Shown: positions 1 through 52,777 of the stretch, piece after piece
Position numbering within the stretch: the stretch's first letter is position 1
Layout: each line of letters starts with the position of its first letter
NCBI GenBank assembly: GCA_944381745.1
Contig: CALWMI010000094.1
Span: 1 to 52,777 of the forward strand
Source: an uncultured Lachnospiraceae bacterium
Lineage (GTDB): Bacteria > Bacillota > Clostridia > Lachnospirales > Lachnospiraceae
Direction: 5' to 3'
DNA: 52,777 nucleotides
The notes under the pieces: generated by a model
Databases searched by the model: none
Seen by the model: the letters and a program-made list of their open reading frames with translations, nothing else
Told to the model about the DNA's origin: nothing
Program-made: the position numbers and the translations under genes

Positions 1-657
1 CTTCTGATCGCCTGCGGGGCAGGCCTGTGCCTGGCAGCCGCTGCCTTGTCGGCGGCGCTTAGCCGGTACCAGCACACCAGCGCCCAGCGCCCGCCAGACC
101 AGTATGCAGGAGAGATCCCACAGGTGCGAAGCGCCTCCGACCGGGACGGGGACGGTGTGGACGACCAGACGGATATCCTGCAGGGGGCTCTCCAGTATGT
201 GTCCGGCAGGCCCAAATACAAGAGCCGGTACTATGAGACGGGCTACCCGGACGACGGGTACGGCGTGTGCACGGATGTGGTGGCGCAGGCGATGAAGGGC
301 GCAGGGTATGACCTGATGGAGCTGGTGGCGGCGGACATCGCCGCGCATCCGGAGGATTACGAGGTGCCTGAGCCGGACAGCCGGATTGATTTCCGGAGGG
401 TGCGGAACCTGCAGGTATACTTTGCCCGCACAGCGGCCAGCCTCACCACGGATCCCTTTGCTGTGGAGGAGTGGCAGGGAGGAGATATCGTCCTGTTCAA
501 GAGCCACATGGGGATCGTCTCCGATCGCCGGAACGAGCGGGGCGTCCCCTATGTGATCCACCACAATGACCCGTGGCAGAAGGCCTACGAGGAGGATATC
601 CTGGAGGACAGGGATGATATTACCGGCCATTACCGGGTGGGGGAGGCCGGAGGGTGA
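1..657 (+). CDS. DUF1287 family protein, N-terminally anchored (5' end outside window)
   Basis: The reading frame is open from base 1, so the start lies upstream. The first 20 or so visible residues (LLIACGAGLCLAAAALSAAL) form a hydrophobic signal peptide or membrane anchor, so the body is extracytoplasmic. The rest matches the DUF1287 (YijF-like) family by its characteristic order: a GVCTDVV segment holding a conserved Cys, then IDFRRVRNLQVYF, a WQGGDIV segment, a HMGIVSD segment holding a conserved His, and a C-terminal GHYRV. The Cys/His arrangement resembles NlpC/P60-type papain-like folds, but activity is unproven. Between anchor and domain lies DRDGDGVDDQTD, a good match to a thrombospondin type 3-like calcium-binding motif. 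A terminator follows, so this gene ends its own transcript before sigI. An internal TTG at 46 could mimic a start but would split the hydrophobic segment. Confidence 0.85.
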   Translation, partial: LLIACGAGLCLAAAALSAALSRYQHTSAQRPPDQYAGEIPQVRSASDRDGDGVDDQTDILQGALQYVSGRPKYKSRYYETGYPDDGYGVCTDVVAQAMKGAGYDLMELVAADIAAHPEDYEVPEPDSRIDFRRVRNLQVYFARTAASLTTDPFAVEEWQGGDIVLFKSHMGIVSDRRNERGVPYVIHHNDPWQKAYEEDILEDRDDITGHYRVGEAGG

Positions 658-694
658 GGAAGGAATGCCCAAGGGGCGTGTCCCAGGACGGGAG

Positions 695-738
695 GAGCCA
701 GAAATTGTCAGGAGATTTCCTGCGTTCCTGGCTCTTTT
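695..738 (+). terminator. Rho-independent terminator after the DUF1287 gene
   Basis: Arms GAGCCAG (695-701) and CTGGCTC (728-734) pair around a smaller inner hairpin (CAGGA/TCCTG) and are followed by TTTT. The position 38 nt past the stop fits termination of the upstream gene. Confidence 0.65.
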
Positions 739-814
739 CCTGTTTTACAGAAATTTTACACATAGATGCCTTGAATTTTACAGTTTTCAATTATGATGAT
801 ACTGGATTTTTATA

Positions 815-860
815 CCCTCGAAGAGACGCGGAAAGATGGAAGAAGCCAAAAATTCGAGGG
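815..860. repeat. 8-bp inverted repeat upstream of sigI
   Basis: CCCTCGAA (815-822) and TTCGAGGG (853-860) are perfect complements separated by 30 nt, 60-105 nt before the sigI start. It could be an operator or a stem in the leader. Nothing else supports a function. Confidence 0.35.
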
Positions 861-919
861 AGATACACCGGTTTTGGAAAAGGAAAGCCGTATTCTATAG
901 ACAGGAGGGGGAGTGCCGT

Positions 920-1645
920 ATGGGAGAGGAGCATGCGATTGTCCGCCAGGTGGACGAGGCGAAGGCGGATATGGAGGCCGCAGACCGGCTGATACGGGAA
1001 TATCTGCCATTTATCAAGGCAGAGACGGCAAAGTTCCTGCACCGGCCGCCCAGGGAGGGCGAGGACGATGAGCTGAGCATTGCCATGATTGCGTTTCACG
1101 AGGCGGTGAGAGGATACAGCCGGGGGAGAGGCAGCTTTCTGAAGTATGCTGCGGTGGTGATCAGGAGCCGCCTGGTGGATTACGCCAGGCGGGAGGCGAG
1201 GCATGGAGGCCATGTGTCGCTGGACGCGCCGGCAGGAGAGCATGACGGGGCAGTGGGAGACACTCTCCAGGGCGGGGAAGACCACGGGGAGGAGATCACG
1301 CTGCGGGACGCCACGCGGGAAGAAATCGAGGAGCTGTCCAGACAGATGCAGGCGTTCGGCGTGAGCCTTACGGATGTGGCGGAGAACTGCCCGCGCCAGG
1401 AGAGGACGCTGGAGGCTTGCCGCAGGGCTCTGCGCTTTGCGAAGGAGACCGAAGGGCTGCTGGAGGAATTTGTGCGGATGAAAAGGCTGCCGGTGGCAAG
1501 GCTGGCGGAGGGGAGCGGGGTCAGCCGCAAGGTGCTGGAACGGCACCGGAAGTACCTGGTGGCACTGCTTCTGATCTGGACGAACGGCTATGAGATTATT
1601 CGTGGACATTTAAAACAGGTGATGAGAGGAGGCGCTGCAAAATGA
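920..1645 (+). CDS. sigI: RNA polymerase sigma factor SigI
   Basis: A 241-residue alternative sigma factor of the SigI family. The N-terminal half has the sigma-70 region 2 pattern (DDELSIAMIAFHEAVRGYS, then SRLVDYARREAR) and the C-terminal half the SigI-specific helix-turn-helix (LPVARLAEGSGVSRKVLERH, followed by KYLVALLLIWTNGYEIIRGHLK), close in order and length to B. subtilis SigI. SigI factors direct heat or envelope-stress genes in Bacillus and polysaccharide-sensing regulons in cellulolytic clostridia. ATG 920 is preferred because AGGAGGGGG precedes it by about 7 nt. An in-frame ATG at 836 lacks a good site and would add 28 poorly conserved residues. The stop overlaps the rsgI start by 4 nt (ATGA), so sigma factor and anti-sigma factor are translationally coupled. 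Confidence 0.93.
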   Translation: MGEEHAIVRQVDEAKADMEAADRLIREYLPFIKAETAKFLHRPPREGEDDELSIAMIAFHEAVRGYSRGRGSFLKYAAVVIRSRLVDYARREARHGGHVSLDAPAGEHDGAVGDTLQGGEDHGEEITLRDATREEIEELSRQMQAFGVSLTDVAENCPRQERTLEACRRALRFAKETEGLLEEFVRMKRLPVARLAEGSGVSRKVLERHRKYLVALLLIWTNGYEIIRGHLKQVMRGGAAK

Positions 1646-2628
1646 AATATATTGTGATGGAATGCCATATGAGCTATGCAGTTCTCCTTGATGAGGAAGG
1701 ACGTTTCCGGAAGGCGGCGAACCTTCATTATGAGACAGGAGAGACGGTGACAAATCCGGTGCTGATGCAGGAGGATGAGAGAAAATCCCTGTCCCCGGCC
1801 CGCATGGCCAGGCGGGGAGCGGCGGCTGCGGCCGCTTGCCTGCTGCTGTTCCTGCTTGCCGGCGGCTATTACCGCAGCTACCTGGCACCCTATACCTCGA
1901 TCCTGCTGGCCATCAATCCATCGGTGGAGATGGAGCTGAACCGGCAGGGAACCGTGGTAGGCCTGGACGGGGCCAACGAGGATGGCCACAGGCTTCTGGA
2001 AGGATACAGCGGCCGGGGGAAGGATAAGGTGACGGTGACGGATGAGCTGATCGACCGGGCGATTGATATGGGCTTCCTGTCTGAGGGCGGAACCGTGAGC
2101 TTCTCCATCGACACGCCGGATGAGGCGCTGTTCCAGGAGTACGGCCTGGAGCTGCGCACAGAGGTAACCCGGCATCTGGAAGGGCGGATGCGCGTAGTGA
2201 TCGAGATTACCAGTGCCCAGGAGAGCGGGACAGAGGCGCCGGAGCCGGTAGCCGAGCCGGAGCCAGTATCAGAGCCAGCCCCGCCAGCCGAGCCTGAACC
2301 GGAACAGCCGCAGCCAGTGTCGGAGCCGGTATACGGAGATTCCGCATATGGGGACTCCGGGTATGGAGACGACGGAACAAGCGATTACGGGACAGGGGAT
2401 GATGGAGACAGCGGCTATGGGACAGCGGACGGCGGAGACAGCGGCTATCAGGAGGCAGCGCCTGTCCCGCAGGAAGCGGTGCAGCCCGCAGCGCCTCCTG
2501 CAGGAACAAGCGATTATGGGACAGTGGACGGCGGAGACAGCGGCTACGGGACAGCGGATGACGGAGACAGCGGCTATGACGGCGGGGATTCCGGGTATGA
2601 TGGAGGGGATTCCGGATATGACGGCTGA
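1642..2628 (+). CDS. rsgI: RsgI-like transmembrane anti-sigma factor with DSGY-repeat tail
   Basis: Residues 1-50 form a cytoplasmic RsgI N-terminal domain (YIVMECHMSYAVLLDEEGRF) that in the family binds and holds SigI. A single membrane segment lies at about 58-77. The outside part begins with the RsgI middle domain (LLAINPSVEMELN, then VVGLDGANEDG). From about residue 190 the chain becomes a Pro/Glu linker (PEPVAEPEPVSEPAPPAEP) and then a low-complexity tail with seven DSGY units plus SDYG variants, ending in GGDSGYDG repeats. In C. thermocellum RsgI proteins carry carbohydrate-sensing modules at this position; here there is a Ser/Tyr/Asp/Gly repeat instead. The gene overlaps sigI by 4 nt. 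The same tail motif ends the next gene product, which suggests the two share a binding partner or modifying enzyme. Signal transduction is inferred from the family. Confidence 0.88.
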   Translation: MKYIVMECHMSYAVLLDEEGRFRKAANLHYETGETVTNPVLMQEDERKSLSPARMARRGAAAAAACLLLFLLAGGYYRSYLAPYTSILLAINPSVEMELNRQGTVVGLDGANEDGHRLLEGYSGRGKDKVTVTDELIDRAIDMGFLSEGGTVSFSIDTPDEALFQEYGLELRTEVTRHLEGRMRVVIEITSAQESGTEAPEPVAEPEPVSEPAPPAEPEPEQPQPVSEPVYGDSAYGDSGYGDDGTSDYGTGDDGDSGYGTADGGDSGYQEAAPVPQEAVQPAAPPAGTSDYGTVDGGDSGYGTADDGDSGYDGGDSGYDGGDSGYDG

Positions 2629-2653
2629 AAAAAATAAAAAAAAGTTCCGAGAC

Positions 2654-2681
2654 ACCCCACTTTTGAAAAAAGCGCCCCGTA
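2654..2681 (+). promoter_or_regulatory. candidate SigI-dependent promoter ahead of the lipoprotein gene
   Basis: ACCCC (2654-2658) and CGTA (2678-2681) are separated by 19 nt, about 85 nt before the lipoprotein start and just past rsgI. As I recall them, published SigI promoters have a C-rich -35 (ACCCC-like) and a CGWA -10. No comparable sigma-A promoter is seen here. If real, SigI would activate the lipoprotein and perhaps cotH. The match is by eye only. Confidence 0.35.
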
Positions 2682-2767
2682 ATCTATGGATGTAAAACAA
2701 AAAAGAAAGCGGGAGACGCCGGAACTGGCGGCATACCGTAGAAAAAGGAGAAAAGGAGAGAACGATT

Positions 2768-4003
2768 ATGAAGATGAGAAGAACATTATATGCGGCGGTA
2801 TCTTCCCTGGCAGTGATGGGGGCTGTCCTTCTGACCGGCTGCGGCGCAGAGCAGGCAGCGTCGGGGACATCCTTGGCGGAGACGGGGTTTTTGACCCTGA
2901 GCGTGAACCCAGAAATCGCAATCACGTACAACAAGGAGGGGCTGGTTACAGACCTGGACGGAAGAAATGCGGACGGCGACCAGATTGTGGCGGGATACCC
3001 GGATTATATCGGCAAAGACTGCAAGACGGTCCTGGCGGATCTGGTGAGGGAGATCCATCAAAACGGATACTTTGTGGAAGACATTGACGGCAATGAAAAA
3101 AACATTGTCCTGCAGATTGAGCCAGGTTCCGTGCTTCCAAGAGAAGATTTCCTGGAGGAGGTGAGCGCCAGCACCCAGGCGGCAGTGATGGAGCTGGATA
3201 TGACTTCCGGGATTGTGACGATCGACGAAGTGGATTATGACCCTCACTATACGGCAGAGGGGTACATCACCCTGGAGAAGGCACAGGAAATTGCTCTGGC
3301 CCAGGCAGGGGTGGCAGCGGCAGACGCCAGGTTTGAGGAGAAGGAATTTGACCTGGACGACGGAACCCCGGTGTATGAGCTGGAATTCTACGCGGGCGGG
3401 AACCAGTATGAGTACGACGTAGATGCAGCCACCGGAAAAGTGATCCGCGCGGAGCACGAGGGAGGCTATGCGGACACGGACTATGGCCCGGATAACGACG
3501 GAATAACGGACTATGCGGACACAGACTACGGCCCGAATAACGACGGGGTGACGGACTACGCAGATACAGACTATGGCCCGGATAACGACGGAATAACGGA
3601 CTACGCGGACACAGACTACGGCCCGAATAACGACGGGGTGACGGACTACGCAGATACAGACTATGGCCCGAATAACGACGGGGTGACGGACTACGCAGAT
3701 ACAGACTACGGCCCGAATAACGACGGGGTGACGGACTACGCGGATACAGACTACGGCCCGAATAACGACGGGGTGACGGACTACAGCGATACGGATTACA
3801 GCCCGGCGCCCGCACCCACACCGGAACCAGCGCCCACACCGGCTCCTACCCCTGCCCCTACCCCTGCCCCGGCTCCTACCCCTGCCCCGGTTCCTTCTGG
3901 CGACAGCGGCTATGACGGCGGCAGTGATTACGGCGGAGGCGACAGCGGCTATGATGGAGGCGACAGCGGGTATGACGGAGGCGACAGCGGCTACGATGAC
4001 TGA
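2768..4003 (+). CDS. surface lipoprotein with RsgI-like module, PepSY-like domain and calcium-binding-type repeats
   Basis: The lipobox is LLTGC with the modified Cys at 25. Residues about 38-130 repeat the RsgI middle-domain pattern (LTLSVNPEIAITYN, then VTDLDGRNADG), so this is a paralogue of the extracellular part of the preceding anti-sigma factor. Residues about 160-230 (ITLEKAQEIALAQAG, then PVYELEFYAGGNQYEYDVDA) resemble a PepSY domain. Seven copies of a 15-residue unit follow (YADTDYGPNNDGVTD and close variants); its NDGVTDYADTD core fits thrombospondin type 3-like calcium-binding loops. Then come a Pro/Thr/Ala spacer of wall-spanning type and a tail with four DSGY units that matches the end of RsgI. 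An AGGAGAG site precedes the ATG. It may be an accessory sensor or decoy for RsgI, a co-receptor, or a SigI target. Function is inferred. Confidence 0.8.
   Translation: MKMRRTLYAAVSSLAVMGAVLLTGCGAEQAASGTSLAETGFLTLSVNPEIAITYNKEGLVTDLDGRNADGDQIVAGYPDYIGKDCKTVLADLVREIHQNGYFVEDIDGNEKNIVLQIEPGSVLPREDFLEEVSASTQAAVMELDMTSGIVTIDEVDYDPHYTAEGYITLEKAQEIALAQAGVAAADARFEEKEFDLDDGTPVYELEFYAGGNQYEYDVDAATGKVIRAEHEGGYADTDYGPDNDGITDYADTDYGPNNDGVTDYADTDYGPDNDGITDYADTDYGPNNDGVTDYADTDYGPNNDGVTDYADTDYGPNNDGVTDYADTDYGPNNDGVTDYSDTDYSPAPAPTPEPAPTPAPTPAPTPAPAPTPAPVPSGDSGYDGGSDYGGGDSGYDGGDSGYDGGDSGYDD
3467..3781 (+). repeat. seven tandem 45-bp in-frame repeats
   Basis: Seven exact-length 45-bp units encode YADTDYGP(D/N)NDG(I/V)TD. 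Units 1 and 3 carry the PDNDGI version and units 2 and 4-7 the PNNDGV version. Units 4-7 are nearly identical in DNA sequence, which points to recent tandem duplication and possible copy-number variation between strains. Confidence 0.95.
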
Positions 4004-4034
4004 GCAGCACAGATCTCTGTGAGAGGATAGCGTC

Positions 4035-4155
4035 GGTGTACCAAGATGTATTGCCCCTTGTACACCAGCGCTAAGAAAAGGCGAAGACAAGGAAGCGAGC
4101 GCGGGATGCCGTGAGGCATCCTGCGCCGGAGGTTTCCCCGGCAGGACAGGAAACC
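4035..4155 (+). promoter_or_regulatory. structured cotH leader with three successive hairpins
   Basis: Three stem-loops fill the gap before cotH. The first pairs GGTGTAC (4035-4041) with GTACACC (4060-4066), with a near-continuation CCAAG/CTTG. The second pairs GCGCGGGATGCC (4099-4110) with GGCATCCTGCGC (4115-4126) around a GTGA tetraloop, with one G-T pair. The third pairs GGTTTCC (4131-4137) with GGAAACC (4149-4155). None has a U-run, so none is a standard terminator. The cotH ribosome binding site lies immediately after the third. This could be a cis-regulatory leader, an RNA processing region or a small RNA. Confidence 0.55.
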
Positions 4156-4175
4156 GCCATCAGGAGGAACGGCAC

Positions 4176-5636
4176 ATGAAGAGATTATCCGCAAAATTCT
4201 ATGACCATGGGAGCAAGCTCTTGGTTGCGGCGGCCAGCACAGCCGTCCTGCTCCTGCTGCTGTTTCTCCTGGAAGGGCTGCAGGGAGAGGCGTCCAGCCA
4301 CAGGCCGGCGGGGGAGGAGGCGGAATATGCCTCCCGCCTGTTCGACAGCAGCCGTGTCCACACGCTGGACATACAGATGGAGGACTGGAAGGCGTTTATC
4401 CAGGAGGCGGGGGAAGAGCGCTACACGGCCTGCACAGTGGTGATTGACGGGGAGCGGTTCCCGGGAACCGGCATCCGGGCGAAGGGGAATAATTCCCTGC
4501 GGCTGACGGAGAAGTACGGCCTTCCCCGCTACAGCCTGAAGCTGGAGTTTGACCGGTACAAGGACGGCGGCAATTACTACGGGCTGGATAAATTTTCCCT
4601 GGATTCCTCCTTCCAGGACAACAGCTATCTGAAAACCTTCCTCACTTACGACATGATGGACTTCATGGGAGTCCCCTCCCCGCTGTGCAGCTATGTGCAG
4701 GTGAGCGTGAACGGGAAGCCCTGGGGGCTATTCCTGGCCATCGAGGAGCCGGAGGAGGCCTTCGCCCGGAGGGTGTTTGGGGAGGATCACGGACAGCTTT
4801 ATAAACCGGACTACCGCTCCCTGGCGGATGAGAATGCAGACGTGGCCCTGCGGTATACCGGGGAAGATCCTGCTGGGTACGGCAATATTTTCCACAAGGC
4901 AAAATTTCCCGTGACGGCGGCGGACCAGGAGCGGCTGATCGGGGCGCTGAAAACCCTCCACGAGGGGGAAAACCTGGAGAGTGCGATCCATGTGGACGAG
5001 GTGCTGCGGTACTTCGCGGTGCAGGTGTTCGTGATGAATTGGGACAGCTATCTGGGCAGGACGGGGCACAATTATTTTCTCTATGAGAAGGACGGGATTC
5101 TGAGCATCCTGCCCTGGGACTATAACCTGGCCTATGGGACCTATGCCCTGGGCATGTCCGAGCCCATCCGCGATCCGTATATTCTAGTGAATTATCCGAT
5201 TGTGACGCCAGCGGAGGGAGAGGTTATGAAAAACCGCCCGCTGTACCACAACCTGATGAAAGTGGAGGAGCACTTCCAGGCGTATCTGGGGTATTTTGAC
5301 CAGCTGCTGGAGGGGTACTTCGAGAGCGGATATTTCAGCTCCTTCCTCCGGGAGACGGCGGAGATGATCGCGCCCTATGTGGCGGAGGATCCCACAGCCT
5401 TCTGCTCCTACGAGAGCCATCTGCTGGCGGTGGACGTCCTGGAGAGGCTCTGCCTCCTGCGGGCGGAGAGCGTCCAGGGGCAGCTGGAGGGAACCGTCCC
5501 GGCGACACTGCGGGAGAGGCAGGAACGTCCTGGGGATGGGGTGGATACCGGAGATATCCGGATAGAAGACCTGGGGGATTTCGAAGATCTGGAGACGGCC
5601 GGGGAAAGGAACCGGATAAATTTGGAGGATTATTAA
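4176..5636 (+). CDS. cotH: membrane-anchored CotH-family kinase
   Basis: A 486-residue protein with an N-terminal membrane anchor (about 14-32, LLVAAASTAVLLLLLFLLEG) and a complete CotH domain. Recognisable segments are GIRAKGNNSLRL, the YSLKLEFDRY strand, GLDKFSLDSSFQDNS, PWGLFLAIEEP, the catalytic MNWDSYLGRTGHNYFLY and the metal-binding ILPWDYNLAYG. In B. subtilis spore coats CotH is a protein kinase that phosphorylates Ser residues in repeat-rich coat proteins, and the fold is related to secreted Fam20-type kinases. Here the anchor places the kinase domain outside the membrane, next to two surface proteins with DSGY repeat tails, which are plausible substrates (inference). AGGAGG lies about 9 nt before the ATG. 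A strong terminator follows. The C-terminal 40 residues are acidic and may be disordered. Confidence 0.85.
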   Translation: MKRLSAKFYDHGSKLLVAAASTAVLLLLLFLLEGLQGEASSHRPAGEEAEYASRLFDSSRVHTLDIQMEDWKAFIQEAGEERYTACTVVIDGERFPGTGIRAKGNNSLRLTEKYGLPRYSLKLEFDRYKDGGNYYGLDKFSLDSSFQDNSYLKTFLTYDMMDFMGVPSPLCSYVQVSVNGKPWGLFLAIEEPEEAFARRVFGEDHGQLYKPDYRSLADENADVALRYTGEDPAGYGNIFHKAKFPVTAADQERLIGALKTLHEGENLESAIHVDEVLRYFAVQVFVMNWDSYLGRTGHNYFLYEKDGILSILPWDYNLAYGTYALGMSEPIRDPYILVNYPIVTPAEGEVMKNRPLYHNLMKVEEHFQAYLGYFDQLLEGYFESGYFSSFLRETAEMIAPYVAEDPTAFCSYESHLLAVDVLERLCLLRAESVQGQLEGTVPATLRERQERPGDGVDTGDIRIEDLGDFEDLETAGERNRINLEDY

Positions 5637-5671
5637 AAAATCCAAAAAAATCAAAACCATAAACGGGAAAA

Positions 5672-5726
5672 CGGGATATTTTTGCGAAAAAGGCAGAGGC
5701 AATTCGGGAAATATCCCGCTTTTTTT
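5672..5726 (+). terminator. Rho-independent terminator after cotH
   Basis: CGGGATATTT (5672-5681) pairs with AAATATCCCG (5709-5718), followed by CTTTTTTT. It separates the SigI/CotH cluster from the hydratase gene. Confidence 0.88.
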
Positions 5727-5747
5727 GTGGGGAGAATTCCGTAGAGC

Positions 5748-5776
5748 TTGCAATCCGCCCTGGAGAAAGATATAAT
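5748..5776 (+). promoter_or_regulatory. sigma-A promoter for the hydratase gene
   Basis: TTGCAA (5748-5753), 17-nt spacer, perfect TATAAT (5771-5776), directly after the cotH terminator and about 50 nt before the hydratase start. Confidence 0.85.
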
Positions 5777-5827
5777 TTAACTGTTTGTACATGGATGTTA
5801 GATCGGCAGATAGGAGGATGAAGGATC

Positions 5828-8119
5828 ATGATACAGTTATCCAAGGGTGGTGCCTGGCTCCTGAACGGCACAGAGATTGTGGAGGATACGCCGGAGAGCG
5901 GCGCGCTGCTGCAGCAGAAGTTGGGGAGGATCCCGACGAAGGAGGAGGGGACAGGGCAGACCATCGCCTGCAGGATCCTGGAGGCGCACAATACCTCTGG
6001 GAGCAGGAAGCTTTTGAAGCTCAAGTTTGACAAGCTTACCTCCCACGACATTACGTTTGTGGGGATTATACAGACGGCGAGGGCGTCGGGCCTTGAGAAG
6101 TTCCCGATCCCCTATGTGCTGACCAACTGCCATAACAGCCTTTGCGCGGTGGGAGGGACCATCAATGAGGATGACCATATGTTTGGGCTGTCCTGCGCGA
6201 AGCGCTACGGGGGAGTTTATGTGCCGCCGCACCAGGCGGTGATCCATCAGTTTGCCAGGGAGATGCTGGCGGGCTGCGGGAAGATGATCCTGGGCTCAGA
6301 CAGCCATACCCGCTATGGCGCCCTGGGGACGATGGCCATCGGCGAGGGCGGCGGCGAGCTGGTAAAGCAGCTGCTGAACAAGACATACGACGTGAAGATG
6401 CCGGAGATCGTGGGCGTCTACCTGACGGGAGCGCCGGCGAAGGGCGTGGGGCCGCAGGACGTGGCGCTGGCGATTATCGGCGAGGTGTTCGCCAACGGTT
6501 ATGTGAAGAACAAGGTGATGGAATTTGTGGGGCCCGGCGTGTCGAACCTGAGCGCGGATTTCCGTATCGGCATCGATGTGATGACCACGGAGACCACCTG
6601 CCTGTCCTCGATCTGGAGAACCGATGAGAAGATCGAGGAGTATTTCGACATCCACGGCCGCAGGGAGGAGTATGAGGAGCTGAACCCTGGGGAGGCGGCG
6701 TACTATGACGGCATGGTTACGGTGGATCTTGGCCGCATCAAGCCAATGATCGCCATGCCCTTCCATCCCAGCAACACGTACACGATCCAGGAGCTGAACG
6801 CCAACCTGTTGGATATCCTGGACGACTGCGAGAAGCGGGCGCAGGTGAGCCTGGACGGGGCGGTGGACTTCTCCCTGAAGGATAAGGTGCGGGATGGGCG
6901 GCTCTATGTTGACCAGGGAATTATCGCTGGCTGTGCCGGCGGCGGCTTCGAGAATATCTGTGACGCTGCGGATATCCTCAGGGGGAAGAGCATCGGCGCG
7001 GACGAGTTCACGCTGAGCGTCTACCCGGCCAGCACGCCGGTTTTCATGGAGCTGGTGCGCAACGGCTCTGTGGCGGCGCTGATGGAGACGGGAGCCATTG
7101 TGAAGACCGCCTTCTGCGGGCCGTGCTTCGGCGCAGGGGATACGCCGGCCAACAACGGCTTCAGCATCCGCCATTCCACCAGGAACTTCCCGAATCGGGA
7201 GGGATCCAAGCTGCAGAGCGGCCAGATCGCGTCGGTCGCCCTGATGGATGCCCGCTCCATCGCGGCCACGGCAGCCAACAAGGGCTATCTGACAGCGGCC
7301 ACAGATCTGGATGTGGAGTACCGGGGGCCGAAGTATTTCTTCGACAAGAAAATATATGAGAACCGGATTTTTGACAGCAAGGGCGTGGCGGATCCCACCG
7401 TGGAGATCAAATTCGGGCCGAATATCAAGGACTGGCCGGCGATGCCGGCGCTCCCGGACAACCTGGTGCTGCAGGTGGTGTCGGAGATCCATGATCCAGT
7501 GACCACCACGGATGAGCTGATCCCGTCCGGAGAAACCTCCTCCTACCGCTCCAACCCGCTGGGGCTGGCGGAGTTTACCCTGTCCAGGAAGGATCCCCTC
7601 TATGTGGGGAGGGCCAAGGCAATCCAGAAGGCGCAGAAGGCGGTGGAGGCCCATACCTGCCCGCTGGAGGCTGTGCCGGAGCTGAAGGCGGTGATGGCTG
7701 CCATCCAGGAGGACTACCCGGAGGTGGGCAAAGGCAACGTGGGCTTTGGCTCCACGATCTTCGCCGTGAAGCCGGGAGACGGCTCCGCCAGGGAGCAGGC
7801 GGCCTCCTGCCAGAAGGTGCTGGGGGGCTGGGCCAACATTGCCAACGAGTACGCGACGAAGCGCTACCGCTCGAATTTGATCAACTGGGGCATGCTGCCG
7901 TTTTTGATCGGGGAGGGGGAGCTTCCCTTCCAGAACCTGGATTATCTCTTCTTCCCGGGTATCCGGGAGGCTGTGGCCCAGAAGAAGGATGCGTTTACCG
8001 CCTACGTGGTGAGGGATGGGAAGCTGTATCCATTCGGGCTGCGGCTGGGAGATCTGACGGACGACGAGCGCAGCATCATTTTGAAAGGCTGTCTCATCAA
8101 TTACAACCGAGACGAGTGA
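5828..8119 (+). CDS. aconitase-family hydratase (YbhJ-like)
   Basis: A 763-residue member of the aconitase superfamily, in the branch annotated simply as hydratase and resembling E. coli YbhJ in length and layout. The 4Fe-4S ligands appear as Cys369 ([10 protein letters not shown]) and Cys430/Cys433 (FCGPCFGAG). The N-terminal part has the substrate-pocket patterns [20 protein letters not shown] and [13 protein letters not shown]. The C-terminal swivel domain contains [12 protein letters not shown] and [16 protein letters not shown]. It may act as the cell's aconitase (citrate to isocitrate) or on another hydroxy-acid. The neighbours do not decide this, as no citrate synthase or isocitrate dehydrogenase is in the window. 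AGGAGG precedes the ATG by about 10 nt. It has its own promoter. Confidence 0.88.
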
Positions 8120-8184
8120 CAAAGAGGGGGAGTAAATCCTGGAACCAGGTGAAAACCGGAGGATTTCCTGTGGGATAGAGATGC

Positions 8185-10338
8185 ATGGACAGAGAGGATA
8201 GAAGAGGGAGGCGGAGGCTGCCCGGGCCGCGCGGCGAGGCGCCTGAGGACAGGCGGACGCGCAGGGCGGACGGCTTCCGCCGGGAGAGAGAAATAGGAGA
8301 GCGGGATGGCTTCCGCCGGGACAGAGAGAGGGGGGAGCGGGACGGCTTCCGCCGGCGCCGCAGGCCGGATGCGCGGGTTCGCCGCAGGCGGATGAAGCGC
8401 AGGAGGCCGGACCGGGAGCGCAGGGGCAACCTGCTGTTTTTCGGGCTCCAGGTGCTGATGCTCACCGCGCTGGTGGCCTGCGGCGTGATCTTCTACAACC
8501 GCTTCGGCGTGCGGATTATAGAGCTGTACCGGGAGGCGAAGGAGGCGGTGGAGAGCAGCGACGAGTCGGTGTTCCGCTCGTCTTTGACCACCCTGATCTA
8601 CGACCGGGACGGGGGGACCATCAGCACGCTTCGGGGGGATAAGGACGCGTACTATCTGACCTCGGAGGAGATCCCGGACTATGTGAAGGAAGCCTTTGTC
8701 AGCATTGAGGATAAGCGGTTCTACCAGCACGGGGGCTATGACCTTTTGGCCATCGGGCGCGCGGTGCTGTCCCTCATGCAGAAGTCGGCGATCACCCAGG
8801 GCGGGAGCACCATCACCCAGCAGCTGGCGCGGAATATTTTCCTGACCCATACGGTGCGCTGGGAGAGGAAGATTGAAGAGATCTTTATCGCCATGCGCCT
8901 GGAGGATAAGTATTCCAAGGATGAGATACTGGAGTACTATATCAACAACATCTACTATGCCAACGGCTACTACGGCATCCAGGCGGCCAGCAGGGGCTAC
9001 TTCGGAAGGGATGTGTCGGAGCTCACCCTCTCAGAGACCGCCTTCCTGTGCGCGATCCCCAACAGCCCCACAAGGTATGACCCCAGAGTCAGCCCGGAGA
9101 ATACGCTGGAGAGGCGGGACCGCATCCTGGAGGAGATGCTGGAGGATGAGGTGATCGGCCAGGCAGAGTACGAGGAAGCCTTATCCCAGGAGATCGTGCT
9201 CACCGAGCCGGAGGAGGAGCCCTCTGGGGGCTATATGGAATCCTACGCTGTGAACTGTGCCGTGAAGGAGCTGATGAAGAAGCAGGGCTTTGAATTCCAG
9301 TACGCCTTTGCCAGCGACGAGGAGAGGGCGCAGTACGATGAAGAGTACGGGGCTGTGTACGAGGAATGCCTGAACATGCTGCGGGCCGGAGGTTACCGGG
9401 TGTACACCTCCCTGGATCCGGAGAAGCAGGAGCTTTTGCAGGCCAGCGTTGACGAGACGCTGGAGGGCTTTGTCAACCGGGGAACCAACGGGGTGCTGGA
9501 TATGCAGGGGGCGGCCGTGTGCATTGACAATGCCACCGGACAGGTGGCGGCGATCGTGGGCGGAAGGACAGAGGAGGATGTGGACGCCAGCCTCAACCGC
9601 GCCTACCAGAGCCCTAGGCAGCCGGGAAGCACGATCAAGCCCCTTGTGGTCTATACCCCGGCGCTGGAGCAGGGCTACACAGCGGACTCCACCGTGACTG
9701 ACCAGAAGCTGGAGGATGGGCCGTCCAACTCCAACGGCCGCTATTATGGGCAGGTGAAGCTGTCCTATGCAGTGGAGCAGTCCCTGAACACGGTGGCATG
9801 GCAGGTGCTGGAGGATATCGGCGTGGAGACAGGCATTGAGAAGCTGTACGCCCTTCACTTCGCCAAGATTGTGGATGAAGACCACCAGCTGTCCACGGCC
9901 CTGGGAGGCCTAACCCAGGGGGCGACGGCAGTGGAGATGGCCTCCGGCTATGCGGCCCTGGCCAACGGCGGACGGTTCCGGGAGCCTACCTGCGTGGTGA
10001 AGATCACAGATTCCTTCGGGAATGTGATTGCAGACAACAGCGTTATGGAGGAGACGCAGGTGTACGAGGAGGAGGCAGCCGCGCAGATGACCGAGATGCT
10101 GGAGGGAGTCATGAAGCGGGGAACCGGCAAGTCCCTGGCGCTGGACGGCGTAGCGTGCGCGGGGAAGACCGGGACCACCAACGACAACAAGGACGGCTGG
10201 TTTGTGGGCTATACGGAGGACTATACCACGGCGGTCTGGGTGGGCTGCGACAACGTGCGGCGTTTGAGCGGCCTGGCCGGGAGCTCCTATCCAGGGGAGA
10301 TCTGGCAGCGTTTTATGCAGGAGATCCACGGGGGCTGA
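8185..10338 (+). CDS. class A penicillin-binding protein (PBP1A-type transglycosylase/transpeptidase)
   Basis: A 717-residue bifunctional peptidoglycan synthase. A very basic cytoplasmic N-terminus of about 85 residues carries three RADGFRR/RDGFRR repeats, followed by a membrane segment (LFFGLQVLMLTALVACGVIFY). The glycosyltransferase family 51 domain shows the catalytic Glu175 in IEDKRFYQHGG and the GGSTITQQLARN motif. The penicillin-binding transpeptidase domain has the nucleophile Ser482 in STIK, the SLN triad in VEQSLNTVA and Lys661 in KTGTT. It polymerises and cross-links glycan outside the membrane. The start has no strong ribosome binding site; CGGAGGA lies about 17 nt upstream. The basic tail probably contacts acidic lipids or a cytoplasmic partner (inference). 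Confidence 0.92.
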   Translation: MDREDRRGRRRLPGPRGEAPEDRRTRRADGFRREREIGERDGFRRDRERGERDGFRRRRRPDARVRRRRMKRRRPDRERRGNLLFFGLQVLMLTALVACGVIFYNRFGVRIIELYREAKEAVESSDESVFRSSLTTLIYDRDGGTISTLRGDKDAYYLTSEEIPDYVKEAFVSIEDKRFYQHGGYDLLAIGRAVLSLMQKSAITQGGSTITQQLARNIFLTHTVRWERKIEEIFIAMRLEDKYSKDEILEYYINNIYYANGYYGIQAASRGYFGRDVSELTLSETAFLCAIPNSPTRYDPRVSPENTLERRDRILEEMLEDEVIGQAEYEEALSQEIVLTEPEEEPSGGYMESYAVNCAVKELMKKQGFEFQYAFASDEERAQYDEEYGAVYEECLNMLRAGGYRVYTSLDPEKQELLQASVDETLEGFVNRGTNGVLDMQGAAVCIDNATGQVAAIVGGRTEEDVDASLNRAYQSPRQPGSTIKPLVVYTPALEQGYTADSTVTDQKLEDGPSNSNGRYYGQVKLSYAVEQSLNTVAWQVLEDIGVETGIEKLYALHFAKIVDEDHQLSTALGGLTQGATAVEMASGYAALANGGRFREPTCVVKITDSFGNVIADNSVMEETQVYEEEAAAQMTEMLEGVMKRGTGKSLALDGVACAGKTGTTNDNKDGWFVGYTEDYTTAVWVGCDNVRRLSGLAGSSYPGEIWQRFMQEIHGG

Positions 10339-10413
10339 TGGCGCGGCACGCCGGGGACGGCACACGCTTGGCCCCGCTGTGATAGAGAATGACAGAGTGA
10401 GGAGGAAAATGTT

Positions 10414-11802
10414 ATGGAGCAGTTTGTCAGCACGATTCAGGAAGTGAACAGCGTGCTCAATGGATTTGCGTGGGGGCCGGTGATGCTGGTCCTGATTGTG
10501 GGAACCGGAATTTACCTGACTGTGAGGACCGGATGTATCCAGGCGAGGAAGTTTGGCTTTATCATGAAAAATACGGTGGGCTCCCTGTTCCGCAAGTCGG
10601 ATAAGGATCACGGGGCCAACCTGTCCCCGTTCCAGGCGGTGACCACCGCCCTGGCCGGGACCGTGGGCACCGGGAACATTGCAGGGGTGACCGGGGCGAT
10701 CTTCGTCGGCGGCCCTGGGGCGGTGTTCTGGATGTGGCTCTCCGCCTTCTTCGGCATGTGCACGAAATATTCCGAGATCGCCCTGGCGGTGAAATACCGG
10801 AAGAAGGATGAGAAGGGCGCCTACATGGGCGGCCCCATGTACTATATTGAGAATGGGCTGGGCAAGAACTGGAAATGGCTGGCAGCGCTGTTCTCCATCC
10901 TGGGAGGGCTGGCCTGCTTCGGCATCGGGAATATCTCCCAGGGCAACGAGATCGCAGGGGCGATGGAGGGGCTTCTGGGCGTGCCCACGCTCTACACCGG
11001 GATCGGGATCGCGGTGATCGTGGCCATTGTCCTCCTGGGCGGCGTGAAGCGCATCGGCCAGATCACCTCCTACATGGTGCCGTTCATGGCGATCTTCTAT
11101 ATCCTGGCGGGCATCGCTGTCATCGTCCTGCGCATTGCGGATATCCCGGCGGCCCTGCTGGTGATTATCCGCGAAGCCTTCAGCATGGAGGCAGTGGGCG
11201 GCGGCATCTTCGGCGTGGCCATGATGTCGGCGATGCGCCAGGGCGTGGCCCGAGGCGTCTTCTCCAACGAGGCAGGCCTGGGCTCCGCACCCATCGCCCA
11301 CGCGGCGTCCTCCACGGAGGAGCCGGCGGAGCAGGCTATCTGGGGCGTGTTCGAGGTGTTTGTGGACACCCTCGTCATCTGTACCATCACGGCCCTGACG
11401 GTGGTGCTCTCCGGCCTGTACACCGGGGATATTGACAGCTACGCCTCCAAAGGGGCGGCAGCGGCAGCAGCCTTCAACACCATCCTTCCCGGGGAGCTGG
11501 GAGGCCTGGTCATCCAGATCAGTCTGCTGTTCTTCGCCCTCTCCACCATCATCAGCTGGAGCTATTACGGGGAGCGGTGCTGGGGATATCTCACCGGCAA
11601 CAACAAGGTGGTCAACCTGATCTATAAGATCGCCTTCATCGGCGTGTGCGTTGTGGGGGCAGTGGGCTCCGGGACGCTGATGTGGGATATCTCGGACACC
11701 CTGAACGGGCTGATGGCTATACCGAACCTGATCGGCGTGCTGCTGCTGTCCGGGGTGGTGGCGAAGATCACGAGAGAGTATTTCCAGAAGCAGAAGAAAT
11801 AG
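10414..11802 (+). CDS. AGCS-family sodium:alanine/glycine symporter
   Basis: A 462-residue multi-pass membrane protein of the alanine/glycine:cation symporter family (AgcS/DagA type). Hallmarks are the N-terminal WGPVMLVLIVGTGIYLTVRTG, the highly conserved LAGTVGTGNIAGV, the KGAYMGGPMYYIENGLG loop, and SNEAGLGSAPIAHAA before the last helices. The family couples Na+ entry to uptake of alanine, glycine or related amino acids. An AGGAGG site lies about 9 nt before the ATG. The gene ends before a very strong hairpin and is convergent with the PRPP synthetase gene. The exact substrate cannot be read from the sequence. Confidence 0.92.
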   Translation: MEQFVSTIQEVNSVLNGFAWGPVMLVLIVGTGIYLTVRTGCIQARKFGFIMKNTVGSLFRKSDKDHGANLSPFQAVTTALAGTVGTGNIAGVTGAIFVGGPGAVFWMWLSAFFGMCTKYSEIALAVKYRKKDEKGAYMGGPMYYIENGLGKNWKWLAALFSILGGLACFGIGNISQGNEIAGAMEGLLGVPTLYTGIGIAVIVAIVLLGGVKRIGQITSYMVPFMAIFYILAGIAVIVLRIADIPAALLVIIREAFSMEAVGGGIFGVAMMSAMRQGVARGVFSNEAGLGSAPIAHAASSTEEPAEQAIWGVFEVFVDTLVICTITALTVVLSGLYTGDIDSYASKGAAAAAAFNTILPGELGGLVIQISLLFFALSTIISWSYYGERCWGYLTGNNKVVNLIYKIAFIGVCVVGAVGSGTLMWDISDTLNGLMAIPNLIGVLLLSGVVAKITREYFQKQKK

Positions 11803-11873
11803 GGCGGCGCGGCCGGAAGAGAGGCCGGGAAAACGCAGGCAAGTATACCGAGGACAGGAGAAAGAACGGACAA

Positions 11874-11920
11874 GGGGAGGCGCCCCCGAGCTGTGCTGCA
11901 CAGCTTGGGGGCGCCTCCCC
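11874..11920. terminator. very long bidirectional terminator hairpin
   Basis: Arms of 22 nt (11874-11895 and 11899-11920) pair perfectly except for one G-T pair, around a 3-nt CTG loop. There is no U-run on the plus strand. It lies between convergent genes (symporter plus, PRPP synthetase minus) and probably ends transcripts or protects 3' ends from both sides. Confidence 0.75.
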
Positions 11921-11975
11921 TGTATGGATGGCCGCGCCGCACACTGGAGCGGCTGGCCGTATCGAGCGTTTCTGC

Positions 11976-13163
11976 CTAGAGCTGCCCGTGCTCCTCCTTG
12001 TACTGCTTGACCCGCCGCTGGATACGGTCGATGGGGCTTAACAGGTTGCTGATGGAGGAGTCGTGGTTCAGGGTGTCGATGATGTAGGCGATGTATTTGC
12101 TCATGTCACAGTTGACATAATACGGCTTGCTGAGGAGCTCCGGCGTCTGGTATACCAGGTTGGTGGTGAGCAGCCGGGTGATGTAGCCCTCCTCATAGGC
12201 CTTGTCGAATTTCTGCAGGCCGTTGGTGAACAGGCCGAAGGTGGAGAAGACGAAAATTTTCCGGGCCTTCCTGCGCTTGAGCTCCATGGCCACCTCCAGG
12301 ACGCTGTCGCCGGAGGAGATCATGTCGTCGATGATGATGACATCCTTGCCCTCGACGTCGGAACCCAGGAAGTCGTGGGCGACGATGGGGTTGCGGCCGT
12401 TGACAATCCGGGTGTAGTCCCGGCGCTTATAGAACATGCCCATGTCCAGCCCCAGCACGTTGGCTACATATACGGCTCTGGACATGCCGCCCTCGTCCGG
12501 GCTGATGATCATCATGTGGTCGCTGTCCAAGAGCAGGTCCTTCTCTGTGCGGAGCAGGCCCTTGATGAACTGGTAGGCGGGCTGTACGGTTTCGAAGCCG
12601 TTCAGGGGGATGGAGTTCTGCACCCGGGGATCGTGAGCGTCAAAGGTGATGATGTTGTTGACCCCCATGTTGATCAGCTCGTGCAGGGCGATGGAGCAGT
12701 CCAGGGATTCCCGGCCGGTGCGCCGGTGCTGGCGCCCCTCGTAGAGGAAGGGCATGATCACAGTCAGGCTCCGGGCCTTCCCGCCCACGGCGGCGATGAC
12801 CCGCTTCAGATCCTGGTAGTGGTCATCCGGGGACATGTGGTTGATCTGCCCGCACAGGGAGTAAGTCAGGCTGTAATTGCACACATCGACCAGAAGATAC
12901 AGGTCGTAGCCGCGGACGCTCTCCATGAGGACTCCCTTGGCCTCTCCGCTTCCAAACCGGGGAACTTTGGCGCTAATGATGTAGTTGTCTCTCTGATATC
13001 CCTCAAAGGCAATATTGGAGTGGTGCTCGTTTTCCCGTTCCCTGCGCCATTCCACCAGGTAGTCGTTGACCTTGCGGCCCAGCTCGGCGCAGCTGGCCAG
13101 GGGGATGATCCCCAGCTTGCCCACGGGAATGGTTTCCAGATTTCTCGTTTCTTCGTTAGACAT
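11976..13163 (-). CDS. prs: ribose-phosphate pyrophosphokinase (divergent clostridial type)
   Basis: About 395 residues, longer than the usual 310-320. It makes PRPP from ribose-5-phosphate and ATP for purine, pyrimidine, NAD, His and Trp synthesis. The PRPP-binding signature is VIIIDDMISSGDSV. Other conserved blocks are LTVIMPFLYEGRQHRRTGRE, TFDAHDPRVQNSIPL and IISPDEGGMSRA. Extra length sits in the N-terminal third and in a C-terminal tail (LLSPIDRIQRRVKQY). ATG 13163 is chosen because GGAGGAG lies 7 nt upstream; a longer frame to 13226 adds 21 residues without support. It is the last gene of a minus-strand run after dnaD and the dnaI-like gene, 156 nt beyond the latter, so it may have its own promoter. 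Confidence 0.9.
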   Translation of the reverse strand: MSNEETRNLETIPVGKLGIIPLASCAELGRKVNDYLVEWRRERENEHHSNIAFEGYQRDNYIISAKVPRFGSGEAKGVLMESVRGYDLYLLVDVCNYSLTYSLCGQINHMSPDDHYQDLKRVIAAVGGKARSLTVIMPFLYEGRQHRRTGRESLDCSIALHELINMGVNNIITFDAHDPRVQNSIPLNGFETVQPAYQFIKGLLRTEKDLLLDSDHMMIISPDEGGMSRAVYVANVLGLDMGMFYKRRDYTRIVNGRNPIVAHDFLGSDVEGKDVIIIDDMISSGDSVLEVAMELKRRKARKIFVFSTFGLFTNGLQKFDKAYEEGYITRLLTTNLVYQTPELLSKPYYVNCDMSKYIAYIIDTLNHDSSISNLLSPIDRIQRRVKQYKEEHGQL

Positions 13164-13319
13164 TTGCTTCTCCTCCGTAGTGTTTGTGTTGGCCCTTGTC
13201 AGCCGAGGGCGTCTATCTTCTAACATGGTAACATAAATTAGAAACTTTATACAAGCCGCAATCCGGGGAAACAGTGTTCAAAAAGTGCTGTCTTCCGGGA
13301 AAATATTTCCAGGGGCGTC

Positions 13320-14312
13320 TCAAGGCTGGCCAGACGCCAGTTTCTTCTTCAGCCGGATGTCGTCCCCGTAAAATTTCAGCAGGATGTACTTGCTGGTGAT
13401 TCTGGAAAAGACCCTCTCCGAATAAGTCTCCTTGAGCTTCCCCAGTGGGAGGTTGGTGGAGATGATCGTGGATTTGCCCCGCAGGATCCGCTCGTTCACC
13501 AGGAGGAACAGCTGGGAGGAGACGAAGGAATTCACAAGCTCTGTGCCCAGGTCGTCCACAATGAGCAGGTCACAGCCAAACATGTGCCGCTGGAAATCGG
13601 AGTCGTCCCCTTCCCTGGCGAAGGTGCGGCGGGCAAACTCCTCGAACAGCTGGTAGGCGGACAGGTAAATCACCGGGATGCCCCGGCTGAGGAGTTCTGC
13701 GGCGATACAGTTGGCCAGGAAGGTCTTGCCGGTACCCGGAGCACCGTAGAGCAGCAGGTTCCCATGGGCCGTGCTGAATTCCTGGATGAACTGCCAGGCC
13801 TTCCTGCGGTTGTCCTCGATCATCTGGCGGGCGCTTCTGCCGGTGGCCGGGTCGATCTTGTCCTCCGCATAGTAATCCTCCCGGAACGCGGAGAAATTCT
13901 CCCGCCGCAGCACCTCCTGGAGGTTGGACTGGGCGTACAGCAGGTTGATGGCGGCCTGACGGAAACAGTGGCACTTCTCCCGGCCAATGTAGCCGGTGTC
14001 CCGGCAATCCGGGCAGACGTACACGGGCTCCAGGTAGTTGGCCGGGAAGCCGTGCCGCACCAGAAGGCCCTGTTTGTCCTGGATGAGGCGGGAGAGCTCG
14101 TCCCGCAGTGCCGGCAGGGCATCCTCCTGCCCTTCCAGGAGCTGCCTGCCCCTGGAGACGCTCAGGCTCCGGATGCGCTCCTCCAGCTGGGAGAAGCCGG
14201 GAATGCGCTCCTCCACCTCCTGCCGCCGGGAGACGGCCGTGCGCCGGCTTCGGGCCTGGCGCTGGCTGTATTCCCGCATGATTGCATCGTATTGTTCATT
14301 GGTCAGCGACAT
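13320..14312 (-). CDS. dnaI: DnaI/DnaC-like helicase loader ATPase
   Basis: About 330 residues. The N-terminal part is helical. A zinc-binding cluster follows (VCPDCRDTGY and EKCHCF, Cys at about 100, 103, 114 and 116), as in B. subtilis DnaI and E. coli DnaC relatives. The AAA+ core has Walker A GAPGTGKT (about 190-197), Walker B LLIVDDLG and sensor STNLPLGKL. It should load the replicative helicase at origins and stalled forks. ATG 14312 is preferred over GTG 14318 because AGGAG is then 9 nt away. It lies just after dnaD in one operon (about 25 nt apart), as dnaB-dnaI do in Bacillus. The upstream DnaA-box region would control both. Confidence 0.9.
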   Translation of the reverse strand: MSLTNEQYDAIMREYSQRQARSRRTAVSRRQEVEERIPGFSQLEERIRSLSVSRGRQLLEGQEDALPALRDELSRLIQDKQGLLVRHGFPANYLEPVYVCPDCRDTGYIGREKCHCFRQAAINLLYAQSNLQEVLRRENFSAFREDYYAEDKIDPATGRSARQMIEDNRRKAWQFIQEFSTAHGNLLLYGAPGTGKTFLANCIAAELLSRGIPVIYLSAYQLFEEFARRTFAREGDDSDFQRHMFGCDLLIVDDLGTELVNSFVSSQLFLLVNERILRGKSTIISTNLPLGKLKETYSERVFSRITSKYILLKFYGDDIRLKKKLASGQP

Positions 14313-14337
14313 GTCCACCTACTCCTATATGCGCGCC

Positions 14338-15354
14338 TCAGGGGATGTTCAGGAGCTTGCGCTCCAAATCCTCGTAATCATAGCTGCGCTGGTCAAAATT
14401 GTTGAATTTGTTGCCCGACGCCGCTGCCTTGGAGGCCGTCCGGCGGGTGTTCTGGTACTGCTGGTCCAGCGCGGACACGTCCGCTGCGTGGTGTACGCCC
14501 TGCTGCCTCCAGCGGGTCAGGATTTTGTCCGCGTACTCGAAGGAGGGCTGATGGATGGCGGACATGGTGCGCTGGCACGCCAGCGTAATGATCTCCAGGG
14601 TGAAGCCGTACTCGCCGGTCCACTTGCGTATGTAGGACAGCTCGGACTCCACAGGGTTGCGGCCCCGTATGCCGAAGCTCTTGAGGACGGAGAAGACCGT
14701 CTTGTTGTACTGGGAAGAAATTTCCCGAGCCTGCTCCACCGTGGCGACGTGCGCCTCATGCCAGGACAGCGCCACGGACTCCATATAGCGGAAACTCTTA
14801 TTGCCCCTGGACACACAGTATTCCACCAGGTACTCGATCAATTCCGCTGAAAAATGCAGGCCATCGTACAGGTAGAGGATGGTCTGCACATGGGAGCTGG
14901 CGAGGGGACGCCCCACATACTGCTCCACGATAAACAGCAGCTGCTTGATATCTTCCTGGGCGCAGAGCGCGTCGGTGCGCTCCCGCGTAAGGCCGGAAGC
15001 CCCAGCTGTCTTTGCAGGGGCCTCGGGCTCGGAGGCCTGGGGCTGGGGTTCCCTGGCGGGGGAGGAGGGGGTGAGCAGGCAGATGCCGGACAGGCTGCGC
15101 CCGGCCGCCTCCAGCCGCAGAAGGCCCAGCTTCTCCCAGTACTTGAGCGCGCGGCATATATCGTTCTCTGTGTTGTTGAATTTGTCGGCGATGTCGCTGA
15201 CGCTGACGGAGGCCTCCTTGGCCCCCAGGCAGCGCAGGAGGTAGAGATACACCTTCACGAACTCCCCGTTGGCCTGCGGCATATAGTTGTCTATAAAAGC
15301 GTTAGAAATAAGAGTGAAGTCTGCTCCACTCTCGCTGTGTAATGTGATCGGCAT
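14338..15354 (-). CDS. DnaD/DnaB-family primosome protein
   Basis: About 338 residues. The N-terminal winged-helix region (FIDNYMPQANGEFVKVYLYLLR, then SVSVSDIADKFNNTENDICRALKYWEKLGLL) is the DnaD N-terminal domain. A DnaD-type C-terminal domain follows, probably in two copies: one at about 140-220 (LLFIVEQYVGRPLASSHVQTILYLYD) and one at about 230-300 with the YxxxI-type signature region (SYIRKWTGEYGFTLEIITLAC). It belongs to the primosome that recruits helicase with the loader. ATG 15354 has AGGGGA 7 nt upstream; a TTG at 15375 is less likely. It is first in the operon with the loader gene, downstream of the DnaA-box cluster. Confidence 0.88.
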   Translation of the reverse strand: MPITLHSESGADFTLISNAFIDNYMPQANGEFVKVYLYLLRCLGAKEASVSVSDIADKFNNTENDICRALKYWEKLGLLRLEAAGRSLSGICLLTPSSPAREPQPQASEPEAPAKTAGASGLTRERTDALCAQEDIKQLLFIVEQYVGRPLASSHVQTILYLYDGLHFSAELIEYLVEYCVSRGNKSFRYMESVALSWHEAHVATVEQAREISSQYNKTVFSVLKSFGIRGRNPVESELSYIRKWTGEYGFTLEIITLACQRTMSAIHQPSFEYADKILTRWRQQGVHHAADVSALDQQYQNTRRTASKAAASGNKFNNFDQRSYDYEDLERKLLNIP

Positions 15355-15395
15355 AACAATCCCCTGATTCTGCAATTCCGTGCTTTGATACCTGG

Positions 15396-15401
15396 ATTAT
15401 A
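15396..15401 (-). promoter_or_regulatory. extended -10 promoter for dnaD-dnaI
   Basis: On the minus strand the sequence reads TATGCTATAAT, a perfect -10 with an extended TGN, about 40 nt before the dnaD start. The -35 is weak (ATTCTC/TTCTCT), consistent with a regulated promoter. The first DnaA-box triplet lies about 70 nt further upstream. Confidence 0.65.
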
Positions 15402-15470
15402 GCATATGTAAAATGAAAAGAGAATAGCATTTTTCCGACGGCGGCGGGGCGCGCAAAAAGCAGAAAGGCT

Positions 15471-15664
15471 TGTGGAAAATGTGGAAAATGTGGATAAGTT
15501 GCGGGACGGCGGCGCCAGTCTGTAAAAAAAACCTGGCTTTTTAGGAGAATATGGAGGATTCTGTCGAAGAGGGGCGAATGGATTATGTCAACAGAGAAAT
15601 CCACAAAAAAATCCACATGCCTTTCGGGGGAAAATGTTGAAAAGCATGTGGAAAATGTGGATAA
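15471..15664. promoter_or_regulatory. DnaA-box cluster between murC and dnaD
   Basis: The 310-nt gap between murC and dnaD holds seven DnaA-box-like 9-mers. Three are head-to-tail at 15471-15497 (TGTGGAAAA, TGTGGAAAA, TGTGGATAA) with exact 9-bp spacing. Two are in the opposite orientation at 15597-15605 and 15609-15617 (AAATCCACA). Two more lie at 15647-15664 (TGTGGAAAA, TGTGGATAA). The two TGTGGATAA copies match the consensus TTATCCACA exactly; the others have one or two changes. A 9-bp inverted repeat (15612-15620 with 15644-15652) joins two boxes. The last box touches the murC stop. No other gene is seen here. Confidence 0.8.
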
Positions 15665-17044
15665 CTAGTTGTTCAGCAGATTTTCGCCGATATTTACCAC
15701 GTCTCCAGCGCCCATAGTTATCAACAGGTCGCCGGGAAAACAATTTTTTTTCAGGAAGGCTTCGATCTCCTGGAAGGAGGGGAAGTAGGCTGCGTCGCAG
15801 CCCAGGGCCAGCAGCTCCTTCAGCAGGGTTTCAGAGCTGATCCCCAGGGTGTCCGTCTCCCGCGCGGCGTAAATGTCGGCCAGCACCACCCGGTCCGCCA
15901 GGGAGAGGGCCTTGGCGAAGTCCTTCAGGAAGGCCTTGGTCCTTGTGTAGGTGTGGGGCTGGAAGACACACCAGAGCGTCTTGTGGGGATAATTGCGCGC
16001 GGCTTTCAGGGTCGCGGCAATCTCTGTGGGGTGGTGGGCATAGTCGTCCACCACGGCCACGCCGTCCCAATCGCCTTTGTACTGGAAACGGCGGTCGGCG
16101 CCCTCAAAGGCGTACAGCCCCTTTCGGATCGTATCGGAGGGGATGCCCAGGCAGCTGCACAGGGCGATGACGGCCAGGGCGTTCGCCACGTTGTGGAGGC
16201 CCGGGACGCGTAAGGAGAAGGATTCCCCGGGGACGCCGTCCTTCACCAGGGTGAAGGACGGGTGGGCAAAGCGGTCGAAGCGGATGTCCGCCGCCGTGTA
16301 CATGGCGGGATGGTCGAGGGCAAAGGTGACCACCTGGGCGGGGATATCCTTGGCGATCTCCTCCCAGCCGGGGATATCCGCGCTGATGACCAGCCGTCCG
16401 CCCGCCGCCGTATTCTGGGCAAACTGGCGGAAGGAGCGGCGGATATCAGCCAGATCCTTGAAGAAATCCATGTGGTCCTCCTCTATGTTGAGGATGACAG
16501 AGTCCGTGGGCAGAAAGTGGAGGAAGCTGTTGGTGTACTCGCAGGCCTCCGTCACGAATACGCCGGCCCCGCCCACGCGGATGTTCCCATGGATGGATTG
16601 GAGGATGCCGCCCACGGAGATGGTGGGGTCTGTGCCGGCCAGGAGGAGTACCTCGGAGAGCATGGAGGTGGTGGTCGTCTTGCCGTGGGTGCCGGCGACC
16701 GCGATGGATGTGCGGTAATTGGCCATGAGCTGCCCCAGAAGCTCCGCCCGGGACAGAAGGGGCAGGCCCAGGGACTGCGCCTGCTGGTATTCCGGGTTGT
16801 CCGGATGGATGGCGGCGGTGTAGACCACGAGCTTGGTATCCGGCTGTATATTTTCCGGCCTCTGCCCATAAAATATGGTACAGCCCAGAGATTCCAGCCG
16901 CTCCGTGAGGGCGGACGGCCTGGAGTCGGAGCCGGAGACCTGGAAGCCCTCCTTGAGCAGGATCTCGGCCAGGCCGCTCATGCTGATGCCGCCGATGCCG
17001 ATGAAATGGATTTTAAAGGGAGACTGAAAGTCAATGTGGAACAT
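15665..17044 (-). CDS. murC: UDP-N-acetylmuramate--L-alanine ligase
   Basis: About 459 residues, the normal MurC length. It adds L-Ala to UDP-MurNAc in cytoplasmic peptidoglycan precursor synthesis. Features are the N-terminal Rossmann motif FIGIGGISMSGLAEIL, the ATP-binding AGTHGKTTTTSML, the VTEACEYTNSFLHF loop, ILNIEEDHMDFF, and VVDDYAHHPTEI in the C-terminal domain. ATG 17044 has AGGAAG about 9 nt upstream; the longer frame to 17128 would add 28 unconserved residues. A minus-strand promoter lies about 75 nt before it. The divergent neighbour is glgC. The gene's 3' end abuts the DnaA-box cluster. Confidence 0.95.
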   Translation of the reverse strand: MFHIDFQSPFKIHFIGIGGISMSGLAEILLKEGFQVSGSDSRPSALTERLESLGCTIFYGQRPENIQPDTKLVVYTAAIHPDNPEYQQAQSLGLPLLSRAELLGQLMANYRTSIAVAGTHGKTTTTSMLSEVLLLAGTDPTISVGGILQSIHGNIRVGGAGVFVTEACEYTNSFLHFLPTDSVILNIEEDHMDFFKDLADIRRSFRQFAQNTAAGGRLVISADIPGWEEIAKDIPAQVVTFALDHPAMYTAADIRFDRFAHPSFTLVKDGVPGESFSLRVPGLHNVANALAVIALCSCLGIPSDTIRKGLYAFEGADRRFQYKGDWDGVAVVDDYAHHPTEIAATLKAARNYPHKTLWCVFQPHTYTRTKAFLKDFAKALSLADRVVLADIYAARETDTLGISSETLLKELLALGCDAAYFPSFQEIEAFLKKNCFPGDLLITMGAGDVVNIGENLLNN

Positions 17045-17118
17045 GTGAACACTTCCTATCTTGAAATTTCGAAAATAATACCGTCCTGCGGGAAGCCGCG
17101 AAGGCGGCCGCCCATGAC

Positions 17119-17148
17119 AGTATACCATGGAAAAACGGCGTTATACAA
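17119..17148 (-). promoter_or_regulatory. promoter for murC
   Basis: On the minus strand TTGTAT (17148-17143), 18-nt spacer, TATACT (17124-17119) with an extended TGG just before it, about 75 nt from the murC start. The 375-nt murC-glgC divergent gap contains this, the glgC promoter and otherwise AT-rich sequence with no gene. Confidence 0.7.
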
Positions 17149-17357
17149 GAGGCCCGCGCCGCGGGCGCCCCGGCGGACGGCGAAAAAAGTCGGACAAGTC
17201 CGAGTCTTGTCGAAAATGCAATAAAACAGCGCTGAAAACAACAAAAAATATATGCAAAGTGCATCCGAAAAAATTGGCGTTTTATTTTGTTGTCAAATGT
17301 AAATAGTGCATACTATATTAAAATTGTAAAAGTTATACCAAAAAATTGTAAAAAATG

Positions 17358-17386
17358 TTCACTTATCCGGCGGTATGTGCTATAAT
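17358..17386 (+). promoter_or_regulatory. promoter for glgC
   Basis: TTCACT (17358-17363), 17-nt spacer, perfect TATAAT (17381-17386) with extended TGC. A second possible pair, TTGTCA (17290) with TATATT (17314), lies upstream. The operon may have two start points. Confidence 0.7.
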
Positions 17387-17419
17387 AACGGCATAACTAC
17401 AACTGCAAGAGGTGATTTT

Positions 17420-18694
17420 GTGATTAAGAAGGAAATGATTGCCATGCTCCTTGCCGGCGGGCAGGGGAGCAGGCTGGGTGTCCTGACATCCAAGGTAGCG
17501 AAGCCAGCTGTCGCCTTTGGAGGGAAATACCGGATTATCGATTTTCCGCTGAGCAACTGCATCAATTCAGGTGTAGATACTGTGGGCGTGTTGACCCAGT
17601 ATCAGCCGCTGCGCCTGAATTCCCATATCGGCATCGGTATTCCGTGGGACCTGGACCGCAATATCGGCGGTGTGTCTGTCCTGCCTCCGTATGAGAAGAG
17701 CGCCAACAGCGAGTGGTACACCGGCACGGCAAATGCGATATACCAGAACCTGGAATATATGCAGCGCTACAACCCGGAGTATGTGCTCATCCTGTCCGGC
17801 GACCACATCTATAAGATGGACTACGAGGTGATGCTGGAATTCCACAAGGCGAACAACGCGGATGTGACCATCGCCGCAATGCCGGTTCCCATTGAGGAGG
17901 CCAGCCGTTTCGGTATTGTCATCACGGACGAGGACGGCCGCATCAAGGAATTTGAGGAGAAGCCGGAGCATCCCAGGAGCAATCTGGCGTCTATGGGCAT
18001 CTATATTTTCAGCTGGAAGGTGCTGAAGGAGGCCCTGATTGCCAATGCACAGATAAGCGGGTGCGATTTCGGAAAGCATGTCATCCCCTACTGCCACGAG
18101 AGGGGCGGACGGCTTTTCGCCTACGAATATAACGGATATTGGAAGGACGTGGGAACCCTTGGCTCCTACTGGGAGGCCAATATGGAGCTGATCGACATCA
18201 TCCCGGAGTTCAACCTGTACGAGGAGTTCTGGAAGATCTACACGAAGAGCGAGATTATCCCGCCGCAGTATATCTCCGCAGATGCGGTCATCAACAGGAG
18301 CATTATCGGGGAGGGAACCGACGTGTACGGGGATGTACATAACTCCGTGATCGGTTCCGGTGTGGTCATCGGCAAGGGCGCAGTGGTCCGGGATTCTATT
18401 ATTATGCAGAACACGAAAATTGGTGAGGGCTGCGTGATCGACAAGTCCATTATCGCCGAGAATGTGGAAGTGGGCAGCCATGTGGTCATGGGCGTCGGGG
18501 AGGATATCCCCAATAAGGAAAAGCCCAGCGTATACTGCTTCGGCCTTGTGACCGTGGGGGATAACACTGTGATCCCGGCCAATGTGCAGATTGGGAAGAA
18601 CACGGCCATCGTTGGCCATACAGCTGCGGAGGATTACCCGGAGGGAATCCTGGCAAGCGGCGAGACTTTGATTAAGGCAGGTGATATCGCATGA
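17420..18694 (+). CDS. glgC: glucose-1-phosphate adenylyltransferase, catalytic subunit
   Basis: About 424 residues. It makes ADP-glucose from glucose-1-phosphate and ATP, the first committed step of glycogen synthesis. The N-terminus [15 protein letters not shown] is the nucleotide-binding pyrophosphorylase motif. [34 protein letters not shown] and [20 protein letters not shown] are conserved sugar-phosphate-site blocks. The C-terminus is a left-handed beta-helix (hexapeptide repeats such as [16 protein letters not shown]). The start is GTG 17420, preceded by AGAGGTG; an ATG 15 nt later has no proper spacing. It overlaps glgD by 4 nt and is expected to form a heteromer with it, as GlgC/GlgD do in Bacillus. 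Confidence 0.95.
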
Positions 18695-19809
18695 GGGCAG
18701 TAGGAATTATTTTGGCGGGAGGCAACAACAACCGCATGAGGGAGCTGTCGAGGAAGAGGGCGATCGCGGCGATGCCCATAGCCGGGAGCTACCGGAGCAT
18801 CGACTTCGCGCTCAGCAACATGTCCAACTCCCATATCCAGAAGGTGGCGGTGCTGACGCAGTACAATTCCCGCTCCCTGCATGAGCACCTGAGCTCATCC
18901 AAGTGGTGGGATTTCGGAAGAAAGCAGGGCGGGCTCTACGTCTTTACGCCCACGGTTACCGCGGACAACAGCTTCTGGTACCGGGGGACTGCAGACGCCA
19001 TCTACCAGAACCTGGATTTCCTGAAGAAGAGCCATGAACCCTATGTGGTGATTGCGTCCGGCGACGGGATCTACAAGATGGATTACAACAAGGTGCTGGA
19101 GTACCACATCGCCAAGAAGGCGGATGTGACCGTCGTCTACAAGGAGCTGGCGGAGGGCGAGGACGCCACCCGTTTCGGCACGGTGAAGATGGACGAGGAC
19201 GGCAGGATCCAGGAATTTGAGGAGAAGCCGATGGTGGCCAGCAGCACGAAGATTTCCACGGGTATCTATGTGATCCGCCGCCGTCAGCTCATCGAGCTGG
19301 TGGAGAAGTGTGCTTCCGAGGAGCGGTTTGACTTCGTGCGGGACATCCTGATCCGCTACAAAGGGCTCAAGAGGATTTACGGGTACAAGATGGAGCAGTA
19401 CTGGAGCAACATCTCCACGGTGGACGCCTACTACAAGGCGAACATGGACTTCCTGAAGCCGGAGATACGGGATTACTTCTTCAAGGAGTACCCGGACGTC
19501 TATTCCAAGGTGGACGACCTGCCGCCGGCAAAGTATAATCCGGGGGCAAATGTAAAGAACAGCCTTGTCTCCAGCGGATGCATCCTCAACGGGACGGTGG
19601 AGAATTCCATCCTGTTCAAGAAGGTGTTTGTCGGCAACAACTGTGTCATCAAAAATTCGATCATCCTGAATGACGTATACTTGGGAGACAACAGTTATAT
19701 AGAGAACTGTATCGTCGAGAGCAGGGATACGATCCGCGCCAATTCCTGTTACAAGGGGGAGGACGGCGTCAAGATTGTCATCGAGAAGAATGACCGCTAT
19801 ATTATTTGA
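18691..19809 (+). CDS. glgD: glucose-1-phosphate adenylyltransferase, regulatory subunit GlgD
   Basis: About 372 residues, paralogous to glgC but diverged at the catalytic loop: the N-terminus reads [26 protein letters not shown] instead of the GGQGSRLG loop. It keeps [31 protein letters not shown] and the C-terminal beta-helix ([22 protein letters not shown]). In Firmicutes GlgD has little activity alone and modulates GlgC. The ATGA overlap with glgC supports co-translation. spoVG begins 29 nt after its stop, so all three may be on one transcript. No glycogen synthase or branching enzyme gene is in the window. Confidence 0.95.
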
Positions 19810-19838
19810 GAGTATACGAAAGAAGGGGGGCTTCTTGT

Positions 19839-20117
19839 ATGTTGATAACAGATGTGCGCGTCCGCAAGGTTGCAAAGGAAGGCAAGATGAAAGCGGTGGT
19901 GTCCATTACGCTGGATGATGAGTTTGTGGTGCATGATATCAAGGTGATTGAAGGGGAGAAGGGGCTGTTTATCGCTATGCCCAGCCGCAAGGCGTCGGAC
20001 GGGGAATACCGGGACATCGCCCATCCGATCAATTCCGGCACCCGGGACAAGATACAGCAGATCATCCTGGAGCACTATGAGAACGCGCTGGCGGAGGCCG
20101 AGGAGGCGGAAGCCTGA
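19839..20117 (+). CDS. spoVG: septation/sporulation regulator SpoVG
   Basis: About 92 residues, typical for SpoVG. The conserved core reads [38 protein letters not shown], and [22 protein letters not shown]. SpoVG is a small nucleic-acid-binding regulator that affects sporulation, septation and, in some species, virulence genes. ATG 19839 is preceded by AAGGGGGG at about 8 nt; an in-frame upstream codon at 19806 would add 11 unrelated residues. A terminator follows. Confidence 0.95.
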
Positions 20118-20167
20118 GGGCCTTTCCGCAGGTGTGCGGGATGGGGAAGCCATAGAGATTACAACGG

Positions 20168-20209
20168 AGAACGGGTAAGGAACCAGGCAGTTCCTTATCC
20201 GTTCTTTTT
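20168..20209 (+). terminator. Rho-independent terminator after spoVG
   Basis: AGAACGGGTAAGGAAC (20168-20183) pairs with GTTCCTTATCCGTTCT (20190-20205), one G-T pair, followed by TTTTT. It ends the glgC-glgD-spoVG unit. Confidence 0.9.
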
Positions 20210-20221
20210 CGGAAATACCTC

Positions 20222-20250
20222 TTTTCATTTTTCCCGCTTCCTGCTAAAAT
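20222..20250 (+). promoter_or_regulatory. promoter for pth-mfd
   Basis: TTTTCA (20222-20227), 17-nt spacer, TAAAAT (20245-20250) with extended TGC, between the spoVG terminator and pth. Confidence 0.65.
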
Positions 20251-20285
20251 AGACACGCATAAGACGGAGGGAAAGGAAGAGGAAC

Positions 20286-20861
20286 ATGTATATCATTGCG
20301 GGCCTGGGGAATCCCGGCAGGAAATATGCGCACACAAGGCATAACGTAGGCTTCGACGCGATAGACCGCCTGTCCGGCATCTATCAGATTCCAGTGGAGG
20401 AGAAGAAGTTCCAGGGGCTCTTCGGCACCGGCTTTATCGGGGGGCAGAAGGTGGCCCTGGTGAAGCCTCAGACGTACATGAACCTGAGCGGCGAGTGCGT
20501 CCGGGATTTTCTCTATTACTATAAAGTGGATCCGGAGGAAGGGCTGCTCGTCCTGTTTGACGATATCTGCCTGGAGCCCGGCAGCATCCGCATCCGCAAG
20601 AAGGGGAGCGCCGGCGGGCACAACGGGATCAAGAATATTATTTTGCATACCGGGACGCAGAATTTCGCCAGGGTCAGGATCGGCGTGGGGGAGAAGCCCC
20701 AGCGCTGGGATCTGGCCGACTATGTGTTAAGCCCCTTCCCCAAGGGGGATCGGGAGCTGGTGGACGAGGCGGTGGATCACTGTGCGGACGCGGTGAAGAT
20801 GATCCTGGAGGGGGAGATCGAGGCCGCGATGAACCGGTATAACAGGAAGAGGGAAGCATGA
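20286..20861 (+). CDS. pth: peptidyl-tRNA hydrolase
   Basis: A 191-residue Pth. It releases tRNA from prematurely dropped peptidyl-tRNA. The active-site residues are visible: Asn10 and the catalytic His19 (GLGNPGRKYAHTRHNVGFD), the KPQTYMNLSG loop, the catalytic-Asp strand LLVLFDDICLEPG, and KGSAGGHNGIKNII. The ribosome binding site GGAAAGAGGAAC precedes the ATG. The stop overlaps the mfd start (ATGA), a gene pair conserved in Firmicutes. Confidence 0.96.
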   Translation: MYIIAGLGNPGRKYAHTRHNVGFDAIDRLSGIYQIPVEEKKFQGLFGTGFIGGQKVALVKPQTYMNLSGECVRDFLYYYKVDPEEGLLVLFDDICLEPGSIRIRKKGSAGGHNGIKNIILHTGTQNFARVRIGVGEKPQRWDLADYVLSPFPKGDRELVDEAVDHCADAVKMILEGEIEAAMNRYNRKREA

Positions 20862-23800
20862 ACACATTTTTGTACCCGCTGAGGCAGCTGGGAGAATTTG
20901 AGGAAATAGAAAAGACGCTGGCGGCGCAGCCGGGCATCGTACAGATTGCCGGGTGCGTGGATTCCCAGAAGGCGCACCTGGCCTACGGCCTGGGCCAAGG
21001 GAAAAAATACCGGGTCATCCTGGCGGCCAACGAGCTGAAGGCCAAGGAGCTGTATGAGGACTACCGGTTTTTTGACCCGAACACGCTGCTGTACCCGGCC
21101 AAGGACCTGATTTTCTTCAGCGCGGACGTCCACGGCAACTACCTGGTGCGCCAGCGGATGGAGGTGTGGAAGGCGCTGCTGGAGGGGGAGCCGGCCACAG
21201 TGATCACAAGCATTGACGGCTGTATGGACCGGGTGACGCCCCTTGCCCTCATCCGGGACAGTGTGGTCAGGCTGAGCCAGACGAGCTTTGTGGAGATCGG
21301 GGCGCTGGCGGCGCGGCTGACGGCCCTGGGATATGAGCGCGTGCCCCAGGTGGACGCCTCGGGGCAGTTCGCCGTCCGGGGCGGGATTGTGGATATCTAC
21401 CCGCTGACGGAGGAGAACCCGCTGCGCATCGAATTCTGGGACGATGAGATCGACTCCATCCGCAGCTTTGACGTGTCCAGCCAGCGCTCCATAGAGAATC
21501 TTAAGGAGGCTGTGATCTATCCGGCCTCGGAGATCCTGTTGGATTCCAGGCGCCGAAAGAGCGGCATGGCCAAGATCGAGCGGGAGGGGAAGCAGCAGGC
21601 GGCAAAATTCGACGCGGCGGGGAAGACGGAGGAAGCGTCCCGCGTCCGAGAGCTGGTGCGGGAGACGAAGGAGAGGCTGGAGTACACGGACGGCGGCTCC
21701 CTGGACGGGTTTGTCAATTATTTCTGCGACGGCACCGTCTCTTTCCTGGATTATTTCCCGGAGGAGGACACGTACTTCTTCCTGGACGAGCCAGCCAGGC
21801 TTCTGGAGAAGGGGGAGGCCGTGGAGGCGGAATTCCGGGACAGCATGGAGAACCGCCTGGCCAAGGGCTATGTGCTCCCGGGGCAGGCAGATATCCTGTA
21901 CGGGGTGAAAGAGGTGATCGCCCGCTTCGCCAGGAGGCGCTGTGCGGCCCTCTCTATTATGGAGGGGAAGAGCAGGGAGTTTGCCTTTTCCAGGAGCTTC
22001 TACCTGAATGTGAAGTCCGTCACCGGCTTTCAGAACAGCTTCGAGCTGCTGACGGAGGAGCTGAGGCAGTGGAAACGCAAAGGGTACGGCGTCCTCCTGT
22101 TCTGCGGCTCCCAGACCCGGGCCAAGAGGCTGGCCCAGGAGCTGCGGGATTTCGGCCTCTCCAGCTTTTACACCGATGATTTGGACCGGGTGGTGCAGCG
22201 CGGGGAGATTATGGTGATCCACGGCAATCTCCGCAAGGGCTACGAGTATCCCATGCTGAAGCTGGCAGTGCTGTCAGAGAGCGACATTTTCGGGGAGAAG
22301 AAGCCCCGCAGGAAAAAGCGGCGGGTGTACGAGGGACAGCAGATCCACAGCTTCTCCGAGCTGAACGTGGGAGACTACGTGGTGCACGAGAACCACGGGG
22401 TGGGCATCTACCGGGGAATCGAGAAGGTGGAGGTTGACCACACAGTCAAGGACTACATGAAGATCGAGTACGCGGCAGGGGGAAACCTCTACATCCTGGC
22501 CACTCAGCTGGAGGTGCTGCAGAAATACGCGGGCTCGGACGCGAAGAAGCCGAAGCTGAACCGCCTGGGAAGCCAGGAGTGGAGCAAGACAAAGACAAAG
22601 GTGCGGGGCGCGGTACAGGAGGTGGCCCGGGACCTGGTGGAGCTCTATGCCAAGAGGCAGGCCCGGGAGGGCTATGTGTACGGGCCGGATACGGTGTGGC
22701 AGAAGGAGTTCGAGGAGATGTTCCCCTTCGAGGAGACGGAGGACCAGGAGCTGGCCATCGAGGCCACGAAGCGGGATATGGAGAGCACGAAGATCATGGA
22801 CCGGCTGATCTGCGGCGACGTGGGCTACGGCAAGACAGAGATTGCCATCCGCGCGGCCTTCAAGGCGGTGCAGGAGGGCAAACAGGTGGCCTATCTGGTG
22901 CCCACCACCATCCTGGCGCAGCAGCACTACAATACCTTTGTCCAGAGGATGAAGGACTACCCGGTCCGCATCGACCTGCTCTGCCGTTTCCGCACAGCTG
23001 CCCAGCAGAAGAAGACCGTGGAGGATCTGAAGAAGGGCTGGGTGGATATCGTGATCGGCACCCACCGGCTGCTGTCGAAGGATGTGGAGTACAAGGATCT
23101 GGGCCTCCTGGTGATCGATGAGGAGCAGCGGTTCGGGGTGGCGCACAAGGAGAAGATCAAGAAGCTCAAGGAGAATGTGGACGTCCTGACCTTGACGGCC
23201 ACGCCCATCCCCAGGACGCTGCACATGAGCCTGATCGGGATCCGGGATATGAGCGTGCTGGAGGAGCCGCCGGTGGACCGGATGCCCATCCAGACCTTTG
23301 TGATGGAGTACAATGACGAAATGGTGCGGGAGGCCATCTGCCGCGAGCTGGCCAGGGGAGGCCAGGTGTTCTATGTATACAACCGGGTGACCACCATTGC
23401 GGACGTCACGTCGAAGCTGGCCAAACTGGTGCCGGAGGCCAGCGTGGCCTTCGCCCACGGGCAGATGCGGGAGCAGGAGCTGGAGCGCATCATGTATGAT
23501 TTCATCAACGGGGACATCGACGTGCTGGTGTCCACCACCATCATTGAGACGGGGCTGGACATCTCCAACGTAAATACGATGATCATCCAGGATGCCGACC
23601 AGATGGGCTTGTCCCAGCTCTATCAGCTGCGGGGAAGGGTGGGGCGCTCCAACCGTACCGCCTACGCCTTCCTGATGTACAAGCGGGATAAGATGCTGCG
23701 GGAGGTGGCGGAGAAGCGCCTCCACGCGATCCGGGAATTCACGGAGCTGGGGTCCGGCTTCAAGATCGCCATGCGGGATCTGGAGATCCGGGGCGCCGGC

Positions 23801-24379
23801 AACCTGCTGGGAGCCCAGCAGCACGGCCACATGGAGGCTGTGGGCTATGACCTGTACTGCAAGATGCTCAACGAGGAGGTCAAGCACTTGAAGGGCGTTC
23901 CGGTACAGGAGGATTTCGACACGGTGATCGACCTGGAGGTGGACGCCTACATCCCGGACAAATATATCCGGAACGAGTTCCAGAAACTGGATATCTACAA
24001 GCGGATCGCCGGGATTGAGAATGAGGAAGAGTACGAGGACATGACGGAGGAGCTGATCGACCGCTTCGGGGAGCCGCCCAGGCCGGTGATGAACCTGCTG
24101 GAGATCGCCAGCCTGAAGGCGCTGGCGCACAGCGTCTATGTGGCGGAGGTGTCGGAGAAGCCGGAGGGCATGCGCTTTGCCATGTATGAGAAAGCCCGGG
24201 TGAACCCTGCGGGGATCCCCCAGCTGGTGGATTCCTATGGCGGCCGCCTGCGGTTCACGGTGGATACAAGGCCCTATTTTACGTACTTGCCGGCGAAAAA
24301 TAACCGCCAGGAGAGGGAGGAAAGCCTGGAGGTTGTGAAAAATGTGTTAAATGGTATAAAAACATTGCTAGACGGTTAA
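20858..24379 (+). CDS. mfd: transcription-repair coupling factor Mfd
   Basis: A full-length 1173-residue Mfd. It removes stalled RNA polymerase from DNA lesions and recruits UvrABC. The N-terminal UvrB-like region includes FAVRGGIVDIYPLTEENPLRIEFWDDEID. The RNA-polymerase-interaction domain (CarD-like) is at VGDYVVHENHGVGIYRGIE. The RecG-type translocase has Walker A ICGDVGYGKTEIAIRAA, the DEEQ box VIDEEQRFGV, TATPIPRTLHMSL and VSTTIIETGLDISN, then QLRGRVGRSNRTAYAF. The C-terminal TRCF domain follows. Its 3' end contains the -35 of the next gene's promoter. Confidence 0.97.
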   Translation: MNTFLYPLRQLGEFEEIEKTLAAQPGIVQIAGCVDSQKAHLAYGLGQGKKYRVILAANELKAKELYEDYRFFDPNTLLYPAKDLIFFSADVHGNYLVRQRMEVWKALLEGEPATVITSIDGCMDRVTPLALIRDSVVRLSQTSFVEIGALAARLTALGYERVPQVDASGQFAVRGGIVDIYPLTEENPLRIEFWDDEIDSIRSFDVSSQRSIENLKEAVIYPASEILLDSRRRKSGMAKIEREGKQQAAKFDAAGKTEEASRVRELVRETKERLEYTDGGSLDGFVNYFCDGTVSFLDYFPEEDTYFFLDEPARLLEKGEAVEAEFRDSMENRLAKGYVLPGQADILYGVKEVIARFARRRCAALSIMEGKSREFAFSRSFYLNVKSVTGFQNSFELLTEELRQWKRKGYGVLLFCGSQTRAKRLAQELRDFGLSSFYTDDLDRVVQRGEIMVIHGNLRKGYEYPMLKLAVLSESDIFGEKKPRRKKRRVYEGQQIHSFSELNVGDYVVHENHGVGIYRGIEKVEVDHTVKDYMKIEYAAGGNLYILATQLEVLQKYAGSDAKKPKLNRLGSQEWSKTKTKVRGAVQEVARDLVELYAKRQAREGYVYGPDTVWQKEFEEMFPFEETEDQELAIEATKRDMESTKIMDRLICGDVGYGKTEIAIRAAFKAVQEGKQVAYLVPTTILAQQHYNTFVQRMKDYPVRIDLLCRFRTAAQQKKTVEDLKKGWVDIVIGTHRLLSKDVEYKDLGLLVIDEEQRFGVAHKEKIKKLKENVDVLTLTATPIPRTLHMSLIGIRDMSVLEEPPVDRMPIQTFVMEYNDEMVREAICRELARGGQVFYVYNRVTTIADVTSKLAKLVPEASVAFAHGQMREQELERIMYDFINGDIDVLVSTTIIETGLDISNVNTMIIQDADQMGLSQLYQLRGRVGRSNRTAYAFLMYKRDKMLREVAEKRLHAIREFTELGSGFKIAMRDLEIRGAGNLLGAQQHGHMEAVGYDLYCKMLNEEVKHLKGVPVQEDFDTVIDLEVDAYIPDKYIRNEFQKLDIYKRIAGIENEEEYEDMTEELIDRFGEPPRPVMNLLEIASLKALAHSVYVAEVSEKPEGMRFAMYEKARVNPAGIPQLVDSYGGRLRFTVDTRPYFTYLPAKNNRQEREESLEVVKNVLNGIKTLLDG

Positions 24380-24393
24380 AAAGAGACTATAAT
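24365..24393 (+). promoter_or_regulatory. promoter for the PrsA-like lipoprotein gene
   Basis: TTGCTA (24365-24370), 17-nt spacer, perfect TATAAT (24388-24393). The -35 lies inside the last codons of mfd. A GC-rich palindrome (GCCCGCCGGCGGGC) follows in the leader. Confidence 0.8.
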
Positions 24394-24495
24394 AAAAAAA
24401 GCGCCCGCCGGCGGGCAGAGGGGCGAAGCAGAGGAGAAGCTGCGGGTCTGTGTGCGCCGGTGTGGGAGAGGATTTACAGGGAGGAACCAGAAGTT

Positions 24496-25665
24496 ATGAA
24501 GAATCGGAGACGGATCACAGCCGTCGCAGCCGTGCTGGCTGCGGCTCTCCTGATGGGAGGCTGTGCGGATAAAGAGCTGGATGCAAGCCAGGTGGCGGCG
24601 ACAGTGGGAGGCGAGGAGATCACGCTGGGGCTGGCCAATTTTGCGGCGCGGCTGCAGCAGGCTGAGATTGAGACCTACTATATGGCCTATCTGGGGACAG
24701 ATATGTGGAACCAGGAGATGGGAGAGGACGGGCAGACCTATGAGGAGTCCATCAAGGAGTCTGTGCTGGAGAGCCTGCGCAATTCCATCGTGATCAGAGA
24801 CTACGCGGAGGAATACGGGGTTGCCCTCACCGAGGAGGAGGAGACAGCTATCCAGGAGGCGGCGGCGCAGTTTATCAGCGACAATGCCGGCAATGAGAAG
24901 GGGCTTGCCCGCATGACGGCCACGGAGGATGTGGTTGCGGAGATGCTCACCCTCATGACCATCGAGGAGAAGATGTATTACGAGATTGCCGCAGAGGCCA
25001 ACATTGAGATCAGCGACGAGGAGGCTGCCCAGAAGGCGGCGGACTACGTCTTTATCGCCAACAGCTCTCACACCAACGACGACGGGGAGAGCGTGGAGTA
25101 CACCGAGGAGGAGAAGGAGGAGCTGCGCTCCCAGCTGCAGGACATTGTGGACAGCGCCCAGGAGACAGGGGACTTCGCGGCTGCAGCCCAGGAGTATGAC
25201 CTGGAGGTGTCCTCCGCGACCTTCGGCGGCGACGCCGTGACGGCCCTGCCCGACGACGTGGCGGCAGCGGCGGACACGCTGGCAGTGGGAGAGTTTACGG
25301 ACATCATCGATTCCGGCACCGCCTACTACGTGGCACAGCTGACCAGCGAGTTCGACCAGGAGGCCACGGACGCCAGGAAGGACGAGCTCAAGACAGAGCG
25401 GGAGATGGACTACTACGATGAGAAGGTAGCCGCCTGGGCGGACGAGGTGGAGTTCACCGTGTACGACGACGTGTGGGATCAGGTAACCTTTGCATCGCCG
25501 CTCACGATCGGCACATCGCCGGCGGAGGAGACAGAGGAAGAGGCGGACGAGGCCGGGGAGGCCGCAGACAGCGAGCCAGCTGCGGACGCAGGGGAAGAGG
25601 AGACGGCCGGGGAGGCCGCTGAGCCGGAAGCTGCGGAAGACACCCAGGAAGGCGCAGAAGAATAA
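24496..25665 (+). CDS. PrsA/SurA-like peptidyl-prolyl isomerase lipoprotein
   Basis: About 389 residues. The lipobox LMGGC has the modified Cys at 23, so the protein is tethered outside the membrane. The N-terminal helical part (ASQVAATVGGEEITLGLANFAARL, then VLESLRNSIVIRDYAEEYGVALTEEEE) follows the SurA/PrsA chaperone pattern. A parvulin-like region lies at about 240-300 (ADTLAVGEFTDIIDSGTAYYVAQL) but is degenerate, so isomerase activity is doubtful. The last 55 residues are an acidic Glu/Ala/Asp-rich tail. It probably assists folding of secreted proteins. ATG 24496 has GGGAGG upstream. A bidirectional terminator follows. Confidence 0.8.
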   Translation: MKNRRRITAVAAVLAAALLMGGCADKELDASQVAATVGGEEITLGLANFAARLQQAEIETYYMAYLGTDMWNQEMGEDGQTYEESIKESVLESLRNSIVIRDYAEEYGVALTEEEETAIQEAAAQFISDNAGNEKGLARMTATEDVVAEMLTLMTIEEKMYYEIAAEANIEISDEEAAQKAADYVFIANSSHTNDDGESVEYTEEEKEELRSQLQDIVDSAQETGDFAAAAQEYDLEVSSATFGGDAVTALPDDVAAAADTLAVGEFTDIIDSGTAYYVAQLTSEFDQEATDARKDELKTEREMDYYDEKVAAWADEVEFTVYDDVWDQVTFASPLTIGTSPAEETEEEADEAGEAADSEPAADAGEEETAGEAAEPEAAEDTQEGAEE

Positions 25666-25711
25666 GCTAGAGAGAATAGGCCAGCTTGGCGGCTGGCAGA
25701 GGAAGATAGAG

Positions 25712-25755
25712 AGAACCGGCGTGCGATTTCGGTGAAATCGCGCGCCGGTTCTTTA
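25712..25755. terminator. bidirectional terminator between convergent genes
   Basis: AGAACCGGCGTGCGATTT (25712-25729) pairs with AAATCGCGCGCCGGTTCT (25735-25752), one mismatch able to form G-U, with TTT following on the plus strand. It directly abuts the stop codon of the minus-strand PRD regulator. Confidence 0.85.
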
Positions 25756-27645
25756 GGTATGGGCGATCTCGTCCAGGAACTCCAGGAATTCGGAGAAACT
25801 GGAGGCAGATGCCAATTTTCGCACGTTGGCGGTGTCAGAGAGGATATCCACCAGGAAGTCGAAGATATGGCTGAATATTTTCCGGTCGGATTCCTGTACG
25901 CCGAGGAGCAGGATAAGCCGGACATTTTTCTGCCCCTCCCATAGGATGGGGGAACGGGGGATGGCGATGGATATGAAGCTGCGCAGGGCGTTGGCAGTGA
26001 GGGAGTGGGGGACGGCGACCTCGTGGAAGGCTGTCCCGGAGAGGGCTTCGCGCTTGAGGACATCGGGATAAAAGTCTTTTGAAATGAACCCAAGGCCGGC
26101 AGCCTGCGCACACATCTCTCTGAGAAGCTGGGAGGAATCGGCCTCCGGCGAGAGCAGGAAACACCGGCTGTCAAAAAAGCGTAGGAAATGCTTTTGGAAA
26201 AAATAATACTGCTTCTTGGAAAACAGTTTTTCCACCGCCTGCTGGATACAGGCGAAATCGTTGGAGGAGGGCAGGGAAGAGATCAGCACGAATTTCCCCT
26301 GGAACGCCATATCCGTGTCGCTGATTGTCAGGTCGGCAGAGTAGGATCCGGGATAATAGTCGCTGATGGAGACTACGTGGCGGATAATTCCTTTTTCACC
26401 AAGCGCTCGGATAATCTGCTCCAATATTTTCTGGTGGTAACCCCAATAATCGGAATAGATGTAGGTCACTGTCACCTGGTATTCGCTGTGGCTGGACAGG
26501 CAGGTGCACAGGTGGAACGCGATGTAAGTGATCTCGCTGTCAGAGACCGGCAGGCCGTAGTTCCGCTCCAGGATGTCTGCGATATATACCGATATGTCGT
26601 GGATCAGCGGGTAAGAATATTTGATTTTGCGGTCTAGGGGGCTGATGGAGGAATCTGCCATATCCCGCCTCATAAAGCAGCTCTTCAAGTGCAGGGTAAA
26701 TTTGACATAGAAGTTGTCGTCAAAGCGGGCGATCGGATAGCGCTCCTGCACCTTCCGGATGACATCCTGCGTAATGTGGATGTATTTCTCTTCTACGTAC
26801 TGCGGCAGATTTTCCGGCACAACCTGGGCGGGATCCTGGTAGGAGGCGGTGACCAGAAGATCTTTGCATAGCAGGGATTGCTCAAAATCAGAGAGAGAGA
26901 TGGCATACGCCTTCTCTATGGAGCGGCGGATATCCAGGGCTGCCCTGGTGAACAGGGGAGGGGCGGCAATTTCCTGCGCGTTTTTGGATAGAAATCCCCC
27001 GCGGATTCTCCAGATGCGGATGCCTGTGCGCAGGGACAGCTGGGCGAGGGAGTAGTCGTTGATATAGAGCGCGTTTTTGCGTACAGACTCCTTGAGGGAG
27101 CGGAGCAGGCCTGGGAATTTTTGCGCCAGGGCAGCAGGCAGACGGCGGCTGGAGAGGAAGGTGTTCCAGCTGTTGCCGTAAATATGGATGCGGATGAGAC
27201 GGCGTTTGTTTTCTTCGGTGCCGAGGAGAAAGCAGGCGTCTTTTTTGCGGGAAATCTGCAGGTCAAAGGCGGATACGATGGCGCGGAGATGCTGCAGGTC
27301 GTTTTCCAATGTGGAATCCGATATATAGAGTGCTTCCGCGGCGTCATATACGTCTATCCCGGAGGACGGCGCGGCATTTAAAAGCTGGAATAAGAGCTCC
27401 CTCTGGCGGCGCTGCGGAGTGTCTGCGTCTGCGCGGGCCGGCGGCAGCTGGGAAAACAACGTCCGGTTTAACCGGTATCCCCTGGGAGACGACTGTATCA
27501 CAAGAGCCTCCTTGTTGGCGGAGGCGATATAGTTTCGTATTTGCCGCTCCGATACGCCGAGGACGGCGGAGAGCTTAGAAGCAGGAACCCAATCGGCGGC
27601 TGTGTCCTGCAGGTATTGGATCAGATCGTTTCGTTTTCGGGACAT
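25753..27645 (-). CDS. BglG/LicR-type PRD transcriptional activator
   Basis: A 630-residue multidomain PTS regulator. An HTH lies at about 5-55 (VPASKLSAVLGVSERQIRNYI) and a second Mga-like HTH at about 80-140 (DVYDAAEALYISDSTLENDL). Two PRD modules follow. In PRD1 the expected phospho-His is Arg (QLSLRTGIRIWRIRGG). PRD2 keeps both (His319 in FTLHLKS, His378 in IAFHLCT). An EIIB-like region at about 390-445 lacks the Cys acceptor (TYIYSDYWGYHQKI). The EIIA domain at the C-terminus keeps the His in EVAVPHS (547). It is divergent from the HPr-EIIB-EIIC-EIIA-GH1 genes and very likely activates them when substrate is transported. AGGAAG precedes the ATG by 9 nt. Loss of two phosphorylation sites suggests a simplified switch. 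Confidence 0.85.
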   Translation of the reverse strand: MSRKRNDLIQYLQDTAADWVPASKLSAVLGVSERQIRNYIASANKEALVIQSSPRGYRLNRTLFSQLPPARADADTPQRRQRELLFQLLNAAPSSGIDVYDAAEALYISDSTLENDLQHLRAIVSAFDLQISRKKDACFLLGTEENKRRLIRIHIYGNSWNTFLSSRRLPAALAQKFPGLLRSLKESVRKNALYINDYSLAQLSLRTGIRIWRIRGGFLSKNAQEIAAPPLFTRAALDIRRSIEKAYAISLSDFEQSLLCKDLLVTASYQDPAQVVPENLPQYVEEKYIHITQDVIRKVQERYPIARFDDNFYVKFTLHLKSCFMRRDMADSSISPLDRKIKYSYPLIHDISVYIADILERNYGLPVSDSEITYIAFHLCTCLSSHSEYQVTVTYIYSDYWGYHQKILEQIIRALGEKGIIRHVVSISDYYPGSYSADLTISDTDMAFQGKFVLISSLPSSNDFACIQQAVEKLFSKKQYYFFQKHFLRFFDSRCFLLSPEADSSQLLREMCAQAAGLGFISKDFYPDVLKREALSGTAFHEVAVPHSLTANALRSFISIAIPRSPILWEGQKNVRLILLLGVQESDRKIFSHIFDFLVDILSDTANVRKLASASSFSEFLEFLDEIAHT

Positions 27646-27704
27646 GGGTACATTCTTCCTTTCCGCCGGATAGATAAACGGCTATTTTATCAAATTTATC
27701 ATAG

Positions 27705-27743
27705 CTGGAAAATGGCGTTGGTTCAATGTAATAAAATTTCCAG
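27705..27743. promoter_or_regulatory. inverted repeat in the PRD regulator-HPr intergenic region
   Basis: CTGGAAA (27705-27711) and TTTCCAG (27737-27743) form a perfect 7-bp inverted repeat in the AT-rich 186-nt divergent gap. It is a candidate operator for the PRD activator. No clear sigma-A promoter could be assigned in either direction. Confidence 0.35.
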
Positions 27744-27831
27744 TAGAGCGGAAATATATTTGTTTGAAGTGCACAAAAAAATAGGGTTAACTGAAGGTGT
27801 GAGGGAGAACCAGACAGAGAGGAGGAGACCA

Positions 27832-28098
27832 TTGAAAGCGTTTTCAGGGACAATCATCGAGAATGTGGGGCTGCATGCCCGGCCGGCTGCAGTGGCTGTG
27901 GAGGAGGCCAGCAAATATCAATCGGATATCACACTCTATTACCAGGATCGGACTGCGAATATGAAGTCGATCATCCAGATTATGAAAATCGGCGTGCCGG
28001 CTGGCGGACACATTGAAGTGCGCTGCCAGGGGGAAGATGAAGCCCAGGCGGCAGAGGGTATCCTGCAAACTTTGCAGGCAAAGCACATTGTGGGATGA
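27832..28098 (+). CDS. HPr-like phosphocarrier dedicated to the PTS operon
   Basis: 88 residues, full HPr length. It has the phosphorylatable His15 (NVGLHARPAAV) and the regulatory Ser46 (ANMKSIIQIMKIG). HPr carries phosphate from EI to EIIA. The start is TTG 27832, supported by GAGGAGGAG about 6 nt upstream. The frame stays open further upstream but translates to nonsense there. HPr is normally encoded once with ptsI elsewhere, so a copy opening a sugar operon suggests a private or alternative phosphate donor. The rest of the sequence diverges from housekeeping HPr (for example QDRTANMKS), so it is probably a paralogue. Confidence 0.88.
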   Translation: MKAFSGTIIENVGLHARPAAVAVEEASKYQSDITLYYQDRTANMKSIIQIMKIGVPAGGHIEVRCQGEDEAQAAEGILQTLQAKHIVG

Positions 28099-28144
28099 CA
28101 CACAGGAGCAAAGAGAAGAAGAAAAAGAAAGGAGGAAGATGCTG

Positions 28145-28459
28145 ATGAGGGAAGTATTGATTGTGTGCGGGGCAGGAGCATCCAGCGGGTTTATGGCAAA
28201 GAGTATCCGGCAGGAGCTAAAGAGAAGAGGGTTGGCAGAGCAGTATTCTTTTATCGCCCGCAGCGACTCAGAATTGGAGGAGTATATCGATGAGATTGAT
28301 ATACTGCTGCTGGGGCCGCATTTAAAGTATATGTATGAGAGCATGAAGAAGGAGTGCGAGCCCTACGGCATACCGGTGTATGTCATTGACCAGAAGGCCT
28401 ACGGTATGTTGGACGGAGGGGCGATTGTAGATTTTGTGCTGGAAAAATTCGGGGAATAG
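28145..28459 (+). CDS. PTS EIIB component, lactose/cellobiose family
   Basis: About 104 residues. The phospho-acceptor Cys8 is in VLIVCGAGASSGFMA, the exact Lac-family EIIB loop. The remainder (DEIDILLLGPHLKYMYESMK, then VYVIDQKAYGMLDGG) matches the cellobiose/lichenan EIIB fold. It passes phosphate from EIIA to the incoming sugar. ATG 28145 gives 9 nt from GGAGG; ATG 28139, two codons earlier, is possible but only 3 nt away. It is the second gene of the operon. Confidence 0.92.
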   Translation: MREVLIVCGAGASSGFMAKSIRQELKRRGLAEQYSFIARSDSELEEYIDEIDILLLGPHLKYMYESMKKECEPYGIPVYVIDQKAYGMLDGGAIVDFVLEKFGE

Positions 28460-28482
28460 AAAGATTGACAGGGGGTAGTTTC

Positions 28483-29751
28483 ATGCAAAAATTTATGGGG
28501 TTCATGACGGACAAAGTGGCGCCGAAGATGAATGTTATAACGAGAAACCCGTATGTATCGGCGGTGCAGGATGCAATTTTGACCACAATGCCGCTCATAT
28601 TTATCGGGACAATCGGGACCGTGCTGGATACAATCCGGGAGGCATTTCCCGCCTTCCCGAACTGCAGCGGGTTCAGCACCTTTTCCTTTAATTTGTTGTC
28701 TCTGTTTTTAGCCTTTTTGATACCGAGCTTTATCATGGAGAAAAAGAAACAGAGGAGGACGAGGAACCAGGCGGGGCTGGCAGGGCTTTCCCTGTTCATT
28801 ATGATTATATGCCCTGTGATTGCGGATGATAAATTTACCGTGTCCTTTAAGGCGCTGGGCGCAGGCGGTATGATCGCCGCTATTTTCACCGGTGTTTTTG
28901 TGGGCTGGGTGATGAGCGCCTTCGGGAAGCTGCATCTGTTCAAGGAGGACAGCGCCGTCCCGGATTTTGTGACGGTGTGGTTTGACACCCTGATCCCAAT
29001 TTTGCTGATTCTGCTGGTGGGCTGGGTTGCTACCTCGGTGGCCGGCTTAAATATTCTGGAGCTGATTACAAATTTCTTTATGCCGCTGGTCAATTTCGGG
29101 GAGACCTTCTGGGGATTTGTGCTGGTAAACTTCTTGACTATGGCTTTCCTGTACTCGTTTGGCATTTCCACATGGGTGCTCTACTCGGTTATGTCGGTGA
29201 TCTGCCTGACGGGTATCGCGGCAAATGAAGCGGCGGTGGCTGCAGGGGCAGCCGCGACAAACATCCACGTGTACGAGGTGACCTGGATTATGACGATCGG
29301 CGGAGGCGGTGCAACCTTTGCCCTGTCGATTATGATGTGTTTCCTGGCAAAATCTAAGCGGCTGAAGCTGATGGGCGAGACGTGTTTCATACCGAGCATT
29401 TTTAATATTAATGAGCCGCTTGTGTACGGGACGCCGATTGTGTTTAATCCAATCCTGATGATTCCCATGTGGCTGTGCGGATTCATCCTGCCGTGCATCA
29501 CGTGGGCGGCCTTCAAACTATCCCTGGTGCCAATTCCCACCAAGGTGTTTGAAATGTGGTATCTGCCCAAGTTTATCTTTGCATACTTTTCCACAGGATC
29601 CCTGCGGGGAGTCCTGCTGGCAGTCGTCCTCTTCGCCGTGTCATGGGTCATATACTGGCCATTCTTTAAGGTGTATGACCGGCAGGTATGCCAGGAGGAG
29701 GCGGCATCTCTGGAAAAGCAGCAGGTGCAGGCCGCAAGAGGGGAACAATAA
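28483..29751 (+). CDS. PTS EIIC permease, lactose/cellobiose family
   Basis: About 422 residues with around ten membrane segments. N-terminal NPYVSAVQDAILTTMPLIFIGT and the substrate-site loop FIPSIFNINEPLVYGTPIVFNP are hallmarks of the Lac-type EIIC family (CelB/LicC). It transports and phosphorylates a disaccharide or beta-glycoside. ATG 28483 has AGGGGG about 8 nt upstream; an in-frame ATG six codons earlier is less likely. Base composition is a little more AT-rich than the surrounding genes. Confidence 0.93.
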   Translation: MQKFMGFMTDKVAPKMNVITRNPYVSAVQDAILTTMPLIFIGTIGTVLDTIREAFPAFPNCSGFSTFSFNLLSLFLAFLIPSFIMEKKKQRRTRNQAGLAGLSLFIMIICPVIADDKFTVSFKALGAGGMIAAIFTGVFVGWVMSAFGKLHLFKEDSAVPDFVTVWFDTLIPILLILLVGWVATSVAGLNILELITNFFMPLVNFGETFWGFVLVNFLTMAFLYSFGISTWVLYSVMSVICLTGIAANEAAVAAGAAATNIHVYEVTWIMTIGGGGATFALSIMMCFLAKSKRLKLMGETCFIPSIFNINEPLVYGTPIVFNPILMIPMWLCGFILPCITWAAFKLSLVPIPTKVFEMWYLPKFIFAYFSTGSLRGVLLAVVLFAVSWVIYWPFFKVYDRQVCQEEAASLEKQQVQAARGEQ

Positions 29752-29771
29752 GACGGTAAAGGAGAACAATT

Positions 29772-30110
29772 ATGGGAGAATATTCGATTGAGGAGCTGAA
29801 CAGCTCTTCCATGCAGATCATCCTACATGCGGGCAACGCGAGGGAACTGTATAATGAAGCGCTGGATCAGGCGGAAGCAGGCATGGAAAGCGCTGTGGGA
29901 AGCCTGCTGGATGCGGCGGAGGAGGAGGTCGTCTGCGCCCACAGGATACAGACGCGCCTCATCCAGGGGGCGATCGAGCAGGAACATCCGGATATGACGG
30001 TGTTATTTATCCACGCGCAGGATACCTTGATGTCGGTGGACAGCGAATACCGCCTTGTGAAGAGACTGATAAAATTGTACGGGAAATTGGCAGAAATGGG
30101 GGAACGATAA
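29772..30110 (+). CDS. PTS EIIA component, lactose/cellobiose family
   Basis: 112 residues. The helical Lac-EIIA fold is recognised by SMQIILHAGNARELYNEAL, CAHRIQTRLIQGAIEQ and the phospho-His81 in VLFIHAQDTLM. It accepts phosphate from HPr and gives it to EIIB. AGGAGAAC precedes the ATG. The GH1 gene begins 3 nt after its stop. Confidence 0.93.
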   Translation: MGEYSIEELNSSSMQIILHAGNARELYNEALDQAEAGMESAVGSLLDAAEEEVVCAHRIQTRLIQGAIEQEHPDMTVLFIHAQDTLMSVDSEYRLVKRLIKLYGKLAEMGER

Positions 30111-31541
<1,431 letters not shown>

Positions 31542-31572
31542 CAAAGAAGCGCAGACGCTAAGATAAGTAGAC

Positions 31573-31626
31573 AGAGGATGTCCTGGCTGTAAAGGAATGG
31601 TTTGCAGCCTGGGGACATCCTCTTTG
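31573..31626 (+). terminator. terminator of the PTS operon
   Basis: AGAGGATGTCC (31573-31583) pairs with GGACATCCTCT (31613-31623), with inner pairing (GGCTG/CAGCC), followed by a short T-rich tail. Confidence 0.75.
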
Positions 31627-31742
31627 CTTCCCGGGCGATATCCCAGGGTAGATGCGAATATGATGGAGGCAAAGTTTTGCCAGTGCTGCCCAAGGGCGGA
31701 AATCAGTTGCCAAAGTTATCACGGCGAGGTTTCACAGATGGA

Positions 31743-31771
31743 TTGACACGTTTTTTGAAACATTATATGCT
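31743..31771 (+). promoter_or_regulatory. promoter for the aldo/keto reductase gene
   Basis: Perfect TTGACA (31743-31748), 17-nt spacer, TATGCT (31766-31771). A small hairpin (GCCGCC-GGG-GGCGGC, 31797-31811) lies in the leader. The 288-nt gap otherwise holds only the upstream terminator. Confidence 0.75.
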
Positions 31772-31829
31772 ATCTTAAGAGAACATCAGAAAAACAGCCG
31801 CCGGGGGCGGCAGAGAGGGTGTGGGAAGG

Positions 31830-32969
31830 ATGGTTTACAGAAATTTTCAGGATGAGAAGCTGTCGATGCTGGGCTTTGGAGCCATGCGGATGCCGGTGGC
31901 AGACGGGGACGATGCGAAGATTGTGGAGGCCGAGGCTGCGCGGATGGTGGACCGGGCGATGGAGGCCGGCATCAATTACTATGATACCGCCTGGGGCTAC
32001 CACGGCGGGAACTCTGAGCGGGTGCTGGGGAAAGCGCTGGGCAAGTATCCCAGGGAGAGCTTTTTCCTGGCGGATAAATTTCCGGGCTACGACCTGGGCA
32101 ACATGGATAAGGTGGAGGAGATCTTTGAGGAGCAGCTGAAAAAATGCGGCGTGGACTATTTTGACTTCTACCTGTTCCACAACGTGTGTGAGATGAACAT
32201 TGACGCCTACCTGGATCCCAAGTACGGTATCTTCGATTATCTGCGCAGACAGCGGGACGCAGGCCGGATCCGGCATCTGGGCTTCTCCGCCCACGGGAAC
32301 TGCCAGGTTATGGAGCGTTTCCTGAAAGCCTACGGCAAAGACATGGAATTTGGGCAGATCCAGCTGAATTACCTGGACTGGGAGTTCCAGGACGGGAAGG
32401 ACAAGGTGAAGCTGCTGGCGGGATACAGCATCCCGGTGTGGGTCATGGAGCCGCTGCGGGGCGGACGGCTTGCCTCCCTGGATGGGGAGGCGCAGGAGAA
32501 GCTGCGCGCCCTGCGGCCGCAGGAGGAAATTCCAGCCTGGGCGTTCCGGTTCCTGCAGAGGATTCCGCAGGTGGCCGTGATTCTCTCCGGCATGTCCGAT
32601 ATGGCGCAGCGGGAGGCCAATATCCGCACCTTTGGGGAGGAGAGGCCGCTGAACGGGGAGGAGACGGCTGCGCTGCTGGCCATCGCGTCGGAGATGACGG
32701 GGAAGAGCGTGCTTCCCTGTACCGCCTGCCATTACTGTACCAGCCACTGCCCGCAGGGGTTGGATATCCCCATGCTGCTGGGCCTCTACAATGAGCACTG
32801 CTTCACCCAGGGCGGTTTTATCGCGCCGATGGCGCTGGAGGCGGTGCCGGAGGATAAGCAGCCTTCCGCCTGCATCGGGTGCAGGAGCTGCGAGGCTGTC
32901 TGTCCCCAGCAGATCAAAATCTCGGAGGCGCTGGCGGATTTTGCGGAGAAATTGAAGGAAGCGGAGTAA
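31830..32969 (+). CDS. aldo/keto reductase with C-terminal 4Fe-4S ferredoxin motifs
   Basis: About 379 residues. The N-terminal two-thirds is an AKR barrel: LSMLGFGAMRMPV, GINYYDTAWGYHGGNSE with the catalytic Tyr, FFLADKFP, FDFYLFHNV and GRIRHLGFSAHGN. The C-terminus has two Cys clusters, CTACHYCTSHCPQGL and CIGCRSCEAVCPQQI, as in the clostridial ferredoxin-containing AKR family. These are thought to couple carbonyl or flavin reduction to ferredoxin in anaerobes; the substrate is unknown. ATG 31830 is used because GAGAGGG lies about 10 nt upstream. A GTG at 31821 is possible. Confidence 0.9.
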   Translation: MVYRNFQDEKLSMLGFGAMRMPVADGDDAKIVEAEAARMVDRAMEAGINYYDTAWGYHGGNSERVLGKALGKYPRESFFLADKFPGYDLGNMDKVEEIFEEQLKKCGVDYFDFYLFHNVCEMNIDAYLDPKYGIFDYLRRQRDAGRIRHLGFSAHGNCQVMERFLKAYGKDMEFGQIQLNYLDWEFQDGKDKVKLLAGYSIPVWVMEPLRGGRLASLDGEAQEKLRALRPQEEIPAWAFRFLQRIPQVAVILSGMSDMAQREANIRTFGEERPLNGEETAALLAIASEMTGKSVLPCTACHYCTSHCPQGLDIPMLLGLYNEHCFTQGGFIAPMALEAVPEDKQPSACIGCRSCEAVCPQQIKISEALADFAEKLKEAE

Positions 32970-32974
32970 TCAGA

Positions 32975-33028
32975 AAGAGGCGAAGCAGCCGGGGCAGGCG
33001 GAGCAATCCGAAGAGGCGAAGCAGCCGG
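32975..33028 (+). repeat. two copies of an 18-bp direct repeat
   Basis: AAGAGGCGAAGCAGCCGG occurs at 32975-32992 and 33011-33028 exactly, 36 bp apart, just after the AKR stop codon and before the hydrolase gene. Confidence 0.85.
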
Positions 33029-33058
33029 AGAAGACCGGCAGATAAGGGGGATAGAGCT

Positions 33059-33583
33059 ATGAGAAACATATTGGTGGTCGTGGACATGCAGAAGGATTTT
33101 GTAGACGGGGCGCTTGGCACGCCGGAGGCCCAGGAGATTGTGGGGGCGGTGATGGACAAGATCCGCTCTTACCCGCCGGAGAACATTTACGCGACGCGGG
33201 ACACCCACGGGCTGGATTACTTGGAGACGGCGGAGGGGCGGCGTCTGCCGGTGGTGCACTGTGTCAAAGGGACGCCCGGCTGGGAGCTGTATCCAGGGGT
33301 GAAGGAGCTGCTGGCGGACGCTGTGATTGTGGACAAGCCTACCTTTGGCTCCGTGGAGCTTGCCCAGATGCTGGCGGCGGAGAATGAGAAGGAGGAGCTG
33401 GAGATCGAGCTGATCGGGCTGTGCACAGACATCTGTGTGGTGTCTAACGCCCTGCTCTTGAAGGCATTCATGCCCGAGGTGAAGATCGCTGTGGACGCCT
33501 CCTGCTGCGCGGGCGTGACCAAGGAAAGCCATGGAGCAGCCCTCCAGACGATGGATATGTGCCAGATTTTCGTGCGCGGCTGA
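33059..33583 (+). CDS. cysteine hydrolase of the isochorismatase/nicotinamidase family
   Basis: About 174 residues. The catalytic Asp is in ILVVVDMQKDF, Lys in HCVKGTPGWELYPG, and Cys in LIGLCTDICVVSNAL. The ATRDTHG segment followed by PVVHCVKGT resembles the metal-binding Asp/His set of PncA nicotinamidases, though one expected His appears as Tyr (DYLET). A role in NAD salvage (nicotinamide to nicotinate) is likely and fits with pncB lying 3.7 kb downstream, but other amidases of this fold cannot be excluded. The start has GGGGG about 8 nt upstream. Confidence 0.85.
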   Translation: MRNILVVVDMQKDFVDGALGTPEAQEIVGAVMDKIRSYPPENIYATRDTHGLDYLETAEGRRLPVVHCVKGTPGWELYPGVKELLADAVIVDKPTFGSVELAQMLAAENEKEELEIELIGLCTDICVVSNALLLKAFMPEVKIAVDASCCAGVTKESHGAALQTMDMCQIFVRG

Positions 33584-33587
33584 CAGA

Positions 33588-33674
33588 CTGCCGGGAAAAG
33601 GCGGACGGAAGGCTGGGGAAAGGCGGACAGGCTGCCGGGAAAAGGCAGACGGAGTGCCGGGGAAAGGCTGACAG
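33588..33674 (+). repeat. four degenerate tandem repeats of about 22 bp
   Basis: Four units resembling TGCCGGGAAAAGGCGGACGG lie end to end just past the hydrolase stop codon, with small differences. No coding frame supports them. Confidence 0.75.
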
Positions 33675-33832
33675 ATTGCACACAAATATGTGCACGGACT
33701 GGCCGAAAGAGGCGCAGGTATAAATCCCTTCATTTTACAGATACTACCTTTACAGGAAATAAGCCGCTGGAGGCGTGCGTGTCCTTGCAAACCAAGGATA
33801 AACGTAAGAAAGTAAGATGGAGGAATTTTTCT

Positions 33833-34381
33833 ATGAAAGCAACGGGAATCGTAAGAAGGATAGACGACCTGGGAAGGGTGGTAATCCCCAAGGAGATCCG
33901 CAGGACGCTGCGGATCCGGGAGGGGACGCCGCTGGAAATCTTTACGGACCGGGAGGGGGAAATTATCCTGAAGAAATATTCGCCCATCGGCGAGCTGGGA
34001 ACCTTCGCCAAGCAGTACGCGGAGTCCCTGGCCTACACCACCGGGCTGACGGTGTGCGTCTGCGACCGCGACCAGGTGATCGCTGTGGCGGGGGGCTCCA
34101 GGAAGGAGCTTCTGGGGAAAAATATCAGCAAACAGCTGGAGACAGTGATTGAGGACCGGGAAAACATCCTGGTGGACGACAAGGAGTACAAATATATCAA
34201 GGTGACAGATACGGACAGCGAAGACTTTCGGGGCCAGGCCATCAGCCCCATCATCTGCGAGGGAGACGCCATCGGCGCGGTGGTGATCCTGGGCAAGGAG
34301 CAGCAGGAGCTGCTGGGGGAGACGGAGCAGAAGCTGGCCATATCCGCCGCAGGCTTCCTGGGAAAGCAGATGGAGCAGTAG
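33833..34381 (+). CDS. spoVT: stage V sporulation protein T
   Basis: About 182 residues. The N-terminal AbrB-type swapped-hairpin domain reads MKATGIVRRIDDLGRVVIPK, then EIRRTLRIREGTPLEIFTD. The C-terminal GAF-like domain (about 55-180) includes SLAYTTGLTVCVCDRDQVIAV and AISPIICEGDAIGAVVIL. SpoVT regulates late forespore genes under sigma-G. ATG 33833 has GGAGGA about 8 nt upstream. The 249-nt gap before it contains the repeat tract and no clear sigma-A promoter; forespore promoters were not resolved by eye. It is the last core gene before the AT-rich island. Confidence 0.95.
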   Translation: MKATGIVRRIDDLGRVVIPKEIRRTLRIREGTPLEIFTDREGEIILKKYSPIGELGTFAKQYAESLAYTTGLTVCVCDRDQVIAVAGGSRKELLGKNISKQLETVIEDRENILVDDKEYKYIKVTDTDSEDFRGQAISPIICEGDAIGAVVILGKEQQELLGETEQKLAISAAGFLGKQMEQ

Positions 34382-34530
34382 GCTGGGCGAAGGGAAGGGG
34401 CTATCTCGCAGAATGCAGGCCTTTGAAGGTGTTTGAAGGGCTTGGATTTTGCTGTGGATGGCCTCTTCTTTTTTGCGAAAAATCATTCCCTGAACAGCAA
34501 AACCCGCTGAGCGTTTTGGGAAATCTGTGG

Positions 34531-34536
34531 TATAAT
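34531..34536 (+). promoter_or_regulatory. possible -10 element at the left edge of the AT-rich island
   Basis: TATAAT at 34531-34536, about 50 nt before the 66-codon frame, with no convincing -35. It probably reads into the ATPase-nuclease genes. The 207-nt gap holds nothing else. Confidence 0.45.
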
Positions 34537-34588
34537 GAAAAGCAGGCGCAATTCACGAAGGGTAAGATAGAGTGGCGGGAGGATTTGC

Positions 34589-34789
34589 ATGGATCATACA
34601 TATCCGTACATCGCATCTTTGACGAGAGAGCTATTTTTGTTTTATGAGATGCGGTCTTATGAGGAAAGGATTCACCATTTGGCAGACCAGATGATTGCCA
34701 TTGATTTGGACGATGGTGTGAAGGTCAACTATGCAAAATTCCAGGATGTTTTGGCAAGAATAAAAATAAAGAGAGGTGCTCCGATATGA
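34589..34789 (+). pseudogene. C-terminal remnant of a PglX-like BREX DNA methyltransferase
   Basis: A 66-codon frame with its own ATG and a GGGAGGAT site 6 nt upstream. Residues from about 14 on ([20 protein letters not shown], then [22 protein letters not shown]) match the extreme C-terminus of PglX-type adenine methyltransferases of BREX systems, which are over 1,000 residues long. The first 13 residues do not fit and probably come from the deletion junction. It overlaps the next gene by 4 nt (ATGA), as if the original pglX was translationally coupled to it. It cannot be a working methyltransferase. The family match is from memory of the C-terminal pattern. Confidence 0.65.
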
Positions 34790-35820
34790 TCATAAATAAA
34801 CTTAAGTTGGAAAATTTTACAGTTTTTGAAAATCAGCAAATCGAATTTGAACCGGGTATCAATGTGCTTATTGGTGAAAATGGTACTGGAAAAACTCATA
34901 TTTTGAAAGTTTTGTATTCTGCTTGTCAAAGCGTCGATAAAAAAGTATCATTCGCGCACAAACTTGTTTTAACAATGCTTCCTGATGATTACAAAATATC
35001 ACGATTACTTACAAGAAAGCCAGGAAACCGTACAGGTATCATTCGTATTACGGCCGGAGAAGCGGAGACGATAGCAGAGAGAGTGCTTACGGCATCATTT
35101 AATGGAAAAACGAAAAAATGGGAAGCAGATGTAACCGGTGAAGACGGATGGGAAGAGTCTTTTTCCGGTGTGAGTAGTATCTTTATTCCTGCAAAAGAGA
35201 TTTTATCTAATAGCTATAATTTGAATGCAGCAGTTGAAAAAAATAATGTACGCTTTGATGATACATATCTAGATATTATCAATGCAGCTAAGATTGACAT
35301 CTCTGTTGGCAGAAACAGTGATTCTAAAAATTCCATGTTGAGCAAGATTCAGGAAATGACCCATGGTACTGTAGTTTATGATGCCAAAAGAGACGAATTC
35401 TATTTAAAAAATAAAAATTCCAGACAGGAATTTAATCTGGTTGCAGAGGGTATCCGAAAAATGGCGCTTTTATGGCAACTGGTAAAAAACGGAACATTGG
35501 AAAAAGGCTCCATTCTTTTTTGGGATGAGCCAGAAGCAAATATTAATCCTACGTATATTTCTATTATTGTCGAAATGCTTCTTGAATTGCAGCGACAGGG
35601 GGTACAGATATTTATTTCTACTCACGACTATATGATTGCGAGCTATTTTGAAGTAAAGAAGCAAAAAGAAGATAGTGTAATCTTCCATTCTTTATCTCAC
35701 GCAGAAAGTAAAGATGTTATCTATTATGACAAATCGAAAAGCTTTGATGATTTGAAAAACAACGTTATTATCACTGCGTTTAATAACTTGTTGAATGAGA
35801 TTTATGATATGGGAGTGTGA
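34786..35820 (+). CDS. AAA/ABC-type ATPase, candidate defence protein
   Basis: A 344-residue intact ATPase of the SMC/OLD-like AAA_15/AAA_21 type. Walker A is GENGTGKT (30-37), a signature-like helix is [12 protein letters not shown] (218-229), Walker B is [14 protein letters not shown] (Asp247, Glu248), and the H-switch is IFISTHD (His280). No nuclease or TOPRIM domain is fused to it. It is 6 nt upstream of a putative nuclease gene and shares its low GC content. Such ATPase-effector pairs are common in phage-defence modules (compare Septu, PARIS, Gabija), but this partner is a different one. Strongly AT-rich codon use marks it as transferred. Confidence 0.85.
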
Positions 35821-35826
35821 GAATAT

Positions 35827-36366
35827 ATGTCTGTAGTGTATGTAGAAGAAAACGGACAATACTCTTTGGATTGTTCGAAAGCCATTTGGTCAACGGATAG
35901 AATCCATACTTGCTATCAGGATTCTGGTCATCAGTATGGACATATTGGATTTTTATGTGATGTGGATTTTGTTATAGAAAATGAGAAAAATATTTTGCTG
36001 GTAGAATATAAAAATGCCAATATTTCTGGAGCGGTAAATCCGAATGCATTTCAGCCGGAAAGCAATAATAAGCTAGAGAATGTAGCCAAAAAGTTTTATG
36101 ATTCGCTGCACTGGCTCTATTTATCAGGGAAAGACAAGCCCAAAAAGTACATCTATATTTTAGAGTACCCAAGTGGAAATTCTGCTTCAAGGTTAATGAT
36201 ACGTAATAAACTGAGAGAAAAACTTCCGTTTGATTTACAGAAAAATTTTGCTGTTATGGGACGTAAAATGATTGATGAGATAAAAGTAGTTAGTATTTCA
36301 GAATGGAATGCAGATGCGGAACTTGGAATATATCCACTTCAACCAGTTTCATCATTGCTTACATAA
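35827..36366 (+). CDS. putative PD-(D/E)xK-type nuclease partner of the ATPase
   Basis: A 179-residue protein that I do not recognise as a named family. The segment CDVDFVIENEKNILLVEYKNA has an Asp (45 or 47), a beta-hairpin and Glu60-x-Lys62, the layout of a PD-(D/E)xK nuclease active site. KLENVAKKFYDSLHWLYLSG and KKYIYILEYPSG follow as helix and strand. No membrane segment is seen. It starts 6 nt after the ATPase stop and shares its base composition, so the two are almost certainly co-expressed. A nuclease role is a motif-based inference. Confidence 0.7.
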   Translation: MSVVYVEENGQYSLDCSKAIWSTDRIHTCYQDSGHQYGHIGFLCDVDFVIENEKNILLVEYKNANISGAVNPNAFQPESNNKLENVAKKFYDSLHWLYLSGKDKPKKYIYILEYPSGNSASRLMIRNKLREKLPFDLQKNFAVMGRKMIDEIKVVSISEWNADAELGIYPLQPVSSLLT

Positions 36367-36409
36367 ATTAAGACGACTTCAAAGCTGCCACAGAAAGAGA
36401 GGTGCCATA

Positions 36410-37082
36410 ATGACCATAGAAGAAATCCTTGCCGGGGAATCAAAAAATGTGGAATTTAAAGAGGGTCTGCCGGAGAAAAGTATCAAATATATGAAATCTG
36501 TGGTTGCCTTTGCCAATGGGAACGGTGGGAAAATCATTTTCGGTATTGCAGATAAAACCAGAGAAGTAGTCGGTTTCGACAAGGAAGATGTATTCCAGAA
36601 AATGGATGCCATTGCGAATGCGGTGTCAGACAGCTGCGAACCGGCGATCATTCCGGACATCACGCTACAGACGGTGGACGGCAAGACGATCATTGTCGTG
36701 GAAATTTCCGAAGGAAGGCTATTCGAAAATCAGGAATGAAGCGCTCGCCCATGCGTTTTCTTATATGAATTTAATTGAACACTGGGGAAGCGGGATTCCG
36801 AGAATTATCGGCAAAGTAAAGGCCGCCGGTCTCCGGGAACCGGAATTTATTGGTGGGGAAGTGGATTTACGCATCAATATCTATCGGGGACAGAGTAACG
36901 ATGCCGCTGATGTTGATAGTGCCGAAAAAGTGCCGGATAGTGCCAGTACAGTGCCGGATAGTGCCGGTAAAGTGCCGGAAACTGACCAGGAGAAGCAAAT
37001 TTACAAAGTTGCCCAGAAAAATGGTCGAAAGTGGATGGCTGAGAAGAGAAGGTGCGGCACGAAGCACAATTTATGTAAATAA
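36410..37082 (+). pseudogene. internally deleted AlbA_2 (Schlafen-like) ATP-binding protein gene
   Basis: The first 109 codons read a typical AlbA_2 domain (MTIEEILAGESKNVEFKEGL, then SVVAFANGNGGKIIFGIADK) and stop at 36739. In another frame a C-terminal part follows at once: RNEALAHAFSYMNLIEHWGS, then PRIIGKVKAAGLREPEFIGG and IYRGQS, then repeats of VPDSA and an unrelated end. Intact relatives are around 400-500 residues with about 200 or more between these two parts. An internal deletion with frame change is the simplest reading. The composition is intermediate between island and core. Confidence 0.75.
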
Positions 37083-37121
37083 CACGGAAGGAAGGTAACG
37101 CTGCCTTCTCCCTATTCCCAT

Positions 37122-37154
37122 GAAAAGGGGCTGCTCATTGTTGGGCAGCCCCTT
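37122..37154 (-). terminator. terminator for pncB
   Basis: AAGGGGCTGC (37125-37134) pairs with GCAGCCCCTT (37145-37154). On the minus strand it is followed by TTTT. It marks the right boundary of the island; 37155-37252 holds nothing recognisable. Confidence 0.8.
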
Positions 37155-37252
37155 CAGCCATCTTATTTACTTTACATGCAAATCCGCGCACAGCCCTGTG
37201 CGGGCTGAGGCGTATGGCCCGTTGCACACCGGCGCGAGCTTCGCCGCAGCCA

Positions 37253-38719
37253 TCACAGCTTGGCCACCTTGGAGGAGTACTCGTTCAGCAGGCGCTTCTT
37301 CATATCGAAGAGCTTGTCCGACAGGTCCACATATACCTGGTGCGGGTTCATCAGCCTGCGGGATTCCTCCCAGAGGGTATCCAGCTCCTGGGCCGCATAG
37401 TCCCGGATCTCCATGACGGAGGGGGAGGTGTAGACGCATTCCCCGCCCAGGAAGACGGGCACCATAATCTCCCGCATCTCGTAGGTACCGCCCAGGAGCC
37501 GTGTCTCCTTCCACGTCTCGATCGGGTCGAAAATCACCAGATCCTGGGACGGGTCGAAACTCTCCTCCACTAGGGTGATCAGGTCGGCCTTGATCTTGTG
37601 GCTGTCCTTCTCATAGATGCGGATGATCTTTTTATTGCCGGGGTTCGTGACTTTCTCCGTATTCTCGGAGAGCTTGATCTTCGGCAAAAACTGGCCGCTC
37701 TCGTCCCGGACAGCCGCCAGCTTGTACACGCCGCCGAAGGCCGGGCAGTCCTTGGAGGTGATCAGGTTCGTGCCCACACCCCAGGATGTGATGGCGGCGC
37801 CCTGCGTCTTCAGGCTGTCAATCAGGAACTCATCCAGGTCGCTGGAGGCGGAGATGACGGCGTCCGGGAACCCGGCGTCATCCAGCATCTTGCGCGCCTT
37901 CTTGGACAGGTAGGCCAGGTCGCCGGAATCCAGGCGGATGCCGTAGCCCTTCATCGGGTAACCGGCAGCCTTCATCTCCCGGAATACGCGGATGGCGTCC
38001 GGCACGCCCTGCTTCAGCGTGTCATAGGTGTCCACCAGGAGAATGCAGGCGTCGGGATAGAGCTGGGCGTAAGTCTTGAAAGCCGTGTACTCGTCCGGGA
38101 AGCTCATGATCCAGCTGTGGGCGTGGGTGCCCTTCACCGGGACGTCAAACAGCTTGCCAGCCAGTACGTTGGAAGTCCCGATACAGCCGCCGATCATGGC
38201 GGCGCGGGCACCGTACGTCCCAGCATCCGGGCCCTGGGCCCGGCGCAGGCCGAATTCCATGATGCCGTCCCCCTTGGCCGCATAGACGACCCGGGCAGTC
38301 TTGGTGGCGATCAGGCTCTGGTGGTTGATGATGTTCAGGATGGCGGTCTCCACAAGTTGGGCCTCCATGATGGGGGCGATCACCTTCACCAGAGGCTCCC
38401 GGGGAAAGATCACCGTGCCCTCCGGGATGGCGTAGATGTCGCCGGAAAAGCGGAAAACCGCCAGGTATTCCAGGAAGTCCTCGTCAAAGCAGCCCACGCT
38501 CCTGAGATAGCTGATATCCTCCGGGGAGAAGCGCAGGTTCTTGATATAGTCGATCACCTGGTCAAGCCCGGCGCAGATGGCGTATCCGTTGCCGCAGGGA
38601 TTCGTGCGGTAAAAGGCGTCGAAGATTACCGTTTCCTGTTTGTTGGTTTTAAAGTACCCCTGCATCATAGTCAGCTCGTAGAGATCGGTCAGCAGAGACA
38701 AGTTCATCATTGTACTCAT
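37253..38719 (-). CDS. pncB: nicotinate phosphoribosyltransferase
   Basis: A 488-residue enzyme that joins nicotinate and PRPP to give nicotinate mononucleotide (Preiss-Handler NAD salvage). Conserved features are LTDLYELTMMQGYF at the N-terminus, EFGLRRAQGPDAGTYGARAA, GTHAHSWIMSFPDEYTAF (with the phosphorylated-type His), YGIRLDSGDLAYLSKKAR and WGVGTNLITSKDCPAFGGVYKL. It uses PRPP from prs and nicotinate that the nicotinamidase-like enzyme in this window could supply. The ATG at 38719 has only a moderate site (AGGAAAGAGAG); an ATG four codons later is possible. It is transcribed away from the amidohydrolase gene. Confidence 0.95.
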   Translation of the reverse strand: MSTMMNLSLLTDLYELTMMQGYFKTNKQETVIFDAFYRTNPCGNGYAICAGLDQVIDYIKNLRFSPEDISYLRSVGCFDEDFLEYLAVFRFSGDIYAIPEGTVIFPREPLVKVIAPIMEAQLVETAILNIINHQSLIATKTARVVYAAKGDGIMEFGLRRAQGPDAGTYGARAAMIGGCIGTSNVLAGKLFDVPVKGTHAHSWIMSFPDEYTAFKTYAQLYPDACILLVDTYDTLKQGVPDAIRVFREMKAAGYPMKGYGIRLDSGDLAYLSKKARKMLDDAGFPDAVISASSDLDEFLIDSLKTQGAAITSWGVGTNLITSKDCPAFGGVYKLAAVRDESGQFLPKIKLSENTEKVTNPGNKKIIRIYEKDSHKIKADLITLVEESFDPSQDLVIFDPIETWKETRLLGGTYEMREIMVPVFLGGECVYTSPSVMEIRDYAAQELDTLWEESRRLMNPHQVYVDLSDKLFDMKKRLLNEYSSKVAKL

Positions 38720-38813
38720 TTGTATACTCTCTCTTTCCTACATCCGTTCCGCGCGGCGGACAGGGGGAAGCGCGGCGCCCCGCATGCGCCGTCTCCGCAG
38801 CTGCTCTGCTGTA

Positions 38814-38842
38814 TTGACAGATGTATTGTATTACTGTATAGC
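38814..38842 (+). promoter_or_regulatory. promoter for the amidohydrolase gene
   Basis: Perfect TTGACA (38814-38819), 17-nt spacer, TATAGC (38837-38842), about 100 nt before the gene. Confidence 0.65.
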
Positions 38843-38944
38843 CTAGCACAAATCCGCCGGGAGTTCAAGGCGTTTTGCCGGGGCTTTCCCTTGAAAAAGC
38901 GGGGGAGGCATAGTAGAATGGAACAGGAAAGGAAGGGTGGGACG

Positions 38945-39754
38945 ATGGTAATTGACTTGCATACCCATATTTTCCCGGCCAAGATCGCAGGGAAGACAAT
39001 CGAGAAGCTGGAGGGGCTTTCGGGGCTCCGGGCAGCCACGGACGGCACGCTGGAAGGGCTCCAGGCATCGATGGAGGAGGCCGGTGTGCGCGCCAGCGTG
39101 GTGATGCCGGTGATCACAAAACCGGAGCAGTTCGCCTCCATCAACAGCTACGCACGGAAGATAAGCCGGGATACCCTCCCTGCTGCGGACGGCGGGTTTT
39201 TCTCTTTCGGGGCAGTACACCCCTACAGCCCGGAGATGGAAGCACAGCTTCGGGAGGTGAAGGAGCTGGGCCTTCTGGGCATCAAGATCCACCCGGATTA
39301 TCTGGGCGTCATGATCGATGACCCGAAGATGTACCGGCTGATCGACCGGGCCAGCGAGCTGGGGCTTGCGATCTGCATCCACGCGGGGATTGACATCGGG
39401 CTTCCGGACAAGGTGCACTGCCCGCCGGAGAAGTCGGCGGCCATGCTGCGGGAGGTGCGGCCCGAGAAGTGCATCCTGGCGCACATGGGCGGATGGATGC
39501 AGTGGGAGGATGTGGAGCGCCTTCTGGTGGGCCGGAATGTGTGGTTCGACACGTCCATGGCACGGCGGTTCCTTGAGCCGGAGACGATGAAGCGGATGAT
39601 CAGGGCGCACGGCGCAGACCGGATTGTCTTCGGCACCGACAGCCCTTGGGGCGGCCAGGCGGAGGAAATCCAGTTTATCAGGGAACTGGGGCTTTCGGCG
39701 GCGGAGGAGGAGAAACTTTTTTCCGGCAATGCCAGGAAGCTCTTGGGCTTGTGA
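38945..39754 (+). CDS. amidohydrolase family metal-dependent hydrolase
   Basis: About 269 residues, amidohydrolase_2 (TatD/ACMSD-like) barrel. It starts MVIDLHTHIFPAK with the metal-binding HxH. Further residues are GIKIHPDYLG, AICIHAGIDIG (metal His), CILAHMGGWMQW (metal His) and IVFGTDSPWGG (metal Asp). The substrate is unknown. ATG 38945 is used because homologues begin just at the HxH strand; ATG 38918 has GGAGG about 9 nt upstream and is also plausible. It is followed by a repeat tract rather than a classical terminator. Confidence 0.85.
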   Translation: MVIDLHTHIFPAKIAGKTIEKLEGLSGLRAATDGTLEGLQASMEEAGVRASVVMPVITKPEQFASINSYARKISRDTLPAADGGFFSFGAVHPYSPEMEAQLREVKELGLLGIKIHPDYLGVMIDDPKMYRLIDRASELGLAICIHAGIDIGLPDKVHCPPEKSAAMLREVRPEKCILAHMGGWMQWEDVERLLVGRNVWFDTSMARRFLEPETMKRMIRAHGADRIVFGTDSPWGGQAEEIQFIRELGLSAAEEEKLFSGNARKLLGL

Positions 39755-39765
39755 GAGGCGGGCGT

Positions 39766-39867
39766 GCAGGAAGCCTGCCGCTTCCCCCGGCCTCCGGGCG
39801 TCTGAGCGGGCAGGAAGCCTGCCGCTTCCCCCAGCCTCCGGGCGTCTGAGCGGGCGGAAATCCGCCC
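39766..39867 (+). repeat. tandem 44-bp repeat with internal hairpins
   Basis: A 44-bp unit occurs at 39766-39809 and 39810-39853 almost exactly, and each contains GGCAGG-AAG-CCTGCC. A third truncated unit makes GGGCGGA-AA-TCCGCCC (39852-39867). Three hairpins in a row follow the amidohydrolase stop codon. The 196-nt gap otherwise holds the tRNA promoter. Confidence 0.85.
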
Positions 39868-39902
39868 TCTGCGGGACGGTTATGAAAAAATGAAAAAAAC
39901 AC

Positions 39903-39931
39903 TTGCATTTTGTAAATCAATCATGTATAAT
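39903..39931 (+). promoter_or_regulatory. promoter for tRNA-Gln
   Basis: TTGCAT (39903-39908), 17-nt spacer, perfect TATAAT (39926-39931), 19 nt before the tRNA. Confidence 0.85.
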
Positions 39932-39950
39932 GCTGATTGTTGAAACGCGA

Positions 39951-40022
39951 TGGGCCATCGCCAAATGGTAAGGCAACGGACTCTGACTCCGTCATTTCAA
40001 GGTTCGAATCCTTGTGGCCCAG
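39951..40022 (+). tRNA. tRNA-Gln (anticodon CTG)
   Basis: A 72-nt cloverleaf. The acceptor arms TGGGCCA (39951-39957) and TGGCCCA (40015-40021) pair, with discriminator G. The D-arm contains GGTAAGGC. The anticodon stem ACGGA/TCCGT closes the loop CTCTGAC, giving anticodon CTG (reads CAG). The T-arm has GGTTCGAATCC. CCA is not encoded. It stands alone with its own promoter and terminator. Confidence 0.95.
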
Positions 40023-40031
40023 CTGAGAAGC

Positions 40032-40063
40032 AGCTGTCTCATGATTTGTGAGGCAGCTTTTTT
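40032..40063 (+). terminator. terminator after tRNA-Gln
   Basis: AGCTGTCTCAT (40032-40042) pairs with GTGAGGCAGCT (40048-40058) with two G-U-type pairs, followed by TTTTTT. The rest of the gap to 40240 shows nothing else. Confidence 0.88.
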
Positions 40064-40240
40064 CTTGCGTGATACACCCGGCAAGCGGCCATCATGCGCG
40101 CATGAATGGACATTCGCCGGGCAGCGGACAGCGCACGGCCTTGCTGGGAGCTGCCCACAGTATCACACGGGCCGGATAGGGGATGAAATTTTCCGATCCA
40201 GTCTGCGCAAGGGGAGAATGCCGGAGAGGAGGAATCGGAC

Positions 40241-40999
40241 ATGTTTAGCTTTCAGAGCCGGGTGCGCTACAGCGAGGCCGGCATGGACAAAAAGCTGACG
40301 CTGAACGGGATTATCAATTATTTTCAGGACTGCAGCACCTTCCACTCGGAGAGCCTGGGAGTGGGATTGGAGGAGCTGGAGAAGGAGGGGAAGGTCTGGG
40401 TGCTCTCCGCATGGCAGATTGTGGTGGAGAGGTATCCCCGGCTGTTTGAGAAGATTTCGGTGGAAACATGGCCCTATGACTTCAGCGGCTTTTACGGCAT
40501 GAGGAATTTTGCCCTGCGGGACGAACAGGGAGAGCTGCTGGCCTGGGCCAATTCCCTGTGGGTGTTCATGGATACCAGGAGCGGGCGTCCGGCCCGGGTC
40601 ACCCCGATTCAGGTGGAGCGGTATGCCCGGGAGCCCATGCTGCCGATGGAATACGCGCCGCGGAAGGTGCCGGTGCCGAAGGGCAGCGCGGAGCGGGAGA
40701 GCTTTGTGGTGCTCAAGCACCAGCTGGATACGAACCGTCATGTGAACAATGGGCAGTACGTCCAGATGGCGGCCGATTTTCTGCCGGAGGGCTTTGCCAT
40801 CGGGCAGATGAGGGCGGAGTACAAGAAGTCCGCCCAGCTGGGAGACCGGATTGTCCCCTATGTATATGAGGAGGAGACAGAGGGCCGGAGAAAGCTGACG
40901 GTGAGCTTGTGCGAGGAGGACGGCAAGCCGTACGCGGTGGTGGAGTTCACGGAGAAGGCTGGGCCGGACAGCGGCGCGGCGCAGCCGGCCGGCTGCTGA
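40241..40999 (+). CDS. acyl-ACP thioesterase
   Basis: About 252 residues with two hot-dog folds, the Fat-type acyl-[ACP] thioesterase found in clostridia. The N-terminal domain has VRYSEAGMDKKLTLNGIINYFQDCSTFHSE with the long central helix, then WVLSAWQIVVERYP and WANSLWVFMD. The second domain carries the catalytic LDTNRHVNNGQYVQMA (Asp, Asn, His). It releases free fatty acids from ACP. GGAGGA lies about 8 nt upstream. The last 15 residues are low-complexity. The gene is 22 nt from the CvfB-like gene, so an operon is likely. Confidence 0.92.
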   Translation: MFSFQSRVRYSEAGMDKKLTLNGIINYFQDCSTFHSESLGVGLEELEKEGKVWVLSAWQIVVERYPRLFEKISVETWPYDFSGFYGMRNFALRDEQGELLAWANSLWVFMDTRSGRPARVTPIQVERYAREPMLPMEYAPRKVPVPKGSAERESFVVLKHQLDTNRHVNNGQYVQMAADFLPEGFAIGQMRAEYKKSAQLGDRIVPYVYEEETEGRRKLTVSLCEEDGKPYAVVEFTEKAGPDSGAAQPAGC

Positions 41000-41021
41000 C
41001 AGAAGAAAGGATATGTGGGAG

Positions 41022-41897
41022 ATGTTGCGGTTAGGAGAAATGCAGACACTGGAAATCGTCAAGAAGGTAGACTTCGGCGTGTACCTGGCAGAGGGAGGGG
41101 AGCCCCAGGAGCGCGTCCTGCTTCCGGCCAAGCAGGTGCCGGAGGGCGCACGCCCGGGGGATAAGCTGGAGGTGTTCCTGTACCGGGACTCCAGCGACAG
41201 GCCCATCGCCACCACGCGCCGCCCTAAGCTTACGCTGGGGGAGACGGCGGTGCTGGAGGTGGTGGAGGTGAGCCGCATCGGCGCCTTCCTGGACTGGGGG
41301 CTGGAGAAAGATCTGTTCCTCCCCTTCCGGGAGCAGACACGGCGGGTGCGCAAGGGGGAGCACTGCCTGGCAGCCCTCTATCTGGACAAGAGCAGCCGGC
41401 TGTGTGCGACGATGAATGTGTACCATCAGCTGCGGACGGATTCCCCCTATAAAAAGGACGATATGGTGCAGGGAACCATCTACGAGACGAGCCAGGAGTT
41501 CGGCGTCTTTGTGGCTGTGGACAACTGCTATTCCGCCAGGATCCCCAGGAGGGAGTGCTTCGGCGACCTGGAGATCGGCAGCCAGGTGGAGGCCCGGGTG
41601 CTGGAGGTGAAAGAGGACGGCAAGCTGGAGCTTTCGGTGCGGAACAAGAGCTACCTGCAGATCGACGAGGATGCCCGGCTGATCCTCTCAGTCATCGACG
41701 AGTTTGCCGGCGTCCTCCCGTTCAGTGACAAGGTGTCGCCGGAGGTGATCAAGCGGGAGTTCGGGCTGAGCAAGAACGCTTTCAAGCGGGCGGTGGGAAG
41801 GCTCCTGAAGGAGGGGAAGATCCGGATGACGGAGAACCGGATTTTCAAGGTGCCGGAGGAGGAACGCCAGGCAAAGGGAGCAAAAACGAAGCCATGA
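41022..41897 (+). CDS. CvfB-like S1 RNA-binding protein
   Basis: About 291 residues. It has tandem S1-type OB domains (GEMQTLEIVKKVDFGVYLAE, then LEVVEVSRIGAFLDWGLEKDLFLPF, then VQGTIYETSQEFGVFVAVDN) and a C-terminal winged helix (VIKREFGLSKNAFKRAVGRLLKEGKI), the CvfB/YitL architecture. CvfB binds RNA and affects virulence and growth in staphylococci. Start ATG 41022 gives the family-typical N-terminus; ATG 41013 is an alternative with AAAGGA very close. It probably shares a transcript with the thioesterase gene. Confidence 0.88.
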   Translation: MLRLGEMQTLEIVKKVDFGVYLAEGGEPQERVLLPAKQVPEGARPGDKLEVFLYRDSSDRPIATTRRPKLTLGETAVLEVVEVSRIGAFLDWGLEKDLFLPFREQTRRVRKGEHCLAALYLDKSSRLCATMNVYHQLRTDSPYKKDDMVQGTIYETSQEFGVFVAVDNCYSARIPRRECFGDLEIGSQVEARVLEVKEDGKLELSVRNKSYLQIDEDARLILSVIDEFAGVLPFSDKVSPEVIKREFGLSKNAFKRAVGRLLKEGKIRMTENRIFKVPEEERQAKGAKTKP

Positions 41898-41994
41898 CGG
41901 AGGCCGGGCTGTCCGGGCGGGCTGGGACTGTGGCGGAAAACAGGCCGCTGCAGGGCGCAAAAGCCAGCACTTTCCATACGGGCTGACGAAAGCC

Positions 41995-42052
41995 AAGGCC
42001 AGGGCTTCGGCAAAGGTGGCCGAGGGGCGGCCGGGGAAAATGGCCTTTTTAT
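41995..42052 (+). terminator. probable terminator after the CvfB-like gene
   Basis: AAGGCCA (41995-42001) can pair with TGGCCTT (42041-42047), with an inner GGCCG/CGGCC stem, and TTTTT follows. The outer stem is short and the loop large, so this is tentative. Confidence 0.5.
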
Positions 42053-42090
42053 CCTTTTTTTACAAACTTTCCAAAACTGCCGCAAAGCTA

Positions 42091-42118
42091 TTGTAATTTG
42101 GGGATGCCGTGCTATAAT
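42091..42118 (+). promoter_or_regulatory. promoter for the small conserved gene
   Basis: TTGTAA (42091-42096), 16-nt spacer, perfect TATAAT (42113-42118) with extended TGC. Confidence 0.75.
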
Positions 42119-42167
42119 CAAGGCGGAAAAGGGAAAGAGGTTTTAGTAAAAGAAGGAGGATACGAGT

Positions 42168-42407
42168 ATGAAGATCCAGAACATCAAAGATGTAGAGAAA
42201 TTTTTTCAGGTGGTAGACAGCTGCAAGGGGAAGATCGAGCTGATCACAAGCGAGGGCGACGTGCTGAACTTGAAGTCCAAGCTGTGCCAGTATGTCTCCC
42301 TGGCAAATATCTTTTCCAACGAGGCCTATATCCCGGAGCTGGAGCTGAAGGCGGAGAAGGAAGAGGACGTGGAGAGGCTTGTGAATTTTATGATGAACGG
42401 CAACTGA
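42168..42407 (+). CDS. small conserved protein of unknown function
   Basis: 79 residues (MKIQNIKDVEKFFQVVDSCK to VERLVNFMMNGN). The pattern of alternating strands and helices, KIELITSEGDVLNLKSKL and the acidic C-terminal helix, is like small proteins often seen near dnaE and pfkA in Lachnospiraceae and sometimes mislabelled polyA polymerase. No catalytic motif, membrane segment or signal is seen. AAGGAGG precedes the ATG. It has its own promoter and terminator. I do not know its role. Confidence 0.8.
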   Translation: MKIQNIKDVEKFFQVVDSCKGKIELITSEGDVLNLKSKLCQYVSLANIFSNEAYIPELELKAEKEEDVERLVNFMMNGN

Positions 42408-42442
42408 GAAGCTGGCGGACAGACAGAGATAGAACAGACGGG

Positions 42443-42490
42443 GAGGCCGGAATACTTCTGCGCGGGCAGGGTATTCCGGCCTCTGCTTTT
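42443..42490 (+). terminator. terminator after the small conserved gene
   Basis: GAGGCCGGAATAC (42443-42455) pairs perfectly with GTATTCCGGCCTC (42471-42483), followed by TGCTTTT. Confidence 0.85.
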
Positions 42491-42497
42491 GGGTGCT

Positions 42498-42600
42498 TCC
42501 CCTATCCGGCTTTTTGGGGTTCCCCATCCAGCTTACAGGCTTTTTGGGGTTCCCCATCCAGCTTACCGGCTTTTTGGGCTTCCCCTATCCGGCTGCTGAC
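42498..42600 (+). repeat. tandem 30-bp repeats ahead of dnaE
   Basis: Two full 30-bp units (42521-42550 and 42551-42580) beginning TCCCCATCCAGCTTAC and ending in CTTTTTGGG are flanked by partial copies on each side. The last partial copy runs into the -35 of the dnaE promoter. No gene is seen in this stretch. Confidence 0.88.
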
Positions 42601-42624
42601 AGGGCGGGGCCGGTATGCTATAAT
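42596..42624 (+). promoter_or_regulatory. promoter for dnaE
   Basis: CTGACA (42596-42601), 17-nt spacer, perfect TATAAT (42619-42624) with extended TGC. The -35 overlaps the end of the 30-bp repeat tract. Confidence 0.75.
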
Positions 42625-42659
42625 CCTAGGAGAGAGTATGCAGATTGCGGGGAATGAAT

Positions 42660-45600
42660 ATGGCGTTTACACATTTGCACGTCCACACGGAGTACAGCCT
42701 GCTGGACGGATCCAACAAGATCAAGGAGTGCGTACACCGGGTGAAGGAGCTGGGGATGGACAGCTGCGCCATCACAGACCACGGTGTGATGTACGGGGTG
42801 ATTGATTTTTACCGGGCGGCCAGGGAGGAGGGGATCAACCCCATCCTGGGCTGCGAGGTATATGTCGCCCCCAACTCCCGGTTTGACCGGGAGGCAGGAG
42901 CCGGGGAGGAGCGCTACTACCACATGGTGCTCTTGGCCGAGAACAATGTGGGCTACAGCAATCTGATGAAGATCGTCTCCAAGGGCTTTGTGGAGGGCTA
43001 TTACTACCGTCCGCGGGTGGACCGGGAGGTGCTGGAGCAGTACCATGAGGGCATCATCGCCCTGAGCGCCTGCCTGGCGGGAGAGATTCCCCGGTATATT
43101 ATGAGAGGGATGTATGAGGAGGCCAAGGAGACGGCCATGTATTTTGAGCGGCTGTTCGGCAGGGGAAGCTTCTTCCTGGAGCTGCAGGATCACGGGATTC
43201 CCCAGCAGAGGACGGTCAACCAGCAGCTGGTGCGCATGAGCCGGGAGACGGGGATCCCCCTTGTGGCCACGAACGACGTCCACTACACTTACGCGGAGGA
43301 TGAGAAGCCCCACGATATCCTGCGGTGCATCCAGACCGGCAAGAAGCTGGCGGATGAGGACCGCATGCGCTATGAGGGCGGGCAGTACTATCTGAAATCC
43401 CCCCAGGAGATGGAGGAGCTGTTCCCGTACGCCAAGGAGGCGCTGGAGAACACGGAGAAGATCGCCGCGCGGTGCCATGTGGAGATCGCCTTCGGGGAGA
43501 CGAAGCTGCCCCGCTACGATGTGCCGGACGGGGAAACCTCCTGGGAGTACCTGCAGAAGCTTTGCCGGGAGGGCCTTGCGCGCCGGTACCCAGACGACGG
43601 CAGCAGCGTGGGAAAGCAGCTGGACTATGAGCTGGGTATTATCCAAAAGATGGGGTACGTGGACTACTTTCTCATTGTGTGGGACTTTATCAATTATGCC
43701 AGGAGCCAGGGGATCATGGTGGGGCCGGGCAGAGGATCTGCGGCGGGCAGCGTGGTCTCCTACTGCCTGGGGATCACCAACATCGACCCGACACGCTACC
43801 AGCTGCTGTTCGAGCGCTTCCTGAACCCGGAGCGGGTGTCCATGCCGGATATCGACGTGGACTTCTGCTTTGAGCGGCGCCAGGAGGTCATCGACTATGT
43901 GATCAGGAAATATGGAAAGGACCGGGTGGCGCAGATTGTCACCTTCGGGACCATGGCGGCCAAAGCAGTCATCCGGGATGTGGGGAGGGTGATGGATCTC
44001 CCCTACGCCTTTGTGGACACGATCGCTAAGATGGTCCCCACGGAGCTGAACATCACCATCGACAAGGCGCTGAAGGAAAATCCGCAGCTGCGCAAGGCGT
44101 ACGAGGAGGACGAGCGGGTGCGGACGCTGATCGATATGTCCAAGAGGCTGGAGGGACTCCCGCGCCATGCCTCCATGCACGCGGCGGGCGTGGTGATCTG
44201 CCAGGAGGATGTGGACGAGTATGTCCCGCTGTCCAGGGCGGCGGACGGCTCCATCACCACCCAGTTCACCATGACCACGCTGGAGGAGCTGGGGCTCCTG
44301 AAGATGGATTTCCTGGGGCTTCGCACGCTGACGGTGATCCAGAATGCCGTGCGGATGGCGCAGGAGAGCTCCGGGAAGCCCATTGACATCGACCGCATCG
44401 ATTTTGACGATAGGGAGGTGCTGGCGTCCATCGGCACCGGGCGGACAGAAGGGATTTTCCAGCTGGAGAGCACGGGAATGAAAAATTTCATGAAGGAGCT
44501 CAAGCCCCAGAGCCTGGAGGATATCATCGCAGGCATCTCGCTTTACCGGCCGGGCCCGATGGAATTTATCCCCCAGTATATCCGGGGCAAAAACAATCCG
44601 GCCACGATCCACTACGACTGCCCGCAGCTTGTGCCGATCCTGGAGGCCACCTACGGGTGCATTGTCTACCAGGAGCAGGTGATGCAGATCGTGCAGCGGC
44701 TGGCTGGTTATACGCTGGGGCGCAGCGACCTGGTGCGCAGGGCTATGTCCAAGAAAAAGGCGGCGGTGATGGAGAAAGAGCGCCAGAACTTTGTGTACGG
44801 CAACCAGGAGGAGGGCGTGCCGGGGTGCATCGCCAACGGGATACCGGAGAGCACCGCCAACAAAATCTACGACGAGATGATCGACTTCGCCAAGTACGCG
44901 TTCAACAAATCCCACGCGGCGGCCTACGCGGTGGTGGCCTATCAGACAGCCTGGCTGAAATACTATTACCCTGTGGAGTTCATGGCGGCCCTGATGACGT
45001 CGGTCATCGACAACCCGGCCAAGGTGTCGGAGTACATCCTCACCTGCCGCCAGATGAATATCGAGATCGCTCCGCCGGACATCAACCAGGGCGTGGCGGG
45101 CTTTTCCGTGGCGGACGGGAAAATCCGCTATGGCCTGGCCGCGATCAAGAGTATCGGGCGGCCGGTGATCGAGGCGATTGTGAAGGAGCGGCAGGAGCGG
45201 GGACCCTTTGTCAGCTTGAAAGACTTCATCGGGCGGCTGTCAGGCAAGGAGGTCAACAAGCGGACGATCGAGAATTTCATCAAGGCCGGCGCGCTGGACG
45301 GCCTGGGCGGCACAAGGAAGCAGCTGATGCAGGTGTACGTGCAGGTGATGGAGCAGGTCAGCCAGGAGAAGAAATCTTCCATGACTGGGCAGATGAGCCT
45401 GTTCGATTTTGTGGGCGAGGAGGCCAGGAAGGATTTCGAGATCACCATGCCCAATGTGGGGGAATACGGCAAGGAGGCGCTGCTGGCATTTGAGAAGGAA
45501 GTGCTGGGCGTGTATATCAGCGGCCATCCCCTGGAAGAATATGAGGAGAGGTGGAAGAAGAACATCACAGCGGTGACGGCAGACTTCCTCTGGGATGAGG

Positions 45601-46133
45601 AGGAGCACCGGGCAGCCGTCCAGGACGGCGACCGGGTGGTGATCGGCGGGATGATCACGGAGAAGACGGTGAAGCACACGAAGAACAACCAGCTGATGGC
45701 CTTCGTGACGGTGGAAGACCTGGCCGGCAGCGTGGAGGTGGTGGTATTCCCGCGGGACTACGAGGCCAACGCCGCGCTCCTGTCGGAGGACGCCAAGGTG
45801 TTCATCCGGGGCAGGGTGTCCGGAGAGGAGGAGAAGGCCAGCAAGCTGATCTGCGAGAAGGTCTACGCCTTCGACGATGTGCCCCGGGAGCTGTGGATCC
45901 AGTTCGCCACAGCGGAGGATTACCAGCAAAGCGGGGAGCGGCTGGCAGAGCTGCTGCGGCAGTCCGACGGCTCCGACACGGTGGTGCTCTATATCCGCAG
46001 CCCCAGATCGATGAAGCGGCTGGGCCCCCAGTCCAATGTCCATATAGACGGCGAGCTGCTGGGAAAATTGACGGAAGAGTTCGGGGAAAACAATGTAAAA
46101 GTTGTAGAGAAAGCCATTGAAAACAGAAGGTGA
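42660..46133 (+). CDS. dnaE: DNA polymerase III subunit alpha
   Basis: About 1157 residues, normal DnaE length. The N-terminal PHP domain (FTHLHVHTEYSLLDG, then CAITDHGVMYGVIDFYRAA) is followed by the family C polymerase core: MVGPGRGSAAGSVVSYCLGI with the nucleotide-binding residues, PDIDVDFCFERRQEVIDYV with the catalytic Asp residues, LEGLPRHASMHAAGVVI, and YQEQVMQIVQRLAGYTLG. A helix-hairpin-helix and OB-fold (LMAFVTVEDLAGSVEVVVFP) lie near the C-terminus. ATG 42660 is preferred because GGGGA is 6 nt away; ATG 42654 and TTG 42645 are less well spaced. The pfkA gene starts 86 nt after its stop. Confidence 0.96.
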   Translation: MAFTHLHVHTEYSLLDGSNKIKECVHRVKELGMDSCAITDHGVMYGVIDFYRAAREEGINPILGCEVYVAPNSRFDREAGAGEERYYHMVLLAENNVGYSNLMKIVSKGFVEGYYYRPRVDREVLEQYHEGIIALSACLAGEIPRYIMRGMYEEAKETAMYFERLFGRGSFFLELQDHGIPQQRTVNQQLVRMSRETGIPLVATNDVHYTYAEDEKPHDILRCIQTGKKLADEDRMRYEGGQYYLKSPQEMEELFPYAKEALENTEKIAARCHVEIAFGETKLPRYDVPDGETSWEYLQKLCREGLARRYPDDGSSVGKQLDYELGIIQKMGYVDYFLIVWDFINYARSQGIMVGPGRGSAAGSVVSYCLGITNIDPTRYQLLFERFLNPERVSMPDIDVDFCFERRQEVIDYVIRKYGKDRVAQIVTFGTMAAKAVIRDVGRVMDLPYAFVDTIAKMVPTELNITIDKALKENPQLRKAYEEDERVRTLIDMSKRLEGLPRHASMHAAGVVICQEDVDEYVPLSRAADGSITTQFTMTTLEELGLLKMDFLGLRTLTVIQNAVRMAQESSGKPIDIDRIDFDDREVLASIGTGRTEGIFQLESTGMKNFMKELKPQSLEDIIAGISLYRPGPMEFIPQYIRGKNNPATIHYDCPQLVPILEATYGCIVYQEQVMQIVQRLAGYTLGRSDLVRRAMSKKKAAVMEKERQNFVYGNQEEGVPGCIANGIPESTANKIYDEMIDFAKYAFNKSHAAAYAVVAYQTAWLKYYYPVEFMAALMTSVIDNPAKVSEYILTCRQMNIEIAPPDINQGVAGFSVADGKIRYGLAAIKSIGRPVIEAIVKERQERGPFVSLKDFIGRLSGKEVNKRTIENFIKAGALDGLGGTRKQLMQVYVQVMEQVSQEKKSSMTGQMSLFDFVGEEARKDFEITMPNVGEYGKEALLAFEKEVLGVYISGHPLEEYEERWKKNITAVTADFLWDEEEHRAAVQDGDRVVIGGMITEKTVKHTKNNQLMAFVTVEDLAGSVEVVVFPRDYEANAALLSEDAKVFIRGRVSGEEEKASKLICEKVYAFDDVPRELWIQFATAEDYQQSGERLAELLRQSDGSDTVVLYIRSPRSMKRLGPQSNVHIDGELLGKLTEEFGENNVKVVEKAIENRR

Positions 46134-46219
46134 ATGCTTTAAAATAGAGGAAGTCAGGAAGGAAGAAAAAATAAGACAGACAGTTCCGGTGTGGGAGCCG
46201 GGGGTACAGGAGGGAAAAC

Positions 46220-47194
46220 ATGCCAAAGGAGATTCATACCATAGGGGTTTTGACCAGCGGAGGAGATGCGCCGGGAATGAACGCCGCCATACGGGCAGTG
46301 GTCAGGAGGGCGATCGTCCAAGGCAAGAAAGTGAAGGGGATCAAGAAGGGGTATAACGGGCTTTTAAATGAAGAGATTATAGATATGGACGTCACCTCTG
46401 TGTCCGATACGATACAGAGAGGCGGTACGATTTTGTACACGGCCAGGTGCCAGGAATTCCTGACGCCCGAGGGACAGAAGGAGGGCGCCCGGATCTGTGA
46501 GAAGCATGGGATTGACGGCCTGGTGGTCATCGGCGGCGACGGCTCTTTCAAGGGCGCGCAGAAGCTGGCTGCCCTGGGCATCAACACCGTGGGGCTGCCG
46601 GGGACGATTGACCTGGACATTGCCTGTACGGATTACACCATCGGGTTTGACACAGCTGTGAATACGGCGATGGAGGCCATCGACAAAGTGCGGGACACCT
46701 CCACCTCCCATGAGCGGTGCAGCATTATCGAGGTGATGGGCAGGAACGCGGGGTATATCGCCCTCTGGTGCGGGATCGCCAACGGCGCGGAGGATATCCT
46801 GCTGCCGGAGCGGTATGACTATGACGAGCAGAAGCTGATCGACAGCATTATCCGCAACCGCAAGCTGGGCAAGAAGCACCACATCATCGTTAACGCGGAG
46901 GGAATCGGACATTCCGCCAGCATGGCCAGGAGGATTGAGGCCGCCACGGGGATGGAGACCCGGGCGACAATCCTGGGACATATGCAGAGGGGCGGCAACC
47001 CCACGTGCAGGGACCGGGTATATGCCTCGGTGATGGGAGCTTACGCAGTGGATCTGCTGTGCGAGGGCGCGAGCAACCGTGTCGTCGCCTACAAGGACGG
47101 CAGATATACGGACTTTGACATCGATGATGCGCTGGCTATGCAGAAGGATATTTCCGAGTATGTGTACGGCGTGTCCCGCAGCTTGGCCATCTGA
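46220..47194 (+). CDS. pfkA: ATP-dependent 6-phosphofructokinase
   Basis: A 324-residue PfkA. Features are the N-terminal IGVLTSGGDAPGMNAAIRA, the ATP-loop VVIGGDGSFKGA (Gly108 marks ATP rather than pyrophosphate use), and PGTIDLDIACTDYTIGFDTA with both catalytic Asp residues. The usual TIDND is TIDLD, a change often seen in clostridial homologues. VEVMGRNAGYIAL-type and LGHMQRGGNPTCRDR segments complete the active and effector sites. It makes fructose 1,6-bisphosphate in glycolysis. GGAGGGAAAAC precedes the ATG. Confidence 0.96.
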   Translation: MPKEIHTIGVLTSGGDAPGMNAAIRAVVRRAIVQGKKVKGIKKGYNGLLNEEIIDMDVTSVSDTIQRGGTILYTARCQEFLTPEGQKEGARICEKHGIDGLVVIGGDGSFKGAQKLAALGINTVGLPGTIDLDIACTDYTIGFDTAVNTAMEAIDKVRDTSTSHERCSIIEVMGRNAGYIALWCGIANGAEDILLPERYDYDEQKLIDSIIRNRKLGKKHHIIVNAEGIGHSASMARRIEAATGMETRATILGHMQRGGNPTCRDRVYASVMGAYAVDLLCEGASNRVVAYKDGRYTDFDIDDALAMQKDISEYVYGVSRSLAI

Positions 47195-47244
47195 GCAGGC
47201 GGGGATGCCAGGGGAACCAAATGGAGAGTAGAAGAGTAGAATGG

Positions 47245-47270
47245 AAGGCCGGAGATGCTCCGGCCTTTCT
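47245..47270 (+). terminator. terminator after pfkA
   Basis: AAGGCCGGAG (47245-47254) pairs with CTCCGGCCTT (47258-47267), with a TCT tail. A compact strong hairpin with only a short T-run. Confidence 0.75.
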
Positions 47271-47332
47271 GCTGCGGTGAAACGGCCGCGGCAGAGAAGA
47301 GAGAGAATGAGGAGCGAAAGGGGAGGAGCCGT

Positions 47333-48139
47333 ATGATCACCAGCGCCAGCAACAGCAGGATCCGGAATATACAGCAGCTGAACACGAAGGGGAAGGCCAG
47401 GAGGGAGCAGGGGCTTTTCGTGGCGGAGGGCCTGAAAATGTTCCAGGAGGCTCCCCGGGAGCAGATCGCGGAGGTCTATGTGTCGGAGAGCTTCGCGGAT
47501 GAGCACGGGGACAACCTTCGGGGGCTGCCCTGGGAGATGGTGGAGGACCGGCTGTTCACCAGCATCTGCGACACGAAGACGCCCCAGGGGATCCTATGCC
47601 TCCTGCGGCGGTTCTCCTACAAGGCGGAGGATATCCTTGGCGGAGACAGCCCGTGCGTGCTGCTGCTGGAGGACATACAGGATCCGGGCAACCTGGGCAC
47701 GATCTTCCGCGCCGGGGAGGGGGCCGGGATCTCTGGGATATGGCTGAGCAAAGGCTGTGTGGACGTCTACAATCCCAAGACCATCCGCTCCACCATGGGC
47801 TCTGTCTACCGGGTGCCCTTTGTCTATGGGGAGAGCTTGGAGGAAGCCGCCGGGATGCTGCGGGAGAGGGGGATACCGCTGTATGCCGCCCATCTGAAAG
47901 GGACGGCTTTCTATGACCAGGAGGATTACGCATCTGGCTGCGCGTTCCTGATCGGGAACGAGGGGAACGGCCTGACCCCGGAGGCGGCAGCCCTGGCAGA
48001 CCGCTATATCCGGATTCCGATGGAGGGGCGCCTGGAGTCGCTGAATGCGGGGGTGGCGGCCTCACTGCTGGCTTATGAGGCGTACCGGCAGCGGCGGCAT
48101 AAAAAGACTTTACAAGACGGGCGGAAGTTGCTAGAATAA
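47333..48139 (+). CDS. SpoU-family RNA 2'-O-methyltransferase (TrmH/RlmB-like)
   Basis: About 268 residues. The N-terminal part resembles the L30e-like substrate-binding domain (KARREQGLFVAEGLKMFQEA). The C-terminal SPOUT methyltransferase has the three motifs LLLEDIQDPGNLGTIFRAGE, FLIGNEGNGLTPEA and IPMEGRLESLNAGVAASLLAYE. It methylates rRNA or tRNA ribose with SAM; the exact target site is not evident. ATG 47333 is preceded by GGGAGGAG. It follows the pfkA terminator and precedes the M23 gene. Confidence 0.92.
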   Translation: MITSASNSRIRNIQQLNTKGKARREQGLFVAEGLKMFQEAPREQIAEVYVSESFADEHGDNLRGLPWEMVEDRLFTSICDTKTPQGILCLLRRFSYKAEDILGGDSPCVLLLEDIQDPGNLGTIFRAGEGAGISGIWLSKGCVDVYNPKTIRSTMGSVYRVPFVYGESLEEAAGMLRERGIPLYAAHLKGTAFYDQEDYASGCAFLIGNEGNGLTPEAAALADRYIRIPMEGRLESLNAGVAASLLAYEAYRQRRHKKTLQDGRKLLE

Positions 48140-48228
48140 GCTTAATATATTACGAAATTATTACGTTTTGGAGCCTTGCTGCGTTTCGGACGCGCCAGGG
48201 ACAGGAAGTTGCAGTGTCAGGTGATAGG

Positions 48229-50400
48229 ATGAAGGCAGAGAAGGAGAATATAGAAAAGAACGAAGCGGCCAGGCAGGATCAGGCAGCCCCCAGGAAGAGA
48301 CGGACGAGGGAAGAGATGGAGGAGCGCCGGAATGCCAGGAGGAAGCTCTACGAGGAGATGGAGGCGTTCGAGAATGACTTGCCGGATTTCCTCAAGGAGG
48401 AGCTGGCCAGGATGGACGCGGAGAGCAGCCGCAGGCGCCAGGCGAAGGCTGGCGGGCGGCAGCGGGCGAAGGCTGCGCAGGAGCAGGACAAGCGCCCGGC
48501 GGAAGCGGTGCAGGAGACGCCTGCACAGGCGAAGGACAAGCGTCCAGTGGAAGCGGTGCAGGAAGCGCCCGCACAGGGGAAAGCGAAGAGCCGGAGAGAG
48601 CAGGCGAAGGAAGAACCCGGGGAGAATAGCCGGGCGAAGAGCCGGAGGGAGCAGGCGAAGGAAGAGCCCGGCGAGAAGAGCCGGAAGACGAAGAAGAATC
48701 CCGTGCAGGAGAGCCTGGAGAAGCTTTGGCAGGCGCAGGGGAGTAGCCAGGCGGCAGAAGTCCGGGAGGCGCCTGGGCAGGAAAACCAGCAGAAGCGGGG
48801 CGGCAGAAGGCGCCGCAGCTCCCGGCGGGAGAGGCTGAACGTGCGGTTGTATGTGCTGTGCGCGTCTGTGACGGCGGCCGTGATGCTGGGCGGCTTTTTC
48901 GGGCTGCGCGCCCTGGGCATTATCGGCGGCTACGAGCTGTACGAGGTGTACGTGAACGAACAGCTGATCGGCAAGGTGTACACGGAGCAGGAGGGCCGGG
49001 AGGTGTACCAGGATGTGCGCCGCCAGATCGTGTCCGCCTCGGACGAGATGGTGCTCATGTCCGCAGACTGCGACATCCGCAAGGTGGACGCGCTGATCAA
49101 GCAGCCCACCGGCCAGGAGGAGCTGCGGGCCAATATGGAGGAGGCGCTGCAGAGCAGCATCATGGGCACGCTGGATAAGGCGTACACGGTGAAGATCGGC
49201 GATTATATCGTGAACATGGGCAGCAAGGAGGATGTGGCAGCCCTGCTGAACACCGTGAAGGAGCCCTATGACGCCAACGGGGAGTATACGGTGCAGCTGG
49301 TGGCGGACACGAGCCGGGAGCTCACCGGGATTACGACGAAGATTGTTCGGACGGAGGAGAGCCAGGACATCGAGGGGATTATCACGGAGATTGACCAGCA
49401 GGAGCTGGAGGAGGAGGCTGTCCAGGCCGCCCAGGCGGCTGCAGGGACAAAGTCGGAGGAGGAAGAAGCGTCCGGGGAGGAACCGCTGCCGGAGTCTACC
49501 GGCGAGTCGGATGGGCTGAAGGACGTCGCCTTCGTGGAGGACATCGAGGTGGCCGAGACCTATGTGTCCAAGGACAGCGTGGTGTCCCTGGAGCAGGCGG
49601 TGGCCGAGGTGACCAAGGAGAAGGAAGAGAACAAGGTCTATGAGGTGGTGGACGGGGACTGCCTGTCCATCGTGGCAGATAAGAACGGCATGACGGTGGC
49701 GCGCCTATTAGAGCTGAACGAAGGGATGGAGGAGGACACGGTCATCCAGGTGGGCGACGAGCTGGTGGTGACACAGCCGGAGCCTGAGCTCTCCGTCATT
49801 ACCAAGCAGGAGGAGACGTACGAGGAGGACTACGAGGAGCCGGTGCAGTATGTGGACAACGACGAGTGGTACACGACGCGCCAGGAGGTGATCCAGGAGG
49901 CCTCCACAGGCCATCGGAAGGTGACGGCGATGGTCACCTACCAGAACGGGAAGGAGACGGGCAGGGAGATTATCGCCGAGACGGTGATAACAGCGGCAGT
50001 GCCCCAGATTATAGAGAGGGGAACGCAGACGCCGCCCACCTATATCAAGCCCATATCCGGGGGAACCTTGACCTCGGGCTTCAAGCAGAGATGGGGACGG
50101 ATGCACAAGGGCATAGACTGGGCCTGCCCGGTGGGGACGGCAGTCAAAGCCTCCAGCGGCGGCACCGTCGTGGGAGCAGGCTGGGTGAACGGCTACGGCT
50201 ACTGCGTCACCCTGCGCCATCCGGACGGCAAGCAGACGCGGTACGCGCACCTGAGCAAGATCCTGGTGAAATATGGGCAGAGCGTGGACCAGGGAGAGAA
50301 GATCGCCCTCAGCGGAAATACAGGGAGGAGCACCGGGCCGCACGTACATTTCGAGATCATCGTGAATGGCAGCCAGGTGAACCCCATGAACTACCTGTAG
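48229..50400 (+). CDS. membrane-anchored M23 peptidase-like protein with LysM and G5 domains
   Basis: About 723 residues. A highly charged cytoplasmic part of about 200 residues has coiled-coil-like stretches and a two-fold repeat (AKSRREQAKEEPGE). A membrane segment follows (LYVLCASVTAAVMLGGFFGL). Outside are a helical region, a LysM-like motif (YEVVDGDCLSIVADKNGMTV), a G5 domain (EWYTTRQEVIQEASTGHRKV) and a C-terminal M23 domain (MHKGIDWACPVGTAVKASSG, then YAHLSKILVKYGQ and GPHVHFEIIVNG). The zinc-ligand set (HKGID, HVHFE) looks intact, so peptidoglycan endopeptidase activity is plausible. ATG 48229 is used; GTG 48214 with AGGAAG 5 nt upstream is an alternative. Confidence 0.9.
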   Translation: MKAEKENIEKNEAARQDQAAPRKRRTREEMEERRNARRKLYEEMEAFENDLPDFLKEELARMDAESSRRRQAKAGGRQRAKAAQEQDKRPAEAVQETPAQAKDKRPVEAVQEAPAQGKAKSRREQAKEEPGENSRAKSRREQAKEEPGEKSRKTKKNPVQESLEKLWQAQGSSQAAEVREAPGQENQQKRGGRRRRSSRRERLNVRLYVLCASVTAAVMLGGFFGLRALGIIGGYELYEVYVNEQLIGKVYTEQEGREVYQDVRRQIVSASDEMVLMSADCDIRKVDALIKQPTGQEELRANMEEALQSSIMGTLDKAYTVKIGDYIVNMGSKEDVAALLNTVKEPYDANGEYTVQLVADTSRELTGITTKIVRTEESQDIEGIITEIDQQELEEEAVQAAQAAAGTKSEEEEASGEEPLPESTGESDGLKDVAFVEDIEVAETYVSKDSVVSLEQAVAEVTKEKEENKVYEVVDGDCLSIVADKNGMTVARLLELNEGMEEDTVIQVGDELVVTQPEPELSVITKQEETYEEDYEEPVQYVDNDEWYTTRQEVIQEASTGHRKVTAMVTYQNGKETGREIIAETVITAAVPQIIERGTQTPPTYIKPISGGTLTSGFKQRWGRMHKGIDWACPVGTAVKASSGGTVVGAGWVNGYGYCVTLRHPDGKQTRYAHLSKILVKYGQSVDQGEKIALSGNTGRSTGPHVHFEIIVNGSQVNPMNYL

Positions 50401-50422
50401 GACAGGGCAAGAAAGAAAATGA

Positions 50423-50452
50423 TTTACAAATGGCAAAGGATTGGTATATAAT
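50423..50452 (+). promoter_or_regulatory. promoter for murA
   Basis: TTTACA (50423-50428), 18-nt spacer, perfect TATAAT (50447-50452), about 80 nt before murA. Confidence 0.75.
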
Positions 50453-50530
50453 AACCAGAGGACAGCGGCGGGAACGCCGCCGTCCCGATCCGTTTTGTGG
50501 ATGGCAGACGACAAGTTTCGAGGTGTATAG

Positions 50531-51823
50531 ATGGAGCAGTATGTAATCAAAGGCGGGAATCCATTAGTCGGCGAGGTGGAGATCGGCGGAGCGAAGAACG
50601 CGGCGCTGGCGATCCTGGCAGCGGCTATCATGACGGACGACACGGTATTGATTGAGAATATACCGGATGTGAAGGATATCAATGTATTGATTCAGGCGAT
50701 CGAGGGCATTGGGGCGAAGGTGGACCGCAAAGACCGGCATACCGTAGCGATCAACGGGGCCAATATTGACGCGCTGAATGTGGATAACGAGTATATTAAG
50801 AAGATCCGTGCCTCCTACTATCTCCTGGGCGCCCTGCTCGGGAAATATAAGAAGGCTTCGGTGCCCCTGCCGGGGGGATGCAATATCGGGAGCCGCCCGA
50901 TTGACCAGCACTTGAAGGGATTTCGGGCGCTGGGCGCTGAGGTGAAGATCGAGCACGGCTATGTTATCGCCGAGGCGAAGAGCTTGAAGGGGAGCCATAT
51001 TTACCTGGATGTGGTGAGCGTGGGAGCCACCATCAACATTATGATGGCGGCCTGCCTTGCGCAGGGGAATACCATCCTGGAGAATGCGGCCAAGGAGCCC
51101 CACGTGGTGGATGCGGCCAACTTCCTGAACAGTATGGGCGCCAATATCAAGGGCGCGGGCACAGACGTGATCCGTATCCGGGGCGTGCAGGCGCTGCACC
51201 GCACGGAGTACTCCATTATCCCTGACCAGATTGAGGCCGGGACCTTCATGTTTGCCGCAGCGGCCACGAAGGGGGACGTGACGGTCAAGAACGTCATCCC
51301 GAAGCATCTGGAGGCGACGACAGCCAAGCTCATCGAGATCGGCTGCGAGGTGGAGGAATTTGACGACGCTGTGCGCGTGGTGTCCTCCAAGGCGCTGCGC
51401 CATACCCATGTGAAGACCCTGCCGTACCCGGGATTCCCCACAGACATGCAGCCGCAGATCGCTGTCACGCTGGCACTGTCTTCCGGGACGAGCATCGTGA
51501 CGGAGAGTATTTTTGAGAACCGGTTTAAGTATGTGGATGAGCTGGCCCGGATGGGGGCGAACATCAAGGTGGAGGGGAATACCGCCATCATCAACGGTGT
51601 GCCGCGGTTTACCGGGGCGCATGTGAATGCGCCGGACCTGCGGGCAGGCGCTGCGCTGGTCATTGCGGGGCTGGCAGCCGAGGGAACCACGGTGGTGGAC
51701 GACGTCCACTATGTGGAGCGCGGCTATGAGTGCTTTGAGGAGAAGCTGAAGGCGCTGGGAGCGCAGATGGAGAAGGTGTCCGGCGAGAAGGAGATCCAGA
51801 AGTTCCGCCTGAAGACCGGCTGA
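50531..51823 (+). CDS. murA: UDP-N-acetylglucosamine 1-carboxyvinyltransferase
   Basis: About 430 residues, MurA. It transfers enolpyruvate from PEP to UDP-GlcNAc, the first step of peptidoglycan synthesis. The active-site Lys22-Asn23 is in GGAKNAALAI. The catalytic, fosfomycin-targeted Cys117 is in LPGGCNIGSRPIDQHLKGF. PGFPTDMQPQIAVTLALSSG and the RFKYVDELARMGANIKVEGN segment complete the inside-out alpha/beta barrel. The Cys is present, so the enzyme should be fosfomycin-sensitive by that criterion. It has its own promoter. Confidence 0.96.
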   Translation: MEQYVIKGGNPLVGEVEIGGAKNAALAILAAAIMTDDTVLIENIPDVKDINVLIQAIEGIGAKVDRKDRHTVAINGANIDALNVDNEYIKKIRASYYLLGALLGKYKKASVPLPGGCNIGSRPIDQHLKGFRALGAEVKIEHGYVIAEAKSLKGSHIYLDVVSVGATINIMMAACLAQGNTILENAAKEPHVVDAANFLNSMGANIKGAGTDVIRIRGVQALHRTEYSIIPDQIEAGTFMFAAAATKGDVTVKNVIPKHLEATTAKLIEIGCEVEEFDDAVRVVSSKALRHTHVKTLPYPGFPTDMQPQIAVTLALSSGTSIVTESIFENRFKYVDELARMGANIKVEGNTAIINGVPRFTGAHVNAPDLRAGAALVIAGLAAEGTTVVDDVHYVERGYECFEEKLKALGAQMEKVSGEKEIQKFRLKTG

Positions 51824-51857
51824 GATAGCTTGTAAACCGAATGATGGATGAGAGGAC

Positions 51858-51896
51858 AGGACGGGGTGCTGCCGGAGGGCGGCGTGCCGTCCTTTG
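51858..51896 (+). terminator. terminator after murA
   Basis: AGGACGG (51858-51864) pairs with CCGTCCT (51887-51893) with an inner GCTGCC/GGCGGC stem, followed by TTT. Confidence 0.75.
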
Positions 51897-51910
51897 TGCG
51901 CAAGAAAAGG

Positions 51911-51939
51911 TTGATTCTTCCGAGGGAATTAGGTATGAT
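51911..51939 (+). promoter_or_regulatory. promoter for asnS
   Basis: TTGATT (51911-51916), 17-nt spacer, TATGAT (51934-51939). No T-box or other leader RNA is present in the short gap. Confidence 0.75.
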
Positions 51940-51966
51940 AGACAGAAGAAAAGGAGAGATGGAGCC

Positions 51967-52777
51967 ATGGATTTGATTACAGTGAGAGAGCTATACAGGA
52001 ACCCCGAGAGCTATATCGGGCAGGAGATCCGGGTAGGCGGCTGGGTGAGAAGCCTGCGGGCCTCCAAGGCCTTCGGGTTCATCGTGATGAATGACGGCAC
52101 ATTCTTTGAGCCGCTGCAGATCGTATACCATGACAAGCTGGAGAATTTTGGCGAGGTGTCCAAGATGAACGTGGGGACGGCTATCCTGGCCCGGGGCGTG
52201 CTGGTGGCCACGCCGGAGGCCAAGCAGCCCTTTGAGATCCAGGCGGAGGAGGTTGTGGTGGAGGGGCCGTCCACCCCGGATTACCCGCTGCAGAAGAAGC
52301 GGCACAGCTTTGAGTACCTGCGGACGATCAGCCATCTGCGCCCCAGGACGAACACCTTCCAGGCAGTGTTCCGCGTGCGCTCCCTGTGTGCGTATGCCAT
52401 CCACAAATTTTTCCAGGAGAGGGATTTCGTCTATGTGCACACGCCGCTGATTACCGGCAGCGACTGCGAGGGCGCCGGGGAGATGTTCCAGGTGACCACC
52501 TTGGATTTGGAAAACCTGCCCAAGGGCGAGGATGGCACCGTGGATTATAAGAACGACTTTTTCGAGAAACCCACGTCCCTTACGGTCTCCGGCCAGCTGG
52601 AGGCAGAGTGCATGGCCATGGCCTTCGGCAAGGTGTACACCTTCGGGCCTACCTTCCGGGCGGAGCGCTCTTACACCCAGCGCCACGCCGCGGAGTTCTG
52701 GATGATCGAGCCGGAGATGGCCTTCGCCGACCTGACCGACGACATGGACGTGATCGAGGCGGCTATCAAATATGTGA
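51967..52777 (+). CDS. asnS: asparaginyl-tRNA synthetase (3' end outside window)
   Basis: The frame is open from ATG 51967 to the last base, so about 270 codons of a roughly 460-residue enzyme are seen. The N-terminal OB-fold anticodon-binding domain reads [20 protein letters not shown]. The class II catalytic core begins with [18 protein letters not shown] (motif 1 region), [35 protein letters not shown] and the motif 2 region [20 protein letters not shown], then [11 protein letters not shown]. It charges tRNA-Asn directly. Ribosome binding site AAAGGAGA precedes the ATG. Confidence 0.95.

Follow-up and report, generated by a model that had tools for sequence, protein, structure and literature searches.

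What is a CotH-family atypical kinase doing beside a sigma factor and its membrane anti-sigma factor, in a stress-sensing gene set of gut bacteria? At positions 920-5636 of the window, that is, the whole stretch of 52,777 nt analysed here, genes for SigI, RsgI, a lipoprotein with RsgI_M and PepSY domains and a CotH-family protein follow one another in this order. Profile searches confirmed the SigI/RsgI cluster, the RsgI-like lipoprotein and the CotH gene that an earlier note had recognized there and read as a kinase module. The best explanation overall, and in our judgement a probable one, is that the operon serves sigma-I signalling and includes an extracytoplasmic kinase of its own, which acts on the tails of its neighbours; this explanation draws on the operon, the tail motif and its covariation with CotH, invariant catalytic residues and promoter-like sites, all of them read from sequence.

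Organization of the operon

The best profile matches of the putative sigma-I factor gene sigI (920..1645, + strand) are SigI families (E 3.9e-51; 173.9 bits vs. a curated cut-off of 306), and the Sigma70_r2 profile scores above its cut-off. A start at 836 is unlikely because of a sigma-I-type promoter-like site 5' of the gene (ACACC..TTTT..CGTATTCT; 865..896, + strand) and an AGGAGG seen by eye directly before 920. A second site, ACCCC..TTTT..CGTAATCT, precedes the lipoprotein gene (2654..2685, + strand); in the window, the pattern matches only the 865 site and the overlapping positions 2652/2654, with no match on the - strand. CGWA is described as the -10 motif of sigma-I promoters (PMC10575876). 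In a looser form, the pattern was found 5' of the lipoprotein gene at 62 of 70 loci with CotH and 15 of 20 without, and at 1 of 218 control genes. SigI would drive its own operon plus the lipoprotein-cotH unit through such promoters.

Directly 3' of sigI, rsgI (1642..2628, + strand) encodes a putative membrane anti-sigma factor, recognized by an RsgI_M domain (residues 86-192; 67.3 bits, E 2.6e-18) with a predicted N-P autocleavage site (INPS); the RsgI_N profile scores 15.9 bits vs. a cut-off of 25. The N-P is invariant in 8/8 sequences, and the PDB chains 8hep_B and 8u9o_B start at its place. The lipoprotein paralogue (2768..4003, + strand; lipobox LTGC by eye) carries RsgI_M at residues 41-122 (E 4.2e-13), bearing out the claim that the two proteins share the RsgI middle domain, followed by PepSY at residues 167-228 (E 1.2e-12) and a repeat tail.

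The cotH product (4176..5636, + strand) has an N-terminal helix at residues 2-34, a likely membrane anchor, and is placed in PF08757 by profile (E 3.3e-57; 194.9 bits vs. a cut-off of 23.8), Asp residues and fold, with kinase activity predicted. Its AlphaFold model is most similar to 5jd9, a CotH kinase of Bacillus cereus (E 1.1e-16), which together with 5jda heads the fold search, these being the sole two matches at E up to 0.001. Two Asp of 5jd9 are matched in the alignment by D290 (5043-5045) and D315 (5118-5120), which are invariant in 99/99 distinct aligned CotH sequences; they would correspond to the catalytic and metal-binding Asp D228/D251 of B. subtilis, the numbering being carried over through the 23-residue spacing in 5jd9 and not by an alignment. 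The arrangement and the conserved catalytic residues fit a kinase that modifies the tails, whereas the shared compartment itself, with RsgI, lipoprotein and CotH all outside, is what we infer.

Co-occurrence of CotH and RsgI, which the earlier note had suggested as a check, extends well beyond the window: among CotH-subfamily loci with at least 5.5 kb of upstream DNA, 42 of 43 contain SigI, RsgI and the lipoprotein. These loci come from a set of 80, the best 80 of 312 confirmed, 37 of which have less than 5.5 kb upstream. Plasmid carriage was considered and rejected (3 records, identity at most 34.9%).

Tails with a shared motif

The C-terminal tail of RsgI (2326..2625, + strand) contains 10 [ST]-x-Y motifs, 7 of them DSGY. 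The lipoprotein tail comprises an array of a 45-nt unit (3466..3805, + strand; 7.6 copies), encoding seven DTDYGPNNDGVTDYA-type units of 15 residues with two TDY each, and C-terminal repeats with 4 DSGY (3899..3999, + strand). The DSGY counts given earlier, 7 and 4, were thus exact, but DSGY was dropped as the defining unit, since it is the broader [ST]-x-Y that spans both repeat types and tracks CotH. The earlier note had passed over this general motif, as well as the larger 45-nt array, the PepSY domain and the two promoter-like sites. A 20-residue peptide, GDSGYDGGDSGYDGGDSGYD, is common to RsgI and the lipoprotein and differs in 13 of 20 codons and 15 of 60 nucleotides, including AGC vs. 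TCC for serine; with so many codons changed, the likeness goes beyond chance or recent copying.

At loci with CotH, Ser or Thr stands two residues before 1002 of 1062 tyrosines in lipoprotein tails (n = 63; 174 after shuffling) and before 389 of 450 in RsgI tails (n = 58; 89 after shuffling), and at least 3 motifs occur in 62/63 and 53/58 tails, respectively. The corresponding values without CotH are 0 of 52 tyrosines (5 lipoproteins) and 1 of 16 (7 RsgI). A repeated [ST]-x-Y tail is likewise absent from 23 other RsgI_M proteins (10/122 Tyr; 23 of 30 loci), and in the 7/7 CotH-bearing genomes searched with a tail query, nothing matched except this operon's own genes for RsgI and the lipoprotein.

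We consider it rather likely that CotH phosphorylates Ser/Thr in the tails of both RsgI and the lipoprotein. RsgI would span the membrane with a disordered acidic tail at its outer end; the lipoprotein, anchored at the surface, would duplicate the outer domain of RsgI, add PepSY and end in a similar, longer tail; and CotH, anchored on the same face, would phosphorylate the Ser/Thr of the motifs. The many added negative charges may make the tails stiffer or cover them and thereby control envelope sensing and cleavage of RsgI; the lipoprotein would be the main substrate and would compete for, or buffer, the same partner. That RsgI is regulated in this way we put forward tentatively, at somewhat under even chances. 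Some background counts against phosphorylation of the tails: the repeats targeted by Bacillus CotH, those of CotB-CotG included, are basic and Ser/Lys/Arg-rich, the tails here are acidic, and ATP is not expected outside the cell.

The tails might instead be ligands, for CotH itself, a metal or a wall polymer, co-selected with CotH as receptor and ligand. Tyrosine and the acidic frame are conserved like Ser/Thr (after DG[VI]TD comes Y 481 times and F once), a constancy that fits binding as well, and by eye the unit has a loose likeness to D-N-D-G repeats that bind calcium. However, no calcium-repeat family was listed for the window tails at E up to 10, a search whose filters drop most weak matches, and the hydroxyl position takes Ser or Thr and almost nothing else: T 505, S 3 and A 1 in DG[VIAM]x[DN]Y and S 99/99 in [DN]xGYD, where units within one array are not independent. 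With tail serines drawn from both codon families (AGY 173, TCN 222), this fits a modified hydroxyl, and a pure ligand role appears improbable to us.

Covariation of the tails with CotH

Relatives keeping tails without CotH, or the reverse, had been named as evidence that would tell against phosphorylation of the tails; the proposal withstood this check. Motif tails are present at 75/76 loci with CotH and 2/21 without (Fisher p 6e-17, uncorrected for kinship), and within SigI operons at 67/67 vs. 1/16, the lone CotH-less case running off its contig. Tails in CotH-less operons are mostly plain acidic. The initial count, which included PepSY residues, gave 5/21 CotH-less loci; the stricter form [ST][DGN]Y, which gives 2/21, was picked once that count was known.

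Loci from the lipoprotein searches were not selected by CotH. A locus was scored as CotH-less, meaning none of this subfamily, if at least 6 kb downstream contained none or a genome search (E up to 1e-20; L071, L072, L073, L193, L194, L196 and L216) found no match; the genome of L071 (G003) has three other CotH genes. Dropped were loci lacking both RsgI and lipoprotein in the available DNA (hence many of the 37 with short upstream DNA), duplicate copies of one genome, the short copies L203-L213, and L201 and L202 (SigI-RsgI, no lipoprotein). Eleven loci whose DNA ends too early to decide on CotH (L221, L230, L232, L258-L261, L266, L272, L278, L281) were left out of the CotH comparison, 5 with the motif and 6 without.

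The SigI tree yields 8 independent pairs on starred (well-supported) branches, with a mean of 7.6 concordant and 0 opposite (p 0.0078-0.016), and excluding L073 all 8/8 agree (p 0.008); the initial tree of 69 rows, to which further loci were added afterwards, had 4/5 starred pairs concordant (p 0.125). The lipoprotein-core tree has 6 starred pairs, 5.5 concordant and 0 opposite, with a median p of only 0.0625. This modest value lends something to the view that lipoprotein, VTC, DUF4956 and cotH genes (the middle two are discussed below) hitch-hike as a block, the tail type following by descent and the target of CotH lying elsewhere, as does the 64-71% identity of CotH to that of the window across many genus names (best 80 of 312 loci). 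Yet the change extends to the RsgI tail, whose gene lies upstream together with sigI; loci with and without CotH are neighbours on both trees (e.g., L111 and L194); and in a single genus G913 has both CotH and motif tails and G1033 neither. We regard hitch-hiking as quite improbable. Such natural operons with and without CotH are ready controls.

A few loci speak against phosphorylation of the tails by CotH. L073 (G095) has motif tails, its lipoprotein gene running off the contig, and neither CotH nor VTC was found in its genome; L274 retains 3 motifs with no CotH within 8.4 kb; and L285 combines CotH with a short lipoprotein frame and has no motif. The RsgI tails of the CotH-bearing L173 and L111 have no motif and those of L120, L142 and L182 just 1-2, so RsgI is not necessarily a substrate everywhere.

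Known systems and the polyphosphate connection

In B. subtilis, CotB carries Ser-rich repeats that CotH polyphosphorylates, and the Bacillus CotH-CotB-CotG module resembles the operon in the CotH fold, the catalytic Asp and its Ser-rich repeat substrates, to which the tails are the candidate counterparts here; as described, it serves the spore coat without SigI/RsgI, whereas here CotH belongs to an anti-sigma operon (PMC7821199). In B. subtilis and C. thermocellum, SigI/RsgI systems resemble the operon in SigI, the RsgI_M N-P site, sigma-I promoters and a disordered or binding outer region of RsgI; the available text of these sources describes no operon kinase (PMC10575876, PMC12203970, PMC10128001). 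A cellulosomal CotH gene has a promoter that SigI6 recognizes; that source's available text does not present this CotH as an RsgI partner (PMC4711584).

The earlier note had the arrangement in the window right but overlooked the usual further members of the conserved module, a VTC polyphosphate-polymerase-like gene and DUF4956, found at 39 of the 43 loci (L158 and 38 loci complete for SigI, RsgI and the lipoprotein). Its view that the arrangement was undescribed holds in part. In the literature searched, we found no extracytoplasmic kinase joined to an anti-sigma factor. CotH, polyphosphate polymerase and DUF4956 are, however, known together at Pel loci, where they are tied to the polysaccharide (PMC7112168, PMC12345266); the analyses of PMC12345266, as available, fail to detect the trio beyond the Pel locus, whereas in our relatives it sits in the SigI/RsgI operon. 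Moreover, a 2010 table of C. perfringens NELoc-2 (CP4_0458-0465; PMC2879425) has SigI, a 348-aa cell-wall protein, VTC, CotH and membrane proteins 226 and 222 aa long, which have the size of DUF4956 but are labelled tubulin/FtsZ in that table; the available text, our basis for comparison by description only, mentions neither RsgI nor a tail and draws no link.

The window does not contain the trio: neither VTC nor DUF4956 matches anywhere in its 52,777 nt, and six-frame reading by eye of 190 nt between the lipoprotein gene and cotH revealed no relic. The VTC genes that G000, G223 and G320 have at other places fall into a different subfamily (161-185 bits vs. 248-442 in operons), so that of G000 was rejected as a missing partner. 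The DUF4956 model (pLDDT 63) is not interpretable in its membrane part; its C-terminal part gave ferredoxin-like matches that include ACT domains near the top, all with E above 0.001.

Given the frequency of VTC and DUF4956, the distant relationship of VTC to yeast Vtc4 (E 2.4e-5) and the want of ATP for an extracytoplasmic kinase, CotH might form another linkage on the same Ser/Thr, such as polyphosphate or nucleotide transfer, with exported polyphosphate coming from VTC-DUF4956. Five SigI operons with CotH and without local VTC/DUF4956 nevertheless retain 14-37 motifs, so that CotH alone is the covariate of the tails, and the VTC genes elsewhere are of the other subfamily; we deem this linkage unlikely. 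An equally unlikely extension is an extracellular phosphate relay, in which VTC would make polyphosphate, DUF4956 export it and CotH use it to (poly)phosphorylate the Ser/Thr tails of RsgI and of a lipoprotein decoy, SigI thereby reading surface energy or phosphate status, with the donor genes of the window lost or replaced. Under the preferred reading, phosphorylation of the tails by CotH, the operon joins an extracytoplasmic kinase with an anti-sigma factor, and, beyond the spore coat, a CotH kinase gains a concrete substrate candidate. Because most of these operons include a polyphosphate-polymerase-like gene, they also offer a handle on the phosphate supply of kinases outside the bacterial membrane.

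Covariation of tail motifs with CotH

On the forward strand of the window, sigI (920-1645) and cotH (4176-5636) flank rsgI (1642-2628) and a lipoprotein gene (2768-4003); a DUF1287 protein gene (46-657; E 1.6e-44) lies directly upstream of sigI. As the earlier note claimed, RsgI (E 2.6e-18) and the lipoprotein (E 4.2e-13) have the RsgI central domain in common, and its counts of seven and four DSGY units, respectively, are exact. The lipoprotein also carries a PepSY match (E 1.2e-12) and seven units of 15 residues, DTDYGP(N/D)NDG(V/I)TDY(A/S), with two T-D-Y per unit. The two proteins share a 20-residue peptide in which 13 of 20 codons differ, with both serine codon families used; selection therefore maintains it. 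The window's genome contains five matches to CotH, and these two proteins are its only RsgI_M matches.

The proposal that CotH modifies these tails implied co-occurrence in relatives, and this was borne out. Among 108 distinct loci (76 with CotH of the window's subfamily, 21 without and 11 of undecidable CotH status), at least three [ST][DGN]Y motifs occurred in 75/76 loci with CotH versus 2/21 without; for SigI-bearing loci, the counts were 67/67 versus 1/16. The tails of CotH-less operons, which do occur with the identical SigI-RsgI-lipoprotein order, consist mostly of simple acidic stretches (e.g., DDADDIYDD or DDRYDD), and some of the lipoproteins have extra PepSY repeats in place of the tail. 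Additional PepSY repeats without a motif tail are also found in several lipoprotein relatives outside CotH operons (L216, L262, L269, L270, and L275) and in L230 and L232, of undecidable CotH status. There are three exceptions. L073 has motif tails on a contig ending inside the lipoprotein gene, and a search of its genome found no CotH; L285 has CotH and a short lipoprotein frame with no motif; and CotH-less L274, with three residual motifs in a mostly acidic tail, falls within a set of CotH-bearing operons in the lipoprotein tree and looks like a recent CotH loss.

On the SigI tree (83 rows), CotH changed at least 11 times, and eight independent pairs on starred branches gave a mean of 7.6 in the same direction and 0 opposite (8/8 without L073, p = 0.0078). 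The lipoprotein-core tree, which has some long branches, gave 5.5 of six starred pairs in the same direction and 0 opposite (median p = 0.0625). Both states occur within one genus, genome G913 having CotH and motif and G1033 neither.

In loci with CotH, S/T stands at -2 of 1002/1062 tyrosines in lipoprotein tails (n = 63; shuffling expectation 174) and 389/450 in RsgI tails (n = 58; expectation 89); CotH-less tails gave 0/52 and 1/16. In another comparison, of 30 RsgI_M loci (23 with a script-recognised frame, 7 without), the 23 proteins had S/T at -2 for 10/122 tyrosines after the domain, and none had three or more strict motifs. At the hydroxyl position, one context has T 505 times, S three times, and A once, and another has S in 99/99; serine codons number 173 AGY and 222 TCN. 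Because the tyrosine of TDY units is equally constant, a binding role for the tails is also possible. In all seven CotH-bearing genomes queried, the tail matched nothing beyond this operon's RsgI and lipoprotein genes, and in four the lipoprotein alone.

Operon conservation and protein models

Searched against the named genome collection, the CotH-subfamily profile gave 312 confirmed stretches. Among the best 80 of the 312, 42/43 loci with at least 5.5 kb upstream contain SigI, RsgI, and the lipoprotein, and 38 of these 42 also contain the polyphosphate-polymerase-like VTC and the membrane protein DUF4956; the remaining locus, L158, has lipoprotein, VTC, DUF4956, and CotH. Names in the record titles include Lachnoclostridium, Eisenbergiella, Blautia, Flavonifractor, and Intestinimonas. 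Gene order varies: in L114, L131, and L135, cotH follows rsgI and precedes the lipoprotein gene. Neither VTC nor DUF4956 was found beside cotH in the window, L110, L115, L121, or L173. Several contigs (L109, L113, L122, L170, and L258-L261) stop within the lipoprotein repeat or immediately next to it, and the operon may therefore go unseen in short-read assemblies. By eye, G051 has an insertion of two AbiE-type toxin-antitoxin-like genes separating rsgI from the lipoprotein gene (L068:4419-5592), and a serine-recombinase-like frame lies downstream of cotH in G032 (L067:10159-10587); a table places a resolvase inside Clostridium perfringens NELoc-2 (PMC2879425).

The AlphaFold model of CotH (pLDDT 79.7) best matches 5jd9/5jda and starts with a helix (2-34) that would fit a membrane anchor, the rest of the protein lying outside; D290 and D315 are invariant in 99/99 distinct sequences. 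Yeast Vtc4 is a distant match of the relatives' VTC (E 2.4e-5). In the model of DUF4956, the C-terminal part is ferredoxin-like; its leading matches include ACT domains, and none reaches E 0.001. MgtC and ACT domains are predicted for a streptococcal counterpart (PMC12345266). Two contigs of G000 (C32 and C114; L222 and L223) carry other CotH genes with VTC (167 and 185 bits) and DUF4956 of a different subfamily.

Possible role of CotH and relation to known loci

Because both tails covary with CotH independently of VTC and DUF4956, the sequences point to CotH acting on their Ser/Thr. Phosphorylation would be the chemistry expected by analogy with Bacillus CotH (PMC7821199). Since the disordered outer region of Bacillus subtilis RsgI has been postulated to sense wall integrity (PMC10128001), tail phosphorylation could, speculatively, tune such sensing. 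In some loci the RsgI tail lacks the motif (L173 and L111) or is poor in it (L120, L142, and L182) despite CotH, so the main substrate may be the lipoprotein.

Every gene family of the operon is already known. The description of the arrangement as undescribed holds for a partnership of CotH with RsgI or a link of CotH to tail phosphorylation, neither of which was found in literature that mostly excluded subscription papers and preprints. It does not extend to the trio of CotH, polyphosphate polymerase, and DUF4956, known at Pel loci (PMC7112168 and PMC12345266), or to SigI, VTC, and CotH, named for NELoc-2 in the 2010 table (PMC2879425).

Promoter-like sites

An ACCCC-like + TTT + CGTAWTCT pattern, resembling in CGWA the -10 motif of published sigma-I promoters (PMC10575876), occurs before sigI (865-896) and the lipoprotein gene (2654-2685) and nowhere else on either strand of the window. 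The strict form precedes the lipoprotein gene in 47/72 loci with CotH and 8/21 without, and sigI in 18/65 and 5/18; for a looser form, the counts are 62/70 and 15/20, and 38/64 and 9/18. The looser form was found in 1/218 control stretches before cotH, VTC, and DUF4956, and had 58 matches elsewhere in 3.16 Mb of strand.
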